In this document: positions 1-64,000 of the stretch, piece by piece
How the letters are laid out: each line of letters opens with the position of its first letter
How positions within the stretch are numbered: the stretch's first letter is position 1
Source: Mycobacterium sp. DL440
GTDB taxonomy: Bacteria > Actinomycetota > Actinomycetes > Mycobacteriales > Mycobacteriaceae
Direction of reading: 5' to 3'
Length of the DNA: 64,000 nt
Assembly (NCBI RefSeq): GCF_011745145.1
Contig: NZ_CP050191.1
Span: 3,611,227-3,675,226 of the forward strand
Translations under genes and position numbers: made by a program
The notes under the pieces: model-generated
What the model was told of the DNA's origin: nothing
Database searches by the model: none
Seen by the model: the letters and a program-made list of their open reading frames with translations, nothing else

Positions 1-576
1 CTGAGTCGCCCGATCGTGGCGTTCGTCGGGCGCATCACCCGCCAGAAGGGCGTGGCCCACCTGGTGGCCGCGGCCCACCGGTTCAGCCCGGACGTGCAGC
101 TGGTGTTGTGTGCCGGCGCCCCCGATACCCCCGAGATCGCCGCCGAGGTGTCCTCAGCGGTGGCCGAGCTGGCCCGGGCCCGCACCGGCGTGTTCTGGGT
201 GCGCGAGATGCTGCCGATCAATAAGATCCGCGAAATACTCTCTGCTGCAACAGTTTTTGTATGTCCATCGGTGTACGAGCCGTTGGGCATCGTGAACCTG
301 GAAGCGATGGCGTGTTCGACACCGGTGGTCGCTTCAGACGTCGGCGGTATCCCCGAGGTTGTCTCCGACCGCCAGACCGGGCTGCTCGTGCACTACGACG
401 CCGGTGACCCGCGCTTCTTCGAGATGCGTCTGGCCGATGCGGTCAACTCACTCGTGGCCGAGCCGGAAACCGCCCGAAAGTACGGGGAGGCCGGACGTCA
501 ACGGTGCATCGCCGAATTCTCCTGGGCGCACATCGCTGAACAGACCCTGGAGATATACCGCAAGGTGTCCGCCTGA
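1..576 (+). CDS. glgA: Glycogen synthase-type GT4 glycosyltransferase, C-terminal part (partial)
   Basis: The frame is open from base 1, so the 5' end lies outside the window; about 191 residues remain. What is seen is the C-terminal nucleotide-sugar-binding half of a GT-B fold, family GT4 glycosyltransferase: a VAFVGRITRQKG strand-loop, then EPLGIVNLEAMAC, the E-x7-E motif that contacts the donor sugar nucleotide, then TPVVASDVGGIPEVV. This matches mycobacterial Rv1212c, annotated glgA but shown to act as GlgM, which makes maltose-1-phosphate from ADP-glucose for alpha-glucan synthesis. The neighbouring order (DUF3117, tag, DivIVA-like, gpgS, folP2) supports that identity. A perfect hairpin spans the stop codon. 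GT4 family is certain; the specific product is inferred from synteny. Confidence 0.88.
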   Translation: MSRPIVAFVGRITRQKGVAHLVAAAHRFSPDVQLVLCAGAPDTPEIAAEVSSAVAELARARTGVFWVREMLPINKIREILSAATVFVCPSVYEPLGIVNLEAMACSTPVVASDVGGIPEVVSDRQTGLLVHYDAGDPRFFEMRLADAVNSLVAEPETARKYGEAGRQRCIAEFSWAHIAEQTLEIYRKVSA

Positions 577-590
577 GCGGACACCTTGCG
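559..590. terminator. Bidirectional hairpin over the glgA stop codon
   Basis: A perfect 14-bp stem (559-572 with 577-590) closes a 4-nt loop that contains the TGA stop of the upstream gene. It sits between two convergent genes (stops at 576 and 597), so it can end transcription from both sides. There is no long T-run, which is usual for mycobacterial hairpin terminators. Confidence 0.7.
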
Positions 591-596
591 AGTCGA

Positions 597-764
597 TCAG
601 CTGGTGACGGCCTTGAGCTCGTCGCCCAGCGCAGCGGCCTCGTCGGGAGTCAGTTCGACAACGAGGCGCCCACCGCCTTCCAGCGGTACTCGCATAACGA
701 TTCCTCGCCCCTCTTTGGTTGCTTCCAGTGGACCGTCACCAGTCCGGGGCTTCATCGCCGCCAT
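597..764 (-). CDS. DUF3117 small conserved protein (Rv1211-like)
   Basis: A 55-residue protein starting MAAMKPRTGDGPLEATKEG and containing GRGIVMRVPLEGGGR, then an acidic C-terminus ending in LKAVTS. This is the DUF3117 family, which is nearly invariant across actinobacteria and lies next to glgA/glgC in mycobacteria. Function is unknown. The length matches the family exactly, and the start is fixed by the conserved N-terminal MAAMKPRT. It is transcribed convergently with the upstream glycosyltransferase. The 183 bp between it and the downstream tag stop (765-947) hold its promoter region; no further gene is visible there. Confidence 0.9.
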   Translation of the reverse strand: MAAMKPRTGDGPLEATKEGRGIVMRVPLEGGGRLVVELTPDEAAALGDELKAVTS

Positions 765-947
765 CGAGTGCTCCCTCCAACAGTGCCGACCCGTTTCAGC
801 GGGCCAGGTTGGGGCCGAAGCCGCCCACTCGTAGACGGCACCCGGCGTTGAACTGCTACTGAACTAGCCCTATTCTTCCTTATCCGCGGCGGCGGTTGTG
901 CAAAGACCCGTCGGATACCGACCGAAGGCATGTTTTACCGGTCACAC

Positions 948-1577
948 TTACTGCGCCGGGACCCAGCAGGCCGCGACATGGTCGTCGACCATCCCGGTGG
1001 CCTGCATCAACGCATATGCCGTGGTGGGGCCCACGAATTTGAAGCCTCGCCGCTTGAGTTCCTTGGCCATCGCGGTCGATTCCGGGGTCACCGCAGGCAC
1101 TTGGGCCAGGTCAGCGGGTCGCGGCCGGGCCGGCGGGGCGAATGACCACAACAGCTCGCTCAAGTCGACGTCGAGCTCGGTGACGGCCCTGGCGTTGGCG
1201 ATCGTTGCGACGATCTTGGCCCGGTTGCGCACGATGCCCGCGTCGGCCATCAACCGCTCGACGTCGTCGTCGGTGTACTTCGCGACCCTGGCCGCGTCGA
1301 ACCCGTCGAACGCGGCCCGAAAATTCTCTCGCTTTCGCAGAATCGTCAGCCAGCTCAACCCGCTCTGGAAGGCCTCCAGGCTGATCCGCTCGAACAGCGC
1401 ACCAGAATCCCGCAGCGGGTGGCCCCACTCGGTGTCGTGATAGTCGCGGTAGAGGGTGTCACCCGCGGCTGCGCTACTGGCTGAGACTGCCCAGCCGCAG
1501 CGGATGCGGCCATCGTCGGCGGTGCCGACAATCCGGTCATCGTCGGCGGTGCCGACAATCCCGCCATCGTCGGTCAT
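948..1577 (-). CDS. tag: DNA-3-methyladenine glycosylase I
   Basis: A helix-hairpin-helix base-excision glycosylase of 209 residues that removes 3-methyladenine from alkylated DNA. The core begins at about residue 26 (RCGWAVS) and continues with YRDYHDTEWGHPL, FERISLEAFQSGLSW, FDGFDAARVAKYTDDDVERLMADAGIVRNRAKI and the C-terminal FVGPTTAYALMQATGMVDDH with the zinc-ligand type Cys/His pattern of the Tag family. The first 25 residues are an unusual Gly/Asp/Ile-rich repeat (GTADDDRIV / GTADDGRIR) encoded by a 27-bp tandem duplication. The ATG overlaps the stop of the upstream DivIVA-like gene by 4 bp, so the two are probably translationally coupled. A shorter start just before RCGW is possible only with a non-AUG codon. 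Confidence 0.93.
   Translation of the reverse strand: MTDDGGIVGTADDDRIVGTADDGRIRCGWAVSASSAAAGDTLYRDYHDTEWGHPLRDSGALFERISLEAFQSGLSWLTILRKRENFRAAFDGFDAARVAKYTDDDVERLMADAGIVRNRAKIVATIANARAVTELDVDLSELLWSFAPPARPRPADLAQVPAVTPESTAMAKELKRRGFKFVGPTTAYALMQATGMVDDHVAACWVPAQ
1511..1574. repeat. 27-bp tandem duplication in the 5' end of tag
   Basis: Units lie at 1511-1537 and 1538-1564, differing only in the last two bases, followed by a 10-bp partial third copy (1565-1574). The 27-bp unit keeps the reading frame and adds nine residues per copy to the N-terminus of the Tag protein. Confidence 0.9.
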
Positions 1578-1945
1578 GGCTCCTCCGAGGTGCGGACTTC
1601 GCCTGCGGTGGCCGACACTTCCTCATCGGCACCGTCGTCGAAGTCGTCGGGCACACCGTACGCAGCGCGCACCGCTGCCAGCTCCCCGCGCACCGCGTCG
1701 AGTTCGCGGCCCAGCCGATCCAGCACCCAGTCCACCTCACTGGTCTTGTATCCGCGGACGACCTGGGCGAACTTGAGCGCATCGACATCGGCACCGGTGA
1801 CGCCCGAGGCCGGCAGGACAGTGGCGGTGGTGCCGCGAGGAAGCGGCGGCAACGTCTCACCGCGGCCGAAGATGACGCTGCCCAGCCCGAACAGCACCGT
1901 GGCCACCAGAACCAGCACCACTAGGTACAGCAGTATCAGTGTCAC
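1574..1945 (-). CDS. Membrane-anchored DivIVA-domain protein (Rv1209-like)
   Basis: A 123-residue protein with one N-terminal membrane helix (residues 3-26, TLILLYLVVLVLVATVLFGL) and a short cytoplasmic part containing the DivIVA-type segment VDALKFAQVVRGYKTSEVDW followed by VLDRLGRELDAVRGEL, predicted as a coiled coil. This is the small DivIVA-domain family found beside tag and gpgS in mycobacteria; the exact role is unknown, though the domain suggests binding to curved membrane or to Wag31/DivIVA at the pole. The last residues are acidic. It is upstream of tag with a 4-bp overlap and downstream of gpgS, separated by 126 bp that contain a long hairpin. Confidence 0.85.
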   Translation of the reverse strand: MTLILLYLVVLVLVATVLFGLGSVIFGRGETLPPLPRGTTATVLPASGVTGADVDALKFAQVVRGYKTSEVDWVLDRLGRELDAVRGELAAVRAAYGVPDDFDDGADEEVSATAGEVRTSEEP

Positions 1946-2003
1946 GCCCTCGATACTGCCTCACGCATGCGACACCTGGCGCAGTCGCACGTCGCCCTCC
2001 AGC

Positions 2004-2064
2004 GCCGAAACGGCATTCCGGCAGGCCTGTGCTCGAACTTTTCCTGCTGGAATGCCGTTTCGGC
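2004..2064. terminator. Long perfect hairpin 3' of gpgS
   Basis: Arms 2004-2019 and 2049-2064 pair perfectly (16 bp); inner bases 2020-2025 and 2043-2048 extend the stem to 22 bp with one G-U pair, leaving a loop of about 17 nt. It begins 7 bp past the gpgS stop on the minus strand and ends 58 bp before the next gene, so it most likely ends or processes the folP2-gpgS message. No T-run follows. A mobile palindromic repeat unit is the alternative. Confidence 0.65.
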
Positions 2065-2071
2065 CGGAAAA

Positions 2072-3022
2072 TCAGCGCGGGCGCAAGGTCACCATCGGCG
2101 GGCGGTCGGCCAGCGAGACCGACGACACCCGGGGGGTGAAGTCGTCACCGTCGGCGAAGAACTGCGTCAACCCGACGCCCGAATCGGCGATCCCGCAGCG
2201 CGACAACAGGGTCGCGATGACCTGTCGGCTCATCGAGGCCAGCTCGGTCAGCGGCCGGTTGCGGTGCGCCCGGACCCCCAGGTTCACCTGCGCGATGGCG
2301 TCCAGGCCAAGGCGGTCATAGGTGTCGACCAGCAGCCCGATCTCCACACCGTAGCCGGGGGCGAACGGCACCGAAGTCAGCAGTTCGCGGGTGCCCGCGT
2401 ACTCACCACCCAGCGGCTGGAGCACGCAATTGAGCTCGGGGCGCAGCGAAGCCAGCAGCGGGCGCGCCACCAACTCGGTGACCCGGCCGCCACCGTTGGC
2501 GTCCTCGGCGCCACTGACCTTGAGCGGCCGCCGGTAGAAACCCTTGACCAGGTGCACGCCGTCGGCCGTGAGCAACGGCCCGAGCAACTTGGGCACGAAC
2601 ATCGGATCGGGGTCGATGAGGTCGGAGTCGACGAAGACGATGATGTCGCCGGTGGCGGCGGCCAGCGACCGCCACAGCACCTCTCCCTTGCCCGGTTGCG
2701 GTGCGATCTCGGGCAGCGCCACTTCACGGCTGACGACCCGGGCTCCGGCAGCGACCGCGCGGATTTCGGTGTCGTCGGTGGAGCCCGAATCGAGCACGAT
2801 CAGCTCGTCGACCAGCCCGCCGAGCAGCGGGGTGATGGTCCCGACCACGGAGGCGACGGTTTCTTCCTCGTTGAGGGCAGGCAACACCACCGAGACGGTG
2901 CGGCCGGCCTTGGCGGCCTCAAGCTCGGCGATGGTCCAGCTCGGCCGGTTCCAGCTGTGGTCGGTCAGCCAGCGGTGGCCAACGACGCCTTCGACGAATG
3001 ACAGATCAGGCAGAGCGGTCAT
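2072..3022 (-). CDS. gpgS: Glucosyl-3-phosphoglycerate synthase
   Basis: A 316-residue GT-A, family GT81 glycosyltransferase that transfers glucose from a nucleotide sugar to 3-phosphoglycerate, the first step of methylglucose lipopolysaccharide synthesis. Visible motifs are SVVLPALNEEETVASVV (nucleotide-binding strand and NEE), VLDSGSTDDTEIRAV, the metal-binding DSD in IVFVDSDLIDPDP, GGGRVTELVARPLL, and the acceptor-side GYGVEIGLLVDT and NLGVRAHRNRPLTELASMSRQVI. The start is ATG at 3022, which overlaps the folP2 stop by 4 bp (ATGA); longer in-frame extensions upstream merely read folP2 antisense codons. Co-transcription with folP2 is the conserved mycobacterial arrangement. Confidence 0.95.
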   Translation of the reverse strand: MTALPDLSFVEGVVGHRWLTDHSWNRPSWTIAELEAAKAGRTVSVVLPALNEEETVASVVGTITPLLGGLVDELIVLDSGSTDDTEIRAVAAGARVVSREVALPEIAPQPGKGEVLWRSLAAATGDIIVFVDSDLIDPDPMFVPKLLGPLLTADGVHLVKGFYRRPLKVSGAEDANGGGRVTELVARPLLASLRPELNCVLQPLGGEYAGTRELLTSVPFAPGYGVEIGLLVDTYDRLGLDAIAQVNLGVRAHRNRPLTELASMSRQVIATLLSRCGIADSGVGLTQFFADGDDFTPRVSSVSLADRPPMVTLRPR

Positions 3023-3906
3023 GCCAGTCCCCTCACTGTTCGTGCGGGTGCCCGCACTCCCTGGATCGACGCGACCATCTCCAGCACGCGCCGTGTGGGT
3101 CCGACCTCGTGTACCCGGAACATGGCAGCTCCATCCGCGGCGGCCAGTGCCGTCGCGGCCAGGGTGCCCTCCAGGCGTTCGGTCAGATCCACACCCAGAG
3201 TCTCCCCGACAAAATCCTTGTTGCTCAGCGCCATCAGCACAGGCCATCCGGTCTTAACAAGATCTTTTACGTGACGCAACAAACTAAGACCGTGATGAGT
3301 GTTTTTACCGAAATCATGGGTCGGGTCGATCAAGATCCGGTCGCGCGGCACACCGGTTGCTACAGCTCGCTCGGCCGCGGCGGTCACCTCGGCGATGGCG
3401 TCGTCGACGACGCCGCGTTCGGTGATCCCGTAGTTCACCCGGAACGGCCGGGTACGCGGCACCGCGCCGCCGGTGTGCGAGCAGACCAGCCCGGCGCCGA
3501 ACTCGGCGGCCACCTCCGGCAGACCCGGGTCGGCACCCGCCCAGGTGTCGTTGATCAAATCGGCCCCGGCCGCACAGGCTTGCTTGGCCACCGCCGCGCG
3601 CCAGGTGTCAACGCTGATCAACTGGTCGGGGTAGGTGCCGCGCAGCCATTCGATGAAGGGCACGACGCGGGCGATCTCCTCTTGCGAATCGACCGGCCCG
3701 CCTGGACCTGCTTTGACCCCGCCCACGTCAATGACGTCGGCGCCCGCCTCGATGGCGCCGCGCGCTGCTTCTTTGGCCGCGTCGTCGGTGAAGGTGGCGC
3801 CGCGATCGTAGAACGAGTCAGGCGTCCGGTTGACGATCGCCATGATCAGCGCACGGTCACCCGCGACCGGGCGCCCGCAGAACAGGCCATTGCACGTCGA
3901 CAACAC
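3019..3906 (-). CDS. folP2: Dihydropteroate synthase paralogue FolP2
   Basis: About 295 residues of pterin-binding TIM-barrel: CGRPVAGDRALIMAIVNRTPDSF at the start, DVIDVGGVKAGPG, QLISVDTWRA, CAAGADLINDTW, LIDPTHDFGKNTHHG and FRVHEVGPTRRVLEM. It belongs to the FolP2 group, which in M. tuberculosis lacks dihydropteroate synthase activity and is encoded beside gpgS; its real role is unsettled. The start is not ATG: GTG at 3906 or TTG at 3903 are both close to a GGAGG sequence, and the spacing favours the TTG. Frames further upstream encode a Cys/Arg-rich tail unlike the family. It overlaps gpgS by 4 bp and is separated by 133 bp from fadD6. Confidence 0.9.
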   Translation of the reverse strand: MLSTCNGLFCGRPVAGDRALIMAIVNRTPDSFYDRGATFTDDAAKEAARGAIEAGADVIDVGGVKAGPGGPVDSQEEIARVVPFIEWLRGTYPDQLISVDTWRAAVAKQACAAGADLINDTWAGADPGLPEVAAEFGAGLVCSHTGGAVPRTRPFRVNYGITERGVVDDAIAEVTAAAERAVATGVPRDRILIDPTHDFGKNTHHGLSLLRHVKDLVKTGWPVLMALSNKDFVGETLGVDLTERLEGTLAATALAAADGAAMFRVHEVGPTRRVLEMVASIQGVRAPARTVRGLA

Positions 3907-4039
3907 GCCTCCATAGTGCCTGGTGCGGCATCCGCGACAACATTCCGCGCCGTATCCGCGTCGTTTTCCACCGAGGGGTCGAAACCGCCACGCTGTCGGC
4001 AACCCCGGAGTAGAAATCGGTGCGGAGTTGTGGGCTCGC

Positions 4040-5818
4040 CTACTTGGGCCGCTTACCGGCCGTCACTTCGTCGGGGTATTCGGGGTAGAAGGGCACGTAA
4101 CCCTCCTCGCGACCGGCCAGCACGTACAGCGGATCCTTGACGTCGGCGCCGTAGCCCTGTTTTCGCAAGTCGACCTTCTGACTCTTGAACGTCGAGGTGT
4201 GGGCCAGTTCGGAGACGACGCGGACGAACAGCGGCACGGCGTAGGCCGGCAAGTGCCGGGAGAACGCATCAGCGACCTCCTTGCCGTCGAACTCGTGGTC
4301 GGACTTGAGCTGCAATGCAGCCATGCCGGCGCGGCCACCCGCACCGGGCACCTCCACCCCGAACACCGTGCACTCGTCGACGCCCGCGTGCCCGGCGAGC
4401 GCGGCCTCGACCTCGGTGGTGGCCACGTTCTCACCCTTCCACCGGAACGTGTCACCGAGCCGGTCGGCGAATGCGGCGTGGCCCAGGCCCTGGGAGCGCA
4501 TCAGGTCGCCGGTGTTGAACCAGACGTCGCCTTCCTTGAAGGCGTCGCGGACAAGCTTCTTCTCGCTGGCGGCCTTGTCGGTATAGCCGTCGAACGGCTG
4601 CAGCGCATTGATCTTGGACAACATCAGGCCAGGCTCGCCGCGCTTGACCTTGCGCAACCGGCCGTCGGCGCCGCGGGCGGGTTCGCCGCTGTCGGCGTCG
4701 TATTCGACGAAGGCGACCGGGCTCGGGCAGATGCCGGTGGACTTCGACACGTTGAAGACGTTGACGAAGGCGGTGTTGCCCTCGCTGGCCGCGTAGAACT
4801 CGCACACCCGCGGGATACCGAACCGCTCGGTGAACTCGTCCCAGATAGCCGGGCGCAATCCGTTGCCGACGATGACGCGAACCTTGTGCGCGCGGTCGGT
4901 CGGCTTGGGCGGCTGGTTGAGCAGATACCCGCAGATCTCGCCGATGTAGACGAAGGCGGTCGCGCCGTAGGAGATGACCTCGTCCCAGAAGCGGGATGCC
5001 GAGAACGACTTGCCGAGTGCCAGCGCCGCACCCGAGTTCAGCGCCGAACCGACCGAGACGGTCAGGGCGTTGTTGTGGTAGAGCGGCAGGCAGCAGTACA
5101 GGGTGTCATCGCTGTGCAGCCGCAGGCCCAGGCCGCCGAATCCGGCCAGGGCGCGCAGCCAGCGGTAGTGCGTCATGACGCTGGCCTTGGGCATGCCTGT
5201 GGTACCCGAGGTGAAGATGTAGAAAGCCTTGTCCTTGGCCAGGACGGCCGACGCGCTGGCCGGGTTGGTGGTGGGCGCGGTGGCCGCCAGCCGACGCAGC
5301 TCATCGACCGTGATCAGTCCGTTGGCCTCGGCGCCGCATTCGGTGACGTGCTCGATCAGATCGGACTCGGCCACCACGGCAGCGGCGTTGAGCAGCCCGA
5401 TGCTGTGGGCCAGCACCTTGCCGCGCTGGTGGTAGTTGAGCATGCCTGCGACGGCGCCGCACTTGACCACCGCCAGCATCAGCAGGACGGCATCGGGCGA
5501 GTTGCGCAGCATCACCCCGACCACGTCGCCGTGGCCGACGCCTTTGGCGGCGAGGACGGCCGCATACCGGTTGACGGTCTCGTTGGCCTCGCGGTAGGTG
5601 ATGCGCTCATCGCCGAACTTGAGGAATACCCGGTCGGCGTACTGGGCGGCCCGCTCCTGGAACACCTTGCCGATCGACGTCTTGGCCGTCGGACGGGCCA
5701 TCATTCCGGTGACGACACCCCGCACGATGACCGGCGCATCCATCAGCAGACCGGGTACCTGGCTGGCGAGGTCGAGTAGGCCGACGCTGCTCCTGGTGCC
5801 CGATTTCTGGTCGGTCAT
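4040..5818 (-). CDS. fadD6: Very-long-chain fatty acyl-CoA synthetase FadD6
   Basis: A 592-residue adenylate-forming enzyme that activates long fatty acids to acyl-AMP and then acyl-CoA. Key motifs are YIFTSGTTGMPKASVMTH (AMP/ATP loop), the FATP/VLACS-type RVCEFYAASEGNTAF, VWFNTGDLMRSQGLG with the conserved TGD aspartate, FRWKGENVATTEVE and a C-terminal lid ending in VTAGKRPK. The FATP-type motifs place it with Rv1206 (FadD6) rather than with the soluble FadDs. Length matches the orthologue. It is alone in its transcript, 93 bp downstream (in its own direction) of the LOG-gene stop; that gap contains repeated GGTAAC/GTTACC words described separately. Confidence 0.94.
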   Translation of the reverse strand: MTDQKSGTRSSVGLLDLASQVPGLLMDAPVIVRGVVTGMMARPTAKTSIGKVFQERAAQYADRVFLKFGDERITYREANETVNRYAAVLAAKGVGHGDVVGVMLRNSPDAVLLMLAVVKCGAVAGMLNYHQRGKVLAHSIGLLNAAAVVAESDLIEHVTECGAEANGLITVDELRRLAATAPTTNPASASAVLAKDKAFYIFTSGTTGMPKASVMTHYRWLRALAGFGGLGLRLHSDDTLYCCLPLYHNNALTVSVGSALNSGAALALGKSFSASRFWDEVISYGATAFVYIGEICGYLLNQPPKPTDRAHKVRVIVGNGLRPAIWDEFTERFGIPRVCEFYAASEGNTAFVNVFNVSKSTGICPSPVAFVEYDADSGEPARGADGRLRKVKRGEPGLMLSKINALQPFDGYTDKAASEKKLVRDAFKEGDVWFNTGDLMRSQGLGHAAFADRLGDTFRWKGENVATTEVEAALAGHAGVDECTVFGVEVPGAGGRAGMAALQLKSDHEFDGKEVADAFSRHLPAYAVPLFVRVVSELAHTSTFKSQKVDLRKQGYGADVKDPLYVLAGREEGYVPFYPEYPDEVTAGKRPK

Positions 5819-5888
5819 GCGGTGTCCCCCTGCGCGTTGTTATGGGTCTCGAGATGGCTCTCGTGTGGCCAACACCATAGCCGCGCCT

Positions 5889-5921
5889 GGTAACCGCCGT
5901 TACCGCCGGTTCTAGGTAACC
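5889..5921. promoter_or_regulatory. GGTAAC/GTTACC repeats upstream of fadD6
   Basis: A 6-4-6 inverted repeat (GGTAAC at 5889-5894, GTTACC at 5899-5904) is followed by a further GGTAACC at 5915-5921 that overlaps the last codons of the LOG gene. On the minus strand these lie just upstream of TATGGT (5880-5875), a possible fadD6 -10 box. They could be an operator or a weak terminator for the LOG gene. Confidence 0.35.
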
Positions 5922-6478
5922 AGCTCGCACGCCTCGAGCGCGGCGGCGACCTCGTCGACCACGACCAACCGATCCAAGGCCGCCTCGCTCACGTAACCGG
6001 AGGCGACGAGCCCGCGCAACCACTTCAACAAGCCGTCGTAGTGGCCGAACGGGTCGAGCAGCACCACCGGCTTCTCATGCATCCCGAGATAGCCCGCCGT
6101 CCACGCCTCGAAGAACTCCTCCAGCGTGCCGATGCCACCGGGCAGCGCGATGAACGCGTCGGAGCGGTCCTCCATCTCCTTCTTGCGTTCCCGCATGGTG
6201 TCGGTGACCACGAGTTCAGCGGCGTCCACGTCGGCGAGTTCGCGGTGAACGAGCGCCTTGGGGATCACGCCGACCGTGTGGCCGTTGCTCGAGCGCGCCG
6301 CGCGGGCCACCGCACCCATGGCTGAGACGTTGCCACCGCCGGAGACCAATGTCCATCCGCGCTTGGCGATCGCCACTCCAACCTCACTGGCCAAGGCCAG
6401 CAGCTCGGGATGGGTCGGACCCGAGGCGCAATAGACACACACCGCAAACTCGCGGTCAGATTCACCGGACACGCACAC
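5912..6478 (-). CDS. LOG-family cytokinin riboside 5'-monophosphate phosphoribohydrolase
   Basis: A 188-residue Rossmann-like protein of the LOG (lonely guy) family, corresponding to Rv1205, which hydrolyses cytokinin nucleotide to the free base in M. tuberculosis. Diagnostic motifs are CVYCASG near the N-terminus, LVSGGGNVSAMGAVARAA, the catalytic/binding pair MRERKKEMEDRSDAFIALPGGIGTLEEFFE (PGGxGTxxE) and HEKPVVLLDPFGHYD. The start is GTG at 6478 or a second GTG two codons later; the ribosome-binding site is weak for both. It is divergent from the TetR gene; the 140 bp between them contain a 14-bp direct repeat. Confidence 0.92.
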   Translation of the reverse strand: MCVSGESDREFAVCVYCASGPTHPELLALASEVGVAIAKRGWTLVSGGGNVSAMGAVARAARSSNGHTVGVIPKALVHRELADVDAAELVVTDTMRERKKEMEDRSDAFIALPGGIGTLEEFFEAWTAGYLGMHEKPVVLLDPFGHYDGLLKWLRGLVASGYVSEAALDRLVVVDEVAAALEACELVT

Positions 6479-6516
6479 AACCTAGAGGGTGCCCGTGAAC
6501 CGCCGATGTCGGGTGG

Positions 6517-6550
6517 GCGATGTCCGTGGGGCGATGTCCGTGGGGTGATG
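6517..6550. repeat. 14-bp tandem repeat in the LOG-tetR divergent region
   Basis: GCGATGTCCGTGGG occurs at 6517-6530 and again at 6531-6544, with a partial third copy beginning GTGATGG. It lies about 70 bp upstream of the TetR start codon, where regulator binding would be expected. Confidence 0.6.
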
Positions 6551-6618
6551 GACTCAGCCCACCCGCGCGGGGAGACTGAACGGAACTCGGAGGACGATCC
6601 AGGTGACTGAAGACGGCA

Positions 6619-7308
6619 ATGACTGACAACGATGATCAACCGGCACGGTTGAGCCGCGAGTTCATCCTGGACACCGCGATCGAGCTGATCGACCGCGAAG
6701 GCCTGACCAAGCTGACCATGCGACGGCTGGGCACGGCCTGCGGTGTCGAAGCCATGGCGCTGTACCGCTATGTGCACAGCCGAGGCGATCTGCTGACCGG
6801 CGTGGTCAGCCACATCGTGGACCGCCTCTACTCCGATCAGCTCGCCGCGCGCCGGCAGGAAGACGGCTGGCAGGACTTCCTGCTGCGGCTGGGTCATGGC
6901 GTGCGGCAGATCGCCCTTGATCATCCCCAGGTGTTCCCGCTGGTGGCGACCGAGGCGCCGGAGGCTCCATGGGTGCGCCCTCCGCTGCGCAGCCTGCGCT
7001 GGATGGAGACCTTCCTGGAGACGCTGATCTCCTACGGGTTCGACGATGAGGCGGCCGTCGCTGCCTACCGGACGTACACCACGTTCCTGGTGGGGCAGTT
7101 GCTGCTCGAGGTGTCGGCACGTGGGGTCAGGCTCAGCCCGGACGAGGCGGCTCTCAACGACGAGCCGCGGCCCGATACGTCGCTGGCCGACTACCCGAAC
7201 CTGCGTCGGTTACAACCGAAGCTGGCCGAGGATCACAGCGCCGACGAGTTCGAGGAGGCGTTGGAGGCCCTGCTCGACCGCGTCGAAACCTGGCTGAACG
7301 GTAATTGA
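6619..7308 (+). CDS. TetR/AcrR-family transcriptional regulator
   Basis: A 229-residue regulator. Residues 12-58 form the TetR helix-turn-helix: SREFILDTAIELIDREG, LTKLTMRRLGTACGVEAMALYRYVHSRGDLL. The rest is a TetR_C-type ligand and dimerisation domain (FPLVATEAPEAPWVRPPLRSLRWMETFLETL). ATG at 6619 has weak upstream purines. A perfect 6-3-6 palindrome begins 9 bp past the stop and overlaps the promoter of the following STAS gene, so that gene and the ATPase after it are the most likely targets. The ligand cannot be told from sequence. Confidence 0.9.
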   Translation: MTDNDDQPARLSREFILDTAIELIDREGLTKLTMRRLGTACGVEAMALYRYVHSRGDLLTGVVSHIVDRLYSDQLAARRQEDGWQDFLLRLGHGVRQIALDHPQVFPLVATEAPEAPWVRPPLRSLRWMETFLETLISYGFDDEAAVAAYRTYTTFLVGQLLLEVSARGVRLSPDEAALNDEPRPDTSLADYPNLRRLQPKLAEDHSADEFEEALEALLDRVETWLNGN

Positions 7309-7316
7309 GCCGCGCT

Positions 7317-7346
7317 GTTTACAACGTAAACCAAGGCGGCTATCCT
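7317..7346 (+). promoter_or_regulatory. Sigma-70-type promoter with embedded palindromic operator
   Basis: The -35 box is TTTACA (7318-7323) and the -10 box TATCCT (7341-7346), with an exact 17-bp spacer. The palindrome GTTTACAACGTAAAC (7317-7331) covers the -35 box. The expected start point is about 7353-7357, at or just before the GTG start codon of the STAS gene (7357), so the mRNA would be leaderless or nearly so. The position right behind the tetR gene suggests that TetR is the repressor. Confidence 0.7.
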
Positions 7347-7356
7347 CGGCTGTACC

Positions 7357-7731
7357 GTGGAATCGAACCAGCACGATCACGAGCTGCACTGGATGGCTCG
7401 CACCGCACCCGAAGGCCTCATCGTTCAGGTCTTCGGACAGGTGGATGCCCACAACGAATCCACCTGGGAACGCATGCTCGGCGAGTCGGCGGCCGCCGCT
7501 TCCGATGGATCCTTGCTCATCATCGACGGCGGATCCCTGGATTTCATGGGCTGCGGGGCGCTGATCGCCCTGGCCAAGCAGGCCGTCGAGAGCCTCCAGC
7601 AAGGAGTCACCGTGCGGCTCGTCATCACCCAGTCGAGCATCCGGCGAATCATCGTTGAATGCGGTATGGACGACACGATCTCGGCGCACCCGGATGTCGA
7701 TTCGGCGTTGAAAGGCGACTGCCCACCATAG
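7357..7731 (+). CDS. STAS-domain protein (anti-sigma factor antagonist type)
   Basis: A 124-residue single STAS domain: GLIVQVFGQVDAHNESTWERML, then SLLIIDGGSLDFMGCGALIALAKQ and VTVRLVITQSSIRRIIVECGMDD. Classical antagonists such as SpoIIAA are switched by phosphorylation of a serine in a FxDSSGL loop. Here the loop reads FMGCGAL (residues 63-69), so the Asp is Gly and the serine positions are Cys66 and Gly67. It should therefore not be phosphorylated at the usual site. GTG at 7357 fits the promoter just upstream. The ATPase gene follows after 10 bp and is probably co-transcribed. Confidence 0.85.
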   Translation: MESNQHDHELHWMARTAPEGLIVQVFGQVDAHNESTWERMLGESAAAASDGSLLIIDGGSLDFMGCGALIALAKQAVESLQQGVTVRLVITQSSIRRIIVECGMDDTISAHPDVDSALKGDCPP

Positions 7732-7741
7732 GATTCGGTGG

Positions 7742-9826
7742 ATGGCTGTCGACTGGGTGCTCGCACCGCGTGACCGCGCGCTCGACGGCTTGGAGGCGGG
7801 CCTGCACGAGCGTTGCGGCGCCGCACTACTGGGCCCCGCCGGGGTGGGCAAGACATCAGTGGCCCGGACCGCGGCCGAACACCTCGCGCCGGATTTCCGC
7901 CGCGTCCTGTGGATCACCGGTACGGAATCGGCTGCGGCAGTTCCCTTTGCGGCGGTCGCGCACCTGATCGACATCCCCTCGGCGGGCAAGACCGCCGACG
8001 TGATGAGCGCAGCACGTGAGACGCTCGGATCCGAGTTGTTGATGGTCGTCGATGACGCGCACCTGCTGGACCGGTTGTCGGCGGCGCTCGTCTACCAACT
8101 CGCCGTGAGCGGCGCGGCCAAACTCATCGTGACCGCATCCGCGGGGGCGCCCAACGACGTCGCGGCATTGTGGGGCGACCGGTTGGTGAACCGTGTCGAG
8201 ATGTCACCGCCGGGCCACGATGACGCCCGGCTGGCTGATCAGGTGGACACGTTTCTCGCCGACCTGCCCGACGACGTAGCCGCGGTCTTGCGACAGCTAG
8301 CAGTGCACGATCCGCTGCCCCTTTCCGATCTGACGGCATTGACCAGCGCCGATGCCGTGCAGGCGGCACAACACGGCGGCGTGATTCGCATCGACGACGA
8401 AGCAGTGCACTGCGTGCATCCGCTGTTCCTGAGCGCCATGCGGGCCACCATCGGCGGGCCCGGTCTGCGCCGGTTGCGCAACACGGTGGTCCAGCGGTTG
8501 TCCACGGCGCCGCGGCCCGGCGTGGTGGACCGGCTGCGGGTGGCGGTGCTGGCCCTCGACAGCGATGTGTCCCTGGCCGCTGACGAACTCGTCCGCGCGG
8601 CCGGCGAGGCGCTGCGGTTGGGCGACCTGGAATTGAGCGAACGGCTGGGGCGGGCCGCGACAGCGTCCGATGGCGAATCCAGTGCCGCTTTCACGGGTCT
8701 GCTGACATTGGCATACGCGCTGGCCTGGCAGGGCCGCGGTCGCGAGGCCGATGCCGTATTGGGACGCATCGACCCGGCCGGCCTGTCGGAGGACCAACTG
8801 ATGGCGTGGGCGCTGCCGCAGGCGGCCAATCAGTTCTGGATGCTGTCAGAACCCGAACGCGCTACAGCGTTCCTGAGCGCCACCCGCCGGCGGGTATCCA
8901 CGCCGAGGGCGCAGACCACACTCGACGCCTTGGCAGCGACCTTTGCGATGAATGCCGGTGCGCCACAACGGGCTTTGGGCCTGGCACTGGAGGTGCTGGC
9001 CTCCCCCGCGGCCGATGACACCGCAGTCGGCTGGGCCGGGTCGACAGCGGCGCTGAGTTGCGCACGCCTCGGCGCGTTCGACCGGGTCGACGCGATGGCC
9101 GAGCGCGCACTGACAGCAGGACATCCGGGTCTGTTGCGGTTCACCAGCGGATTCGGCCAAACCACGGCGCTACTGATGACCGGACAGCTGGCTCGTGCCG
9201 AGGAGTTGGCCCAAACGATCACCGATTTCACGCAGATGCTGCAGCCCGGCCGCGCCGTCGGCGAGGTGTTGATGGCTGACGTGCTCCTGGTTCGCGGCCA
9301 GTTCGATGAGGCGATCACCTTGTTACGCAAGGCGACTGCCGCGTTGGCACCGACGGGGTATTCCTGGGGCCCGTTGGCCTGGATGCTGCTGGCCCACGCG
9401 CTCGGGCAACGGGGCATGCCTGTTGAAGCCGGAAAGGCATTGTCGCGTGCGGAATCCCGGCACGGACTGAAGTCGATGCTGTTCGCGCCGGAGTTGGCAC
9501 TGGCCCGGGCCTGGACCTGCTTTGCTCGCAAAGATTCAGTGGGTGCGGTGACCGCAGCCCGCGACGCTGCCAAAGCAGCAGAGCGCGGCGAACAATCCGC
9601 CGTAATGCTTCGGGCCTTGCATGATGGCGTGCGATTGGGTGATACCCGCGCCGTCGACGGGCTGGCCCGCGTGGATCTGGATTGCGTATTCGGTGAGCTG
9701 ACTTCGGACCACGCGCGCGCGTTGGCGGGCGGGGACGGCGCGGCGTTGGCCGATGTCGCTGAGCGGTATCGCGGCGTCGGGATGCTCGCGGCGGCCGGGG
9801 ACGCAGACCGTCAGGCATCCGCGTAA
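7742..9826 (+). CDS. MalT/LuxR-type STAND ATPase lacking the C-terminal HTH
   Basis: A 694-residue protein. The N-terminal P-loop domain has Walker A GPAGVGKTS (31-39) and Walker B LLMVVDDAHLL (99-109). The remainder, from about residue 270, is Ala/Leu-rich helical repeats of the TPR-like kind found in large LuxR-family (LAL/MalT) regulators, ending GMLAAAGDADRQASA. In full-length relatives a LuxR helix-turn-helix of about 65 residues follows. None is present here, and the 121 bp after the stop do not encode one in any frame I could see. The product is therefore more likely a signalling ATPase acting through a partner, perhaps the adjoining STAS protein. It resembles the Rv1204c position in M. 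tuberculosis, but I cannot confirm orthology. Confidence 0.82.
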   Translation: MAVDWVLAPRDRALDGLEAGLHERCGAALLGPAGVGKTSVARTAAEHLAPDFRRVLWITGTESAAAVPFAAVAHLIDIPSAGKTADVMSAARETLGSELLMVVDDAHLLDRLSAALVYQLAVSGAAKLIVTASAGAPNDVAALWGDRLVNRVEMSPPGHDDARLADQVDTFLADLPDDVAAVLRQLAVHDPLPLSDLTALTSADAVQAAQHGGVIRIDDEAVHCVHPLFLSAMRATIGGPGLRRLRNTVVQRLSTAPRPGVVDRLRVAVLALDSDVSLAADELVRAAGEALRLGDLELSERLGRAATASDGESSAAFTGLLTLAYALAWQGRGREADAVLGRIDPAGLSEDQLMAWALPQAANQFWMLSEPERATAFLSATRRRVSTPRAQTTLDALAATFAMNAGAPQRALGLALEVLASPAADDTAVGWAGSTAALSCARLGAFDRVDAMAERALTAGHPGLLRFTSGFGQTTALLMTGQLARAEELAQTITDFTQMLQPGRAVGEVLMADVLLVRGQFDEAITLLRKATAALAPTGYSWGPLAWMLLAHALGQRGMPVEAGKALSRAESRHGLKSMLFAPELALARAWTCFARKDSVGAVTAARDAAKAAERGEQSAVMLRALHDGVRLGDTRAVDGLARVDLDCVFGELTSDHARALAGGDGAALADVAERYRGVGMLAAAGDADRQASA

Positions 9827-9947
9827 CACTGGCATCGATGGACCGGATGCAGGTCGCAGGACTATGGACTGACCAATCACCGCGCAGCACACACCGAGAC
9901 CGTACGTAGAATGCGCAGTGAGACCGCACGATCTCCAGGGGGGCTCG

Positions 9948-10832
9948 ATGAACCAGCTTGTCGCCAATACTGGCGCGATCACCGGCCTGCAAGGGGTCGT
10001 CGGCGGGGTCAGTGAAGACATGAACAACTTCAAGAATGCGTTCTCGGGCCCATCGGACCTCGCATCGAGCCATGGCCCTATCGGTTCTTTTGTGCAGGGC
10101 GCGGTCGGTGGAGCCAACTCATCGCGGGACGGTGCCCTCGGTGCCACCCAGCAAGCCGCCGGCAGGATGGCCGATCTGCTCGGCCAGGCGTCAAAGGCCT
10201 ACGATCGCGGCGATCTGAACGCCGCCGAACGACTCAAGGCCCAAGCCGATGCGCTCAGCGGTTCTGGCTCTGCGGCATCCACGGGCGGCGGGGCAAGCGG
10301 CGCAGGGGCGGGTGGCGGCGCCGACGGCGCGGGCCAGATGATGGGCCAATTCAGCCAGATGGCCGGGCAGATGATGCAGTCGGTGACCCAGCCACTGCAG
10401 GGCCTGAGCCAGGCCATGACGCAGGTGCCGCAGCAGGTCATGCAAGGAGTTCAAGGCATTGTCGAAGCCGCCACTCAGGCAGCCGGTGGTGGCGGCGACG
10501 CTGCGGCCACGGCCGCCGATGTCGGCGGTATGGGAGCCGACGAGGCCATCAAGGCCAACGCCACCGGTCATCAGGGCCCCGGCGACGGGCCGGGCGAGGG
10601 CTCCGACGGCGGCCCGTCGGAGCCGCACGACGGCAAAGACGACAAGAAGGACGACGCCGAGCACCGCAAACACGACGGTGAATCCGACCGCCGGGCCGAG
10701 GCCGGCGCCAGCGCCCTTGGGCACAACGAACAACTGGGCGATCGAGCCTCGGTCGGTGTGCGTCCGGAGGACGGCTACGGCGCCGGCGCGGTACCGACCC
10801 AGGTCCACAACATCAGCCCACGCCGGCAGTAG
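9948..10832 (+). CDS. EspC-like type VII secretion target with Gly-rich and charged tail
   Basis: About 294 residues. The first 100 look like an EspC/WXG-type helical hairpin: [52 protein letters not shown], ending in a YxxxD export motif (YDRGD). Then come a Gly/Ala/Ser linker, a Gln/Met-rich amphipathic stretch ([18 protein letters not shown]) and a strongly charged region ([18 protein letters not shown]). ATG at 9948 has an AGGGGGG ribosome-binding site; a GTG 30 bp upstream is less likely. TAGAAT (9907-9912) is a possible -10 box. No ESX locus is in the window, so the substrate is orphan here. Its 3' end overlaps the convergent ABC-F gene by 20 bp. Confidence 0.75.
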
Positions 10833-12435
10833 CGCTCAGCTCGCCGCCTTCCAGCCGCAGCCAGCGGTCAATGCCGATCGCCTCCAGGAACCGTTCGTCG
10901 TGGCTGACCACCACGAAAGCCCCCTGGTAGGCGTTCAGCGCCGATTCCAGTTGCCTCACGCTGGCCAGGTCCAGGTTGTTGGTCGGCTCGTCCAACAGCA
11001 GTAGCTGAGGCGCGGGTTCGGCGTAGAGCACGCACGCCAGCGTCGCCCGCAGCCGCTCCCCGCCTGACAATGCCGCGACCGGCAGGTAGATACGGTCGCC
11101 GCGAAACAGGAACTGCGCCAACAGATGCATACGCCGGGTGTGTGACAGGCTCGGCGCGGCGGCCGCCAGACTCTCGGCCACCGTGCGGTCCTCGACAAGC
11201 AGATCCAGCCGCTGCGACAGCGAGGCAATGCGCCCGTCAGCCCGCTGCACCATGCCCGAGTCGGGTTCTAACGCGCCGTCGATGATCCGCAGCAGGGTTG
11301 ATTTGCCCGCCCCGTTGGAACCGCTCAGGGCGATGCGCTCCGGACCGCGGATAGAGAAACCAATACCGTTGTCGGCGAACAGTTTCTGCCCGCCACGGCT
11401 GATCTGCAGTCCGTCTCCCGCGAAGACCGTACGCCCCGCAGGCACCACGGTGTCGGGCAGCTCCAGCGCAATCACTTTGTCATCGCGCAACATTCGTTCG
11501 GCTTCGTCGAGCCGGTTGCGCGCATCATCGACCCGCTTGGCGTGCACATCGTCGGCGCGGGCCGCTGATTCCTGTGCATCCCGCTTGAGCTTGCCGGCCA
11601 CGATCTTCGGCAATCCGGCGTCCTTGACGTTGCGCGCCGCAGTCGACGAGCGTCGAGCGGCCCGCTCCCGCGCCTCCTGCATCTGCCGCTTCTCGCACTT
11701 AAGCTGTTGTTCGGCGTTGCGGATATTGCCCTCCGCCACTGACTGCGCAGCCTCAACGGTTTCCTGGTAGGCGGTGAAATGTCCTCCGTAGAAGATGATT
11801 TCGCCGCGGTACAGCTCGGCGATCTGCTCCATCCGGTCCAGAAGCACCCGGTCATGACTGACCACCAGAAGACAGCCCGCGTAGCCGTCCAGCGCGTCGT
11901 ACAGCCGGTGCCGGGCATCGCTGTCCAGGTTGTTGGTGGGCTCGTCGAGCAGCAGGACACCCGGCCGCTTCAACAATTGGGCAGCCAGCCCCAACGACAC
12001 CACCTCCCCGCCCGACAGGGTTCCCAATCGGCGGTCCAGAGCGATGCCGCCCAGCCCGAGCCGGTCCAACTGGGCACGGGAGCGTTCCTCGACGTCCCAG
12101 TCATCGCCGATGGTGGTGAACACCTCCTCGCTGGCATCACCGGCGGCCAAGGCTGCCAATGCATCGAGCACCGGGGAGATCCCCAGCACCGCTGCGACGG
12201 TGAGATCCGCTGTGAACGGCAGGCTTTGGGGTAGATAGCCGACGGCGCCGCCGGTCGTCACCGAACCCGATGAGGGTCGGTACTCCCTGGCGATCAGCTT
12301 GAGCAGCGTGCTCTTTCCGGCGCCGTTGGGGGCCACCAACCCGGTGCGGCCGGGGCCGACGGAAAACGATAGGTCGGAGAACAGCTCGACATCATCGGGC
12401 CAGGAAAACGACAGATGGGAACAGACAATAGACAT
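10813..12435 (-). CDS. ABC-F family ATP-binding protein
   Basis: A 540-residue soluble protein with two ABC ATPase domains and no membrane segments. Domain 1: [11 protein letters not shown] (Walker A), [11 protein letters not shown] (signature), [15 protein letters not shown] (Walker B). A Lys/Arg-rich linker follows (residues about 240-320). Domain 2: [39 protein letters not shown] and [14 protein letters not shown] proteins act on the ribosome; the group includes antibiotic-resistance (ribosome protection) members and EttA-type translation factors. The subgroup is not decided by sequence alone, but the isolated position and the structured 5' leader resemble resistance members. ATG at 12435 fits the family N-terminus ([15 protein letters not shown]). 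Confidence 0.9.
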
Positions 12436-12492
12436 GCGGGAACTCCAAGGTGATGCGGGCAGCAGGCACCGCATTGAGGGACAGGAACGCAG

Positions 12493-12531
12493 AACGAAGA
12501 GCCGGGATTACCCGGAGATGACCTCTTCGTT
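12493..12531 (-). promoter_or_regulatory. Nested hairpin in the ABC-F 5' leader
   Basis: AACGAAGAG (12493-12501) pairs perfectly with CTCTTCGTT (12523-12531), and inside it CCGGG (12502-12506) pairs with CCCGG (12511-12515). On the minus strand this lies about 58 nt before the ABC-F start codon. Upstream, TTAAAT precedes TTGCAC, with TACTAT (minus strand, around 12590) as a possible -10 box. The layout could be an attenuator. Confidence 0.5.
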
Positions 12532-12618
12532 GTCCTTGGCTCCCAGCATGTTTTCGGCCCACCTCGGTTGACAGCAGATGCGTTACCCATAGTACGCACG
12601 CGTGCAACCGATTTAAGT

Positions 12619-12984
12619 TCAGAACGTTCCGCGCAGCTGATCCAATTGGCGCCGTTCACGTTTCGTCGGCCGGCCGGCACCTCGATCTCGAACCGGAACG
12701 GCCGCCACGATCTCCTTGGGCGGCGGCGGCGGGCTGCGGTCGATCAGGCACTCGGAGGCCACCGAGGGCCCGACGCGTTTGGCGATCGGGCGGATGACCT
12801 CCACGATCCGGTCACGTCCGTCCAGCCGGACGCGCACCTCGTCACCGGGGCTTACGTGCTGCGCCGGTTTGGCCGGCACATTGTTGACCCGGACGTGACC
12901 ACCCCGGCAGGCGGCCGCCGCCGCGGACCGGGTCTTGGTGATGCGCACGGCCCAGATCCAGCTGTCGACACGGACGGTGCTCAC
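12619..12984 (-). CDS. S4-domain RNA-binding protein (Hsp15/RqcP-like)
   Basis: A 121-residue protein starting [31 protein letters not shown], the S4 RNA-binding fold, followed by [20 protein letters not shown] and a basic tail ([18 protein letters not shown]). The family includes E. coli Hsp15, which binds nascent-chain-blocked 50S subunits, and Firmicute RqcP. The start is GTG at 12984, overlapping the dapE stop by 4 bp, so it is probably translated after dapE. The spacing to the ABC-F gene is about 180 bp. Confidence 0.9.
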
Positions 12985-14045
12985 GTCAGATATCGCCGCA
13001 ACGTATCGGTGGTGGCGGTGATCGCGGCGACGTCGACCCGTTCATCGACCTTGTGCGCGAGGTTGGGATCACCCGGCCCGTAGTTGACGGCCGGGATCCC
13101 CAGCGCGGCGAACCGGGACACATCCGTCCAGCCGTATTTGGCGCGGACCTGTCCCCCGGCGGCGGCCACCAGCGCGGCCGCTGCCGGTTGGGCCAGCCCG
13201 GGCAGGGCGCCCGCGGCGGCGTCGGTCAAGTCGATGGCGACGTCGAGGCCGTCGAACACCTCGTGCACGTGGGCGACGGCCTGCTCGACGCTGCGGTCGG
13301 GGGCGAATCGGAAGTTGACGGTCACCGATGCGGTGTCCGGGATGACGTTGCCGGCGATACCGCCGTCGATACGGACCGCCGACAGCCCTTCCCGGTACAC
13401 ACAGCCATCGATGTCGACGTTGCGGGGCTGGTAGGCGGTGAGCCGGTCCAGCACAGCGCCGAGTTTATGAATCGCGTTGTCGCCCAACCACGATCGTGCC
13501 GAATGCGCGCGGGTGCCGGTAGCGCCGACGACGACACGGATGGTGCCCTGGCAGCCCGCCTCGATGAAGCCGCCGGAGGGTTCGCCGAGGATCGCAACGT
13601 CGGCCTGAAGCCAATCCGGCAGCTCGCGTTCGATGCGGCCGAGCCCGTTGGCGCTGGACTCGATCTCCTCGCAGTCGTACATCACCAGGGTGATGTCATG
13701 GCTGGGCTCGGCGATCGTGGCGGCCAGGTGCAGGAACACCGCGTCACCCGACTTCATGTCCGAGGTGCCGCAGCCCCACATCTCGCCGTTCTTGATGTGG
13801 CTGGGCAGGTTGTCGGCGGCGGGCACGGTGTCGATGTGCCCGGCCAGCATCACCCGCGACGGGCGGCCCAGGTTGGTGCGGGCCAGCACGGCATCGCCGT
13901 TGCGGACCACCTCGAACCACGGCGCCTGCGCGCGCAGCGCAGCTTCGATCTCGTCGGCGATGCGTTGCTCGTGACGTGACTCGCTGGGGATGTCCACCAA
14001 GGCAGCGGTCAGCGCGATCGGATCGGCACGCAGGTCTAGCCCCAT
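12981..14045 (-). CDS. dapE: Succinyl-diaminopimelate desuccinylase
   Basis: A 354-residue M20-family metallopeptidase that releases succinate from N-succinyl-LL-DAP in lysine and peptidoglycan synthesis. Visible signatures: [14 protein letters not shown] (metal-binding His and Asp), [17 protein letters not shown] (bridging Asp), [17 protein letters not shown] (catalytic Glu pair), [18 protein letters not shown] and [17 protein letters not shown] (C-terminal metal-ligand His). The start ATG at 14045 gives [21 protein letters not shown], as in Rv1202; longer frames only read antisense of dapD. Divergent from dapD with 34 bp between start codons. Confidence 0.95.
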
Positions 14046-14079
14046 GGTGTTCGAGGCTAGTCCAGTAACCTTGGCCAAC

Positions 14080-15024
14080 GTGACTGCAGCATCTGGCGTC
14101 GGCCTGGCCACCATCACCGCCGACGGGACCGTCCTGGACACCTGGTTTCCCGCCCCCGAGCTGAGCGCCTCCGGCGACGCCGGCACGGTGAAGCTCACCG
14201 GCGATGACATCCCCACCGAGTTCGCGGGTCTGACCGCCCCCGATACCGACCGCGGTGTCGAGGTGGTGGCGGTACGCACCACGATCGCCTCGCTGGACGA
14301 CAGCCCTGTCGATACCTACGACGTCTGGCTGCGGCTGCACCTGCTGTCGCACCGGCTGACCAAGCCACACGAGGCCAACCTCGACGGCATCTTCGGCCTG
14401 CTGGCCAACGTGGTGTGGACGAACTTCGGGCCGTGCGCGGTCGAGGGATTCGAGACGGTGCGCGCCAAGCTGCGTCGCCGCGGGGCCGTCGCGGTCTACG
14501 GCGTCGACAAGTTCCCCCGCATGGTCGACTACGTGTTGCCCTCCGGAGTGCGCATCGCCGACGCCGACCGTGTCCGCCTGGGTGCACACCTCGCCGCGGG
14601 TACGACAGTCATGCACGAAGGCTTCGTGAACTTCAACGCCGGCACGCTGGGCACCTCGATGGTGGAGGGCCGCATCTCGGCCGGTGTGGTGGTCGACGAC
14701 GGCTCCGACATCGGTGGCGGCGCGTCGATCATGGGCACGCTCTCCGGTGGCGGCAAAGAGGTGATCTCGGTGGGCAAGCGCTGCCTGCTGGGCGCCAACG
14801 CCGGCCTGGGCATCTCACTCGGCGATGACTGCGTCATCGAGGCCGGGCTCTACGTCACCGGTGGCACCAAGGTGACCACATCTGACGGCCAGACCACGAA
14901 GGCCGTCGAGCTCTCCGGCGCCAACAACCTGCTGTTCCGCCGCAACTCGCTCTCGGGTGCGGTCGAAGTGGTCAAGCGTGACGGCACCGGCATCACGCTC
15001 AACGAGGCGCTGCACGCCAACTAG
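14080..15024 (+). CDS. dapD: Tetrahydrodipicolinate N-succinyltransferase
   Basis: A 314-residue left-handed beta-helix transferase that succinylates tetrahydrodipicolinate, two steps before DapE. The N-terminal domain ([21 protein letters not shown]) is the mycobacterial type; the hexapeptide-repeat region includes [40 protein letters not shown] and [22 protein letters not shown] at 14080 matches the family N-terminus, and TAACCT (14066-14071) is a suitable -10 box for a leaderless transcript. An in-frame ATG at 14044 is possible but lies inside the divergent promoter region and overlaps the dapE start. Confidence 0.94.
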
Positions 15025-15040
15025 ATTCCTGCCGCCGAAC

Positions 15041-15087
15041 GTCGGCTTGTGTGTCAAACTTCGCGAAAAGCAGACACGCAAGCCAAC
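15041..15087. terminator. Stem-loop after dapD
   Basis: Arms 15041-15055 and 15073-15087 form a 15-bp stem with one mismatch and one G-U pair, enclosing a 17-nt loop. It begins 16 bp after the dapD stop and ends 17 bp before the next start codon, so it probably ends the dapD message. Confidence 0.55.
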
Positions 15088-15104
15088 ATTCGAGGACTCA
15101 CGCT

Positions 15105-16538
15105 ATGCGGCGTTTCGCGCGTTGGTGGACCATCGGCATGGTCGCCACAGTTGCCGTCTGCACGATAGCCGGTGGCGTCATCGTCTACTTGGCCGGGCGA
15201 ACGCCGAGCAAGAGCGTTCCGGTGTTTCATCGGGGCGCCTGGCAGCCGCCAGCACAGAAGGTGCTTGCGTCACCAATGCGACAACAGCCGGTACCGGGCT
15301 GGCGCACTCACGTCGAGGATCTCAACCTGCCCGAATCGAGCATCTTCGGGACATCCGACAACTCGGCTCAGTCAGATCCCTTCGTGGGCGCTGTAAACAG
15401 CAACAGCTATTTTCTCACCAGCAGTCCTCGTGTACCCGACCGGCAGTGGTGGCTGGTCGGATTAGATGTCCACACCGGCAAACAATTGTTTTCACCGGTA
15501 TCGATCGACGCTGGTTCGAGATTTCCCCACTGCTTTGTGAATGGGCCCCAGTTCGTGCTGTGCCTCGCCGACGCCGTTCACGGAGAAACCACGGAGACCA
15601 CCGCGTGGGTGATCGACGCGCATACCGGCGAGGTGGTGTTCGACGGCCCGAGTGAGCTACACACCACGCCTGGCAGCGGCGTGCAAGTCGATCAGGCAGG
15701 AATCTACGCGGTAGCTCAGATACGAGGCGAGGGCCTTTACGGCATCGGCCCCCATGCGGAAACGACCTGGCTCGTTCCGCACACCGCAATGGTCTCCTCC
15801 AGAATTTCAGTTTCGGCCATCGACACTGCTCCACCAACCTTGGCCGCGGCGCAAGACACCACTCCCGGCTCCGATGGCATGGTTGTCTTCTCCTTAGCCG
15901 ACGGCAAGGTGATGAGACCCGACCTGGGCAACGGCAATATTCCCGGATCGGCTGTCGTCTATCCCGGGGGATTCGCAATGGAGATCATTGCCGACACAGA
16001 GTACTCAACACCTCGCAGTGTGGCGTTCTTCGATGACGGCGGTAATCGTGTTGCCGAAACCAAGGTTTCGGGCTCTCTATCGCCATTTTCGATGTCCCTT
16101 CCCATTGTGGAGGATGTGCCCGTATCGACTGTCTTCGGAGCAAACGGGGCGGGACTCGTCCAACTCCTCGATCGGGAACTCACCCAGAACGCCGTGTTTG
16201 TCGGCCCGCGTCTATACGCGCCTGAATCCAATTGGGAAGGCCCGGTCAAAGTGCGAAAGTGGAGGCAGTTCGACCTGACGACAGGCGCAGAAGGAAACAC
16301 CTGCCAAACCAACATGAGCGGCTATCTAGCCAATGACGGCAGCGTCGGCCTATTCGAAACGGTCCGCTACGAGGTCACTGGAGCCACGACGTTCGCGATG
16401 GACCTCGCCACCTGCCAAAAACTGTGGTCCGTTCCTGTCAGTCCTGATTCGTACCACAGGCTTTGGCGGATCAACGACACACTCGCGGAGCTTTCTGACG
16501 ACGGCAAGGAACTCCACTCACTGGTAGCTCCTGGATAG
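15105..16538 (+). CDS. Membrane-anchored PQQ/WD-like beta-propeller protein
   Basis: A 477-residue protein with a short basic N-terminus and one membrane helix (residues about 8-31, TIGMVATVAVCTIAGGVIVYLAG), then an exported domain. Repeated blade-like strands are visible: WWLVGLDVHTGKQLFSPVS, AWVIDAHTGEVVFDG, FAMDLATCQKLWSVPV; these are of the PQQ-like propeller kind. Four or more Cys in the exported part could form disulfides. Function is not known. Base composition is clearly lower in GC than neighbours (a sampled 60-bp line near 15481 is 47 percent GC, another near 16081 is 55 percent), which suggests horizontal acquisition. The start ATG at 15105 is chosen because the upstream in-frame codons lie inside the dapD hairpin. 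Confidence 0.75.
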   Translation: MRRFARWWTIGMVATVAVCTIAGGVIVYLAGRTPSKSVPVFHRGAWQPPAQKVLASPMRQQPVPGWRTHVEDLNLPESSIFGTSDNSAQSDPFVGAVNSNSYFLTSSPRVPDRQWWLVGLDVHTGKQLFSPVSIDAGSRFPHCFVNGPQFVLCLADAVHGETTETTAWVIDAHTGEVVFDGPSELHTTPGSGVQVDQAGIYAVAQIRGEGLYGIGPHAETTWLVPHTAMVSSRISVSAIDTAPPTLAAAQDTTPGSDGMVVFSLADGKVMRPDLGNGNIPGSAVVYPGGFAMEIIADTEYSTPRSVAFFDDGGNRVAETKVSGSLSPFSMSLPIVEDVPVSTVFGANGAGLVQLLDRELTQNAVFVGPRLYAPESNWEGPVKVRKWRQFDLTTGAEGNTCQTNMSGYLANDGSVGLFETVRYEVTGATTFAMDLATCQKLWSVPVSPDSYHRLWRINDTLAELSDDGKELHSLVAPG

Positions 16539-16559
16539 TTCACGCCGACGTAGAGCCGT

Positions 16560-16811
16560 TCAGGTGCAGGGTATTCCGTGTGGGCCGCCGATCCAGTGGC
16601 CTGGTGGGGAGTTCCCCGGGCACCATTTCTTGACCTGCCCAGGCGGAAGGTTGGGGCCTGGGTTCCAGTCCACCCATCCCGGGCCCGGAATCCATGGAAT
16701 GTTCGGTCCCCAGCCAGGGTCAGCCTGTGCCGAACCTGCGCCCAATGCGAGCGAGCCAAGGCCAAGCGCACCGGCGATCACCGCCGTTCCAGCGGCTTTC
16801 TTGAGATTCAT
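16560..16811 (-). CDS. Small secreted Pro/Trp/Gly-rich protein
   Basis: 83 residues: a signal peptide MNLKKAAGTAVIAGALGLGS followed by LALGAGSAQA with likely cleavage at AQA-DP, then a mature peptide of about 50 residues rich in Pro, Gly and Trp (WGPNIPWIPGPGW, WNPGPNLPPG) with two Cys (WCPGN and IPCT). Small proteins of this pattern are common in mycobacteria and have no known function. ATG at 16811 gives a regular signal peptide; the longer in-frame start adds a Cys-containing segment in front of it. Convergent with the beta-propeller gene, 21 bp apart. Confidence 0.78.
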   Translation of the reverse strand: MNLKKAAGTAVIAGALGLGSLALGAGSAQADPGWGPNIPWIPGPGWVDWNPGPNLPPGQVKKWCPGNSPPGHWIGGPHGIPCT

Positions 16812-16877
16812 ACATGCCTCCAAACCGAGGCACGACATCGACGTGCAGTCCGTGCCCCGTCGGCACCCAAGTTACTC

Positions 16878-17225
16878 CTACTCGGCGGCGAGCACGCAGA
16901 ACTCATTGCCCTCCGGGTCGGCCAGCACCACCCACGTTTCCTCACCTTGGCCGACGTCGACGTGGCGGGCGCCCATGCCGATCAGCCGGTCCACCTCGGC
17001 CTGCTGATCGTCTGGCGTGAAGTCCAGATGCAGGCGGTTCTTGACCACCTTGCCTTCCGGCACGGCCAGGAACAGCCAGATGGGGCCGGCGCCCGGTGGC
17101 GGGGTGAGGATCACATCACCGTCGGCATCAGTGTGTGAAGGCCAGCCGAGCACCTCCGACCACCACGCGCCCAACACTTCGGGATCGTGCGCGTCGATGC
17201 AGATCTCAGTGAATCTCAGTCCCAT
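16878..17225 (-). CDS. VOC (glyoxalase-like) family protein
   Basis: A 115-residue vicinal-oxygen-chelate fold protein: LRFTEICIDAHDPEVLGAWWSEVLGW, then VILTPPPGAGPIWLFLAVPEGK, NRLHLDFTPDDQQAEVDRLIGMGA and WVVLADPEGNEFCVL. It is the single-domain actinobacterial group (Glyoxalase_6 type) with no assigned substrate. Its 5' end overlaps the stop of fadD36 by 10 bp, so the two are co-transcribed and may be translationally coupled. Confidence 0.9.
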   Translation of the reverse strand: MGLRFTEICIDAHDPEVLGAWWSEVLGWPSHTDADGDVILTPPPGAGPIWLFLAVPEGKVVKNRLHLDFTPDDQQAEVDRLIGMGARHVDVGQGEETWVVLADPEGNEFCVLAAE

Positions 17226-18622
17226 TGCGCCAGTTCCTTTTTCATCACCTTGCCCATGGCGTTGCGCGGCAGCCTGTCGACCAACCGGACTTCGCGGGGG
17301 CGTTTGTGTGCTGAAAGTTGTTGGGCCACAAATTCGATCAATGCCTCGGGGGCGGCATTGCCGACGACGAAGGCGACGATACGTTGCCCGAGGTCGTCGT
17401 CGGGCACCCCGACCACAGCTACCTCGTCGACGCCGTCGTGACCCAGCAGCACCGTCTCGATCTCACCGGCGCCGATGCGGTAACCGCCGGATTTGATCAG
17501 GTCCACCGACTCGCGCCCGACGATGCGGTGCATCCCGTCGGCGTCGATCACCGCGACGTCGCCGGTGCGGTACCAGCCGTCAGGATCGAAGGCGTCGGCG
17601 GTGGCCTCGGGCCGGTTGAGGTAGCCGTCGAACACCATGGGGCCCTTGATCTGCAGCCGGCCGATGGTCTCGCCGTCGTGCGGCACCGGGGCGCCGTCGT
17701 CGTCGACCAGCCTCGTCTGCACCCCGGCCAGCGGCAACCCGACCCACCCGGGTCTGCGCTCGCCGTCGACCCGGGTGGAAAGGGTGATCAGCGATTCGGT
17801 GCTGCCGTAGCGCTCCACGGGGACATGTCCCGTCAGCCGCACCAACTCGTCGAACACCGGCACCGGAAGGGGCGCGCTGCCGGAGACCAGCAGCCGCGCA
17901 GTCGAAAGGGCCAGCGCCGAGTCGAGATCCTTGACCACCCGCGACCACACGGTCGGCACCCCGAAGTACAGCGTCCCCTGAGCCTGTGCGTACGCGGCCG
18001 GCGTCGGTTTCCCGGTGTGTACGAAGCGGTTTCCGATCCGCAACGAGCCGAGCAGGCCCAATACCAGGCCGTGCACATGGAACAAGGGCAGCCCGTGCAC
18101 CACGGTGTCGGCGGCGGTCCATTGCCAGGCCGCGGCCAGGGCGTCGACGTCGTCGGCGATGGCCTGGCGGCTCATCGGCACGCCCTTGGGCGCTCCGGTG
18201 GTGCCGGAGGTGTACATGATGATCGCGGTCGAATTCGGGGCCGGCTCGGGATAGCGGTGCCAGGACCGGGCGTGCAGCCGCACCGGGATGTGCGGCAACC
18301 CCTCGGTATCCTCGGGGCGCTCCCCCAGCCAGGCCTGGGCGCCCGAGTCGGTGAGAATGTGTCGACGCTCAGCCGCGCCGACGTCGGCAGGTACCGGGAC
18401 CACCGGCACGCCGGCGATCAGGCACCCGATGATCGCGAGGACCGTCGTCGGGGTCGGTGTCGCCAGGACGGCGACGCGCTGCGCAACAGCCACACGCTCA
18501 GCCACCGAGGTGGCGGCACCGACGAGATCGCTGCGGCTCAGCACTGCACCGTCGATGGAAACGGCATCGTCAAGTTCGGCGCCGGCGGCAACGGCCGCGG
18601 GGTTCAGGGAGGCCAGCAACAC
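17216..18622 (-). CDS. fadD36: Fatty-acid-CoA ligase FadD36
   Basis: A 468-residue adenylate-forming enzyme, short for a FadD and matching Rv1193. Motifs: IIMYTSGTTGAPKGVPMSRQ (P-loop), LPLFHVHGLVLGLLGSL, VERYGSTESLI (adenine-binding), GWYRTGDVAVIDADG (TGD), GRESVDLIKSGGYRIGAGEIE (hinge) and the catalytic lysine in PRNAMGKVMKKELAQWD. The GTG at 18622 is the first start that gives the family N-terminus (LASLNPAAVAAG). It is probably expressed with the VOC gene. The divergent DUF309-Nudix gene begins within 80 bp. Confidence 0.92.
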   Translation of the reverse strand: MLLASLNPAAVAAGAELDDAVSIDGAVLSRSDLVGAATSVAERVAVAQRVAVLATPTPTTVLAIIGCLIAGVPVVPVPADVGAAERRHILTDSGAQAWLGERPEDTEGLPHIPVRLHARSWHRYPEPAPNSTAIIMYTSGTTGAPKGVPMSRQAIADDVDALAAAWQWTAADTVVHGLPLFHVHGLVLGLLGSLRIGNRFVHTGKPTPAAYAQAQGTLYFGVPTVWSRVVKDLDSALALSTARLLVSGSAPLPVPVFDELVRLTGHVPVERYGSTESLITLSTRVDGERRPGWVGLPLAGVQTRLVDDDGAPVPHDGETIGRLQIKGPMVFDGYLNRPEATADAFDPDGWYRTGDVAVIDADGMHRIVGRESVDLIKSGGYRIGAGEIETVLLGHDGVDEVAVVGVPDDDLGQRIVAFVVGNAAPEALIEFVAQQLSAHKRPREVRLVDRLPRNAMGKVMKKELAQWD

Positions 18623-18700
18623 TCTTGTGAGGCTACCGGCGTGCCGTCAGGCGATCCCACGCACTCGACAGGACTCGAAGTTGACGACAGGCTGGTGCCC

Positions 18701-19714
18701 ATGGGCACAGCTGCGCGAGACCGCGATGATTCCGGCCGGCCGCGCAGCACTCGCCCGCGTGATGCACTCGGCCAGCCGCTGCCCTATGGCAGTGCGGGCG
18801 TCGCACGCATTCCCGACGACCTGGAGCTCTCACCCGCCAAAACCCTCGTCTACGCCCAGGATCTGCTCGACCGAGGTCAAGCGTTCAGCGCGCACGAAGT
18901 ACTCGAAGCGGCGTGGAAGAACGGCCCGGAGCACGAGCGCGCGCTCTGGCAGGGTTTGGCACAGCTGGCCGTGGGCATCACCCATGTGCAACGCGGCAAC
19001 CGGACCGGGGCCGCGGCGCTGCTGAAACGTGCATCGGCGCGGCTTTCCCTCGTCGACCAACCGGCGCCCTACGGCGTCGACGTGGTGCGTCTGGTCGACT
19101 TCGCCGCCACCCTGGCCGACGACATCGAGAACGCCGGCGACATCGCGCCAACGCGGTTACACATCCGCCTGACGGCCACCATCCGACAGACCGCGACCCG
19201 CGAGGTGTACCGGAACAGCTGGTTGACGCTGAGGGAGGACACCGTCGTGCGACCCGACGGCAGCACCGGCGTCTACGCCGTGGTCGACAAACCGACCTAT
19301 GCCCTGGTGATCCCGTACGACGACACGCACGACAGGTTTCACCTCGTCGAGCAGTTCCGGTACCCACTTGCGCTGCGGCGGTGGGAGTTTCCACAGGGCA
19401 CCGCCCCCGAACAGCTCGATCTCGATCCGGAAGCACTGGCCCACTGCGAACTTCGCGAGGAGACCGGCTTGCGCGCGGAGAGTATGCACCGGCTCGGCCA
19501 GCTCGACGTGGCTGCGGGGATGAGCAGCCAGCGCGGGTGGGTGTTCCTGGCGACCGGTCTCACCGAGGGCGAGCACGAACGCGAGCACGAGGAGCAGGAC
19601 ATGCACAGCGCGTGGTTCTCCCGTGAGGAGCTGGACGGGATGATCCGGAACGGTGGGATCACCGACGCCCAGAGCCTGGCGGCGTTGACGCTGCTGTCAC
19701 TGCACCAGCGGTAG
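18701..19714 (+). CDS. DUF309-Nudix fusion protein
   Basis: A 337-residue protein in one uninterrupted frame. Residues about 30-150 are a DUF309 helical domain (LVYAQDLLDRGQAFSAHEVLEAAW, RALWQGLAQLAVGITHVQRGN). Residues about 160-330 are a Nudix hydrolase of the ADP-ribose pyrophosphatase type (REVYRNSWLTLREDTVVRPDG, FHLVEQFRYPLALRRWEFPQG, LREETGLRAESM, then AGMSSQRGWVF). The linker DIAPTRLHIRLTATIRQ joins what are normally the end of one protein and the beginning of the other, and no internal ATG or GTG with a ribosome-binding site precedes the Nudix part. The Nudix box is degenerate at its first Glu and Arg but keeps the catalytic EE pair. A GTG at 18641 with an upstream GAGG is an alternative start. 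Confidence 0.82.
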   Translation: MGTAARDRDDSGRPRSTRPRDALGQPLPYGSAGVARIPDDLELSPAKTLVYAQDLLDRGQAFSAHEVLEAAWKNGPEHERALWQGLAQLAVGITHVQRGNRTGAAALLKRASARLSLVDQPAPYGVDVVRLVDFAATLADDIENAGDIAPTRLHIRLTATIRQTATREVYRNSWLTLREDTVVRPDGSTGVYAVVDKPTYALVIPYDDTHDRFHLVEQFRYPLALRRWEFPQGTAPEQLDLDPEALAHCELREETGLRAESMHRLGQLDVAAGMSSQRGWVFLATGLTEGEHEREHEEQDMHSAWFSREELDGMIRNGGITDAQSLAALTLLSLHQR

Positions 19715-19717
19715 GGC

Positions 19718-20677
19718 TCAGTGGCGCTCAGCCAGGGCTCGCAGGAAGAACATCAGGTTGGCCGGGCGCTCGGCCAACCGCCGCACGAAGTAGCCGTACC
19801 ATTCGTTGCCGAACGGGACGTACACCCGCACCTGGTTGCCCGCCTCGGCGAGCCGGCGTTGTTCGGCGTCGCGGATGTTGTAGAGCATCTGGTATTCGAA
19901 ACCGTCCACGCCGCGGCCGAACTCGTCGGCAAGGCCAGGTACCGCGTCGATGATCTCCGGGTCGTGTGAGGCCACCATCGGGTAGCCCGATCCGGCCATC
20001 AGCACGTGCAGGCATCGTAGGTAGGAGTCGGTGACCTGTACCGCGTCGCGGTAGGCCACCGAGGCGGGTTCGTCGTAGGCACCCTTGCACAGCCTGATCC
20101 GGGCTCCCGAGGCGGCGAAATCGCGGCAGTCGTCCTCGGTCCGGTGCAGGTAGGCCTGCAGAACCGTTCCCAGCCAGTCGAACTCGGTGCGCAGGTCACG
20201 CACGATCGACAGGGTCGAGTCGGTGGTGGTGTGGTCCTCGGCGTCCACGGTCACCCACGCCCCGACGTCGCGGGCCTTGGCGCAGATGGTGTGCGCGTTC
20301 TCGTAGGCGATCTTCTCGCCGTCGCGGGGCAGCGCCTGGCCGAGCGCCGACAGCTTGAGTGACACTTCGAGCGGTCGCACTGCCGCGTCAACGTCGCCGC
20401 GGCGTGCCAACCCCTCAAGCAGTGCCAGGTAGGCCTGCACGGTGCGTTCGGCGTCGTCGGTGCTCGTGGTGTCCTCGCCGAGGTAGTCGACGCTGACCAA
20501 CCGGCCCGAATCTCGCAGCGCACCAACGGTGTCAAGCGCATCGGGCACGGTCTCCCCTGCCACAAAGCGGTCCACCACCTTGCGGGTGATCGGGAGGCGT
20601 TCGGCCGTATGACGTAGCCGCGGCGAGTGCGATGCGGCCAGGATCGCCGGACGGGCAACCCGCTGAAACACGCCCAT
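19718..20677 (-). CDS. pruB: Proline dehydrogenase
   Basis: A 319-residue FAD-dependent TIM-barrel enzyme oxidising proline to 1-pyrroline-5-carboxylate. Motifs: VSLKLSALGQALPRDGEKIAY, VTVDAEDHTTTDSTL, AYLHRTEDDCRDF, RIRLCKGAYDEP, MVASHDPEIID, FEYQMLYNIRDAEQRRL and VYVPFGNEWYGYFVRRLAERPAN, the last two being the FAD and substrate-binding signatures. It corresponds to Rv1188. The start ATG at 20677 is 1 bp past the pruA stop, so the pair forms a two-gene operon feeding the product directly to PruA. Confidence 0.96.
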   Translation of the reverse strand: MGVFQRVARPAILAASHSPRLRHTAERLPITRKVVDRFVAGETVPDALDTVGALRDSGRLVSVDYLGEDTTSTDDAERTVQAYLALLEGLARRGDVDAAVRPLEVSLKLSALGQALPRDGEKIAYENAHTICAKARDVGAWVTVDAEDHTTTDSTLSIVRDLRTEFDWLGTVLQAYLHRTEDDCRDFAASGARIRLCKGAYDEPASVAYRDAVQVTDSYLRCLHVLMAGSGYPMVASHDPEIIDAVPGLADEFGRGVDGFEYQMLYNIRDAEQRRLAEAGNQVRVYVPFGNEWYGYFVRRLAERPANLMFFLRALAERH

Positions 20678-20678
20678 C

Positions 20679-22307
<1,629 letters not shown>

Positions 22308-22339
22308 GAGTCAAGAATCCCCGACGTGACCCACGTAAC

Positions 22340-22389
22340 ACTTGTCTGATCGGATAAGTCTTACCCCACCTGTCAGTAGAATCAGACAA
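22340..22389. promoter_or_regulatory. Repeated half-sites in the pruA-pruC divergent promoter
   Basis: An imperfect 20-bp palindrome centred on GATC spans 22340-22359 (16 of 20 symmetric positions). Its left half, TTGTCTGAT (22342-22350), recurs inverted as ATCAGACAA at 22381-22389, directly before the pruC ATG. TAGAAT (22377-22382) is a suitable -10 box for a leaderless pruC transcript and overlaps that last half-site, which would allow feedback control. Confidence 0.55.
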
Positions 22390-22390
22390 C

Positions 22391-23962
22391 ATGGGCACTA
22401 CCGGTGTCAGCCTGGGCCAATTGCTGTTGGCGCTGGATGCCACGCTGGTCCGGCTGGTTCAGGCGCCCCGCGGCCTGGATCTGCCGGTGGCCTCGGCTGC
22501 GCTGATCGATTCCGATGACGTGCGCCTGGGCCTGGCCCCGTCCGCGGGCGCCGCCGACGTCTTCTTCCTCCTCGGAGTCTCCGAGGCCGACGCGTTGAGC
22601 TGGGTCGAACAGCAGGCTGCGCGCCGGGTGCCCGCGGCGATCTTCATCAAGGAGCCGTCGGACGCCGTCGTCGAACGTGCGGTGGCAGCGGGCACCGCGG
22701 TGGTGGCCGTCGATCCGCGGGCCCGGTGGGAGCGGCTGTACCGGTTGGTCAACCACGTCTTCGAGCACCACAGTGACGGCGCACTGCACGATTCGGGCAC
22801 CGATCTGTTCGGCCTGGCCCAGTCGGTGGCCGAACGCACGCACGGCATGGTCAGCATCGAGGACGCCCAGTCACACGTTCTGGCGTATTCGGCCTCCAGC
22901 GACGAGGCCGATGAGCTGCGCCGGTTGTCGATTCTCGGCCGGGCCGGCCCGCCGGAGCACCTGGCCTGGATCGCCCAGTGGGGCATCTTCGACGCGCTGC
23001 GGTCGCGGCCGGAAGCGGTGCGGGTGGCCGAGCGGCCCGAGTTGGGGTTGCGCCCCCGGCTGGCGATCGGCATCTTCGCACCCGCGGTCGACGAGCGGCG
23101 GGCCCCGGCCTTCGTCGGCACCATCTGGGTGCAGCAGGGCAGCCGCCCGCTGGCCGAGGACGCCGAGGAGGTGCTGCGCGGCGCCGCCGTGCTGGCCGCG
23201 CGCATCATGGCTCGGCTGGCCGCGGCGCCGTCTACGCATGCCGTGCGGGTACAGGAACTGCTGGGGCTGGGCGAGGCCGGGGCTCCGGTCGAGGTGGAGT
23301 TGATCGCCCGGGAACTGGGAGTGGCCGCCGACGGCCGGGCCGCGGTGATCGGGTTCAGCGGAGGCCCCCAGGGCCCTCGGCTGGCTGATGTTCTGGCGTT
23401 GAGCGCCAGCGCTTTTCGCCATGACGCACAGATGGCCTCGATGGGGTCACGGGTGTATGTGTTGTTTCCCAGCACCGGCAAGGCGGTGACGTCGTGGGTG
23501 CGGGGCACCGTGGCATCGCTCCGCGCCGAGTTGGGGCTGGAGCTGCACGCGGTGGTCGCCAGCCCGGTGGCCGGGTTGTCCGCTGCGGCGGCGGCCCGCG
23601 CCGATGTTGACCGGGTGCTCGACACTGCCGAACGTCATCCCGGAACGCTGGGCGCCGTCACCTCACTGGCCGAGGCGCGCACCACCGTGTTGCTCGACGA
23701 GATCGTCACCGCCATCGCCGCCGACGAGCGGCTGATCGATCCACGGGTGCGGACGCTGCGGGCCGACGAGCCGGTGTTGGCCGAGACCCTGGGTGTGTAC
23801 CTGGACTGCTTCGGTGACGTCGCCGCCGCCGCCCAGCACCTCCATGTGCATCCCAACACCGTGCGCTACCGGATCCGCCGGGTCGAACAGCTGTTGGCGG
23901 CTTCCCTCAACGACGCCGACGTGCGTCTGCTGCTCGCGCTGAGCCTGCGCGCCACCGCGTGA
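22391..23962 (+). CDS. pruC: PucR-family activator of proline catabolism
   Basis: A 523-residue regulator: an N-terminal sensing region (VSLGQLLLALDATLVRLV, AADVFFLLGVSEADALSWVEQQ), a central GGDEF-like/PucR region, and a C-terminal helix-turn-helix of the PucR (HTH_30) type, YLDCFGDVAAAAQHLHVHP then NTVRYRIRRVEQLLAASL. It corresponds to Rv1186c, PruC, which activates pruA and pruB in response to proline. Position divergent from those genes agrees. The ATG at 22391 is 8 bp after a TAGAAT -10 box, so the transcript is probably leaderless. Confidence 0.92.
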   Translation: MGTTGVSLGQLLLALDATLVRLVQAPRGLDLPVASAALIDSDDVRLGLAPSAGAADVFFLLGVSEADALSWVEQQAARRVPAAIFIKEPSDAVVERAVAAGTAVVAVDPRARWERLYRLVNHVFEHHSDGALHDSGTDLFGLAQSVAERTHGMVSIEDAQSHVLAYSASSDEADELRRLSILGRAGPPEHLAWIAQWGIFDALRSRPEAVRVAERPELGLRPRLAIGIFAPAVDERRAPAFVGTIWVQQGSRPLAEDAEEVLRGAAVLAARIMARLAAAPSTHAVRVQELLGLGEAGAPVEVELIARELGVAADGRAAVIGFSGGPQGPRLADVLALSASAFRHDAQMASMGSRVYVLFPSTGKAVTSWVRGTVASLRAELGLELHAVVASPVAGLSAAAAARADVDRVLDTAERHPGTLGAVTSLAEARTTVLLDEIVTAIAADERLIDPRVRTLRADEPVLAETLGVYLDCFGDVAAAAQHLHVHPNTVRYRIRRVEQLLAASLNDADVRLLLALSLRATA

Positions 23963-24043
23963 GCCCATGTCCACCGTTCGGTTGACAGACCAATCAGCCG
24001 GGAAGTCGTCGCGCGGACGCGCCCGGAGGGGCACCGTGGAGTT

Positions 24044-25528
24044 ATGACTACCGAAGCGGTTCAGCAGGAGTCCGAGCATCCGTATCTGAGCGGGAACTTC
24101 GCGCCGGTCCATGACGAGGTCACGGTCACCGGCCTCACGGTCACCGGGACCATTCCGGACTACCTCGACGGGCGCTATCTGCGCACCGGGCCCAACCCCC
24201 TGCGCGCTCCCGATCCGCAGCACCACCACTGGTTCCTGGGTGACGGCATGGCGCACGGGATCCGGCTGCGCGACGGCGCGGCGACCTGGTACCGCAACCG
24301 CTGGGTGCGGTCGAGCTCGGTGGCCCGTCAACTCGGCGAGAAGTGGGCCGGCGGTGCGCACGCGGGCGGATTCGATTTCCCCGCGAACACCAACATCATC
24401 GGCCACGCGGGCAAGACCTTGGTGCTCACGGAGGCCGGCGTGCGGCCCTACGAACTCACCGATGAGCTCGACACCGTGGGCCCGTCCGACTTCTGCGGCA
24501 CGCTGTTCGGCGGATTCACCGCACACCCCAAGCACGACCCGAAAACCGGTGAGCTACATGCGGTGTCATACAACCCATTGCGCGGCAACCTGGTGAGCTA
24601 CACCGTCACCGGAGTAGATGGCAAGGTCCGGCGCGCAGTCGACATCGCCTTGCCCGCACACACGATGATGCATGATTTCACGCTGACCGAGAAGTACGTG
24701 GTGCTCTACGACCTTCCGGTGGTGCTGGATCTGACGAGCATGGTCAAGAGCGCTCCCGCGCGTACTGCGGCGCGTCTGCTGACCGGATTCGCGGCCCGGC
24801 ACGCGGCCCCGGACTTCGTATTGCGTGCGGCGATGCGTGGATCCGAACGCGCCGCGCTGCCGACGGGGACGATGCCCTACCGGTGGGCTCCGGAGCACGG
24901 AGCCCGTGTCGGGGTGATGCCCCGTGAGGGCTCGGCCGCTGACATCCGCTGGTTCGACATCCCGCCGTGCTACGTGTTCCACGCGCTCAACGGTTATGAC
25001 CAGGCCGGGCCGGATGGTGAGCAGGTCGTGCTCGATGTGGTCCGGCACCCGGCGGTGTTCACCACCGGGGACCGACTGTTCACCGACTCGATCACGTTGG
25101 ACCGGTGGACCATTGACCTTCGCACCGGACACGTGCGTGAAGATCGACTCCATGACGACGCCCAGGAGTTCCCGCGCGTCGACGAGCGGCTGGTCGGCCG
25201 GCAGCACCGGTACGGCTATACCGTCAGCCTCCCATCGGAACCGGACGCGGCACCGGCGGCCATCCTGCGCCACGACCTACGGGACGGCACCACCGAGCGC
25301 ATCGACTTCGGGGCCGGGCGGGAACCCGGTGAATTCGTTTTCGTCCCGGCCGGGCCGGACGCCGACGAGAACGACGGCGTGGTGATGGGATTCGTCTACG
25401 ACCGCGCCGAGAACCGCAGCGATCTGGTGTTGCTGGATGGTCAGACTCTGGCACCCGTTGCCACCGTGCATATTCCGGTCCGGGTTCCGCACGGCTTCCA
25501 CGGCAATTGGGTCGCTTCGGACCGTTAG
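24044..25528 (+). CDS. Carotenoid cleavage oxygenase
   Basis: A 494-residue seven-bladed propeller dioxygenase of the carotenoid oxygenase (RPE65/CCD) family, which splits carotenoids or related polyenes using a non-haem Fe(II) held by four histidines. The four candidate ligands are visible in TAHPKHDP, MMHDFTLTEKY, CYVFHALNGYD and VPHGFHGNW. The N-terminal YLSGNFAPVHDEV and RTGPNP motifs are typical. Mycobacteria have a related enzyme (Rv0654), but this locus is not in the M. tuberculosis order I know. The two-component genes start 9 bp downstream on the same strand, possibly by chance. Confidence 0.92.
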   Translation: MTTEAVQQESEHPYLSGNFAPVHDEVTVTGLTVTGTIPDYLDGRYLRTGPNPLRAPDPQHHHWFLGDGMAHGIRLRDGAATWYRNRWVRSSSVARQLGEKWAGGAHAGGFDFPANTNIIGHAGKTLVLTEAGVRPYELTDELDTVGPSDFCGTLFGGFTAHPKHDPKTGELHAVSYNPLRGNLVSYTVTGVDGKVRRAVDIALPAHTMMHDFTLTEKYVVLYDLPVVLDLTSMVKSAPARTAARLLTGFAARHAAPDFVLRAAMRGSERAALPTGTMPYRWAPEHGARVGVMPREGSAADIRWFDIPPCYVFHALNGYDQAGPDGEQVVLDVVRHPAVFTTGDRLFTDSITLDRWTIDLRTGHVREDRLHDDAQEFPRVDERLVGRQHRYGYTVSLPSEPDAAPAAILRHDLRDGTTERIDFGAGREPGEFVFVPAGPDADENDGVVMGFVYDRAENRSDLVLLDGQTLAPVATVHIPVRVPHGFHGNWVASDR

Positions 25529-25537
25529 CATCGGCAG

Positions 25538-26746
25538 ATGACCGAAACCGGTCGATCCACACCACCTGCCGTGCGGGAGCCGTCGGACTGGCACTGGATG
25601 TGGGAGACCTACGTCTGTGGGCTGTGTGTCGCGGCGATCGTCGCGGTGGTTCTGCTGCAACACACTTTCGGTGGCAACGTGCCGGTCGCCTGTACCGGGC
25701 TCGCAGCCATGGTGTTGATTGTTCTGATTTTCGGCCGCAACATCATTCGCGATGCAGATCCGATCGCCGGCCCGGTGCGGGCACGGACGGCAACGTTCGT
25801 GGCAGTGATGATCGGGCTCTGGCTCGTCGCGCTCGTGGCGGCGCCCCCTGCCGTCGCGGCGATTCCGGCGCTCTATCCACTGATCTTCGCGACGCTGCCG
25901 CTGACGGCGGCATTGACGCTGACCTTCCTGGTAACCCTGGCACCGCTGGGCCTTGTCGTGGCAAGCCATGGTTCGGGTTGGCCGAGCCTACCTGCGGTGG
26001 CGGCGGTGACACTCGTCGGCGCGGTGGCCGCCCCGATCATCGGTACCACCATCATGACTACCATGCGCCAGCGCCAGCAGTTGACCGAGACAGTCGCCGA
26101 CCTGGCAGCCAGTCGGGCCCAGACCGCCCGGCTGTCGCGGGAGGCCGGGGTGGCCGCCGAACGGGAGCGGTTGGCCCGCGAGATCCACGACACCCTGGCA
26201 CAGGGGTTCACCAGCATCGTGGCGCTCGCCCAGGCGGTGCAGGCCGAAAGCGACACCGACCCGGCCGCCGCCGCCCGGCATGTGGAGTTGATCCGCAACA
26301 CCGCACGCGACAACCTGGCCGAGGCCCGCACCATGGTCACCCGACTGACCCCGGCCGCGTTGGAGGAGGGCTCCCTGTCTGCCGCACTGCGCCGCCAGTG
26401 CGACCGCCTGGCGGCCGAAACGGGCATCGCCGTCGACGTACGAATCGACGACGATCTGCCGGAGCTCGGCATGGCCACCGACGTGGTGTTGCTGCGTAGC
26501 GCACAGGAGGCGATGACGAACGTGCGCCGGCATTCCCGGGCCAGTGAACTGCAGGTCCGGCTGCAACCTGCGCCGGATGGGGTACGACTTTCCTTGTCCG
26601 ACAACGGTATCGGTCTGCAATCCGATCACGTCGACGGATTCGGCCTGCGCGGTATGCAGGCCCGGCTGGATCAGGTCGGCGGCACCCTGACGCTGTCGGT
26701 GCCCGACGGCGGCGGTGTGCGGGTCGTCGTGGCGGTGCCGGCATGA
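25538..26746 (+). CDS. Sensor histidine kinase, NarL/HisKA_3 type
   Basis: A 402-residue membrane kinase. About five hydrophobic segments occupy residues 25-175, with no large external sensing loop. A coiled coil (QRQQLTETVADLAASRA) leads to the HisKA_3 phospho-acceptor, ERERLAREIHDTLAQGF with His217. The HATPase domain has AQEAMTNVRRHSRA (N box), LSDNGIGL (G1) and GFGLRGMQARLDQVGG (G2). The stop overlaps the response-regulator start by 4 bp. Its signal is not evident; the loops are too short for ligand binding outside, so a membrane-borne signal is plausible. Confidence 0.92.
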   Translation: MTETGRSTPPAVREPSDWHWMWETYVCGLCVAAIVAVVLLQHTFGGNVPVACTGLAAMVLIVLIFGRNIIRDADPIAGPVRARTATFVAVMIGLWLVALVAAPPAVAAIPALYPLIFATLPLTAALTLTFLVTLAPLGLVVASHGSGWPSLPAVAAVTLVGAVAAPIIGTTIMTTMRQRQQLTETVADLAASRAQTARLSREAGVAAERERLAREIHDTLAQGFTSIVALAQAVQAESDTDPAAAARHVELIRNTARDNLAEARTMVTRLTPAALEEGSLSAALRRQCDRLAAETGIAVDVRIDDDLPELGMATDVVLLRSAQEAMTNVRRHSRASELQVRLQPAPDGVRLSLSDNGIGLQSDHVDGFGLRGMQARLDQVGGTLTLSVPDGGGVRVVVAVPA

Positions 26747-27360
26747 CGACCGTCCTGCTGGTCGATGACCATCCGGTGGTCCGTGAGGGGCTGCGCGGGA
26801 TGATCGACGCCGAAGACGATCTGACCGTGATCGGTGAGGCCGGCTCCGGGGCCGAGGCGATCGGACTCGCCGGAAAACTGTGTCCCGATGTCATCTTGAT
26901 GGACCTGCGGATGCCCGGGATCGACGGTGTCACCGCCACTGCGCAGATTCTGGCCGACAATCCTTCGGTCCACATCGTCGTGGTCACCACCTACGAAAGC
27001 GACAGCGACATCCTTCGCGCCGTCGAGGCCGGGGCGACGGGTTACCTGCTCAAGGACGCGTCCCGCGCCGAGCTGGCCCGCGCGGTGCGCGACGCGGCGC
27101 GGGGCAAGACGGTGCTGGCCCCCGGGGTTGCCGACCGATTGGTGAACGCGGTGCGCGCGCCGGCGGTGACGTTGTCGGTACGGGAGGCCGAGGCGCTGGC
27201 CCTGGTGGCCACGGGCGCCACCAACGCCGATATCGGCCGCGCCCTGCACATCAGCGAGGCCACGGTGAAGACGCATCTGCTGCGGGCATTCCACAAACTG
27301 GGAGTATCGGACCGCACGGCGGCCGTGACGAAGGCGATGGCGCTGGGATTGCTCGGCTGA
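26743..27360 (+). CDS. Response regulator, NarL/FixJ type
   Basis: A 205-residue two-domain regulator. The receiver domain has the acidic pocket (VLLVDDHPVV), the phospho-acceptor Asp54 in VILMDLRMPGIDG, the Thr switch in VVVTTYESD and the Lys in YLLKDAS. The LuxR-type helix-turn-helix is LSVREAEALALVATGATNADI, then GRALHISEATVKTHL and FHKLGVSDRTAAVTKA. It forms a cognate pair with the overlapping kinase. A strong hairpin lies just after its stop. Confidence 0.94.
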   Translation: MTTVLLVDDHPVVREGLRGMIDAEDDLTVIGEAGSGAEAIGLAGKLCPDVILMDLRMPGIDGVTATAQILADNPSVHIVVVTTYESDSDILRAVEAGATGYLLKDASRAELARAVRDAARGKTVLAPGVADRLVNAVRAPAVTLSVREAEALALVATGATNADIGRALHISEATVKTHLLRAFHKLGVSDRTAAVTKAMALGLLG

Positions 27361-27371
27361 CCATTTCTCTC

Positions 27372-27431
27372 GCGAGCAGACGCGGAGGTACCCCAAAAAG
27401 GGCATTTCCGGGTACCGGAGCGTCTGCTCGC
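27372..27431. terminator. Bidirectional hairpin between convergent genes
   Basis: Outer arms GCGAGCAGACGC (27372-27383) and GCGTCTGCTCGC (27420-27431) pair perfectly for 12 bp. After a symmetric 3-nt interior loop, GGTACCC (27387-27393) pairs with GGGTACC (27410-27416), leaving a 16-nt loop. It fills the gap between the response-regulator stop (27360) and the dapC stop (27436) and can serve both. Confidence 0.75.
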
Positions 27432-27435
27432 CGGG

Positions 27436-28536
27436 TTAGGTGAGCCGCCGGACCGCGGTGGCGATGCGCTCGTCGGTCGCCGTCAGCGCGACGCGCACAA
27501 ACTGCGCTCCGGCCGGACCGTAGAACTCACCCGGCGCGACGAGGATCCCGCGCTCCGCCAACCATTTGACGGTGTCGCGGCAGGGCTCGCCGCGGGTGGC
27601 CCACAGGTACAGGCCCGCCTCGGAATGTTCCACCGTGAATCCGGCCGCTTTCATCGCGGGCAGCAGCAGCGCGCGTCGCCGCGCGTACCGCTCACGCTGC
27701 ACGGCCTCATGCTCGTCGTCGTCGAGAGCGGCGACCATCGCGGCCTGCACCGCCGTCGGCACCATCATCCCGGCATGTTTGCGGACCGCCAGCAGTTCGG
27801 CGACCACGGCCGGGTCACCGGCGACGAACCCCGCGCGGTAGCCGGCCAGCGAGGAGGTCTTGGACAACGAGTGCACGGCCAGCAGCCCGGTGTGGTCACC
27901 GTCGCATACCGACGGGTGCAGGACGCTGAGCGGTTCGGCTTCCCAGCTCAGGCCCAAGTAGCACTCATCGGAGGCGATGAGCACGCCCCGGTCGCGGGCC
28001 CAGGACACCACCTTGCGCAGGTGGTCGAGCGGGAGCACCTTCCCGGTGGGGTTGCTGGGCGAGTTGAGATAGATCAGCGCGGGACGCTGTGGACCCAGCT
28101 GGGTCAGTGAATCGGCGCGCAGCACCTGCGCCCCGGCCAGCAGGGCGCCGACCTCGTAGGTCGGGTAGGCCAGCTCGGGAACGACGACGGCATCGCCGGG
28201 GCCGATCGCCAGCAGCGTCGGCAGCCAGGCGATCAGCTCCTTGGTGCCGATCACCGGCAGCACCGCATCCGGCGCCAGGTCGGTGATGCCGTACCGGCGC
28301 CGCAGCGCCGCTCCGGCTGAAGCGCGCAGGGCCGGGGTACCGGCCGTCGTCGGATAGCCGGGGGCGGAGCTCGCGGCGGCCAACGCGTCCCGGATCACCG
28401 GCGCCACCGGGTCTACCGGGGTACCTACCGAGAGGTCGACGATTCCGTCGGGGTGTGATCGGGCCAGCGCTGTGACGTCGGCCAGGGTGTCCCACGGGAA
28501 CTCTGGCAGTGCCGCCGAACGACGCTGTCGCACCAC
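27436..28536 (-). CDS. dapC: Succinyldiaminopimelate aminotransferase
   Basis: A 366-residue PLP-dependent class I/II aminotransferase, the step between DapD and DapE. Motifs: VDLSVGTPVDPV, APGYPTTAGTPALR, YLNSPSNPTGKVL (cofactor-contacting Asn), IASDECYLGLSW (Asp to PLP nitrogen), VHSLSKTSSLAGYRAG (Schiff-base lysine) and PAGAQFVRVALTATDERI. It matches Rv1178, encoded directly after fdxC as here, 29 bp downstream. The start is GTG at 28536 (a second GTG follows), giving the N-terminus VRQRRSAALPEFPWDTL. Confidence 0.94.
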   Translation of the reverse strand: MVRQRRSAALPEFPWDTLADVTALARSHPDGIVDLSVGTPVDPVAPVIRDALAAASSAPGYPTTAGTPALRASAGAALRRRYGITDLAPDAVLPVIGTKELIAWLPTLLAIGPGDAVVVPELAYPTYEVGALLAGAQVLRADSLTQLGPQRPALIYLNSPSNPTGKVLPLDHLRKVVSWARDRGVLIASDECYLGLSWEAEPLSVLHPSVCDGDHTGLLAVHSLSKTSSLAGYRAGFVAGDPAVVAELLAVRKHAGMMVPTAVQAAMVAALDDDEHEAVQRERYARRRALLLPAMKAAGFTVEHSEAGLYLWATRGEPCRDTVKWLAERGILVAPGEFYGPAGAQFVRVALTATDERIATAVRRLT

Positions 28537-28565
28537 GTCAGTCTCGAAGCCGGATTCGACTGTGC

Positions 28566-28889
28566 TCAGTCCTCGGCCTTGGCCGGCAGGTCTTTGATCG
28601 TCTGCGGATCGTTGTCGGTCTGGCCGACTTTGGAGGCGCCGCCGGGCGAACCCAGCTCGGAAAAGAAGTCAGCGTTGACCTGTGTGTAGCTGCTCCACTG
28701 GTCCGGCACATCGTCTTCGTAGTAGATGGCCTCGACCGGGCAGACCGGTTCGCACGCGCCGCAGTCCACACACTCGTCGGGGTGGATGTACAGCATGCGG
28801 GCACCCTCGTAGATGCAATCGACCGGGCATTCTTCGATACATGCCTTGTCTTTGACGTCGACGCAGGGTTCGGCAATGACGTACGTCAC
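28566..28889 (-). CDS. fdxC: 7Fe ferredoxin FdxC
   Basis: A 107-residue ferredoxin with [3Fe-4S] and [4Fe-4S] clusters: Cys at 9, 17, 21, 25 (CVDVKDKACIEECPVDC) and 40, 43, 46, 50 ([12 protein letters not shown]). The length equals that of Rv1177. The start is GTG at 28889 with an AGGAGAG ribosome-binding site 7 nt upstream; the longer open frame upstream is not ferredoxin-like. It precedes dapC in one operon. FdxC is essential in mycobacteria and can serve cytochromes P450 and other electron acceptors. A second, similar ferredoxin is at 35687-36031. Confidence 0.95.
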   Translation of the reverse strand: MTYVIAEPCVDVKDKACIEECPVDCIYEGARMLYIHPDECVDCGACEPVCPVEAIYYEDDVPDQWSSYTQVNADFFSELGSPGGASKVGQTDNDPQTIKDLPAKAED

Positions 28890-28955
28890 TGATGTCTCTC
28901 CTGTCCAGTGGGCTGCTGGGCTCGGTGGTCGGGACTCTGATGAGTTCGACGTCAC

Positions 28956-28974
28956 AGTATGCGTTGCCCATACT
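28956..28974. promoter_or_regulatory. 6-7-6 inverted repeat in the fdxC-fadH divergent region
   Basis: AGTATG (28956-28961) and CATACT (28969-28974) are separated by 7 bp, about 67 bp upstream of the fdxC start. On the minus strand CATACT also resembles a -10 box. The remaining 28890-29151 gap holds no gene I can see apart from the fadH promoter. Confidence 0.4.
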
Positions 28975-29115
28975 TGGACGCTCGTCTCAGTGTGCCCTAA
29001 CTTCACGCGCCATCCAGTTACGGGCGGCGCGCAGTAAGTGATACTAGCCGTCGCAGATACACCTCGCCTAGTCGCCCGACCGATTCATTCGACTCCGCCG
29101 ACATCAGTCAATTAG

Positions 29116-31167
<2,052 letters not shown>

Positions 31168-31302
31168 CGCGCCCGTCGGTTTTCCGGCGAATTTCGCGAT
31201 ACCCCCGACTCCCCCACCGGACATCGGTATTTTGACGGCATCGGCTATTCCGCGTGTGCGGGTCCAGTCCGCCCGCATGCAGGTTGTGGGGGGAGTCCAC
31301 GC

Positions 31303-33636
31303 ATGGCAATCGATCCAGGACAGGCTTTTCCGAATCGGCAATCCGATCAGCCCTCAAGCCAACCGTTGATCGGACGAGGATGGTTCCAGGGCGTCGCCCT
31401 GGTGATGATCTTCGGATTCTTCGTCATGGGGCTACTGGCCTATCGCACCTACACCGCCTCGATGCCGATGCCGCAAAAGGTCGTCACGCAATCCGGTGAT
31501 GTGCTGTTCACCGGCGACGACATCACTCGCGGTCAGGAAATCTTCCAGGCTCGTGGACTGCAGGAATACGGGTCGATCGTCGGCCACGGTGCATATCTGG
31601 GGCCCGATTACACAGCCGACTACCTTCGCCGGGCCACCGATGACGTGGCCGCACAATTACGGGCCGGGGGTATGGGTGATACGCACGACGCCGTCGTCGC
31701 AGAATTCCGCACCAACCGCTACGACGCGGCGAACGGCACGCTGGTGTTCACGGACCACCAGGCCAAGGCCTTCGACCGGATCTCGGATCACTACGCCGAG
31801 TTCTTCGGTGAGAGCACCACCAAGAACGGCCTACTCGCCAATCTCATCACCGACCGGGCCGAGATCCACGACCTCACGGCGTTCTTCGCCTGGACCGCAT
31901 GGGCTTCGGCCGCGGAGCGCCCAGGACACAACTACAGCTACACCAACAACTGGCCAGCCGAGTCGCGGGTCGACAACGGTCCCACCGCTCAGCTCATCGT
32001 CTGGTCCACACTCTCGCTGATCATGTTGCTCGGCGGAACCGGCATCATGTTCGCGGTCTACGGACGCTGGAGCCAGAAGATCGGTTGGCACAGCGCCGAG
32101 GCGCCGGCCCTGTCGTTCCGTCAGCCGGGCGAGGTGGCGCTGACCCCGGCCCAACGTTCGGCGATCTGGTTCTTCGCCATCGTCTCGGTCCTGTTCTTGG
32201 CACAGGCATTACTGGGCGGTGCCGTGCAGCACTACCGCGCCGAACTGTCCAACTTCTTCGGCTTTGACCTGGCCGCGATCCTGCCGTACAACCTCGCCCG
32301 CACCTGGCACCTGCAACTGGCGCTGCTCTGGCCGGCGGCCGCCTTTCTGGCCGGCGGCATCTTCCTGGCACCGTTCATCTCACGGCGCGAGCCCAGACGC
32401 CAGCAGTGGCTCTCCTACGGCCTGCTCGGCGCTGTCGTCATCGTGGTGGTGGGATCGCTGGTCACCGAGGCATTGTCGATCTACGGAGTCGTCCCGTCCG
32501 GTTCGCTGTTGTCGCAGCAATGGGAGTACCTGGACCTGCCGCGCCTGTGGCAGATCTTCCTGGTCGTCGGCCTGTTCCTCTGGATCGTCCTGATCTGGCG
32601 CGCCATGAGGTCGCGCCTGGCGGGCGAGTCCAAGATGAACATGCCGTGGGTGTTCTTTTTCTCCGGCCTGGCGATTCCGATGTTCTACGCGGTCGGCCTG
32701 CTCGCCGGCAGCGACACCCACCTGACGGTCGCGGACTTCTGGCGATTCTGGGTGGTGCACCTGTGGGTCGAGGATTTCCTCGAGCTGTTCACCACGGTGA
32801 TGGTGGCCTACATCTTCGTGATGCTGGGCGTGGTCAGCCAGCGGATCGCACTCGGTGTCATCTTCCTCGACATCATCTTGTACTCGGCCGGCGGCGTCAT
32901 CGGCACCATGCATCACCTGTACTTCTCCGGCACCCCGGTCGAACACATGGCTCTCGGCGCGTTCTTCTCCGCGGCCGAGGTCATCCCATTGACCTTCCTC
33001 ACCGTCGAGGCGTGGGCCTTCCTGCAGTTGGGTTCCCGACAATCGTCGGGCGATTCCAAGCCGTTCCCCCATCGGTGGGCGGTGATGTTCCTGGTTGCCG
33101 TGGGGTTCTGGAACTTCGTGGGGGCCGGCATCTTCGGCTTCCTGATCAATCTGCCGATCGTGTCGTACTACCAGATCGGAACGGCACTGACCGCCAACCA
33201 TGCGCATGCCGCCATGATGGGTGTGTACGGCATGTTGGCTGTCGGCCTGGCGATGTTCGCCTACCGCTACGTGATCCCGGCCGACAAGTGGCCCGAGAAG
33301 TGGGCGCGAGTTTCCTTCTGGTGCCTCAATATCGGCCTGGCGTGGATGGTGTTCGCCAGCTTGCTCCCGCTGGGCGTCATGCAGCTCTACCACTCGGTCA
33401 ACGACGGCTACTTCGAGGCCCGCTCGCTGGGCTATCTCACCGAACCCGGCAACGCGGTGATGGAGTGGCTGCGCATGCCCGGTGACGTCATCTTCATCGC
33501 CGGCGGGATCCTGCCCTTCGTCTGGATTTCCTGGCAGGCGTTGCGGCACTTCCGGTCCGGGCCGACCACGCTCGAACTGCCCGAGCAACCGCTCTACATC
33601 GAGCTGTCGGCAGAGCCCGCCGTGGAGTCGCTATGA
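31303..33636 (+). CDS. norB: Quinol-dependent nitric oxide reductase (qNOR)
   Basis: A 777-residue membrane protein of the haem-copper oxidase superfamily, reducing 2 NO to N2O with electrons from quinol. The N-terminal extension (residues about 50-230, after the first helix) is the cytochrome c-like but haem-free domain of qNOR. Predicted metal ligands: His336 in WHLQLALLW (low-spin haem), His486 in HLWVEDFLELF with Glu490 next to FeB, His537-His538 in GTMHHLYF (FeB), His633 and His635 in ANHAHAAMMG (haems). The fingerprint HLWVE replaces the HPEVY of oxidases, so it is not a cytochrome oxidase. It begins a three-gene set with 4-bp overlaps. Start ATG at 31303. Confidence 0.95.
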   Translation: MAIDPGQAFPNRQSDQPSSQPLIGRGWFQGVALVMIFGFFVMGLLAYRTYTASMPMPQKVVTQSGDVLFTGDDITRGQEIFQARGLQEYGSIVGHGAYLGPDYTADYLRRATDDVAAQLRAGGMGDTHDAVVAEFRTNRYDAANGTLVFTDHQAKAFDRISDHYAEFFGESTTKNGLLANLITDRAEIHDLTAFFAWTAWASAAERPGHNYSYTNNWPAESRVDNGPTAQLIVWSTLSLIMLLGGTGIMFAVYGRWSQKIGWHSAEAPALSFRQPGEVALTPAQRSAIWFFAIVSVLFLAQALLGGAVQHYRAELSNFFGFDLAAILPYNLARTWHLQLALLWPAAAFLAGGIFLAPFISRREPRRQQWLSYGLLGAVVIVVVGSLVTEALSIYGVVPSGSLLSQQWEYLDLPRLWQIFLVVGLFLWIVLIWRAMRSRLAGESKMNMPWVFFFSGLAIPMFYAVGLLAGSDTHLTVADFWRFWVVHLWVEDFLELFTTVMVAYIFVMLGVVSQRIALGVIFLDIILYSAGGVIGTMHHLYFSGTPVEHMALGAFFSAAEVIPLTFLTVEAWAFLQLGSRQSSGDSKPFPHRWAVMFLVAVGFWNFVGAGIFGFLINLPIVSYYQIGTALTANHAHAAMMGVYGMLAVGLAMFAYRYVIPADKWPEKWARVSFWCLNIGLAWMVFASLLPLGVMQLYHSVNDGYFEARSLGYLTEPGNAVMEWLRMPGDVIFIAGGILPFVWISWQALRHFRSGPTTLELPEQPLYIELSAEPAVESL

Positions 33637-34259
33637 CCCCGCCCACCACCTCGGCTTGGCTGATGGCCTGCTACGCGTTGGCCTTGGTGGCTGTGGCGTG
33701 GGGATTCGACCTGATGGCGCGGCGGACGTCGATGCGTGCCGCCCGTTGGCGCACCGGGAATTTCACTTATCACGTCGATCACGATGCGTGGCAGTGCCCC
33801 GAAGACCATTGGTTGTGGCCGACCTCGTTCGATCCTGACAACCGGGTGATGCGCTACCGCGCCAAACCGGCGGTCTGCAACGCATGCCCGGTCAAGGCCA
33901 CCTGCACGACATCGGCGCACGGCCGCGAGATCAGTCGGGAGATCGACCCGTGGCCGTATTCCGAAGCCGGGCAGTTCCATCGTGGAATCGCTTGTACAGT
34001 GGCCTGTTTGGCGCTGATCATGGCGTCGGCCATGATGATCGGTCAGCACGGCAGCGGCGATCTGGTGGTGCTGGGTGTGACAGCGCTGATAATCCTCGCC
34101 GCGACAATCCCATTGGCACGTCACCTGTGGGCGAGCCCGGCCAACTCGCCCGATCACCTGCCCCACCGATCCTCCGAGCAGGAACTGACCGCGACGACGG
34201 TCGATCGCTTCGCCACCAAGTGGGGTGGCGGATATGCCGAGCGGAAGGAAGGCCCGTGA
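33633..34259 (+). CDS. Three-helix membrane protein with transposase-like zinc ribbon
   Basis: A 208-residue protein of unrecognised function. Residues 8-28 form one membrane helix. A soluble stretch follows with FTYHVDHDAWQCPEDHWLWP and the motif YRAKPAVCNACPVKATCTTS, then GREISREIDPWPYSEAGQF. The spacing C-x2-C-x5-C plus GRxIxR closely resembles the C-terminal zinc ribbon of IS1182/IS4-type transposases. Two more membrane helices lie at about 115-135 and 142-162, and a polar tail ends the protein. It overlaps norB by 4 bp and the stomatin-like gene by 4 bp, so it belongs functionally to the NO reductase set. A metal or redox role at the membrane is possible. Confidence 0.78.
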   Translation: MTPPTTSAWLMACYALALVAVAWGFDLMARRTSMRAARWRTGNFTYHVDHDAWQCPEDHWLWPTSFDPDNRVMRYRAKPAVCNACPVKATCTTSAHGREISREIDPWPYSEAGQFHRGIACTVACLALIMASAMMIGQHGSGDLVVLGVTALIILAATIPLARHLWASPANSPDHLPHRSSEQELTATTVDRFATKWGGGYAERKEGP

Positions 34260-35059
34260 CTGCACTGTGGTGGTTCATCGGTGTAGTGGGCGCGATCCTG
34301 CTGATCGCGCTCATTGTGCTGTCGTTGAAGGTGCTGCGCGAGTACGAGCGCGGCGTGGTGTTCCGGATGGGTCGGGCCCGCCCGCTGTACGGGCCCGGGC
34401 TGGTGGTGCTGCTGCCGCTGGCCGATCGGATGGTGCGGGTCGATCAACGTGTCATGACGCTGACCATCCCGCCGCAGGAAGTCATCACCCGCGACAACGT
34501 GCCGGCGCGGGTGAACGCCGTGGTGATGTTCCAGGTCACCGATCCGCTGAAAGCGATTATGGCGGTGGAGAACTACGCGGTGGCCACGTCGCAGATCGCC
34601 CAGACCACCCTGCGGTCGCTGCTGGGTCGGGCCGATCTGGACACGCTGCTGGCGCACCGTGAGGATCTCAACATCGACCTGCGCGGCATCATCGAAACCC
34701 AGAGTGCTCGCTGGGGTGTCGAGGTGCGCGTAGTGGAGATCAAGGATGTGGAGATCCCCGAGTCCATGCAGCGGGCGATGGCCCGTGAGGCCGAGGCCGA
34801 ACGCGAACGCCGCGCCAAGGTGATCAATGCCCGCGGTGAACTGCAGGCCTCAGATGAGCTGTCCCAGGCCGCCGAAACCCTGTCGAAGAATCCGGCCTCT
34901 CTTCAGCTCAGATACCTGCAGACATTGCTTGAGCTTGGCGCCGACCAGAATTCGACGGTGGTGTTCCCGCTGCCGGTCGACATCATCACGCCGTTCTTGA
35001 AGAACCCCGCCAGTCTGGGCGAGGCACTGGCCAATGGATTGGCGAAGCGCCGCGACTAG
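34256..35059 (+). CDS. Stomatin/SPFH-domain membrane protein
   Basis: A 267-residue slipin-type protein: one N-terminal membrane helix (residues 3-26), then the SPFH/PHB domain (LREYERGVVFRMGRARPLYG, RVDQRVMTLTIPPQEVITRD, VMFQVTDPLKAIMAVENY, QTTLRSLLGRADLDTLLAHRE) and a charged coiled coil (AMAREAEAERERRAKVINA) that drives oligomerisation. The GTG at 34256 overlaps the preceding TGA by 4 bp and has a GAAGGAAGG ribosome-binding site. Such proteins scaffold membrane complexes or control their turnover; here the partner is probably the NO reductase. Confidence 0.92.
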   Translation: MTALWWFIGVVGAILLIALIVLSLKVLREYERGVVFRMGRARPLYGPGLVVLLPLADRMVRVDQRVMTLTIPPQEVITRDNVPARVNAVVMFQVTDPLKAIMAVENYAVATSQIAQTTLRSLLGRADLDTLLAHREDLNIDLRGIIETQSARWGVEVRVVEIKDVEIPESMQRAMAREAEAERERRAKVINARGELQASDELSQAAETLSKNPASLQLRYLQTLLELGADQNSTVVFPLPVDIITPFLKNPASLGEALANGLAKRRD

Positions 35060-35066
35060 TCGCCGT

Positions 35067-35690
35067 TCAGCCACTCAGTTGCGCGACACACCGGTCGGAT
35101 TCGACGAACGGGTGCAAGCCGTCAACGGTGACCGGCGCATCCCAGGCCGCCATGGCCCCTTGCATCAGGCCCAGGTGGATCGGGCAGATCACCTCCGGGC
35201 GCACCTTCGCGATTTCCAGAAACGGACAGTGGCGCAACGCGATTTCGGTGCCTGCGACGTCGGACTCAGGGGCGAAGCCGAGGTCGTCGAGCAGGTCCAC
35301 CAACTTCTCCACCGGGTTTCGTTCGGCCGCGTCGGATCGGGCGGCCGCCAACCGCGCACCCAACCTGCGCCCGGCCGCACTGGTGCCCGCGCCCGGTCCC
35401 GCGCCGGCTGCGACCGATTCGGCCAATGCCTCGGCGAGCAGTCGGTAGTGCCGCGGACCGCCGGGGTCCATGCCGCCCACCGCCGCGAACAGCTGTGGTG
35501 GGCGCCCGGGCTTGTCGTGCGACCCGGCGACCCGGCGGATCTGGTGCTGCTCGAGGAGGGCGTCGAGGTGGAAGCGCACGGTGTTCGCGTGCACTTCGAG
35601 TCGTTCGGCGATGGCCGCGATGCTCATCGGCGCATCGGCGTCGCGCAACACCGTCAGGACGTCGCGGCGTCGCCCACGGGGCGCGTTCAT
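35067..35690 (-). CDS. HTH regulator with C-terminal Cys motif (SufR-like, probable Fe-S sensor)
   Basis: A 207-residue protein. Residues 8-60 form an ArsR/SufR-type winged helix ([21 protein letters not shown], then [23 protein letters not shown]). The C-terminal domain has three conserved-looking cysteines, Cys155 (RHCPFLEI), Cys169 (VICPIHLG) and Cys201 (DRCVAQL), arranged as in SufR-like repressors that ligate an Fe-S cluster. An Fe-S regulator beside an NO reductase suggests NO sensing, but this is inferred. Its ATG overlaps the stop of the ferredoxin gene by 4 bp (co-translated), and it converges with the stomatin gene 7 bp away. Confidence 0.82.
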
Positions 35691-36031
35691 GACTGTTGCG
35701 GTGGCAGGCTCGCCACCAGCGGTGCGTCCGCACTCACCGGCCCCAGCTTGGCCGCCCCGCCCGGCGAGCCCAACGGCCCGTCCTGTCCGGGCAGCGTCTC
35801 GGAGAAGAACGCCGCGTTGTCATCCTTGTAGGCGTCGAACTCGTCAGGCAGGTCATCCTCGTAGTAGATGGCCTCGACCGGGCAGACGGGTTCGCAGGCG
35901 CCGCAGTCCACGCATTCGTCGGGATGGATGTAGAGCGCGCGCGCACCCTCGTAGATGCAGTCGACCGGACATTCCTCGACGCACGCGCGATCCATCACAT
36001 CCACGCATGGCTTGCCGATCACGTATGTCAT
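35687..36031 (-). CDS. Second 7Fe ferredoxin, FdxC-like
   Basis: A 114-residue ferredoxin with the same cysteine pattern as FdxC ([17 protein letters not shown] and [12 protein letters not shown]) and closely similar through residue 60. It differs in its longer C-terminal tail ([18 protein letters not shown]). ATG at 36031 aligns exactly with the FdxC start. It leads a two-gene unit with the SufR-like regulator and is divergent from ctaD across 48 bp that contain an AT-rich inverted repeat. It may carry electrons within this module or be sacrificial under NO stress. Confidence 0.93.
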
Positions 36032-36040
36032 GGCCCATAG

Positions 36041-36065
36041 TTTATACAAGGTTAGTTTGTAAAAA
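36041..36065. promoter_or_regulatory. AT-rich inverted repeat between ferredoxin-regulator unit and ctaD
   Basis: Arms TTT-A-TACAA (36041-36049) and TTGTA-A-AAA (36057-36065) are symmetric around 7 bp except for one A-A position. It begins 9 bp from the ferredoxin start codon and ends 14 bp from the ctaD start codon, so a bound regulator would block both promoters. The adjoining SufR-like protein is the obvious candidate. Confidence 0.55.
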
Positions 36066-36079
36066 CTGGAAGTGACGCG

Positions 36080-37777
36080 ATGACGGCACACACAACCTCA
36101 TCAATCAGCACCGACCTCACCAGTACGCGGCCATTCCCGCCACGTCTGGGGCCACGCGGAAATCTGGTCTACAAGCTCATCACGACCACCGATCACAAGC
36201 TGATCGGAATCATGTACATGGTCGCCTGCTACATCTTCTTCTTCACCGGCGGATTGATGGCGTTGTTCATCCGCACCGAACTCGCCGAGCCGGGGCTGCA
36301 GTTTCTGTCCACCGAGCAGTACAACCAGTTGTTCACCATGCACGGCACTGTGATGCTGTTGTTCTACGCCACCCCGATCGTGTTCGGATTCGCCAACCTC
36401 GTACTGCCCCTGCAGATCGGCGCGCCCGACGTAGCGTTCCCGAGGCTCAACGCGCTGTCATTCTGGTTGTTCGTGTTCGGCGCACTCATCGCCCTCGCCG
36501 GCTTCATCACCCCCGGTGGCGCCGCAGACTTCGGCTGGACCGGCTACGCCCCCCTCAGCAACGCCATCCACTCCCCCGGCGCCGGCGGCGACCTGTGGAT
36601 CTTGGGACTTGCCGTGGCCGGTCTGGGCACCATCCTCGGCGCCGTCAACATGATCACCACCGTGGTGTGTATGCGCGCACCCGGCATGGTGATGTTCCGG
36701 ATGCCGATCTTCACCTGGAACATCCTCGTCACCAGCATTCTGGTGCTGATGGTGTTCCCGCTGCTGACCGCCGCATTGTTCGGCCTGGCCGCCGACCGGC
36801 ACCTCGGTGCGCACATCTACGACCCTGCCAATGGCGGAGCCATCCTGTGGCAGCACCTGTTCTGGTTCTTCGGCCATCCCGAGGTCTATGTGGTGGCGTT
36901 GCCGTTCTTCGGCATCGTCACCGAGATCATCCCGGTGTTCTCCCGCAAGCCGCTGTTCGGCTACACCACACTGGTCTACGCGACGATCAGCATCGGCGCC
37001 CTGTCGATGGCGGTCTGGGCCCACCACATGTTCGCAACGGGAGCCGTTCTGCTGCCGTTCTTTTCGCTGATGTCGTACTTCATCGCGGTGCCGACCGGTA
37101 TCAAGTTCTTCAACTGGATCGGCACGATGTGGAAGGGACAGTTGACCTTTGAAACGCCCATGTTGTTCTCGGTGGGCTTCATGGTCACGTTCCTGCTCGG
37201 TGGGCTCTCCGGCGTCATGCTGGCCAGCCCGCCGATCGACTTCCACGTCACCGACACCTACTTCTTGATCGCACACTTCCACTACGTGCTGTTCGGTACC
37301 ATCGTGTTCGCCTCGTTCGGAGGGGTGTACTTCTGGTTCCCGAAGATGACCGGCCGGCTGCTCGACGAACGCCTGGGCAAGATCCATTTCTGGTTGACGT
37401 TCATCGGTTTTCACACCACATTCCTGGTGCAGCACTGGCTGGGTAACGAGGGCATGCCGCGGCGTTATGCCGACTACCTGCCGTCGGACGGTTTCACCAC
37501 GCTCAATGTGGTTTCCAGTATCGGCGCCTTCATCCTGGGTGTTTCGATGCTGCCGTTCGTCTGGAATGTCTTCAAGAGCTGGCGCTATGGCGAGCCCGTC
37601 GTTGTCGACGACCCGTGGGGCTACGGCAATTCACTGGAGTGGGCCACCAGTTGCCCGCCGCCGCGGCACAACTTCACCGAGATACCCAGAATCCGTTCCG
37701 AGCGGCCGGCTTTCGAGTTGCACTACCCACACATGGTCGAGCGGATGCGGGCCGAGTCGCACGCGGGCCGGCACTGA
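36080..37777 (+). CDS. ctaD: Cytochrome c oxidase subunit I (aa3 type)
   Basis: A 565-residue, 12-helix A-type haem-copper oxidase subunit. Visible features: [18 protein letters not shown] (haem a His and proton channel), [15 protein letters not shown], the Cu-B ligand and cross-linked Tyr in [25 protein letters not shown] (two Cu-B His), [17 protein letters not shown] (haem ligands). The C-terminal tail includes [16 protein letters not shown] as in actinobacterial CtaD. No other oxidase subunit (ctaC, ctaE, qcr) is nearby, so this is probably an extra ctaD copy that uses partners encoded elsewhere. Its placement next to qNOR and an Fe-S regulator suggests use under NO or low-oxygen stress. 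Confidence 0.93.
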
Positions 37778-37790
37778 GTCGGGCAGCAGA

Positions 37791-38339
37791 TCAGGCCTGT
37801 TTCAGCGCCTCGATCTCGAGGGTGATGGTGACCTTGTCGCCGACGACGGTGCCGCCGGTCTCCAGCGGCATGTCGATGTCGATGCCGAAGTCCTTGCGGT
37901 TCAACACCACCGAGGCCTCGAAACCGGCGACCGCACCCTGGCCCATGCCGGGGTTCACGCCGTTGTACTCGAGCTTGAGGGAAACCGGCTTGGTCACGCC
38001 CTTGAGGGTGAAGTCGCCGTCGACGATGTAGTCGTCCCCATCAGGCCGCACGCCGGTCGAGACGAAGGTGGCGGTCGGGTGGTTGTCGGCGTCGAAGAAG
38101 TCTGCGGACCGCACGTGCGCGTCGCGCTGCTCGTTGCTGGTGTCGATGGAGTTGACGTCGATGGTGGCGCTGACCGACGGCGTGCCGTCCTCGCCGACGG
38201 TGATCGCGCCACTGAACGTCTCAAAGCTGCCGCGGACCTTGCTCACCATCAGGTGGCGGACCGAGAAGTTGATCGACGAGTGCACGGGGTCGATTGCCCA
38301 GGTGCCTGCGGTCAGATCGGTGGCTACTGCTGCGGTCAT
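37791..38339 (-). CDS. YceI-family isoprenoid-binding-type protein
   Basis: A 182-residue lipocalin-like YceI protein: AGTWAIDPVHSSINFSVRHL, VRGSFETFSGAITV, ATIDVNSIDTSNEQRDAHVR, SADFFDADNHPTATF, GDFTLKGVTKPVSLKL, FEASVVLNRKDFGI. Family members bind polyisoprenoids or quinone-like lipids. There is no signal peptide, so it is cytoplasmic. ATG at 38339 has an AAGGAG ribosome-binding site and fits the family N-terminus. It converges with ctaD, 13 bp apart, and may be an independent unit. Confidence 0.93.
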   Translation of the reverse strand: MTAAVATDLTAGTWAIDPVHSSINFSVRHLMVSKVRGSFETFSGAITVGEDGTPSVSATIDVNSIDTSNEQRDAHVRSADFFDADNHPTATFVSTGVRPDGDDYIVDGDFTLKGVTKPVSLKLEYNGVNPGMGQGAVAGFEASVVLNRKDFGIDIDMPLETGGTVVGDKVTITLEIEALKQA

Positions 38340-38618
38340 GGTGTCTCCTTGGGTTGTGCGGCCGGTCGATCCGGCACCTTCACTCGACACAACCGGACTG
38401 CAGTCCGAATCCATTCCCGAATTCGCGGATTTCTCCTCAATCTTGAATCCCGCAGTGCATCATGCGCTGGCCAGCAACTCTCGCCACTGTTACTTTCGAG
38501 ATCGGATGCACTGGTAGGCGGCTAGTTTCTTTCACCAAGGCCTAGGCCATAGCAACAAGCCTTCTCGTCACCAGCAAGAAGCCGTAGTCCGCGAGCGACC
38601 GCAGGATGCCGCCGAGCG
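38340..38618. other. Gene-free gap with perfect 14-bp palindrome
   Basis: This 279-bp gap between the YceI gene and the fbiC stop holds no convincing gene. It contains the perfect palindrome CGGACTGCAGTCCG (38394-38407), 55 bp upstream of the YceI start, and a small GCCGG/CCGGC hairpin at 38361-38375. The palindrome is a possible operator for the YceI gene. The downstream half (38450-38600) is relatively AT-rich and unstructured. Confidence 0.5.
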
Positions 38619-41210
38619 TCAGGCAGCGAGCGGCGAGTAATCCGTGCTGCGTTGACGGGCGGGGCGGCCGATACCCTCGGCGATCGCGACGAGTTCGGCC
38701 ACGGTCTTGGCGGACCCGTTCTCGGAGCCGGCCATCCGGGAGATGGTCTCCTCCATCAGCGTGCCGCCCAGGTCATTGGCACCGCCGCGCAGCATCACCT
38801 GGGTGCGTTCGACACCGAGCTTGACCCAACTGGTCTGAATCGACGGGATCCGGCCGTGCAACATGATCCGGGCCAGTGCGTGCACCGCGCGGTTGTCGCG
38901 GTGCGTCGGCCCGGGACGGGAACCGCCCGCCAGGTAGAGCGGCGAGGACTGGTGCACGAACGGCAGCGGCACGAATTCGGTGAAGCCGCCGGTCTGGTCC
39001 TGGATACCGCGGAGCACGTTGAGGTGGCCCACCCAGTGCTTGGGCGTGTCGACGTGGCCGTACATCATCGTCGACGACGAGCGCAGGCCCACCTGGTGCG
39101 CGGTCGTCACCACGTTGATCCACTCCGAGGCCGGCAGCTTGCCCTTGGTCAGCACCCAGCGCACCTCGTCGTCGAGGATCTCGGCGGCCGTGCCGGGGAT
39201 CGAGCCCAGTCCCGCCTCCCGCAGCGAGGTCAGCCATTCCCGCACCGACAACCCGCTGCGGGTGACACCGTTGGCGATCTCCATGGGCGAGAACGCGTGC
39301 ACGTGCATCGAGGGCACGCGCGCCTTGACGGCCCGCACCAGGTCGGCATAGCCGGTCACCGGCAGTTCTGGGTCGATGCCGCCCTGCATGCAGACTTCGG
39401 TGGCACCGGCGACGTGCGCCTCCCAGGCTCGGTCGGCCACCTCGTCGGTGGACAGCGAGTAGGCGTCGGCGTCGCCCTTGCGCTGCGCGAAGGCGCAGAA
39501 CCGGCAGCCGGTGTAGCAGATATTGGTGAAGTTGATGTTGCGGTTGACGACGTAGGTGACGTCATCGCCGACGACATCGCGACGCAGCGAATCCGCGAGT
39601 GCGGCAACGGCTTCCAGCGCCGGACCGTCCGCGGTGGCCAATGCGAGGTACTCGTCGTCGCTGCAGCCGCCCGGATTGCGTTCGGCCGAACGCAACGCGG
39701 CCAGCACATCGGTGTCGACGCGTTCGGGGGCGCGGGCGGCCAGTTCGTGCACCTTGGCGCGGATCGACTCCCAGTCGCCGAACGCGCTGTCCAGGTCGCT
39801 GCGGGTCTCGGTGAGCCTGCCCTCGGAGTCGATCGCGGAGTGCAGATCGGTACGGCCCAACGATTCTGATGCCTCGTCAGGCTCCTGCCATGGGCGGCCA
39901 ACGGGATTGACGTCAAGGGCGAACCCGGTATCCGGATCGGCCAGCGCGTCGACGTGCCCGCGCACCCGCGGATCGATCCAGGCCGCACCGGCCTGCACGT
40001 ACTGCGGTTGCGCGGTGAGCCGTTGCACCAGGTCGTAGCCGGCCTCGGCGGTGATGCCGGCCAGATCGTCCAGGGCCGGCCAGGGCCGTTCGGGGTTGAC
40101 GTGATCGGGGGTCAGCGGTGACACGCCGCCCCAGTCGTCGACGCCGGCGCCGATGAGCGCCAGGCATTCATCACGCGACACCAGGTTCGGCGGCGCCTGG
40201 ATGCGCATCTTCGGGCCCAACACCAGGCGCGTGACCGCGATCGTCGCGATGAAGTCGTCGATTCCGGCATCGGGTGTGGATGCCATCGCGGTGTGGTCCT
40301 TGGCGCGGAAGTTCTGCACGATCACTTCCTGAACGTGCCCGAACTCTTTGTGGGACTTGCGGATTGCGTGCATGGTCTCGGCGCGCTCGGTCAGCGTCTC
40401 GCCGATACCGACCAGCAGGCCGGTGGTGAACGGGATCGACAGCCGGCCGGCGTCGTCCAGCGTCCGCAACCGCACCGCCGGATCTTTGTCGGGGCTGCCA
40501 TAGTGAGCCTCGCCCTTGTTCTCGAACAGGCGCCGGGAGGTGGTCTCCAGCATCATGCCCATCGACGGCGCGACGGGCTTCAGGCGAGACAACTCGGACC
40601 AGCTCATCACCCCGGGATTCAGGTGCGGCAGCAGGCCGGTCTCCTCGAGCACGCGAATGGCCATGGCCCGCACATAGTCGAGCGTGGAGTCGTAGCCGCG
40701 CTCGTCGAGCCATTGCCGAGCCTCGTCCCAGCGATCCTCGGGGCGGTCACCCAGGGTGAACAACGCCTCCTTGCAGCCCAACTCTGCACCGCGGCGAGCC
40801 ACGTCGAGAATCTCGTCGGGCTCCATGTACATGCCCATGCCCTGAGCGCGCAGCTTGCCGGGCACGGTCACGAAGGTGCAGTAGTGGCAGGTGTCGCGGC
40901 ACAGATGCGTGACGGGGATGAAGACCTTGCGCGAATAGCTGACCGGAAGCCGGCCCGTGGGCCCGCGCCGGCCCGCCGATTCCAGACCTGCATCGCGCAC
41001 CCGGGCGGCGCTGGCACACAGATCGGCCAGATCCTCGCCGCGGGCGGTCAGCGCGATCGCAGCCTCGTCGACGTTGAGGGCCACGCCGTCACGGGCCCGC
41101 CGCAGCACCCGCCGTAGGGCCCCCGAAGTGGTCGGCGCGGTGGGCGCGGCAGGGTTCGGTGGGACGGCCGGAGTAGGCAGATCGGCGCCGTGCTGGGGGT
41201 TCAGAGCCAC
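38619..41210 (-). CDS. fbiC: FO synthase (7,8-didemethyl-8-hydroxy-5-deazariboflavin synthase)
   Basis: An 863-residue two-domain radical SAM enzyme that joins tyrosine and a ribityl-diaminouracil to make FO, the chromophore of F420. The N-terminal CofG-like half has [10 protein letters not shown], the C-terminal CofH-like half has [20 protein letters not shown]; both are CxxxCxxC cluster sites. Other matches to Rv1173 are [40 protein letters not shown] and [14 protein letters not shown]. The start is uncertain: GTG at 41210 follows a GGAA; a GTG at 41246 sits 10 bp after CAGAAT and could be a leaderless start. The window region 41211-41412 otherwise contains only promoter sequence. Confidence 0.96.
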
Positions 41211-41412
41211 TTCCGTGTAACCCCGCCGTTGTGCACGATCATCCACGCGTCTCACATTCTGAAACCAATGCGCCCGACATACCGGCCACAGTAGACCGTG
41301 CATGTCACCGCAATGCGAGGCCCATACTCGACACACAACTTAAAGGAGCGACGAACGGGCCGCCGACCACGTAAGTTATTTCCGTCGGGAAGGGGATACC
41401 GAAGGAGCCGTG

Positions 41413-42951
41413 ATGTCCTCAAGCGTTCGTTCGTATCTCGTGGCGGGAGCCGCCGCAGCCACCGCCACGGCCATCGCTCTCGCCCCGGTACAAGCGGCCC
41501 CGGCTGACATCGCCGTCCCTGCGCACCCGACATCGACCCAGCCACAGCTGACGCAGGCGATGATCGATCTGCTTGCCGCGGCGAGCCGGATGACCGCCGC
41601 GGTGGCACCCAATCTTTCCGGCCAGCCCGGCGCTCCCGCACTGGGAGTGGCCCCGGCTGCGGCGACGACCGTCGATGTCGGTGTCCAGAACGCGGCCAGT
41701 GACTGGCTGACATCGGCCTATCAAGGCATCCAAAGCTGGGTCGACTGGGGCGTGAACTACGCACAGGAGATCGCCTACTGGCTGGGCGGGTGGGGCGTGC
41801 CGTTCGCATGGGCAGTCGGCGAGCAGATCGGCATCTTCTACGACAGCCTGATCAAGCCGATCGCCGACGGCTACTTCTACGACTGGCTTGTCCCGGTGGT
41901 CAACGATCCGCTGAACCTCGCTGTGTGGTGGAACGGTTTCGTCGATACGGTCGGGGCCGCGGTCAATGCCGGCGTTGACTTCGGTGTCCAGGAGTTCAAC
42001 TTCTTCTTCGGCTGGATTCTCCCGCCGTTGCCCGGCCCACCGCCGGGCTGGCCGTTCAACACCCTGGCCACCACTCAGGCTCTGTCGGCCGGACTGGCCG
42101 CGCCCGGGGGGCTGTTTCCTGGCTTGCGCGGGCTCGTCGGCGATGTCGCGTTGCCACCCGCCGACTTCGTGACCGATGCCGCGGTCAACACCATCAACGG
42201 CGCCTACGGTGTCGTCCACAACGCGACCGACTTCGTGGTGGGCGGTGCCGACGATGTGCTCGATTCGCTGCGGCTGAACTTCCTCAGCCGCCAGCTCAAC
42301 ATCAACTACAACCTGGTCAGCGCGCTATCCGCCCAGGGTGTCGGCCTGACCACCGACTTGCTCCAGGTCCCGGACCGCTACCTCAACGACGTGCTGAAGG
42401 ACGGCCAGGGGCTACTCGAGGCCGCCGGCACCGAAGCCCGTTTCGTCGGCAACAGCATCACCTCGCATGGCAGCAACGCACTCAACGCCGTCGGCAACTA
42501 CGTCGACGACCAGATCAACTACTTCACCCCCGGAGTCGCGGCGACCGAAACGAGCACCGGAGAGGTGACGAACGTGCCGACGTCGGTGCGCGCGTCGTTG
42601 CAGGCCCCCGTTGACCAGCCGAAGGGCATGACACCGAAGCTGACGAGTCCTGTCACCAGCCGCAACCTCCCGACCAGGGCGGCCGACAAAGCGACGGAAG
42701 TGCAGACGCGGGTTCAGACCCGGGCCCAGGGGGCGGTCGATGCCGCGAAGAAGGTCGGCGACGACGCACGTGACGCGGTGAAGACGGCCGTCAAGAATGT
42801 CACGCCGAAGCCGAAGGCAAAGAAGGAAAAGGCGGCTTCGCCTAAGGACTCCAAGCCGTCCAAGGACTCCAACAGCAACGGCAAGTCGAACAAGGACAAC
42901 AAGAAGTACTCAGCCGCGGTGGCGCCGTCGCAGCATCGCCACTGGTGGTAG
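41413..42951 (+). CDS. Secreted GjpA-porin-like protein 1
   Basis: A 512-residue exported protein. Residues 1-30 are a signal peptide (VRSYLVAGAAAATATAIALAP, likely cut after VQA). The middle is aromatic and hydrophobic (WVDWGVNYAQEIAYWLGGWG, VPFAWAVGEQIGIFYDSLI, FNFFFGWILPPLPGPPPGW). The C-terminal 120 residues are a Lys/Ala/Ser/Pro-rich low-complexity tail (KPKAKKEKAASPKDSKPSKD). The layout resembles mycobacterial secreted proteins that databases name outer membrane porin GjpA; that name is from recall and the function unproved. GAAGGAG precedes the start at 5 nt. It occupies the position where M. tuberculosis has PE12 and overlaps the convergent gene by 42 bp. Confidence 0.75.
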   Translation: MSSSVRSYLVAGAAAATATAIALAPVQAAPADIAVPAHPTSTQPQLTQAMIDLLAAASRMTAAVAPNLSGQPGAPALGVAPAAATTVDVGVQNAASDWLTSAYQGIQSWVDWGVNYAQEIAYWLGGWGVPFAWAVGEQIGIFYDSLIKPIADGYFYDWLVPVVNDPLNLAVWWNGFVDTVGAAVNAGVDFGVQEFNFFFGWILPPLPGPPPGWPFNTLATTQALSAGLAAPGGLFPGLRGLVGDVALPPADFVTDAAVNTINGAYGVVHNATDFVVGGADDVLDSLRLNFLSRQLNINYNLVSALSAQGVGLTTDLLQVPDRYLNDVLKDGQGLLEAAGTEARFVGNSITSHGSNALNAVGNYVDDQINYFTPGVAATETSTGEVTNVPTSVRASLQAPVDQPKGMTPKLTSPVTSRNLPTRAADKATEVQTRVQTRAQGAVDAAKKVGDDARDAVKTAVKNVTPKPKAKKEKAASPKDSKPSKDSNSNGKSNKDNKKYSAAVAPSQHRHWW

Positions 42952-43266
42952 CGCACCGGCGGCGATGAATATCAGTGAGCCGTAGGCCATCAGTCCTGGG
43001 CCGGCGAAGATGATGTCGCCGCCCGGTCCGCCGAAGGTCATCGCGACGACGGTGGCCAGCCAGGTCCACAGTGGCAGCGCTGCCATCCGCATGGAGTCGG
43101 TCCAATACATGGCCGCCCACACGAGCGCGGTGTTGACGGCTCCAGCCGCCAGCGCACTCACCGGGAACGGGATCGATCCGATATATGACGGCAGCAGCAA
43201 TGCACCTACGACGGCTGAGATGACGCCGTCAACGGCGAGCAGTGCCAGGACGATACGGCCCAGCAC
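42910..43266 (-). CDS. Four-helix membrane protein (Rv1171-like)
   Basis: A 118-residue membrane protein: about four hydrophobic helices (VLGRIVLALLAVDGVISAVV, FPVSALAAGAVNTALVWAAM, LPLWTWLATVVAMTFGGPG, GLMAYGSLIFIAAGALPPV) ending in a short RRRHRG basic tail. It matches the small unknown membrane protein encoded beside mshB in mycobacteria. The start is taken as GTG at 43266, 17 bp past the stop of a tiny upstream gene; extending to 43332 would overlap that gene in another frame. Its 3' end overlaps the porin-like gene by 42 bp tail to tail. Function unknown. Confidence 0.8.
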   Translation of the reverse strand: MLGRIVLALLAVDGVISAVVGALLLPSYIGSIPFPVSALAAGAVNTALVWAAMYWTDSMRMAALPLWTWLATVVAMTFGGPGGDIIFAGPGLMAYGSLIFIAAGALPPVAMLRRRHRG

Positions 43267-43283
43267 AAGGTCCGAGGGCGGGG

Positions 43284-43391
43284 TCAGGTGGGAATGCTGT
43301 CGAGCAGCCCGACCATCGAACCCACCACCCACTGGTAGTTGTCAAAACGGTCCTGCCAGTGCTGCAGGTTCGGATCCAGATCGGGGTCCAT
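43284..43391 (-). CDS. 35-residue small protein between mshB and Rv1171-like gene
   Basis: A short open frame translating as MDPDLDPNLQHWQDRFDN followed by YQWVVGSMVGLLDSIPT. An AGGGA ribosome-binding site lies about 5 nt before the ATG, the frame is closed by TGA, and the next gene starts 17 bp on. The composition (acidic, aromatic, amphipathic end) is not that of random high-GC frame. Its position suggests translation together with mshB and the membrane protein. I do not recognise a family; a role as a small partner of the Rv1171-like membrane protein is a guess. Confidence 0.6.
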   Translation of the reverse strand: MDPDLDPNLQHWQDRFDNYQWVVGSMVGLLDSIPT

Positions 43392-43442
43392 GAATGTCCC
43401 TTCGACGCTTCTGAGTGGCGAGCTTACCTCGTCCGGTTCTGG

Positions 43443-44300
43443 CTATTGCAGATTCAGTCCGGCCAGCAGGTCGGTTTCCCACCCACGCTCGTCGCGCTCC
43501 CCCGCATTGCCCGACACCAGCACGTAGTGCTCCTCACCGAGGATCGGCAGGGCGAGGTTGTTGGACAGCGCGAATCCACCCCCGTCGGCACCGACGGTGA
43601 CCTGCGTGGCGTGCGCGCGCATCGCGGCGACCTTGGCGGGCAACTGGGCGGTGGCGTCGACGACAGCATCGATCTGGTCGTCGGCGTACCCGAACGGAAC
43701 GTCCCCGACATCGATCCGGATCCAGTCCGCCGGCACGTCCTGCAGGCCCTGGAGGCCGGCCCGCATCGCGCTGCTGGCCATGACCGTCCAATAGAACTTG
43801 GGCACAGCCCATCCGGCGGCCGCGACGGCCGCGGTGGTGACGCGGTGGGCTTGTTTGTGGTCGGGGTGTCCGTACCCGCCGTCGGGGTCGTAGGTGACGA
43901 CGACGTGCGGTCGCAGATCCTCGATGATGCGCACGAGTTCGCGCACCGCTTCATCGAAATCGGCGTCGACGAAGCGCTGTTGCTTGCGCGCCGGTGAACC
44001 CTCCATGCCCGAGTCCCGCCATCGGCCGGGGCCGCCGAGGAATTGCGGTGGGCCGATACCGAGCGCGCTCAGGGCTTCGGTCAGCTCGCTGATCCGGTAA
44101 CCGCCGAGTTGATCGGCGTGGTCGACGGCCAACCGGGCGTAGCGGTCGCCGATGACCTCCCCCTCCTCTCCGAGGGTGCACGTCACCACACGGACGTCGG
44201 CACCGCGCGCCGCGTAGTGCGCCATCGTGGCACCGGTGGTGAGGGTTTCGTCGTCCGGATGGGCGTGAACGAACAACAGGCGGGGCGTTTCGCTGGGCAT
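43443..44300 (-). CDS. mshB: GlcNAc-Ins deacetylase, mycothiol pathway
   Basis: A 285-residue zinc-dependent LmbE-family deacetylase that makes GlcN-Ins, the second step of mycothiol synthesis. Zinc ligands are visible in [16 protein letters not shown] (His14, Asp17) and [13 protein letters not shown]. Other matches: [50 protein letters not shown] and the C-terminal EEHYVLV. It matches Rv1170 in length. ATG at 44300. It is upstream of the 35-residue gene and the membrane protein on the same strand, about 50 bp apart. Confidence 0.95.
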
Positions 44301-44941
44301 CGTGACCGACGATAGCGATGCCCCGATGGGCGTGCAGAAAGACGATGGCGACGACGGTCCGGACCATGGCCATGGCGCGGCCCGCCGCTGGCCGATCGGC
44401 GCCGCGACGCAATGGTCGACTAACTAGACCGGGCAAACTCCCGCAACGAAATCCGTCGTTTTTGGAACTGGCCGAGGCTGCCACTTAGTTGCCGGCGCAA
44501 GCAGTTCGTCGACTACCCGCTCCGGCGGCCACACGAGTGTCCGGCGTCGCACCCGAGTGCCGACGTTTTACAGATCACACTGGTATGTCCAATGTGTGTG
44601 CGCTAACTTCCCGACCCGGCCCGCGCCCACATTACCGCTGGGTAACCTCACCGGACTTGTCGGCCGAGCCTTCGCTGGCAACTTAGTGGCATAGCTGGCC
44701 ACATCTTTGCTGTGGCGACCGAAAACCATGGGTTATATCGCTACGTGCAGTATCGCAATGATGCGACGTGACCGCTGGAAATCGGCACTACCAGCAACAT
44801 CACAGATACCCGGCGTTCATTTGCGGAGCGGCGCAACGTCCCCAATGACCTGAAAATTACTTAAGAGGATTTGCAGACAACTCAACTTACTTTGGGGTAA
44901 CTTCTGCGCCGACGTTAGTTTCGCTCCCGTAAGGAGATTCA
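44301..44941. other. 641-bp gene-free region upstream of porin-like gene 2
   Basis: No convincing gene is visible; the short open frames have random composition. The first 150 bp hold the mshB promoter. GC falls toward the 3' end. A 6-bp stem (GCCACA / TGTGGC) lies around 44698-44716. From 44887 to 44921 the sequence TTACTTTGGGGTAACTTCTG and its continuation TTAGTTT resemble a stretch upstream of porin-like gene 3. TTGGGG (44892-44897) and TTAGTT (44915-44920) with a 17-bp spacer are a weak promoter candidate. Confidence 0.5.
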
Positions 44942-46273
44942 ATGCAACTCGCTTCCCGGTCATACCTGGCTGCGGGCGTGGCACTCGTGGGTGCCAGTGC
45001 CATCGCCGTCAGCCCGATGGCTCCGTCCGTGCCGGCCACCTCGCCGGTACACCTGCCGGTCGCCCTGACCGCCGCCGTGGACAACCCGCTGACAGTCTTC
45101 GAACCGGTGGCGACCGCGACGCAGACGTTGATCAGCAACATCATCGAACGCCAGACCACCAACCCGGCCCCGGTTCCGCGGCAGCTCATCGAGAACGCCG
45201 TCGCCGGCTACCAGGCGTTCATGAGCACCCCCCCGGCTTACCAAATCGCCAAGGTCCTCGCCGACGGAGTCATCGCGGCCCAAAATTTCGGCCCCAACCT
45301 CGCGGCTCTCGGTGAAACCACGTCTGCAGCCGGGACCGCTCTCAGTGAAGCCTTGAGCGACTTGGGCGCCGGCCTGCCCGCCGGGCTTGAGGCCGCGGCT
45401 GCAAAGATCGCCGCCGGTGACGCCGGTGGCGCCCTCGACGGACTGGTGCAGGACGGGATGCAGCCCGTCATCAACATCTTGATCTTCGCGGTGTCCCCCG
45501 AGATCAACGCCGTCGGGCAGGTACTCAACATTCCGCAGCCGCTCATCGACGCTGCGACGGAGACTGCACTCGGAGTCGTGATCGGACTGGCCGCCGCCAC
45601 GGTCGGCGTCGGGTACGACCTGGACGGTGAGCCGCGAGCCATTCTGAAGCAGGCTCTCGTCGGAGCTCAGGATGTGGCGAATGCCTTCTCTTCCGGTGAT
45701 CCGGTCAAGGTGGTCAATGCGATCCAGCACGGCATCGCCGACTTCGCCACGAGCGTGGTCTACCAAACCGATGCGACGATCTCCATGGGCAACTACATCG
45801 AGGACTCCTTCGCCAACGCCCTCAAGCAGATCAAGCCCAAGCCGTTCACTCCCCCCGACATCACCCTCCCGACCGCCAAGGCTCTGACCGCCCCGGCACC
45901 CGTGGCGATCGAGGTCTCGACGCTGACCGCGGAAAAACCGGGATCGGCCCCAGTTACCAATGCGGACAACGCGTCTGACGCCGATGGTGCCGCGACACCG
46001 AAGTCCGGTGACTCGGACGCCGCTTCCACCGGCTCCACCACGCCCGACAGTGACGACACCACCAAGGCCGTCACCAAGCTGTCGACCAAGGCATCGCCGA
46101 AGGCCGCCCAGGGGAAGGCAAAGGCCAACTCCGCCAAGGCCGTCCGCACCCAGGTCAAGTCGGCCGTCAAGAAGCTGACCGACGGCCTGAATAAGGACAA
46201 GACCGGGCCCAAGAAGAGCGCGGAGAAGAAGGCTGCGTCCTCCAGCGACTCCGCCAAGGGCTCCGACAAGTAA
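44942..46273 (+). CDS. Secreted GjpA-porin-like protein 2
   Basis: A 443-residue exported protein: signal peptide SRSYLAAGVALVGASAIAVSP, then an Ala/Leu/Val-rich helical body (NPLTVFEPVATATQTLISNI, LIENAVAGYQAFMSTPPAYQ, LQPVINILIFAVSP-like stretch near residue 175, and EPRAILKQALVGAQDVANAF). The last 130 residues are low-complexity (TLTAEKPGSAPVTNADNASD, QGKAKANSAKAVRTQVKSAV, KKSAEKKAASSSD). The SRSYLxAG start and tail are shared with porin-like protein 1. TAAGGAG lies 5 nt before the ATG. The gene stands alone between a long promoter region and a strong terminator. Function inferred only from the family. Confidence 0.75.
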   Translation: MQLASRSYLAAGVALVGASAIAVSPMAPSVPATSPVHLPVALTAAVDNPLTVFEPVATATQTLISNIIERQTTNPAPVPRQLIENAVAGYQAFMSTPPAYQIAKVLADGVIAAQNFGPNLAALGETTSAAGTALSEALSDLGAGLPAGLEAAAAKIAAGDAGGALDGLVQDGMQPVINILIFAVSPEINAVGQVLNIPQPLIDAATETALGVVIGLAAATVGVGYDLDGEPRAILKQALVGAQDVANAFSSGDPVKVVNAIQHGIADFATSVVYQTDATISMGNYIEDSFANALKQIKPKPFTPPDITLPTAKALTAPAPVAIEVSTLTAEKPGSAPVTNADNASDADGAATPKSGDSDAASTGSTTPDSDDTTKAVTKLSTKASPKAAQGKAKANSAKAVRTQVKSAVKKLTDGLNKDKTGPKKSAEKKAASSSDSAKGSDK

Positions 46274-46292
46274 CCAACCAACTCCACCGGCA

Positions 46293-46326
46293 GGCCCTCT
46301 CCATCGACACGATGGAGAGGGCCTTT
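46293..46326 (+). terminator. Rho-independent terminator of porin-like gene 2
   Basis: GGCCCTCTCCATC (46293-46305) and GATGGAGAGGGCC (46311-46323) form a perfect 13-bp stem with loop GACAC, followed by TTT. It begins 20 bp after the stop codon. Confidence 0.88.
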
Positions 46327-46350
46327 CGCTTCTGAGGAAGTTCTCAGCCT

Positions 46351-46903
46351 GTGCTCAGGTCTGACCCTCGTGGGCACGGAGGTGACCGGATGCTCGGCGG
46401 TCCTGCCGTCGTCGCAGATGCGTTCCTCAACGGCGACGCGCTCGGCGGCGGTGTCTTCGGTCCCAGCCTCGGTCTTCTGACCACCCTGCGGCAGGCCCGC
46501 GGCGAAGGTCGTGACACTGGATGCCAACCCGAAGGCTGCCGCCGTATCACCCACACCTGCCACCGCTCCGGTTGCGGCTGCGCCCGCCGTAACCGAAACT
46601 GCCGGAACCGAAACGGCCGCGGCCGATTCCGCCGCAGCCACGACTTCATCGGCCGATGTCAGCACCCCGGCGGTGAAGGACAGTCTCAAGGCAGAGCCCG
46701 GCAAGCCCCTATCGACCAAGCGGTCCGCATCGGCCCAACAGGTCCGCGAGGGCATTCAGGGATCCGTCAAGAACATCACCGACGGGCTCACGAAGGCCGC
46801 CGAGGGGCTCAGCGGCAAGAGCGCCAAGGCAGGCAAGCACACTGCGGGCAAGTCCGGCGGTACGTCGTCACGCTCGGGTGCAAGCTCAAGCGGCGCAGCC
46901 TGA
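46351..46903 (+). pseudogene. Decayed remnant of a further porin-like gene
   Basis: In frame 1, 46390-46500 reads LGGPAVVADAFLNGDALGGGV and then FGPSLGLLTT, a segment with the character of this secreted family. At about 46485-46500 the sense moves to frame 2, which continues RPAAKVVTLDANPKAAAVSP and ends in the typical tail QGSVKNITDGLTKAAEGLSG followed by KSAKAGKHTAGKSGG. No signal peptide or N-terminal body is present, and a terminator precedes it. The simplest reading is a 5'-truncated, frameshifted paralogue of the neighbouring genes. A short real gene starting at GTG 46511 is less likely. Confidence 0.55.
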
Positions 46904-46915
46904 TTCACCACCGAT

Positions 46916-46946
46916 CAGTGGGCCTCCTCGCTCGAGGGGCCCACTG
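46916..46946. terminator. Hairpin between the decayed gene and lpqW
   Basis: CAGTGGGCC (46916-46924) pairs with GGCCCACTG (46938-46946), and CCTC (46926-46929) with GAGG (46934-46937), leaving a one-base bulge. It separates two convergent transcription units, the lpqW stop being at 46952. Confidence 0.75.
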
Positions 46947-46951
46947 TCCGT

Positions 46952-48823
46952 CTACCGGCCCTTCGTCCAGCCGCCGGCGTCGCCGACGATACCGACGGGC
47001 ACGGCACCGGTCAGGCTGACGTTCTGCACACTCGGCCCGGCGGCGACGATCGTCGTGTCCTGCAGGATCGGAAGAACCGTCGACATGTTCCACAGCCGGG
47101 GCTCGACGGCCTGGATCACCTCGGCAACATTCTGCGAACCATCCAGTGCTGCATCGATTTTCGGCTGGATGGTGTGATCACAGATCCCGGTGATATTGCT
47201 GGGCGCCTGCACCAGCTCGCCCGACTCCGGAGCCGGAATGGGCTGAGTGGGTGTCGGCGTGGTGCCCGGCGCTGAGGGCGCGGCGGTAGTGGTGGACTTC
47301 GGTGACGGCGACGGCGCGATGCCGGGAACGGCAGTCGAAACGGAGGTCGCTTCCAACGCCCGGCAGCCGTAGCGCGAGGCGAGGCTGGTGGCGAGGTCTC
47401 CTCCGGCCTGATGCCATCCGATGACGGCGTCGATGCGGTTGTTGGTCAACGCATCGCCGTAGAGCGCAACCGGATCCAGGGCCAGCACCGAGGCGTCGAT
47501 ACCGACGTTGCGCAGTTGATCGGCCGCGGTGTTGGCTACGGCCACCGAAGTCGGATCGTTGGATGCCACACCGAGCACCAGCGCCAGCGCGGTGCCATCC
47601 TTGGTGATGCGCTGCCTGCCGTTGTCCGGTGCCGGGGGTGCGCCTGCCGCCGGCGGCTCGGCCACCGGCTCGATCTGATAGCCGGCTCCGCGCAATAGAT
47701 CCAGCGCGGCCTCCCGCGACATCGCCGGCGGTGCGGTAGGGACGTAGCCGGGATCCGATGGAGAGCGCACCTGGGCCTGCGCCAGCGTCACGGTGTTGTC
47801 ATCGCCCGCTCCCACCGAGGCCAGCAGGTCGACATCGATCAACCCCAAGATCGCCTTGCGCACTTGTGCTTCCGCCAGGTTGGGCTGCCCGCCGCGCAGG
47901 GTCATCTGCATCACCCGCGGGGTCACGATCCTGGCGGTTCGAACATCCGGAATGGCACTCAGCTGCGCGAAAGTGGCTGCGCCACCGTGTACCTGGGCCA
48001 CCTGCGTGTCGCCGTTGCGGATCGAGTCGGCGAGCGCCGCCGGCGCCCCACCCCGGCGGAACAACACCAGGTCGGGCTTGGCCGGCACACTCCAGTACCG
48101 GTCATTGCGCGCCAGCAGGATCTCATCGCGTTGTGGGTCAATACTTTCCACCCGGAACTGGCCACCGGTTACCGGCATCGCCCGAGCCAGGCCGGCGCCG
48201 AAGCCACCGGGGACATCTTTGACGATGTGGGCCGGGAGGATATCGTTGAACAGTTCCCGCCACGCCGGATAGGGCTCGGAGAAAGTGACCACCGCCTGCT
48301 TGCCGCCCTCCACCGATTGCACACCGGTGATCAGGTCATAACCTGCCGGGTCGACGACGCCCGGCTGGCTGACCATCTGGCGCCACAGATACCAGTAGTC
48401 ATCGGCGGCGATGGGCGCGTTGTCGGTCCATTGCGCTTCCGGACGGATCTTGTAGGTGACCGTGAATGGGTTCTGGTTGGTCACCTCGGCCGATTCGAGC
48501 AGAGTCGGATCGAGCTCCCAGTGCGAACCCGTCAGAGACTTCGGGTCGGGGACCGGCCGGAACGAACTCGGCAGCACCATCGAGGCGACCGCCGCGTTCA
48601 CCGGAGACTGGTCCGACAGCAGGTGCGGGTTGAACCCCGGGCCGATGGAATCGATGGCCATGATGACCTGCGTCGCCTTCATCGGGGGCGGCGGCGTCGT
48701 CTCAGTCGTCTCGGTGCTCTGCGGAGCCGGCGGCGGGCTGACCGTGCAGCCGCTGAACAGGAGCGCCGGCACCGATATGAGCGCCCCGATCGTCAGGCGG
48801 GCGCGGCGGAGGGGTGTCGGCAC
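46952..48823 (-). CDS. lpqW: Lipoprotein LpqW (SBP_bac_5 fold, LM/LAM biosynthesis)
   Basis: A 623-residue lipoprotein. The signal peptide ends in the lipobox LFSGC (Cys near residue 26), followed by [12 protein letters not shown]. The body has the solute-binding-protein family 5 fold: [58 protein letters not shown] and [12 protein letters not shown]. In mycobacteria LpqW (Rv1166) is not a transporter partner but controls the branch from polar PIMs to lipomannan/LAM, near PimE (also in this window at 62571-63818). A Ser/Thr/Pro-rich linker interrupts the C-terminal lobe at about residues 510-550. GTG at 48823 matches the family start. Confidence 0.93.
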
Positions 48824-49437
48824 GCCACTCAGCGTATCGACCGCCTCCGCGCCCTCGGACCGGCGCATCGGCAGTGCACGTCGGCACCTCGATCCGCCCG
48901 GCCGACCCGGCTACGCCGCGAACGTGAATCCGCTTTGAAATCTTTCATGAAATCCCGCCGACGCTCGGCGCCGGAAATGGGCCGATTACGACACCGCGCT
49001 CCAAGATCAAATCGAGTTGCTGTCCACTATTTCGAGTTGGTATCGGGGAGATTTCCGGCAAAACGCTGCAAATGTCGCGCAAGTGTGAGCGCGCCGCGCT
49101 GCCGGGCGGTGACGCTCACCGCCGGTGCCGCACCGGGGTCCAACACCGATTTTTGCAGGATGTTTGGCGGACCAGCACGACTTTCCAGGTCGAGCGGGCG
49201 CGTCGAGCCTGAAATATGTTTGAAACCGCAGCTATCCCCCAGCTAAGTCGATAGCGCCGGCCACCACGACATTCTGTTGCACGAGGCAACGCAAGCCCAC
49301 TTTCCAGCAAATCTGACCGACCAGAAAGTAATTGCGTATGCAAAGACTAAAAGTTACCTGGCAAATTCCTGCGCAGTAGTTTTCTGCGATGACGTAAATT
49401 CTGGCCCACGGTACATAAACCAACAGAGGAGGGCTCC
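48824..49437. other. 614-bp gene-free region upstream of porin-like gene 3
   Basis: No convincing gene is visible. The region is more AT-rich than its surroundings, particularly 49300-49420. At 49354-49383 TTACCTGGCAAATTCCTGCG and its continuation CAGTAGTTT resemble the stretch upstream of porin-like gene 2. ATGACG (49389-49394) and TACATA (49412-49417), 17 bp apart, are a plausible promoter, with GAGGAGGG as ribosome-binding site before the ATG. Confidence 0.5.
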
Positions 49438-50736
49438 ATGCACGTCGGTGTGAAGCAATCGATGACAGCAGCAACAGCGCTACTCGCGGCCACCGCGATC
49501 ACCATCGGCCCGGTCACCGCGCAGGCCCCGGAAGCGCTGCGAGCCGCTCACGTTGCGGACGTCAGCCTCTTGGCGAGCCCGAATCCGATTGCGGCGCTCG
49601 AGGGCTTCGCCGAGTCCGGGTTGCGTCTCGTCCAAGGCGTCGCTGAGCTACCGCTGGCCGCCATCGCCGCTGCTCTCGCCATCGCCGACGGCGACCCCCA
49701 GGCCTTCTACAACGCGATCCGTCAAGTCATCGATGCTCCGCTATGGGTCATCGACCCCGCCCTGGGAATCAACCAAACGTCACTCACCGGCAAGGGCCTG
49801 GCGGCGCTGTTCCCCGACCAGGCCGGCGATATTCAGGACTTCCGCAACAACGTGCTGTGGGCAGCGACCCGCGATTTCCGATCATCGATCGCCGACCTCC
49901 TCGGGGTCGCCGACACCAGCACTCCCCTCGACGTGCTCACCCCGCTCGCCGGTTTCGCCGCTGGCGCGCTCGATTCCGGGTACCGACTGGTGGAAGGCCT
50001 CGCGCTGGCCCCGTTCGGACCGATCAAGGCCATCATGGACATCGCCGGCGGCATGGCGCCCAACGTCGCCGTCTACAACATGCTCGACAGCTACATCAGC
50101 GCTCCACTTTGGGTCGCCGACTCCTTCATGGGCACCGGCCCGACCCAGCAGGCCATCCCCATCGGACTGAAGGCGCTGTTGCCCAACCGAGCCGACGGCA
50201 TTCAGGACTTCCGGAACGACGTGTTGTGGAAGGCGACGAACTCCGTCCGTGAAGTCGTCCGCGAAGCGCTCGGCGTGGACCCGAGCGCGAATCCGAACAA
50301 TCCGCAAAACACGTCGGTCACCAGCAAGGTGAACGAACCTCCCGCTCCGAGGACGTTGGTGACCCTCAACGTCGAGAAGGCACCGTCGGCGCCGGAGACG
50401 GTCACGAAGGAGGCGGTGGAGGTCAAGAAGCCCGCGGTCGAGAAGACGACGCCCCTCGTGAAGACACGGAGTCAGCTTCGCGAGAGCCTCAACTTCAGCA
50501 CGCACCAGACCGGAAGCAAGGTGTCCGGAGACTCGGACACACCGACACCGACCAAGCCCGACACCACCGATCTCCAAACCAGTGTCAAACAGCTCAAGGA
50601 GAAGTTCGGCTTCAAGGGTGGCAACGACAGCCCGACCCCGGGCAAAGCCGCCAGCGCCGCCGGCAACACCACCGGTGCCAACACCACGAACGACGGCGCC
50701 GGCAAGAAGTCCGACTCCAAGAGCGACGCGGCCTGA
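49438..50736 (+). CDS. Secreted GjpA-porin-like protein 3 with internal duplication
   Basis: A 432-residue exported protein with signal peptide MTAATALLAATAITIGPVTA. Residues 59-157 and 179-280 are a clear internal duplication: both contain APLWV, a Gly/Thr-rich turn, L-x-ALFP/ALLP, IQDFRN, VLW and AT...R...LGV. The C-terminal 150 residues are Lys/Thr/Pro/Gly-rich low complexity (EVKKPAVEKTTPLVKTRSQL, ANTTNDGAGKKSDSK). It shares the general plan of the other two porin-like proteins but little exact sequence. ATG at 49438 has GAGGAGGG at 6 nt. A perfect 18-bp hairpin follows the stop. Porin function is inferred only by resemblance. Confidence 0.72.
   Translation: MHVGVKQSMTAATALLAATAITIGPVTAQAPEALRAAHVADVSLLASPNPIAALEGFAESGLRLVQGVAELPLAAIAAALAIADGDPQAFYNAIRQVIDAPLWVIDPALGINQTSLTGKGLAALFPDQAGDIQDFRNNVLWAATRDFRSSIADLLGVADTSTPLDVLTPLAGFAAGALDSGYRLVEGLALAPFGPIKAIMDIAGGMAPNVAVYNMLDSYISAPLWVADSFMGTGPTQQAIPIGLKALLPNRADGIQDFRNDVLWKATNSVREVVREALGVDPSANPNNPQNTSVTSKVNEPPAPRTLVTLNVEKAPSAPETVTKEAVEVKKPAVEKTTPLVKTRSQLRESLNFSTHQTGSKVSGDSDTPTPTKPDTTDLQTSVKQLKEKFGFKGGNDSPTPGKAASAAGNTTGANTTNDGAGKKSDSKSDAA
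49612..50277 (+). repeat. Two ~100-residue internal repeats in porin-like protein 3
   Basis: Copy 1 spans 49612-49908 and copy 2 spans 49972-50277. Aligned landmarks are ESGLRLVQG / DSGYRLVEG, DAPLWVIDPALG / SAPLWVADSFMG, LAALFPDQAGDIQDFRN / LKALLPNRADGIQDFRN and NVLWAATRDFR / DVLWKATNSVR. Protein similarity is strong while DNA has diverged, so the duplication is old. Confidence 0.85.
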
Positions 50737-50743
50737 GAACTGG

Positions 50744-50785
50744 TGCGCCAGTAGCGATATCGCGGGGGATATCGCTACTGGCGCA
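50744..50785. terminator. Perfect 18-bp hairpin between porin-like gene 3 and typA
   Basis: Bases 50744-50761 and 50768-50785 are exact reverse complements closing the loop GCGGGG. It lies 8 bp after the porin-like gene stop and 52 bp before the convergent typA stop, and can end both transcripts. Confidence 0.85.
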
Positions 50786-50836
50786 TCACAGCTCTGAGGC
50801 GTACCGCCGGCAATCGACGCGGACGCCCCGCAGAAG

Positions 50837-52738
50837 TTATCCGCGCGCCTTGGCCCGAGCCTTCGCCCGAGCCCGCAGCGACGCGGTGAGTTCGACCTTG
50901 CGCACGCGGACGACCTCTGGCGTCACCTCGACGCACTCGTCCTCAGCGCAGAACTCCATGGCCTGCTCCAGACCCAACTCGAGCGGACGCGCCAGCGTCT
51001 CCATGACATCGGCCGTCGACGACCGCATGTTTGTCAGCTTCTTCTCGCGGGTGACGTTGACGTCGAGGTCCTCGGCGCGCGGATTGATGCCGACCACCTG
51101 ACCCTCGTAGGTGTCCTCGCCCGGCTCAACGAAGAACTGTCCACGGTCGGCCAGTTGGATCATCGCGAACGGGGTGATCGAGCCGGACCGGTCCGATACC
51201 AGCGAACCGGTGTGGCGGGCCCGGATCTCGCCGGCCCACGGTCGGTAGCCGTCGAACACGGCGTTGGCGATGCCGGTACCGCGCGTCAGGGTCAGGAAGT
51301 CGGTGCGGAAGCCGATCAGTCCGCGGCTGGGCACGATGAAGTCCATCCGCACCCACCCGGCAGCGTGGTTGGCCATCTCCTCCATGCGGCCCTTGCGGGC
51401 GGCCATCAGCTGGGTGATGGCGCCGACGAACTCTTCCGGGCAGTCGATGGTCATCGCCTCGAACGGCTCGTGCAGTTTGCCGTCGATGTTCCGGGTGACC
51501 ACCTGCGGCTTGCCGACAGTCAGTTCGAACCCTTCGCGGCGCATCTGCTCGACCAGAACGGCCAGCGCCAGCTCGCCTCGGCCCTGGACCTCCCAGGCGT
51601 CGGGACGACCGATGTCGACGACCTTGATCGACACATTGCCGACCAGCTCTGCATCGAGACGGTTCTTCACCATCCGGGCGGTCAGCTTGTGGCCGGAGAC
51701 CTTGCCGGCCAGCGGCGAGGTGTTCGTGCCGACAGTCACCGAGATAGCCGGCTCGTCGACGGTGATGCGGGGCAGCGCGTGGGCATGCTCGGTGTCGGCC
51801 AGGGTGTCGCCGATCATGATCTCGGGCATGCCTGCGACGGCCACGATGTCACCGGCGACGGCCTCGTCGGTGGGCGTGCGTTCAACGCCCTCGGTGACCA
51901 GCAGCTCGGTGATCTTGGCGTTGGTGATGACGGGATGGCCGTCGACCTCGCGCATCCAGGCGACCTGCTGCCCCTTGCGGATCCGGCCCTTGTAGATGCG
52001 GATCAGCGCGAGACGACCGAGGAAGGCCGAGGCGTCGAGGTTGGTCACGAGTGCCTGCAGCGGGGCCTCCGGATCACCCTGCGGCGGCGGGATGTGCTCG
52101 AGCAGCACATCGAAAAGCGGGTCGAGATTTTCACCGTCGGGGTTCTCGCCGTTGGCGGGCTGCGTCGTGGACGCGATGCCGGCACGCCCCGACGCGTACA
52201 GCGTGGGAAGGTCCAGCGCCTTCTCGGCGGCAGCCTGGGCCTCGTCGTCAAGATCGGAGGCGACATCGAGCAGCAGGTCGTGGCTTTCCTCGACCACCTC
52301 GGCGATGCGCGCGTCGGGCCGGTCGGTCTTGTTGACCACCAGGAGCACGGGCAGGTGTGCGGCCAGCGCCTTGCGCAGCACGAACCGGGTCTGAGGGAGC
52401 GGCCCCTCCGAGGCGTCCACCAGCAGCACCACGCCGTCGACCATGGACAGGCCACGTTCCACCTCGCCACCGAAATCGGCGTGACCAGGCGTGTCGATGA
52501 CATTGATCACCGTCATCGATCCGTCCGCGTGGTGCCGGTGCACCGCGGTGTTCTTGGCCAGGATGGTGATGCCCTTTTCCTTCTCCAGGTCACCGGAGTC
52601 CATCAGGCGCTCGACTGCGTCGTCGCCGCGGTGCGTCAAGGCACCCGACTGCCGAAGCATCGCGTCGACTAGGGTCGTCTTGCCGTGGTCGACGTGGGCG
52701 ACGATGGCGACATTGCGAAAGCTCGGGCGTGAATCCAC
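50837..52738 (-). CDS. typA: Ribosome-binding GTPase TypA/BipA
   Basis: A 633-residue translational GTPase. G1 is VAHVDHGKTTLVDAM, switch II/G3 DTPGHADFGGEVERG, G4 NKTDRPDA and G5 YASGRAG. Elongation-factor domains II and III follow, with GRGELALAVLVEQMRREGFE and the TypA-specific C-terminal domain including RGLIGFRTDFLTLTRGTGI and a Lys/Arg/Ala-rich end. TypA binds the 70S ribosome under stress and assists assembly of the large subunit. It matches Rv1165. GTG at 52738 is the best start (VDSRPSFRNVAIVAHVDHGK). Confidence 0.95.
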   Translation of the reverse strand: MDSRPSFRNVAIVAHVDHGKTTLVDAMLRQSGALTHRGDDAVERLMDSGDLEKEKGITILAKNTAVHRHHADGSMTVINVIDTPGHADFGGEVERGLSMVDGVVLLVDASEGPLPQTRFVLRKALAAHLPVLLVVNKTDRPDARIAEVVEESHDLLLDVASDLDDEAQAAAEKALDLPTLYASGRAGIASTTQPANGENPDGENLDPLFDVLLEHIPPPQGDPEAPLQALVTNLDASAFLGRLALIRIYKGRIRKGQQVAWMREVDGHPVITNAKITELLVTEGVERTPTDEAVAGDIVAVAGMPEIMIGDTLADTEHAHALPRITVDEPAISVTVGTNTSPLAGKVSGHKLTARMVKNRLDAELVGNVSIKVVDIGRPDAWEVQGRGELALAVLVEQMRREGFELTVGKPQVVTRNIDGKLHEPFEAMTIDCPEEFVGAITQLMAARKGRMEEMANHAAGWVRMDFIVPSRGLIGFRTDFLTLTRGTGIANAVFDGYRPWAGEIRARHTGSLVSDRSGSITPFAMIQLADRGQFFVEPGEDTYEGQVVGINPRAEDLDVNVTREKKLTNMRSSTADVMETLARPLELGLEQAMEFCAEDECVEVTPEVVRVRKVELTASLRARAKARAKARG

Positions 52739-52794
52739 ACCGACATTCTCGCAGGCTGGCCGGTCGATCACGAAAACGAGAGAGCCCCGTCACG

Positions 52795-52962
52795 TTGAAG
52801 TCCGCAAAAATCGCCGGCCTGAAGCCCAAGAAAAAGTGCTGCAAGAGCAAGCCGCGCTGTAAGCGCTGCCCTCTGGTTCTGCACAAGGTGCGCAAGGCGG
52901 AGCACAACGGGCTGCGCGGTAAAGAACTGGACAAGGTCTTCAAACGGGCCAGGAAATCCTAA
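52795..52962 (+). CDS. Short Lys/Cys-rich conserved protein
   Basis: About 55 residues: KSAKIAGLKPKKKCCKSKPR followed by CKRCPLVLHKVRKAEHNG and GKELDKVFKRARKS. Four Cys in CC-x5-C-x2-C spacing with 17 or more Lys/Arg suggest a zinc- or nucleic-acid-binding peptide. The start is TTG at 52795 behind GAGAGAG; an upstream GTG at 52729 would overlap the divergent typA start. It is a small family found beside typA in actinobacteria, as far as I recall, and its function is unknown. The position opposite a ribosomal GTPase suggests a translation-related role. Confidence 0.7.
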   Translation: MKSAKIAGLKPKKKCCKSKPRCKRCPLVLHKVRKAEHNGLRGKELDKVFKRARKS

Positions 52963-53025
52963 GGTTCGCGAGTACCGTTTCAGGTATCCGTCACGTTGCG
53001 ATAGGCGAGCTTGGAGGTGCCAGGG

Positions 53026-53292
53026 ATGACGGTTTATGAAGCGCTCACAGTCGCTTTGATCATGGTGCTCGCTCTGGGGACCACGGTGGCGATCTATGTG
53101 GGCATGGCCAACTGGATCGGCGCCTGCTACATGGTCCGGTGCAGCGAATGCCACCACCTCACCTTCGCGTCGGCGAACAGCCCGCAGGCCTCCTGCGCAC
53201 ACTGCCGCCACCCGATGCTGCTGCACCCGCTGTACGCGACGCAGCACCCGGACCACGCGGTGCGGGTCGTCGGCGACCGGCTGCGGTACTAA
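53026..53292 (+). CDS. Single-helix membrane protein with zinc ribbon
   Basis: An 88-residue protein: one N-terminal membrane helix (residues 5-28, EALTVALIMVLALGTTVAIYV), then a cytoplasmic zinc ribbon with CSECHHLTFASANSPQASCA and continuing HCRHPMLLHP, that is Cys-x2-Cys ... Cys-x2-Cys, with extra His. Function unknown. ATG at 53026 follows a GGAGG at about 12 nt; a longer in-frame start (53011, MEVPGMTV) is also possible. It is downstream of the Lys/Cys-rich gene by 63 bp and overlaps the convergent PNPOx-type gene by 4 bp. Confidence 0.75.
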   Translation: MTVYEALTVALIMVLALGTTVAIYVGMANWIGACYMVRCSECHHLTFASANSPQASCAHCRHPMLLHPLYATQHPDHAVRVVGDRLRY

Positions 53293-53726
53293 CTCTCGCC
53301 CATACCCGTGTAGTGCGGCATCGCATGGTTCCGGAGCTGACGCCCGGTGACTTTCTCGGACCGTATCCGCACGAAATGATCGCGGCGCCCCTCAGCCCAC
53401 GGCTGGACGAACGTCCCGGCGACCTCCACCTGTTCGTCCACGTCGGTGATGTGCTCGGCATGCCCGACGATGGTCACGCTCCAGCCGGTGCGTAGATCGG
53501 CGTCTAGTTCGTCGGCTTCGAACGCCACCACCTGGTGATCGGTCGCAGCGATCAGCTTGGGCCCACCGGCCACCCGGATCACCACATCGTCATGCCACAC
53601 CCGGAAGTTCACGGGCTGCACGGCAGGCAATGCATCCTCGGTGAACACCAACCTGCCGACGCGTACCCCCTCCAACAGATCCAGGCACTGCCTGCGGGTG
53701 AGAACGCCGACTTCAGATCCCTTCAT
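53289..53726 (-). CDS. Pyridoxamine 5'-phosphate oxidase-like flavin/F420-type protein
   Basis: A 145-residue split beta-barrel: VLTRRQCLDLLEGVRVGRLV, FTEDALPAVQPVNFRVWHDD, VVIRVAGGPKLIAATDHQVV, AFEADELDADLRTGWSVTIV and FVRIRSEKVTGRQL. Such proteins bind FMN or F420 and are frequent in the mycobacterial dormancy regulon. ATG at 53726 has a GGGAGG ribosome-binding site; an alternative TTG at 53795 has AAGGAG just upstream and would add 23 residues. A DosR-like box lies 114-127 bp upstream of the ATG, so induction by hypoxia or NO is plausible. Confidence 0.85.
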   Translation of the reverse strand: MKGSEVGVLTRRQCLDLLEGVRVGRLVFTEDALPAVQPVNFRVWHDDVVIRVAGGPKLIAATDHQVVAFEADELDADLRTGWSVTIVGHAEHITDVDEQVEVAGTFVQPWAEGRRDHFVRIRSEKVTGRQLRNHAMPHYTGMGES

Positions 53727-53839
53727 GACGATCAACCTCCCTGTACGAGTTGCAGAGTCCAGAGTTCCCAGGAACCCCGCGCCAAGTGCGGTCAACAGCT
53801 CCTTACCCCGATCGTCCGCCTGCTGCGCGGCCGCGGGCA

Positions 53840-53853
53840 GGGTCGAAAGTCCC
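53840..53853 (-). promoter_or_regulatory. DosR-like binding site
   Basis: On the minus strand the sequence is GGGACTTTCGACCC; the known DosR consensus core is GGGACTWWAGTCCC, giving 12 of 14 matches. A second symmetric word, GTTCC-CA-GGAAC, lies at 53764-53775, nearer to the gene. Both are upstream of the split-barrel protein gene and downstream of narI. Confidence 0.6.
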
Positions 53854-53875
53854 TAGTTCGCGTGACCCAGCGTGG

Positions 53876-54604
53876 TCACCAACCGCGCCGGTGCGGCTGC
53901 GATCCCACCAGCTCGCCACGTTCGGCGACATCACGGCTGCGGTAGACGATGTAGGGCCGGAACAGGTAGCCGATCGGGGCACTGAACACGTGCACCAACC
54001 GGGTGAAGGGCCACAGGCAGAACAGCGCAAGAGCGATCATCACGTGGATGTGGAAGTACACCGGCGCCTGGACCATCAGGTCCCCGCGGGGCTGGAAGAT
54101 CCAGATCGAGCGGAACCACGGCGACACCGTTTCGCGGTAGTCGTGCTCGGCACCCTCCGGGGTGGCGCCGATCGCCGTACAGGCGAAGCCGGCCACCATC
54201 GCGGCCACCAGGACCACGTACATCGTCTTGTCGTTGACGGTGGTGGCCATGAAGACCGGGCCGGTGACCCGGCGCCGGTAGATGAGCAGCGCGATGCCGA
54301 CCAGGGCCGCGATGCCGGCGATGCCGCCGAGGATCACCGCCTGCAGGTGATAGACGTGGTCGCTCATCACCAGGTCCATCCACGATTCAGGGATGAACAG
54401 GCCGACGACGTGTCCGATGAACACCACAAGCATGCCGAAGTGGAACATCGGGCTGGCGATCCGCAGCAGCCGCGACTCGTAGAGCTGCGATGACCGTGTG
54501 GTCCAGCCGAATTTGTCGTAGCGGTAACGCCACCAGGTGCCGATGCCCACCGCCGCGAGCGTCACGTACGGCACCACGTCCCAGAAGATCTCCCAGCCCG
54601 ACAT
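53876..54604 (-). CDS. narI: Respiratory nitrate reductase, gamma (cytochrome b) subunit
   Basis: A 242-residue membrane protein with five helices, carrying two b-type haems and passing quinol electrons to NarH. Haem-ligand histidines are visible in ASPMFHFGMLVVFIGHVVGLF and YFHIHVMIALALFCLWPFTR. The N-terminus MSGWEIFWDVVPYVTL is typical. The stop of narJ overlaps its ATG by 1 bp (TGATG). It is the last gene of the narKGHJI operon. The 22 bp downstream lead to the DosR-like box. Confidence 0.95.
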   Translation of the reverse strand: MSGWEIFWDVVPYVTLAAVGIGTWWRYRYDKFGWTTRSSQLYESRLLRIASPMFHFGMLVVFIGHVVGLFIPESWMDLVMSDHVYHLQAVILGGIAGIAALVGIALLIYRRRVTGPVFMATTVNDKTMYVVLVAAMVAGFACTAIGATPEGAEHDYRETVSPWFRSIWIFQPRGDLMVQAPVYFHIHVMIALALFCLWPFTRLVHVFSAPIGYLFRPYIVYRSRDVAERGELVGSQPHRRGW

Positions 54605-55254
54605 CAGACTCCCTCCTGAACCCGACGCGGCGGCACGGTCAGTTGAAAAGGTTGCAGTCCAACGGATTCAGCCGGCGGCCCGGCCATCATGAGTTGTGCC
54701 ACGTCGTCGACCGAGGCCAGGGCCGGAAGCGTTGCAGCTACCGCAGCGACGACCGGTGAGTATGGCGAGCCCCGGTCGGCTAGCGCTCGCGCAACCACAC
54801 CGATCGGTACCCGGTACTTGGCGAGCAGCCGCCGGCCCGCATCGGGCGCGACCGTGGCGGCGAACTCCAGCACCACCGGAAGATGATCGGGCGCCTCACC
54901 TTTCGGCATTTCAACCCCCGCGGCCCGGTAGGCCTGGGTGAACTCGACCATGTCCGCGCCGCGGTTTCGGGTATCCCCGGACGTCCAGTACGTCAGGAGC
55001 ATGGTGCAGCGCTTCTGCAGGTCGAAGGTCTCGACATACTCCTGCTGTAGCTCCATGGCCGGTCGAAGGCTCAGCCCGACAACGGTTTCGCCGAGCAGCG
55101 CCCTGGGCTCACCGGTGACGTGATCCAGCAGGCGGGCCGCGGCCTGCAGCCGGTCGGCATGGCCGTCGCCCGGGTAGGCGAGCATCAGAGACGCCGCCTG
55201 CCACACCAGGCGGTCCTGCATCGTGTTGTCACGGGTTCGGTTGCGACGCTTCAT
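54604..55254 (-). CDS. narJ: Nitrate reductase assembly chaperone
   Basis: A TorD/NarJ-type chaperone of about 216 residues that holds NarG while molybdenum cofactor and the FS0 cluster are inserted. Matches: DRLVWQAASLMLAYPGDGHAD, LQQEYVETFDLQKRCTMLLTYW, GDTRNRGADMVEFTQAYRAAGV, PDHLPVVLEFAATV. The narH stop overlaps the ATG at 55254 by 1 bp; a GTG at 55257 is an equally good start, with GGAGG 6 nt upstream. The order G-H-J-I is as in M. tuberculosis. Confidence 0.95.
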   Translation of the reverse strand: MKRRNRTRDNTMQDRLVWQAASLMLAYPGDGHADRLQAAARLLDHVTGEPRALLGETVVGLSLRPAMELQQEYVETFDLQKRCTMLLTYWTSGDTRNRGADMVEFTQAYRAAGVEMPKGEAPDHLPVVLEFAATVAPDAGRRLLAKYRVPIGVVARALADRGSPYSPVVAAVAATLPALASVDDVAQLMMAGPPAESVGLQPFQLTVPPRRVQEGV

Positions 55255-56903
55255 CACTGATCACCTCCCGGGAACATTCCCGACGGTACTCCCCTGCCGT
55301 CCCAGTTGAGTAGGTTGACCCGCGACGGCCGTTCAGCATTGGCGGCCATGCCCCCGCTGGTCTGCCGGTGTTGTAGCGCGTGGAACGTCTCCACCGCCAC
55401 CGGGACCGGCCCACCGCTGGCCTCACCGAACGGGCCGGACTCGTACATCCCTGGCCCGCCCTCGAAGGACAGCGAGCAACCGGGCTCCTCCGCGCCGGGT
55501 ATCGCCTCCGAGCTGTAAGCCGTCGGAATGACGTAGCGCTCCTCATATTTCGCGATGGCCAGCAGCCGGTACATCTCATAGATCTGCTCCTCGGTCATCC
55601 CGACCGCGGCCGGAATGTGCGGCTGGGTCTGACGACCGAGATTGACGTCGCGCATGTAGGACCGCATCGCCGCCAGCCGACGCAATACTCCTTCGACAAC
55701 CGCGGTGTCCCCCGCCGTGAACAATCCGGCCAGATACTCGATCGGGATGCGCAATGCTTCCAGCGCCCCGAAGAGATTGCCGACGTCCTCGCCGTCGTGC
55801 CCGTCCCGGCTGACCGCGTCGACCACCGGCGACAGCGGCGGGATGTACCACACCATCGGCACCGTCCGGAACTCCGGATGCAACGGCAGTGCAACGCCGT
55901 AGGTGTGGATGAGCTTGTAGACCGGTGAACGCTGCGCGGCCTCGATCCACTCGTCGGAGATGCCCTCGGCCCGGGCCCCGGCGATCACCTCCGGGTCGGT
56001 TGGGTCGAGCAGGATCTGCCGCTGCGCCTCGTAGAGGTCTTTCTCGTCGGGCACCGACGCAACCTCCAGCACGCGGTCGACGTCGTAGAGCACCAGCCCG
56101 AGGTAGCGCAATCGGCCGACGCACGTTTCAGAGCACACCGTGGGCAGCCCGACCTCGAGGCGCGGATAGCACAGTGTGCACTTCTCGGCCTTGCCGGTCT
56201 TGTGGTTGAAATACACCTTCTTGTAAGGGCATCCGGATACGCACATGCGCCAACCGCGGCAGCGGTCCTGGTCGACCAGGACGATGCCGTCCTCGGACCG
56301 TTTGTACATGGCCCCGGACGGGCAGGACGCCACACAGGACGGGTTCAGGCAGTGCTCGCAGATCCGGGGCAGGTAGAACATGAAGGTCTGCTCGAGTTCG
56401 AGCTTGATCTTCTCGCTGACCTGCTTGAGGATCGGGTCCCCCGGGACGATCTCCGGTGAGCCCGCCAGATCGTCATCCCAGTTCGCCGACCATGACACCT
56501 TCATCGGTTTACCGGTGATCAGGCTGCGCGGCGGCGCGGTGGGAAAGTGCTCACCGAGCGGTGCCGACGTCAAGTTCTCGTAGTCGTAGGTCCACGGCTC
56601 GTAGTAGTCGTCGATGGACGGCAGTTTGGGGTTCGCGAAGATTCTGGCCAGCTTGGCCAGCCGGCCGCCGTCGCGTAGCCGCAGCCGGCCGCGCCGGTCC
56701 AGCTTCCACCCCCCGCGCCACTTCTCCTGATCCTCATATGTGCGCGGATAGCCTTGCCCCGGACGGGTCTCGACGTTGTTGAACCAGACATATTCGGTGC
56801 CGGCCCGGTTGGTCCAGGCTTGTTTGCAGGTCACCGAACAGGTCTGACACCCGATGCACTTGTCGAGGTTCATCACCATCGCCATCTGGGCCATGACCTT
56901 CAC
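55254..56903 (-). CDS. narH: Respiratory nitrate reductase, beta (Fe-S) subunit
   Basis: A 549-residue electron-transfer subunit with four clusters. Cluster cysteines appear in CIGCQTCSVTCKQAW, CEHCLNPSCVASCP and CRGWRMCVSGCPYKKVYF, then CTLCYPRLEVGLPTVCSETC. The Trp inside CRGWRMC replaces a Cys and marks the [3Fe-4S] cluster, as in E. coli NarH. The start is GTG at 56903, overlapping the narG stop by 4 bp. Confidence 0.96.
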   Translation of the reverse strand: MKVMAQMAMVMNLDKCIGCQTCSVTCKQAWTNRAGTEYVWFNNVETRPGQGYPRTYEDQEKWRGGWKLDRRGRLRLRDGGRLAKLARIFANPKLPSIDDYYEPWTYDYENLTSAPLGEHFPTAPPRSLITGKPMKVSWSANWDDDLAGSPEIVPGDPILKQVSEKIKLELEQTFMFYLPRICEHCLNPSCVASCPSGAMYKRSEDGIVLVDQDRCRGWRMCVSGCPYKKVYFNHKTGKAEKCTLCYPRLEVGLPTVCSETCVGRLRYLGLVLYDVDRVLEVASVPDEKDLYEAQRQILLDPTDPEVIAGARAEGISDEWIEAAQRSPVYKLIHTYGVALPLHPEFRTVPMVWYIPPLSPVVDAVSRDGHDGEDVGNLFGALEALRIPIEYLAGLFTAGDTAVVEGVLRRLAAMRSYMRDVNLGRQTQPHIPAAVGMTEEQIYEMYRLLAIAKYEERYVIPTAYSSEAIPGAEEPGCSLSFEGGPGMYESGPFGEASGGPVPVAVETFHALQHRQTSGGMAANAERPSRVNLLNWDGRGVPSGMFPGGDQ

Positions 56904-59900
56904 TGGTACTTCACCTCCTGCGAGCGGCGGCGAACCACCGTCACTTCATCACGCTGATTTCCGGTGGGGCCGAGATAATTCCAGGCAAACGAGTGTTGCG
57001 CATACCCGCCGGCCAGATGACTGGGCTTGACCAACAGCCGGGTCAGCGAATTGTGAATGCCGCCGCGGGTTCCGGTCGTTTCACTCAGAGGGACGTCGAT
57101 GGTCCGCTCCTGAGCGTGGTAGACGTACACCACCCCTTCGGGCATGCGGTGACTGACGACGGCGCGGCACACCAGCACCCCGTTGCGGTTCACCGCCTCG
57201 ATCCAATCGTTGTCTTTCACTTCGATCTTCGCCGCATCCAACGGACTCATCCACATGGTGGGGCCTCCGCGTGACAGCGAGAGCATGAACAGGTTGTCCT
57301 GGTACTCCGAGTGGATCGACCACTTGGAATGCGGGGTCAGGTAGCGCACCGTCAGGCCGATGCCGTCACGCTGCCCCACCTGGGATTCGCCGAACAACCG
57401 CGCCATGTCCAGCGGAGGCCGGTAGATCGGCAGCTGCTCCCCGAGTTCTTCCAGCCAGTCATGATCGACGTAGAAATGCATTCGCCCGGTGAGCGTGTGG
57501 AACGGCTTGAGCTCCTCGATGTTCACCGTGAACGGCGCATAGCGGCGCCCGCCGGTCTCGCTGCCCGACCACTCCGGGCTGGTGATCACCGGCACCGGTC
57601 TGGCCTGGGTGTCGGCGTAGGTGATCCGGCGTTCCTCACTGCCCTCGGCCAGGTGCACCAACCTGCGCCCGGTGCGCTTCTCCAACTCCTTGAAGCCCTC
57701 CACGGCCAGACGGCCGTTCGAGGTGCCCGACAGTGCGAGGATGACGTCGGACATCCGTTCCGCCGTGGTGATCGCGGGCCGGCCCTGTGCCGCACCGGAA
57801 TCCATCACACCGAACTTGGCGGCGAGCTCGGACACCTCCTGCTCGGGATGGGTGGTGACGCCCTTGGTGGTCAGGCCCAGACTCTCGACCAGCGGGCCGA
57901 GCGCGGACCACTTTTCCGCGATCGCCGTGTAGTCACGCTCCACGACCGCCAGCGGGCCCATGGTCTTACCTGGCACCGGGGTCTCGCCGGTGGTCCGCCA
58001 ATCATGCTCGGTGCCACCGGGATAGGCCATCGCACCAGGGGTGTCGTGCTGCAGCGTTCCCATCACCACATCGGTGCGGGTGCCCAGGTGCCGGGCGGCG
58101 AGAGCACTGAAGGCCCGCGCGATCGCGCCGAAAGCCTCGAAGTCGGAACGGGTTTCCCAAGGGGGGTCTACAGCCGGACTGAACGCGTGCACGTACGGAT
58201 GCATGTCCGTGCTGGACAGATCGGCCTTCTCGTACCAGGTCGCCGCGGGAAGCACCACATCCGAGAGCAGTGTCGTCGACGTCATGCGGAAGTCGATGGA
58301 CATCAGCAGGTCGAGCTTTCCCTCCGGGATGTCCTCGGTCCAGGCGACATCGTTGGGCCGCAAGTCCTCCCCGGTGGGCTCGGCCTGCACGTTCGAGGTC
58401 GTGCCAAGCAGGTGCCGCAGGAAGTACTCGTTGCCCTTGCTGGAGGAGCCCAGCAGGTTGGCCCGCCACACATTCAGAACGCGCGGCCAGTTGACCGGAT
58501 TGTCCGGATCGGTGACCGCGAGTTTCAGCCCGCCACTTGCCAATTGCTCGGCCACGTAATCGGGCACTTCCTGCCCCGCGGCCTTGGCCTCGTCCACCAC
58601 ATCCAGGCTGGACCGGTCGAACTGCGGGAAGAACGGCGTCCACCCCATCGCCACTGCCGAGGTCAGCACGTCCATCGTGTGCTTGTCGCGGAACCGACCC
58701 CGCCCGACCGGGCTGGACAGGGCGTCGGCCCGGTAACCGTCGTACCGCCACTGGTCGGTGTGGGCATACCAGTATGACGTGCCCGCCATCTGCCGCGGCG
58801 GACGCGACCAGTCGGTGCCCATCGCCATCGCGGCCCATCCGGTCACCGGGCGGCACTTCTCCTGCCCCACGTAGTGCGCCCAGCCGCCGCCGTTGCGGCC
58901 CATCGAACCGGTCAGCAGCAGCAGCGCGAGCACCGCCCGGTAGGTGGCGTCGCCGTGGAACCACTGGCAGATACCGGCACCCATGATGATCATCGACCGG
59001 CCGCCGGATTCCTCGGCATTGCGGGCGAATTCGCGTGCCACCCGGATGGCCTGGCCCGCAGACACTCCGGTGATCTGCTCCTGCCACGCCGGAGTGTAGG
59101 GCCGGGTGGCGTCGTCGTAACCGGTGGGCCAGTCGCCGGGCAGGCCGGGACGGTGCACGCCGTACTGGGCCAGCATCAGGTCGAACACGGTGCACACCAG
59201 GTGCTCGCCGACCCGCCGCACCGGCACGCCCCGCTGCAGGGTCGCGCCGGCTCCGTCCACCGTGTCGAAACGCGGCAGCGTGATCTCGGCGGTCTCGAAG
59301 ATGTCCCCCAGAACGGTCAGGGCCGGGGTCAGGTTTTCGAGGTCGAGGTTCCACTTGCCGACGCCATCTTTGCCGTAGCGGAATCCGAGCGAGCCCTGTG
59401 GCACCGCGACGCTGTTGCTGACACCATCGAGCAGCACCGGCTTGAACGCCGCATTCTCCTGCTCTGCTATTACCCCGCCGAGATCCGCTGCGGTGAGGTT
59501 CTTCCCGGGCACCAGCACACCATCGCGCTCTTCGAGCTTGACCAGGAACGGTAGATCCGTGAACTGACGCACGTAGTCGACGAAGAACGGAACACGGTTC
59601 TGCACAAAGCATTCGTCGAGGATGACGTGGCCCATCGCCATCGCCAGCGCACCGTCGGTGCCCGCCGCGCACGGCATCCACTCATCGGCGAACTTGGTGT
59701 TGTCGGCGTAATCCGGGCTGACCGTGACCACTTTCGTGCCCCGGTAACGGACCTCGGCCATCCAGTGCGCATCGGGTGTGCGCGTCACAGGGACATTGGA
59801 TCCCCACATCATCAGATACGACGCGTCCCACCAGTCCCCCGACTCCGGCACATCGGTCTGATCGCCGAACACCTGTGGGGAGGCCACCGGCAGATCGGCA

Positions 59901-60589
59901 TACCAGTCGTAGAACGACGTCATCACCCCACCGATGAGCTCCACGAACCGGGACCCGGCCGCGAACGACACCATCGACATCGCCGGGATCGGCGAGAACC
60001 CGGCCACCCGGTCCGGCCCGTAAGTCTTGATCGTGTGCACGTGGGCGGCAGCGATCATCTCGGTGGCCTCGGACCAGGTCACCCGGACCAGACCACCCTT
60101 GCCGCGGGCCTGGTGATATCGCTTGCGGCGCACGGGATCACCCTGGATGTCGGCCCAGGCCAACACGGGATCCTTCAGACGGTCCTTGGCTTCCCGGTAC
60201 ATGTCGACCAGCACGCCACGCGCGTACGGGTACCGCACCCGCGTCGGCGAATAGGTGTACCAGGAGAACGCCGCGCCGCGCGGGCAACCACGAGGCTCGT
60301 ACTCGGGCCGGTCGGGCCCGACCGATGGGTAGTCGGTCTCCTGGGTTTCCCAGGTGATGATCCCGTCCTTGACATATATCTTCCAGGAACACGATCCGGT
60401 GCAGTTCACCCCGTGCGTGGAGCGCACCACCTTGTCGTGGCTCCACCGGTCGCGGTAGAACACGTCGCCCTCACGGCCGCCCTTGCGGGTGACTGTACGC
60501 AGGTCGCCGGAGAACTCGCCGGGGGTGAAGAAGCGGCCACTGCGCTCGAGCAGTTCCTCGATTGATCCGCCGACGTGGGGCTTGCTCAT
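56900..60589 (-). CDS. narG: Respiratory nitrate reductase, alpha (Mo-bisMGD) subunit
   Basis: A 1229-residue catalytic subunit reducing nitrate to nitrite at the cytoplasmic face. The FS0 cluster site is HGVNCTGSCSW (His-x3-Cys-x3-Cys) with a distal Cys in EPRGCPRGAAF. The molybdenum-ligand Asp is in YDWYADLPVASPQ, followed by GDQTDVPESGDWW. Other typical stretches are YGPDRVAGFSPIPAMSMVSF and NLLGSSSKGNEYFLRHLLGT. ATG at 60589 gives [20 protein letters not shown]; the same frame stays open further upstream but reads across narK and is not coding. The narK stop overlaps the ATG by 1 bp. Confidence 0.97.
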   Translation of the reverse strand: MSKPHVGGSIEELLERSGRFFTPGEFSGDLRTVTRKGGREGDVFYRDRWSHDKVVRSTHGVNCTGSCSWKIYVKDGIITWETQETDYPSVGPDRPEYEPRGCPRGAAFSWYTYSPTRVRYPYARGVLVDMYREAKDRLKDPVLAWADIQGDPVRRKRYHQARGKGGLVRVTWSEATEMIAAAHVHTIKTYGPDRVAGFSPIPAMSMVSFAAGSRFVELIGGVMTSFYDWYADLPVASPQVFGDQTDVPESGDWWDASYLMMWGSNVPVTRTPDAHWMAEVRYRGTKVVTVSPDYADNTKFADEWMPCAAGTDGALAMAMGHVILDECFVQNRVPFFVDYVRQFTDLPFLVKLEERDGVLVPGKNLTAADLGGVIAEQENAAFKPVLLDGVSNSVAVPQGSLGFRYGKDGVGKWNLDLENLTPALTVLGDIFETAEITLPRFDTVDGAGATLQRGVPVRRVGEHLVCTVFDLMLAQYGVHRPGLPGDWPTGYDDATRPYTPAWQEQITGVSAGQAIRVAREFARNAEESGGRSMIIMGAGICQWFHGDATYRAVLALLLLTGSMGRNGGGWAHYVGQEKCRPVTGWAAMAMGTDWSRPPRQMAGTSYWYAHTDQWRYDGYRADALSSPVGRGRFRDKHTMDVLTSAVAMGWTPFFPQFDRSSLDVVDEAKAAGQEVPDYVAEQLASGGLKLAVTDPDNPVNWPRVLNVWRANLLGSSSKGNEYFLRHLLGTTSNVQAEPTGEDLRPNDVAWTEDIPEGKLDLLMSIDFRMTSTTLLSDVVLPAATWYEKADLSSTDMHPYVHAFSPAVDPPWETRSDFEAFGAIARAFSALAARHLGTRTDVVMGTLQHDTPGAMAYPGGTEHDWRTTGETPVPGKTMGPLAVVERDYTAIAEKWSALGPLVESLGLTTKGVTTHPEQEVSELAAKFGVMDSGAAQGRPAITTAERMSDVILALSGTSNGRLAVEGFKELEKRTGRRLVHLAEGSEERRITYADTQARPVPVITSPEWSGSETGGRRYAPFTVNIEELKPFHTLTGRMHFYVDHDWLEELGEQLPIYRPPLDMARLFGESQVGQRDGIGLTVRYLTPHSKWSIHSEYQDNLFMLSLSRGGPTMWMSPLDAAKIEVKDNDWIEAVNRNGVLVCRAVVSHRMPEGVVYVYHAQERTIDVPLSETTGTRGGIHNSLTRLLVKPSHLAGGYAQHSFAWNYLGPTGNQRDEVTVVRRRSQEVKYQ

Positions 60590-61809
60590 CAATGGGCCTC
60601 CTTGGCCGACTCGGGCTCGTGGGCATGTAGTCGCAGTGCGGTGTAGCCGAACGCCACCAATGCCGTCGCCACCAACAGCACAAGCCCGACCGAGTAGTCG
60701 TGATCCACAGCGTCGTACGTCGCGCCCATCACCAACGGCGGGAAGTAACCACCCAAACCGCCTGCGGCAGCGACGATCCCGGTGACCGAGCCCACTTCCT
60801 TGGCGGGTGCCCGCCTGGCCACCCAGGCGAACACGCCACCGGTGCCGATGCCCAGGAAGATCGCCAAGGCGATGAAGGTCGACGCCGACCACACATCCGG
60901 GGGCGGCTGGAACATCGCGATGAAGGCGAGTACTGCGGTTCCGGCGAAGGAGGTGAGCACCACGAACTTGGGGGGTATCCGGTCCGAGAGCGCACCGCCG
61001 ATCGGCCGGGCCAGCACTGCGGCCAACGCAAATCCCGCGGTGCGACTGCCGGCTTCGACGGCGGAGAATTCGTAGACGTTCTTGATGTAGGTCGGCAGGT
61101 AGTTGCTGAATGCCACGAATCCGCCGAAGACCACCGCGTACAGGAACGACATCTCCCATGTCACCGGAAGTTTGAGCGCGGACTTGAGTTTCGGCAGCAC
61201 CGGGTCGGTATTCGGCTGGAATGCCGGCGAATTGCGCATCGCCACCATGCACAACACCGCGGTCAGCGCCAGGGCCGCCGCGATGATGAGGTGGGTGGGA
61301 AACAGTCCGAACCACCGCACAAATCTCGGCGTGAAGAACGCCGACAGCGCCGTACCGACCATTCCCATGCCGAACACACCGGTCGCGAAGCCGCGCCGCG
61401 ATGCGTCGTACCAGTTGTTGGCGAACGGGATTCCGACGGCGAAGATGGTGCCGGCAATGCCCAGGAAGAATCCGCACACCAACAACATGGGGTAAGACCT
61501 GGCCTCGCCGGCCGCCCCGACCGCCAATACCGGCACGATCGAGGCCAGCGTCACCGCGAGGAACATGGTGCGACCGCCGTACCGATCGGTCAGCGCCCCG
61601 ACCGCGATGCGGCCGAGCGATCCGACCAATATCGGCGTGGCGACGAGCATCGAGGCTTGCGTGGCGCTGAGTCTCATGTCGCCGGCGTAGGTGGTGGACA
61701 GCGGGCCGATCATGTTCCAGGCCCAGAAATTGATGGCCGAGACCCAGGTGGCCAGCAACAGATTCATGCTCTGCCCTTGGCCCAGGTACGGCGTGCTTGC
61801 CGTGGTCAC
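60589..61809 (-). CDS. narK: Nitrate/nitrite transporter, MFS NarK type
   Basis: A 406-residue 12-helix major facilitator. Nitrate-signature-like segments include [13 protein letters not shown] and [19 protein letters not shown]; the intracellular loop motif [13 protein letters not shown] is also present. It exchanges nitrate for nitrite or takes up nitrate with protons. GTG at 61809 gives [20 protein letters not shown]. In M. tuberculosis narK2 is elsewhere; here the transporter leads the narGHJI operon. Three palindromes lie upstream. Confidence 0.94.
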
Positions 61810-61832
61810 CCGTCTAGCGAAACATCCGCCTA

Positions 61833-61882
61833 CAACGCGCGCGTTGGTTTCACTGAAACGTTATCTACAACATCGGTGTTGT
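61833..61882. promoter_or_regulatory. Three palindromes upstream of narK
   Basis: CAACGCGCGCGTTG (61833-61846) is a perfect 14-bp palindrome. GTTTC-ACT-GAAAC (61847-61859) follows directly. ACAACA-TCGG-TGTTGT (61867-61882) abuts the mutT2 stop. The first two lie 24-50 bp upstream of the narK start codon and are probable operator sites; the third could also act as the mutT2 terminator. Confidence 0.5.
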
Positions 61883-62281
61883 CTAAGGGCGTTTCGGACG
61901 GAGCGCGGCCGCCAGATCCGCAAGCCAGGCCCGGTCGGCGGGCACCCATGGCAGATCGTCGAGTTCGTCGACGGTGACCCAGCGCAGCGCCCGGTGATCA
62001 TGCGGTTGCGGGCTGCCTGCGGTCAGTGTTGCCCGGTAGGCGCGCAGCGTCATACCGGATTTCAGTGCCACGTCCGCACCCAGACGCGCACCGACGCTGA
62101 CCTCGACACCCAACTCTTCCCGCAACTCGCGCGCCAGGGCGTCGGCATCACTCTCGCCGGAGGCGACCTTGCCGCCGGGCAGCTCCCACAGCCCGGCAAG
62201 CTCCGGGGGCCGTTGCCGCTGGGCGACCAACAGCCCGGCTTCCGAGAACAGGGCACCGGCTACGACGATCTGCTCATCCAT
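61883..62281 (-). CDS. mutT2: Nudix nucleotide pyrophosphohydrolase MutT2
   Basis: A 132-residue Nudix hydrolase, the orthologue of Rv1160, which hydrolyses 8-oxo-dGTP, 5-methyl-dCTP and dCTP. The complete Nudix box is present: [20 protein letters not shown] followed by ELGVEV. N-terminal [21 protein letters not shown] and C-terminal [19 protein letters not shown] are typical. ATG at 62281 is chosen because upstream in-frame codons fall in the palindromic promoter. Divergent from phhB with 27 bp between start codons. Confidence 0.94.
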
Positions 62282-62284
62282 CCC

Positions 62285-62306
62285 GCCCGACGGTATACCG
62301 TCGGGC
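62285..62306. promoter_or_regulatory. Perfect 22-bp palindrome forming a bidirectional -10 element
   Basis: Bases 62285-62306 are exactly self-complementary, with centre GGTATACC. The hexamer TATACC reads as a -10 box on both strands (62294-62299 on plus, 62297-62292 on minus). The start codons of phhB (62309) and mutT2 (62281) lie almost symmetrically 13-15 bp from the centre, so both mRNAs would start at or within a few bases of the start codon. Confidence 0.65.
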
Positions 62307-62308
62307 AT

Positions 62309-62602
62309 ATGGCCGTGTTATCGAACGATCAGGTCGACGCCGCACTGCCCGATCTGCCGGGCTGGGAACGTGCGGCGGGCGCCCTGCGCAGATCCACCAA
62401 ATTCCCCTCGTTCCTCGACGGCATCGACGCGGTGCGCCGCGTGGCTGAGTTCGCCGAGGAGAAGGACCATCATCCGGATATTGACATCCGCTGGCGCACA
62501 GTCACTTTCGCCTTGGTGACGCATTCCGCCGGCGGGATCACCGAGAAGGACGTCCAGATGGCCAAGGAGATCAACCGGATTCTGGCCGACCAGCCGGGCT
62601 AG
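62309..62602 (+). CDS. phhB: 4a-hydroxytetrahydrobiopterin dehydratase (PCD/DCoH)
   Basis: A 97-residue pterin-4a-carbinolamine dehydratase: [20 protein letters not shown], then [20 protein letters not shown] and [18 protein letters not shown]. The catalytic HHPD motif and trailing Trp/Thr are present. It is the homologue of Rv1159A, encoded between mutT2 and pimE as here. Its natural role in mycobacteria, which lack aromatic amino-acid hydroxylases, is unclear. No ribosome-binding site precedes ATG 62309, in agreement with a leaderless transcript. It overlaps the convergent pimE by 32 bp. Confidence 0.94.
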
Positions 62603-63818
62603 CTGCGCTCGTCCTCGCACTTGCACTTGTCGCGCTCGTCGTCGCGATCCAGGCCAGCGTCGCCAGTGTCGCGACGATGTAGACCAGCCCGGCCCAGGCC
62701 AGGTACCAGGGCCGGCCGATCTCCCAGATCGTCGGCTGCGCGAAGCTGAGCAGCCACGGCACGCCGACCAGCGTCAGCGCCAACCATCCCCAGCCCAGGA
62801 TCTGCGCCCCCACCCGATCGGCCAATGGCCCGTGCAGCAACCAGATCATCAGCGGAATCAGCCAGACCCAGTGGTGCGTCCATGAAATCGGTGAAAGCAG
62901 CAACCCGAACAGGCTGACGATCACGATCGCGCCCAGCCGGTCGGTGCTGCCGCCGATGGCCCGCCAGGCGAGCAGCGCAAGGACCGCGGTGACGGCGATG
63001 CCGAGCAGCACGGCCGGACCGTATCCCGCGTCATGGCCGAGGATCCGCGAGATCCCGCCGCGCCAGGATTGGTTGAACGACGTTCCGATGGGACCGATCC
63101 GACTCGCGTCACCGAGCAGTTCGGTGAAGTACCGGCGCGCCTGATCCCCGATCACCAACGCCGACACCGCCACCGTGCCGAAGAACACCACGGCCGAGAA
63201 CACCGCGGTGGCCCAGCGGCGCGCGCCCAGGAAGTAGAGCCCCGACACCGCGGGCGTGAGTTTCACCCCGGCCGCCAACCCGACCAGCAACCCCGACAGC
63301 CACCAGCGATTGCTGTAGACGGCGTAAAGCACTGCCAGCACCAGAACGACATTGACCTGTCCGTAGTCGAACGTGCTGCGCAGCGGCTCGGTCCAGATGC
63401 CGACGGCCGTCCACAACATCGCGACACGCCGGGGCGCCGTGCCGCCGAGCAACAGCTGACTGACCCGCACCACGCCGTACAGCGCGGCGATGATGCCGAT
63501 CTGCCAGCAGAACGCGACCAGTCCGAAGGGCAGCAGATGCAGCGGGTAGAACACCACCGCGGCGAACGGCGGATAGGTGAAAGGCAGTGGGAAATCCGGT
63601 GTCTGGTCCGCGTAGACGTAGTCATAGAGCGCGCCGGGACCGTCCAGGGTGGCGGCGCCGCCGACGTAGACGTGTAGGTCGACGAAGTTGGCGCCGTTGG
63701 GAACGAGATAGGTCCACGCCAGGCGTGCCGCGATGCTGAAGACCAGCAACACAGGCGCCAGACGGTAGAGCCGCGCGGTTGCTGAGAGGTGGGTGGCCGG
63801 TTCGGTGTTAACGGACAC
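62571..63818 (-). CDS. pimE: Alpha-1,2-mannosyltransferase PimE
   Basis: A 415-residue polytopic GT87-family (GT-C fold) mannosyltransferase that uses polyprenyl-phosphate-mannose on the periplasmic side to turn Ac1PIM4 into Ac1PIM5. About ten membrane helices are visible. The catalytic Asp lies in the first periplasmic loop, [14 protein letters not shown] (Asp47 here, the counterpart of the essential Asp in M. smegmatis PimE). [18 protein letters not shown] and [17 protein letters not shown] are family signatures. The tail ([19 protein letters not shown]) is Ser/Ala-rich. ATG at 63818. Functionally linked to LpqW, also in this window. Confidence 0.95.
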
Positions 63819-63856
63819 GACTTTAGCGACCCGCCCGATTTGTCATCTCGGCGGTT

Positions 63857-63977
63857 TGTCACGCCGGCGTGGCTCTCGCCGCCGAGCGTCCCGCTGGGGT
63901 GGCGAGGTGCCTGCGGCCTGGCCCAGATTGTCACGCTGGGGTGGCTCCCGACATCTGGCGTCACTCCGGCGTGACAT
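63857..63977. repeat. GTCACGC-type repeats downstream of the pimE start
   Basis: TGTCACGCCGGCGTGGCTC (63857-63875) recurs as TGTCACGCTGGGGTGGCTC (63929-63947). A related word occurs at about 63889-63902 and an inverted form, GTCACTCCGGCGTGAC, at 63960-63975. The copies are 54-72 bp apart in a gene-free region of at least 180 bp that runs to the end of the window. Confidence 0.6.
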
Positions 63978-64000
63978 TCGGGCGCGACGACGCCGGGCGG

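Follow-up and report, generated by a model that had tools for sequence, protein, structure and literature searches.

Which of the genes packed around a nitric oxide reductase gene, norB, in Mycobacterium sp. DL440 really belong to the reductase? In the window, by which we mean the whole analysed stretch of 64,000 nucleotides, a preliminary description had proposed a single six-gene NO module inserted between fadH and fbiC. All genes that it named are present and placed as described, and the overlaps that it reported for norB/znr, znr/stomatin and sufR-like/fdx2 are all found in the sequence, each of 4 bp. The features of the locus are listed here with their positions in the window.

31303..33636, + strand: norB, quinol-type NO reductase (qNOR), 777 aa, with a fused NorC-like cytochrome c-like domain and the HLWVE motif
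33633..34259, + strand: znr, 208-aa protein with three transmembrane (TM) segments and a predicted cytoplasmic C-x26-C-x2-C-x5-C domain, IS1182-transposase-like
33633..33636, + strand: 4-bp norB/znr overlap, ATGA
34256..35059, + strand: stomatin gene (SPFH/Band 7), 267 aa
34256..34259, + strand: 4-bp znr/stomatin overlap, GTGA
35067..35690, - strand: sufR-like winged-helix regulator with conserved C155, C169 and C201; separate module
35687..36031, - strand: fdx2, second FdxA-type ferredoxin; separate module
36039..36067, no strand: 29-bp dyad, putative operator, AGTTTATACAA-N7-TTGTAAAAACT, between the divergent fdx2 and ctaD2
36080..37777, + strand: ctaD2, second aa3 oxidase subunit I; separate module
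37791..38414, - strand: yceI, neighbour gene, in relatives often without norB

The proposed insertion is borne out by the relatives. Among the 16 whose examined stretch reaches fbiC, 13 have the fadH-fbiC interval without norB, znr, stomatin, sufR, fdx2 and ctaD2; we take the names fadH and fbiC, and the M. tuberculosis gene names at this interval, to be correctly assigned. The norB product aligns over its full length (residues 25-741, E 7.5e-151) with solved qNORs, presumably those of the A. xylosoxidans, N. meningitidis and G. stearothermophilus kind. It shares with these enzymes the fused cytochrome c-like domain (PF22085, E 3.9e-56, 190.7 bits against a Pfam cut-off of 29) and the FeB ligand motifs HLWVE and HH, both of which align to a solved qNOR, and it passes Pfam COX1 (180.4 bits, cut-off 34.8). 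From this likeness we infer that NorB is an NO reductase. The norB genes of solved qNORs are usually reported alone, whereas in the window norB has znr and the stomatin gene coupled to it. A search for a DosR-type box before the window's norB gave a best site with 11 of 20 consensus positions, which is not above shuffles of other loci.

The genes norB, znr and stomatin form a tight three-gene operon, which is a true unit (module A). All three were matched in each of the 80 znr loci examined, a few of which have damaged genes or genes cut by contig ends. The znr/stomatin junction is a 4-bp overlap in 70 of these loci; at the norB/znr junction 23 show the 4-bp overlap, and in 53 the two genes are 1-8 nt apart. 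Of 151 Mycobacteriaceae genomes, seven carry norB, and these are also the seven that carry znr; the seven closest stomatins are encoded in exactly these genomes, beside znr. The proposal thus stands for znr and stomatin, which are coupled to norB and its near-invariant partners in the family. In a sample of 396 genomes from the phylum, norB and znr are adjacent in all three genomes outside Mycobacteriaceae that hold both. In three distant loci, the search beside norB-znr gave no stomatin. From four of the 11 qNOR genomes in this sample, two with 57-58% identity among them, znr is missing, which shows that a qNOR does not always need Znr. Pieces of znr without a detected norB were seen in two genomes, both incomplete.

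One might regard Znr and the stomatin as general stress-envelope hitchhikers that sit in the operon and do not act on NorB; indeed, many genomes that lack norB encode stomatins at 46-64% identity. This is nevertheless difficult to reconcile with a znr gene that tracks norB in seven out of seven genomes and adjoins it in three distant actinobacteria, so that we regard it as very improbable. Most likely, Znr and the stomatin would assemble or stabilise NorB.

The other genes are distributed differently. Co-conservation with norB had been set beforehand as the test of the six-gene module; it fails for six genes and holds for the first three. While norB, znr and stomatin stay together, the sufR-like gene, fdx2, ctaD2 and yceI are absent from most of the 80 loci: tblastn found fdx2 near norB-znr in 10, ctaD2 in 9 and yceI in 5. 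Additionally, two relatives (L155 and L162) carry these genes between fadH and fbiC without norB, znr and stomatin, which contradicts their assignment to the same module, and 6 of 17 stretches have yceI at fadH but no norB. Given the scarcity of fdx2 at norB-znr loci and these two relatives, we rejected the six-gene module. The sufR-like gene, fdx2, ctaD2 and yceI are separable from the norB operon; the locus holds two neighbouring modules, and the second (module B) lies beside module A in some species only.

The members of module B were assigned as follows. The product of fdx2 matches NCBIfam FdxA_Actino above its cut-off (E 2.4e-53). CtaD2 passes both the CtaD and the actinobacterial aa3 cut-offs (NCBIfam aa3 subunit I, E 1.8e-303) and is 88% identical over 553 residues to a CtaD encoded elsewhere in the genome, and yceI passes the Pfam cut-off of PF04264 (E 7.9e-53). 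The regulator matches Pfam HTH_20 (E 6e-9), and its C155, C169 and C201 are invariant in a seven-row alignment; no SufR model is among its NCBIfam matches, and the sufR label reflects this architecture of HTH and conserved Cys.

Could all these genes still constitute one NO-respiration module, in which the regulator, the ferredoxin and CtaD2 serve to control or supply NorB? It would fit that fdx2 and ctaD2, sometimes with sufR, lie near norB in L036 and in fadH-site loci, and that module B of one relative also holds genes of NO type, namely a truncated haemoglobin and a DUF2249-cupin. However, the sufR-like gene and fdx2 lie on the other strand and are read towards the norB operon, which precludes one transcript for all the genes. 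Furthermore, no copy of the dyad precedes norB at up to 3 mismatches, and since a qNOR receives its electrons from quinol, no ferredoxin is needed. Together with the presence of fdx2 in only 10 of the 80 norB-znr loci and the occurrence of module B alone, this renders a common module quite improbable.

The dyad links module B to a different gene. It is conserved at fdx2 in L012-L015, L017 and L018 (an alignment of the dyad was made with these except L015), and the 6.4 Mb genome contains two sites in all, the one between fdx2 and ctaD2 and one other, compared to 0 in the control. The second site lies 40 bp before a gene whose product is 67% identical to a family with a profile that best matches group III truncated haemoglobin (solved structure 2ig3, E 2.3e-5). 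This likeness was found by the family profile alone and not by single-sequence search: a single family member gave no PDB match at E 0.01 and no globin by Pfam. We consider the dyad a putative operator common to fdx2/ctaD2 and the haemoglobin-like gene, to which the sufR-like protein probably binds.

The preliminary description had also suggested that the strain could carry nitrate to N2O, provided that it makes NO from nitrite. The nar genes tested, narG and narH, are present at 55254-61477, both above cut-offs. The models of NirK and NirS gave no match at E 0.001 in the whole genome; the proposed route lacks its middle step and N2O formation from nitrate is hence unsupported.

What kind of protein is Znr? 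Residues 35-106 match NCBIfam IS1182 with E 3.5e-11, and hhalign relates the four-Cys domain to IS1182 transposases with 99.5% probability and 40% identity over 67 profile columns. Znr thus has this domain in common with IS1182-family transposases (NF033551; PF13751). Unlike these enzymes, it has 208 aa and three TM segments and matches in the four-Cys domain only, reaching 42.7 bits over residues 35-106 against the cut-off of 270 for a full-length transposase. The hydrophobic segments, located in the window's protein, span residues 10-28, 118-136 and 144-162. In 319 of 321 Znr rows the N-terminal and the C-terminal TM position each coincide with a hydrophobic stretch, and the four Cys are kept in 317. 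Because Znr is conserved, tightly spaced 3' of norB and hydrophobic at the TM positions, we rejected the idea that it is a transposase remnant. No znr match was obtained in 72,556 plasmid records. Two database searches gave 955 and 2630 proteins with E values of at most 0.001, counts that may include true transposases; where named, family members in public records are called hypothetical or transposase.

The metal of Znr could be an Fe-S cluster. In this case Znr would carry a [4Fe-4S] cluster and act at NorB as an NO or redox sensor or electron carrier, like a membrane-bound WhiB. Its C-x2-C-x5-C spacing is that of the WhiB [4Fe-4S] proteins, and a weak Pfam WhiB match is seen at E 0.0096. 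With 16.9 bits against a gathering score of 23.6, this match does not make Znr a WhiB member, and the likeness is confined to 30 columns (hhalign 77%), whereas the IS1182 match is far stronger. The WhiB fold is helical, while the Cys domain in the structure model of Znr (pLDDT 71.8, moderate) consists of strands and one short helix. We therefore think a WhiB-like role unlikely. Foldseek returned 209 matches of the model to solved structures at E 10 and none at E 0.001 or better; the Znr profile gave four weak matches to solved sequences, the best at E 0.03.

The third partner is a clear stomatin (Pfam Band_7, E 6.5e-38, 131 bits, cut-off 23.6). Among known stomatin/SPFH cages such as human stomatin, PH1511 and QmcA, it is closest to stomatin, matching human stomatin chains with E 1.1e-62. 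The usual bacterial partner of a stomatin is NfeD; the gene in the window differs from the known cages in being partnered with norB-znr. A precedent for a stomatin that encloses membrane proteins is given in the abstract of PMC12407830.

Altogether, we favour, with some reserve, two separate modules, in which Znr is a zinc-type assembly or stability partner of NorB inside a stomatin cage and the regulator acts on the dyad of module B. At the membrane, NorB would convert NO into N2O. The transposase-derived four-Cys domain of Znr, facing the cytoplasm, would hold a metal, most probably Zn, and Znr may bind NorB to assist its assembly or stability. Around NorB-Znr, the stomatin might form an oligomeric cage or raft. 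Module B would share the putative dyad operator, which the sufR-like protein, presumably a sensor, probably binds. A more specific version, which we put forward only tentatively, holds that actinobacterial qNOR has an accessory subunit or metallochaperone of its own, in which a domesticated IS1182 Cys domain sits on a three-TM scaffold and which the stomatin cages together with NorB. For cNOR, NorQ and NorD are FeB-insertion chaperones according to the abstract of PMC9976466; they would be functional analogues if Znr and the stomatin serve assembly, and a sequence relation is not expected.

We found no norB-znr-stomatin operon in the titles and abstract beginnings of the literature matches listed. 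Znr stands for a large family that tracks an NO reductase and yet, where its members carry a name, is labelled hypothetical or transposase. If Znr serves NorB, this would explain how an NO-detoxifying enzyme is matured and protected in actinobacteria, including some opportunistic mycobacteria. A transposase domain would then have found a new use in respiration, which is rare, and a bacterial stomatin would have a natural client.

Two separate gene units lie between fadH and fbiC, and on re-examination the preliminary description is right about the ORFs and their coordinates, the overlaps and the domains assigned:

31303–33636, + strand: norB, quinol NO reductase (qNOR)
33633–34259, + strand: znr, 208-aa four-Cys membrane protein
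34256–35059, + strand: stomatin gene
35067–35690, − strand: sufR-like gene
35687–36031, − strand: fdx2
36039–36067: dyad repeat, putative operator
36080–37777, + strand: ctaD2
37791–38414, − strand: yceI

The first three genes form one operon (module A), and the other four are separate from it (module B). A point on which the preliminary description laid no stress is that fdx2 and the sufR-like gene run leftward, head-on against the rightward norB operon, while the start of ctaD2 is divergent from fdx2. Because of this converging orientation, norB-znr-stomatin and sufR/fdx2 cannot share one transcript.

Among 151 Mycobacteriaceae genomes (GTDB sense; same genomes in the znr, norB and stomatin searches as far as listed), znr was matched in eight at E 0.001. 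Seven of these reached E 2.4e-58 or better; the eighth, G105 (E 7.8e-4, residues 63–107 only), was set aside as a Cys-domain match. Exactly the same seven genomes carry norB. Stomatin-type proteins were found at E 1e-60 in 43 of the 151, and the seven best (68–100% identity; next best 64%) are precisely those beside znr in the norB genomes. A genome_contigs scan gave 189 stretches. Confirmation succeeded for 180 of them, and the analysis covered the best 80 of these, without the 100 most distant. In all of these best 80 of 180 loci norB, znr and stomatin each gave a tblastn match at E 1e-5, with L016 and L019 stopping within the stomatin gene. The znr-stomatin junction is a 4-bp overlap in 70/80, and the norB-znr junction a 4-bp overlap in 23, a gap of 1–8 nt in 53 and another value in four, values biased to tight spacing since, among in-frame starts, the script took the one closest to the upstream gene's stop codon. 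Damaged norB copies were seen in L063 (match split into two pieces) and beside znr-stomatin in L050 (only residues 546–773, the last third), whose chromosome also holds a full operon, L040.

The preliminary description had joined all these genes to norB. This stands for znr and stomatin, but not for fdx2, ctaD2 and yceI, which tblastn found in only 10, 9 and 5 of the best 80 of 180 loci (fadH: 6). The sufR-like gene was matched in 9/80, five times at 30–34% identity and so perhaps in other regulators. At the fadH site, the stomatin-fdx2 interval holds the sufR-like gene in the window, L012 and L017, and other genes in L013, L014, L015 and L018. We matched fadH in 18 relatives plus the own genome (19/41) and fetched the downstream stretch for 17 of the 18, 16 of which extend to fbiC. 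L156 has the complete gene set of both modules, L155 sufR-fdx2-ctaD2-yceI (fdx2 match partial, 56% identity) and L162 yceI-truncated haemoglobin-sufR-fdx2-cupin-ctaD2, the latter two without norB, znr and stomatin. In L155 the fadH and sufR stop codons are 17 bases apart, so the site is intact there and the 3.9-kb operon absent. In 13 of the 16 fadH-fbiC stretches none of norB, znr, stomatin, sufR, fdx2 and ctaD2 was found; yceI is in four of those 13. The CtaD encoded elsewhere in the genome shares 88% identity with CtaD2 over 553 residues.

What links the putative stress genes is the dyad AGTTTATACAA-N7-TTGTAAAAACT in the fdx2-ctaD2 interval. It recurs upstream of fdx2 in L012–L015, L017 and L018 with 0–1 mismatch (L014 spacer one shorter), in L023, L024 and L026 with 1–2 mismatches and a 6-nt spacer, and in the fadH stretches of L156 and L162 (two mismatches) and L155 (none). 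At up to three mismatches the whole genome holds one other site only (at L154:5181-5653, G000:C1:1613181; reversed control pattern: 0), ending ~40 bp before a gene. The product of this gene shares 67% identity with one of the proteins in alignment A4. For the A4 profile the top match is group III truncated haemoglobin (E 2.3e-5), followed by weak matches to other truncated haemoglobins; Pfam made no globin call on this family. By clustering, it occurs in 13 of the best 80 of 180 loci, and in L018. The cupin of L162 carries DUF2249, a domain known from NO regulons. Because of the dyad before the truncated-haemoglobin-like gene and this cupin, module B plausibly forms a distinct set for NO stress, adjoining the norB operon by position. 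The dyad is probably bound by the SufR-like protein; some dyad-bearing loci have no sufR-like gene beside fdx2. The second site is flanked on its other side by a divergent small membrane protein gene. In L023, L024 and L026 a dyad-like site (3–4 mismatches) lies just upstream of a gene for a fusion of a beta-keto acid cleavage enzyme with a 4Fe-4S ferredoxin domain (L023:11488-12651; Pfam, L023 only).

Of 396 Actinomycetota genomes, 11 encode the qNOR domain PF22085 and 16 have a znr match at E 1e-6. Seven znr matches are strong, all with norB adjacent (four in the window's genus, plus the more distant G329, whose norB match spans two frames, G351 and G487); PF22085 is present in 2/39 genomes of G351's family, G351 and G329. 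In G450 (86% complete) and G502 (77% complete) znr pieces are present and norB was not found. The remaining seven are 36–70 residue Cys-domain matches only, most in long transposase-like open frames. Because no stomatin gene was found beside norB-znr in the fetched stretches (9 to 15 kb) of G329, G351 and G487, znr is the more constant partner of norB. It is absent from 4/11 qNOR genomes, two with NorB 33–35% and two 57–58% identical to ours. In a 28-row NorB tree (L131 removed by motif and length filter, L134 left out) both 57–58% rows adjoin the znr-bearing L136, so that znr may possibly have been lost in their lineage. In the Rubrobacteraceae-type loci L136, L137 and L139, genes resembling, by sight, cydAB/cydDC or narK-narG are found close to norB-znr or znr.

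The window's Znr has three hydrophobic segments. Residues 1–6 are uncharged, loop 137–143 has one acidic residue only, and both the Cys domain and the tail, which are charged, lie on the opposite side, a distribution that suggests a cytoplasmic Cys domain. All four Cys are kept in 317/321 rows (row sets overlapping in origin). The domain matches the IS1182 transposase model at E 3.5e-11, far below the full-length cut-off; for nine IS1182-like domains (taken from L120–L129; 9/10 loci through the motif filter) hhalign gave 99.5% over 67 columns, vs 77% over 30 columns for five WhiB domains encoded in the window's genome (5/9 loci through the filter). An AlphaFold2 model (25 sequences, pLDDT 71.8) has one long helix at the N terminus, a domain rich in strands at 45–103 and two helices, and matched no solved structure at E 0.001. 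Because the IS1182 match exceeds the WhiB match and the modelled domain is strand-rich, we prefer Zn over Fe-S as the probable metal. IS1182-type transposases are generally widespread, whereas znr is narrowly spread here, and we therefore infer that the znr domain derived from a transposase and not the reverse. Public names of members include "Transposase DDE domain-containing protein", "transposase" and, for many, "hypothetical protein"; the transposase-named P0011, P0044, P0074 and P0133 have the Cys domain alone in common with transposases.

Regulation of norB varies by lineage. Among the best 80 of 180 loci (up to 20 kb each), 36 have a GAF sensor kinase, 29 a NarL-type response regulator (three of these 29 are fadH-site loci) and 24 the two together, while 36 have a nitroreductase; the domains were verified in a single member of each family. 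We take this neighbourhood to be that of DosRS. The DosR-like dyad GGRNCN4GNYCC, a pattern chosen post hoc from sequences already viewed, lies upstream of norB in 30/79 loci vs 3.5 expected (crude 2-mer shuffle), and the best sites for a 20-base DosR consensus, presumably of the published style, were mostly within the shuffle range. DosR-like control in some lineages is thus suggestive only. Neither scan gave a good site at the window-type L012–L018, nor did the 20-base scan at the window's own norB. USP and WS/DGAT genes also lie near the operon in many mycobacterial loci (L020–L085, e.g. L034, L062, L073, L074, L083). The window itself encodes a histidine kinase (402 aa; sub-cut-off matches to MctS, UhpB, LiaS and NarX models) and a response regulator (205 aa) with a 4-bp overlap at 25538–27360, a candidate local regulator.

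The proposed route from nitrate to N2O found no support: narG and narH models were matched in the window, but NirK and NirS models had no match in the genome at E 0.001, which makes NO detoxification likelier than denitrification. The qNOR here is ordinary; its partner family is undescribed, closely linked and shares a transposase domain, and its stomatin is dedicated. For the organism, the likelier role of the operon would be the removal of outside NO or of NO from side reactions.
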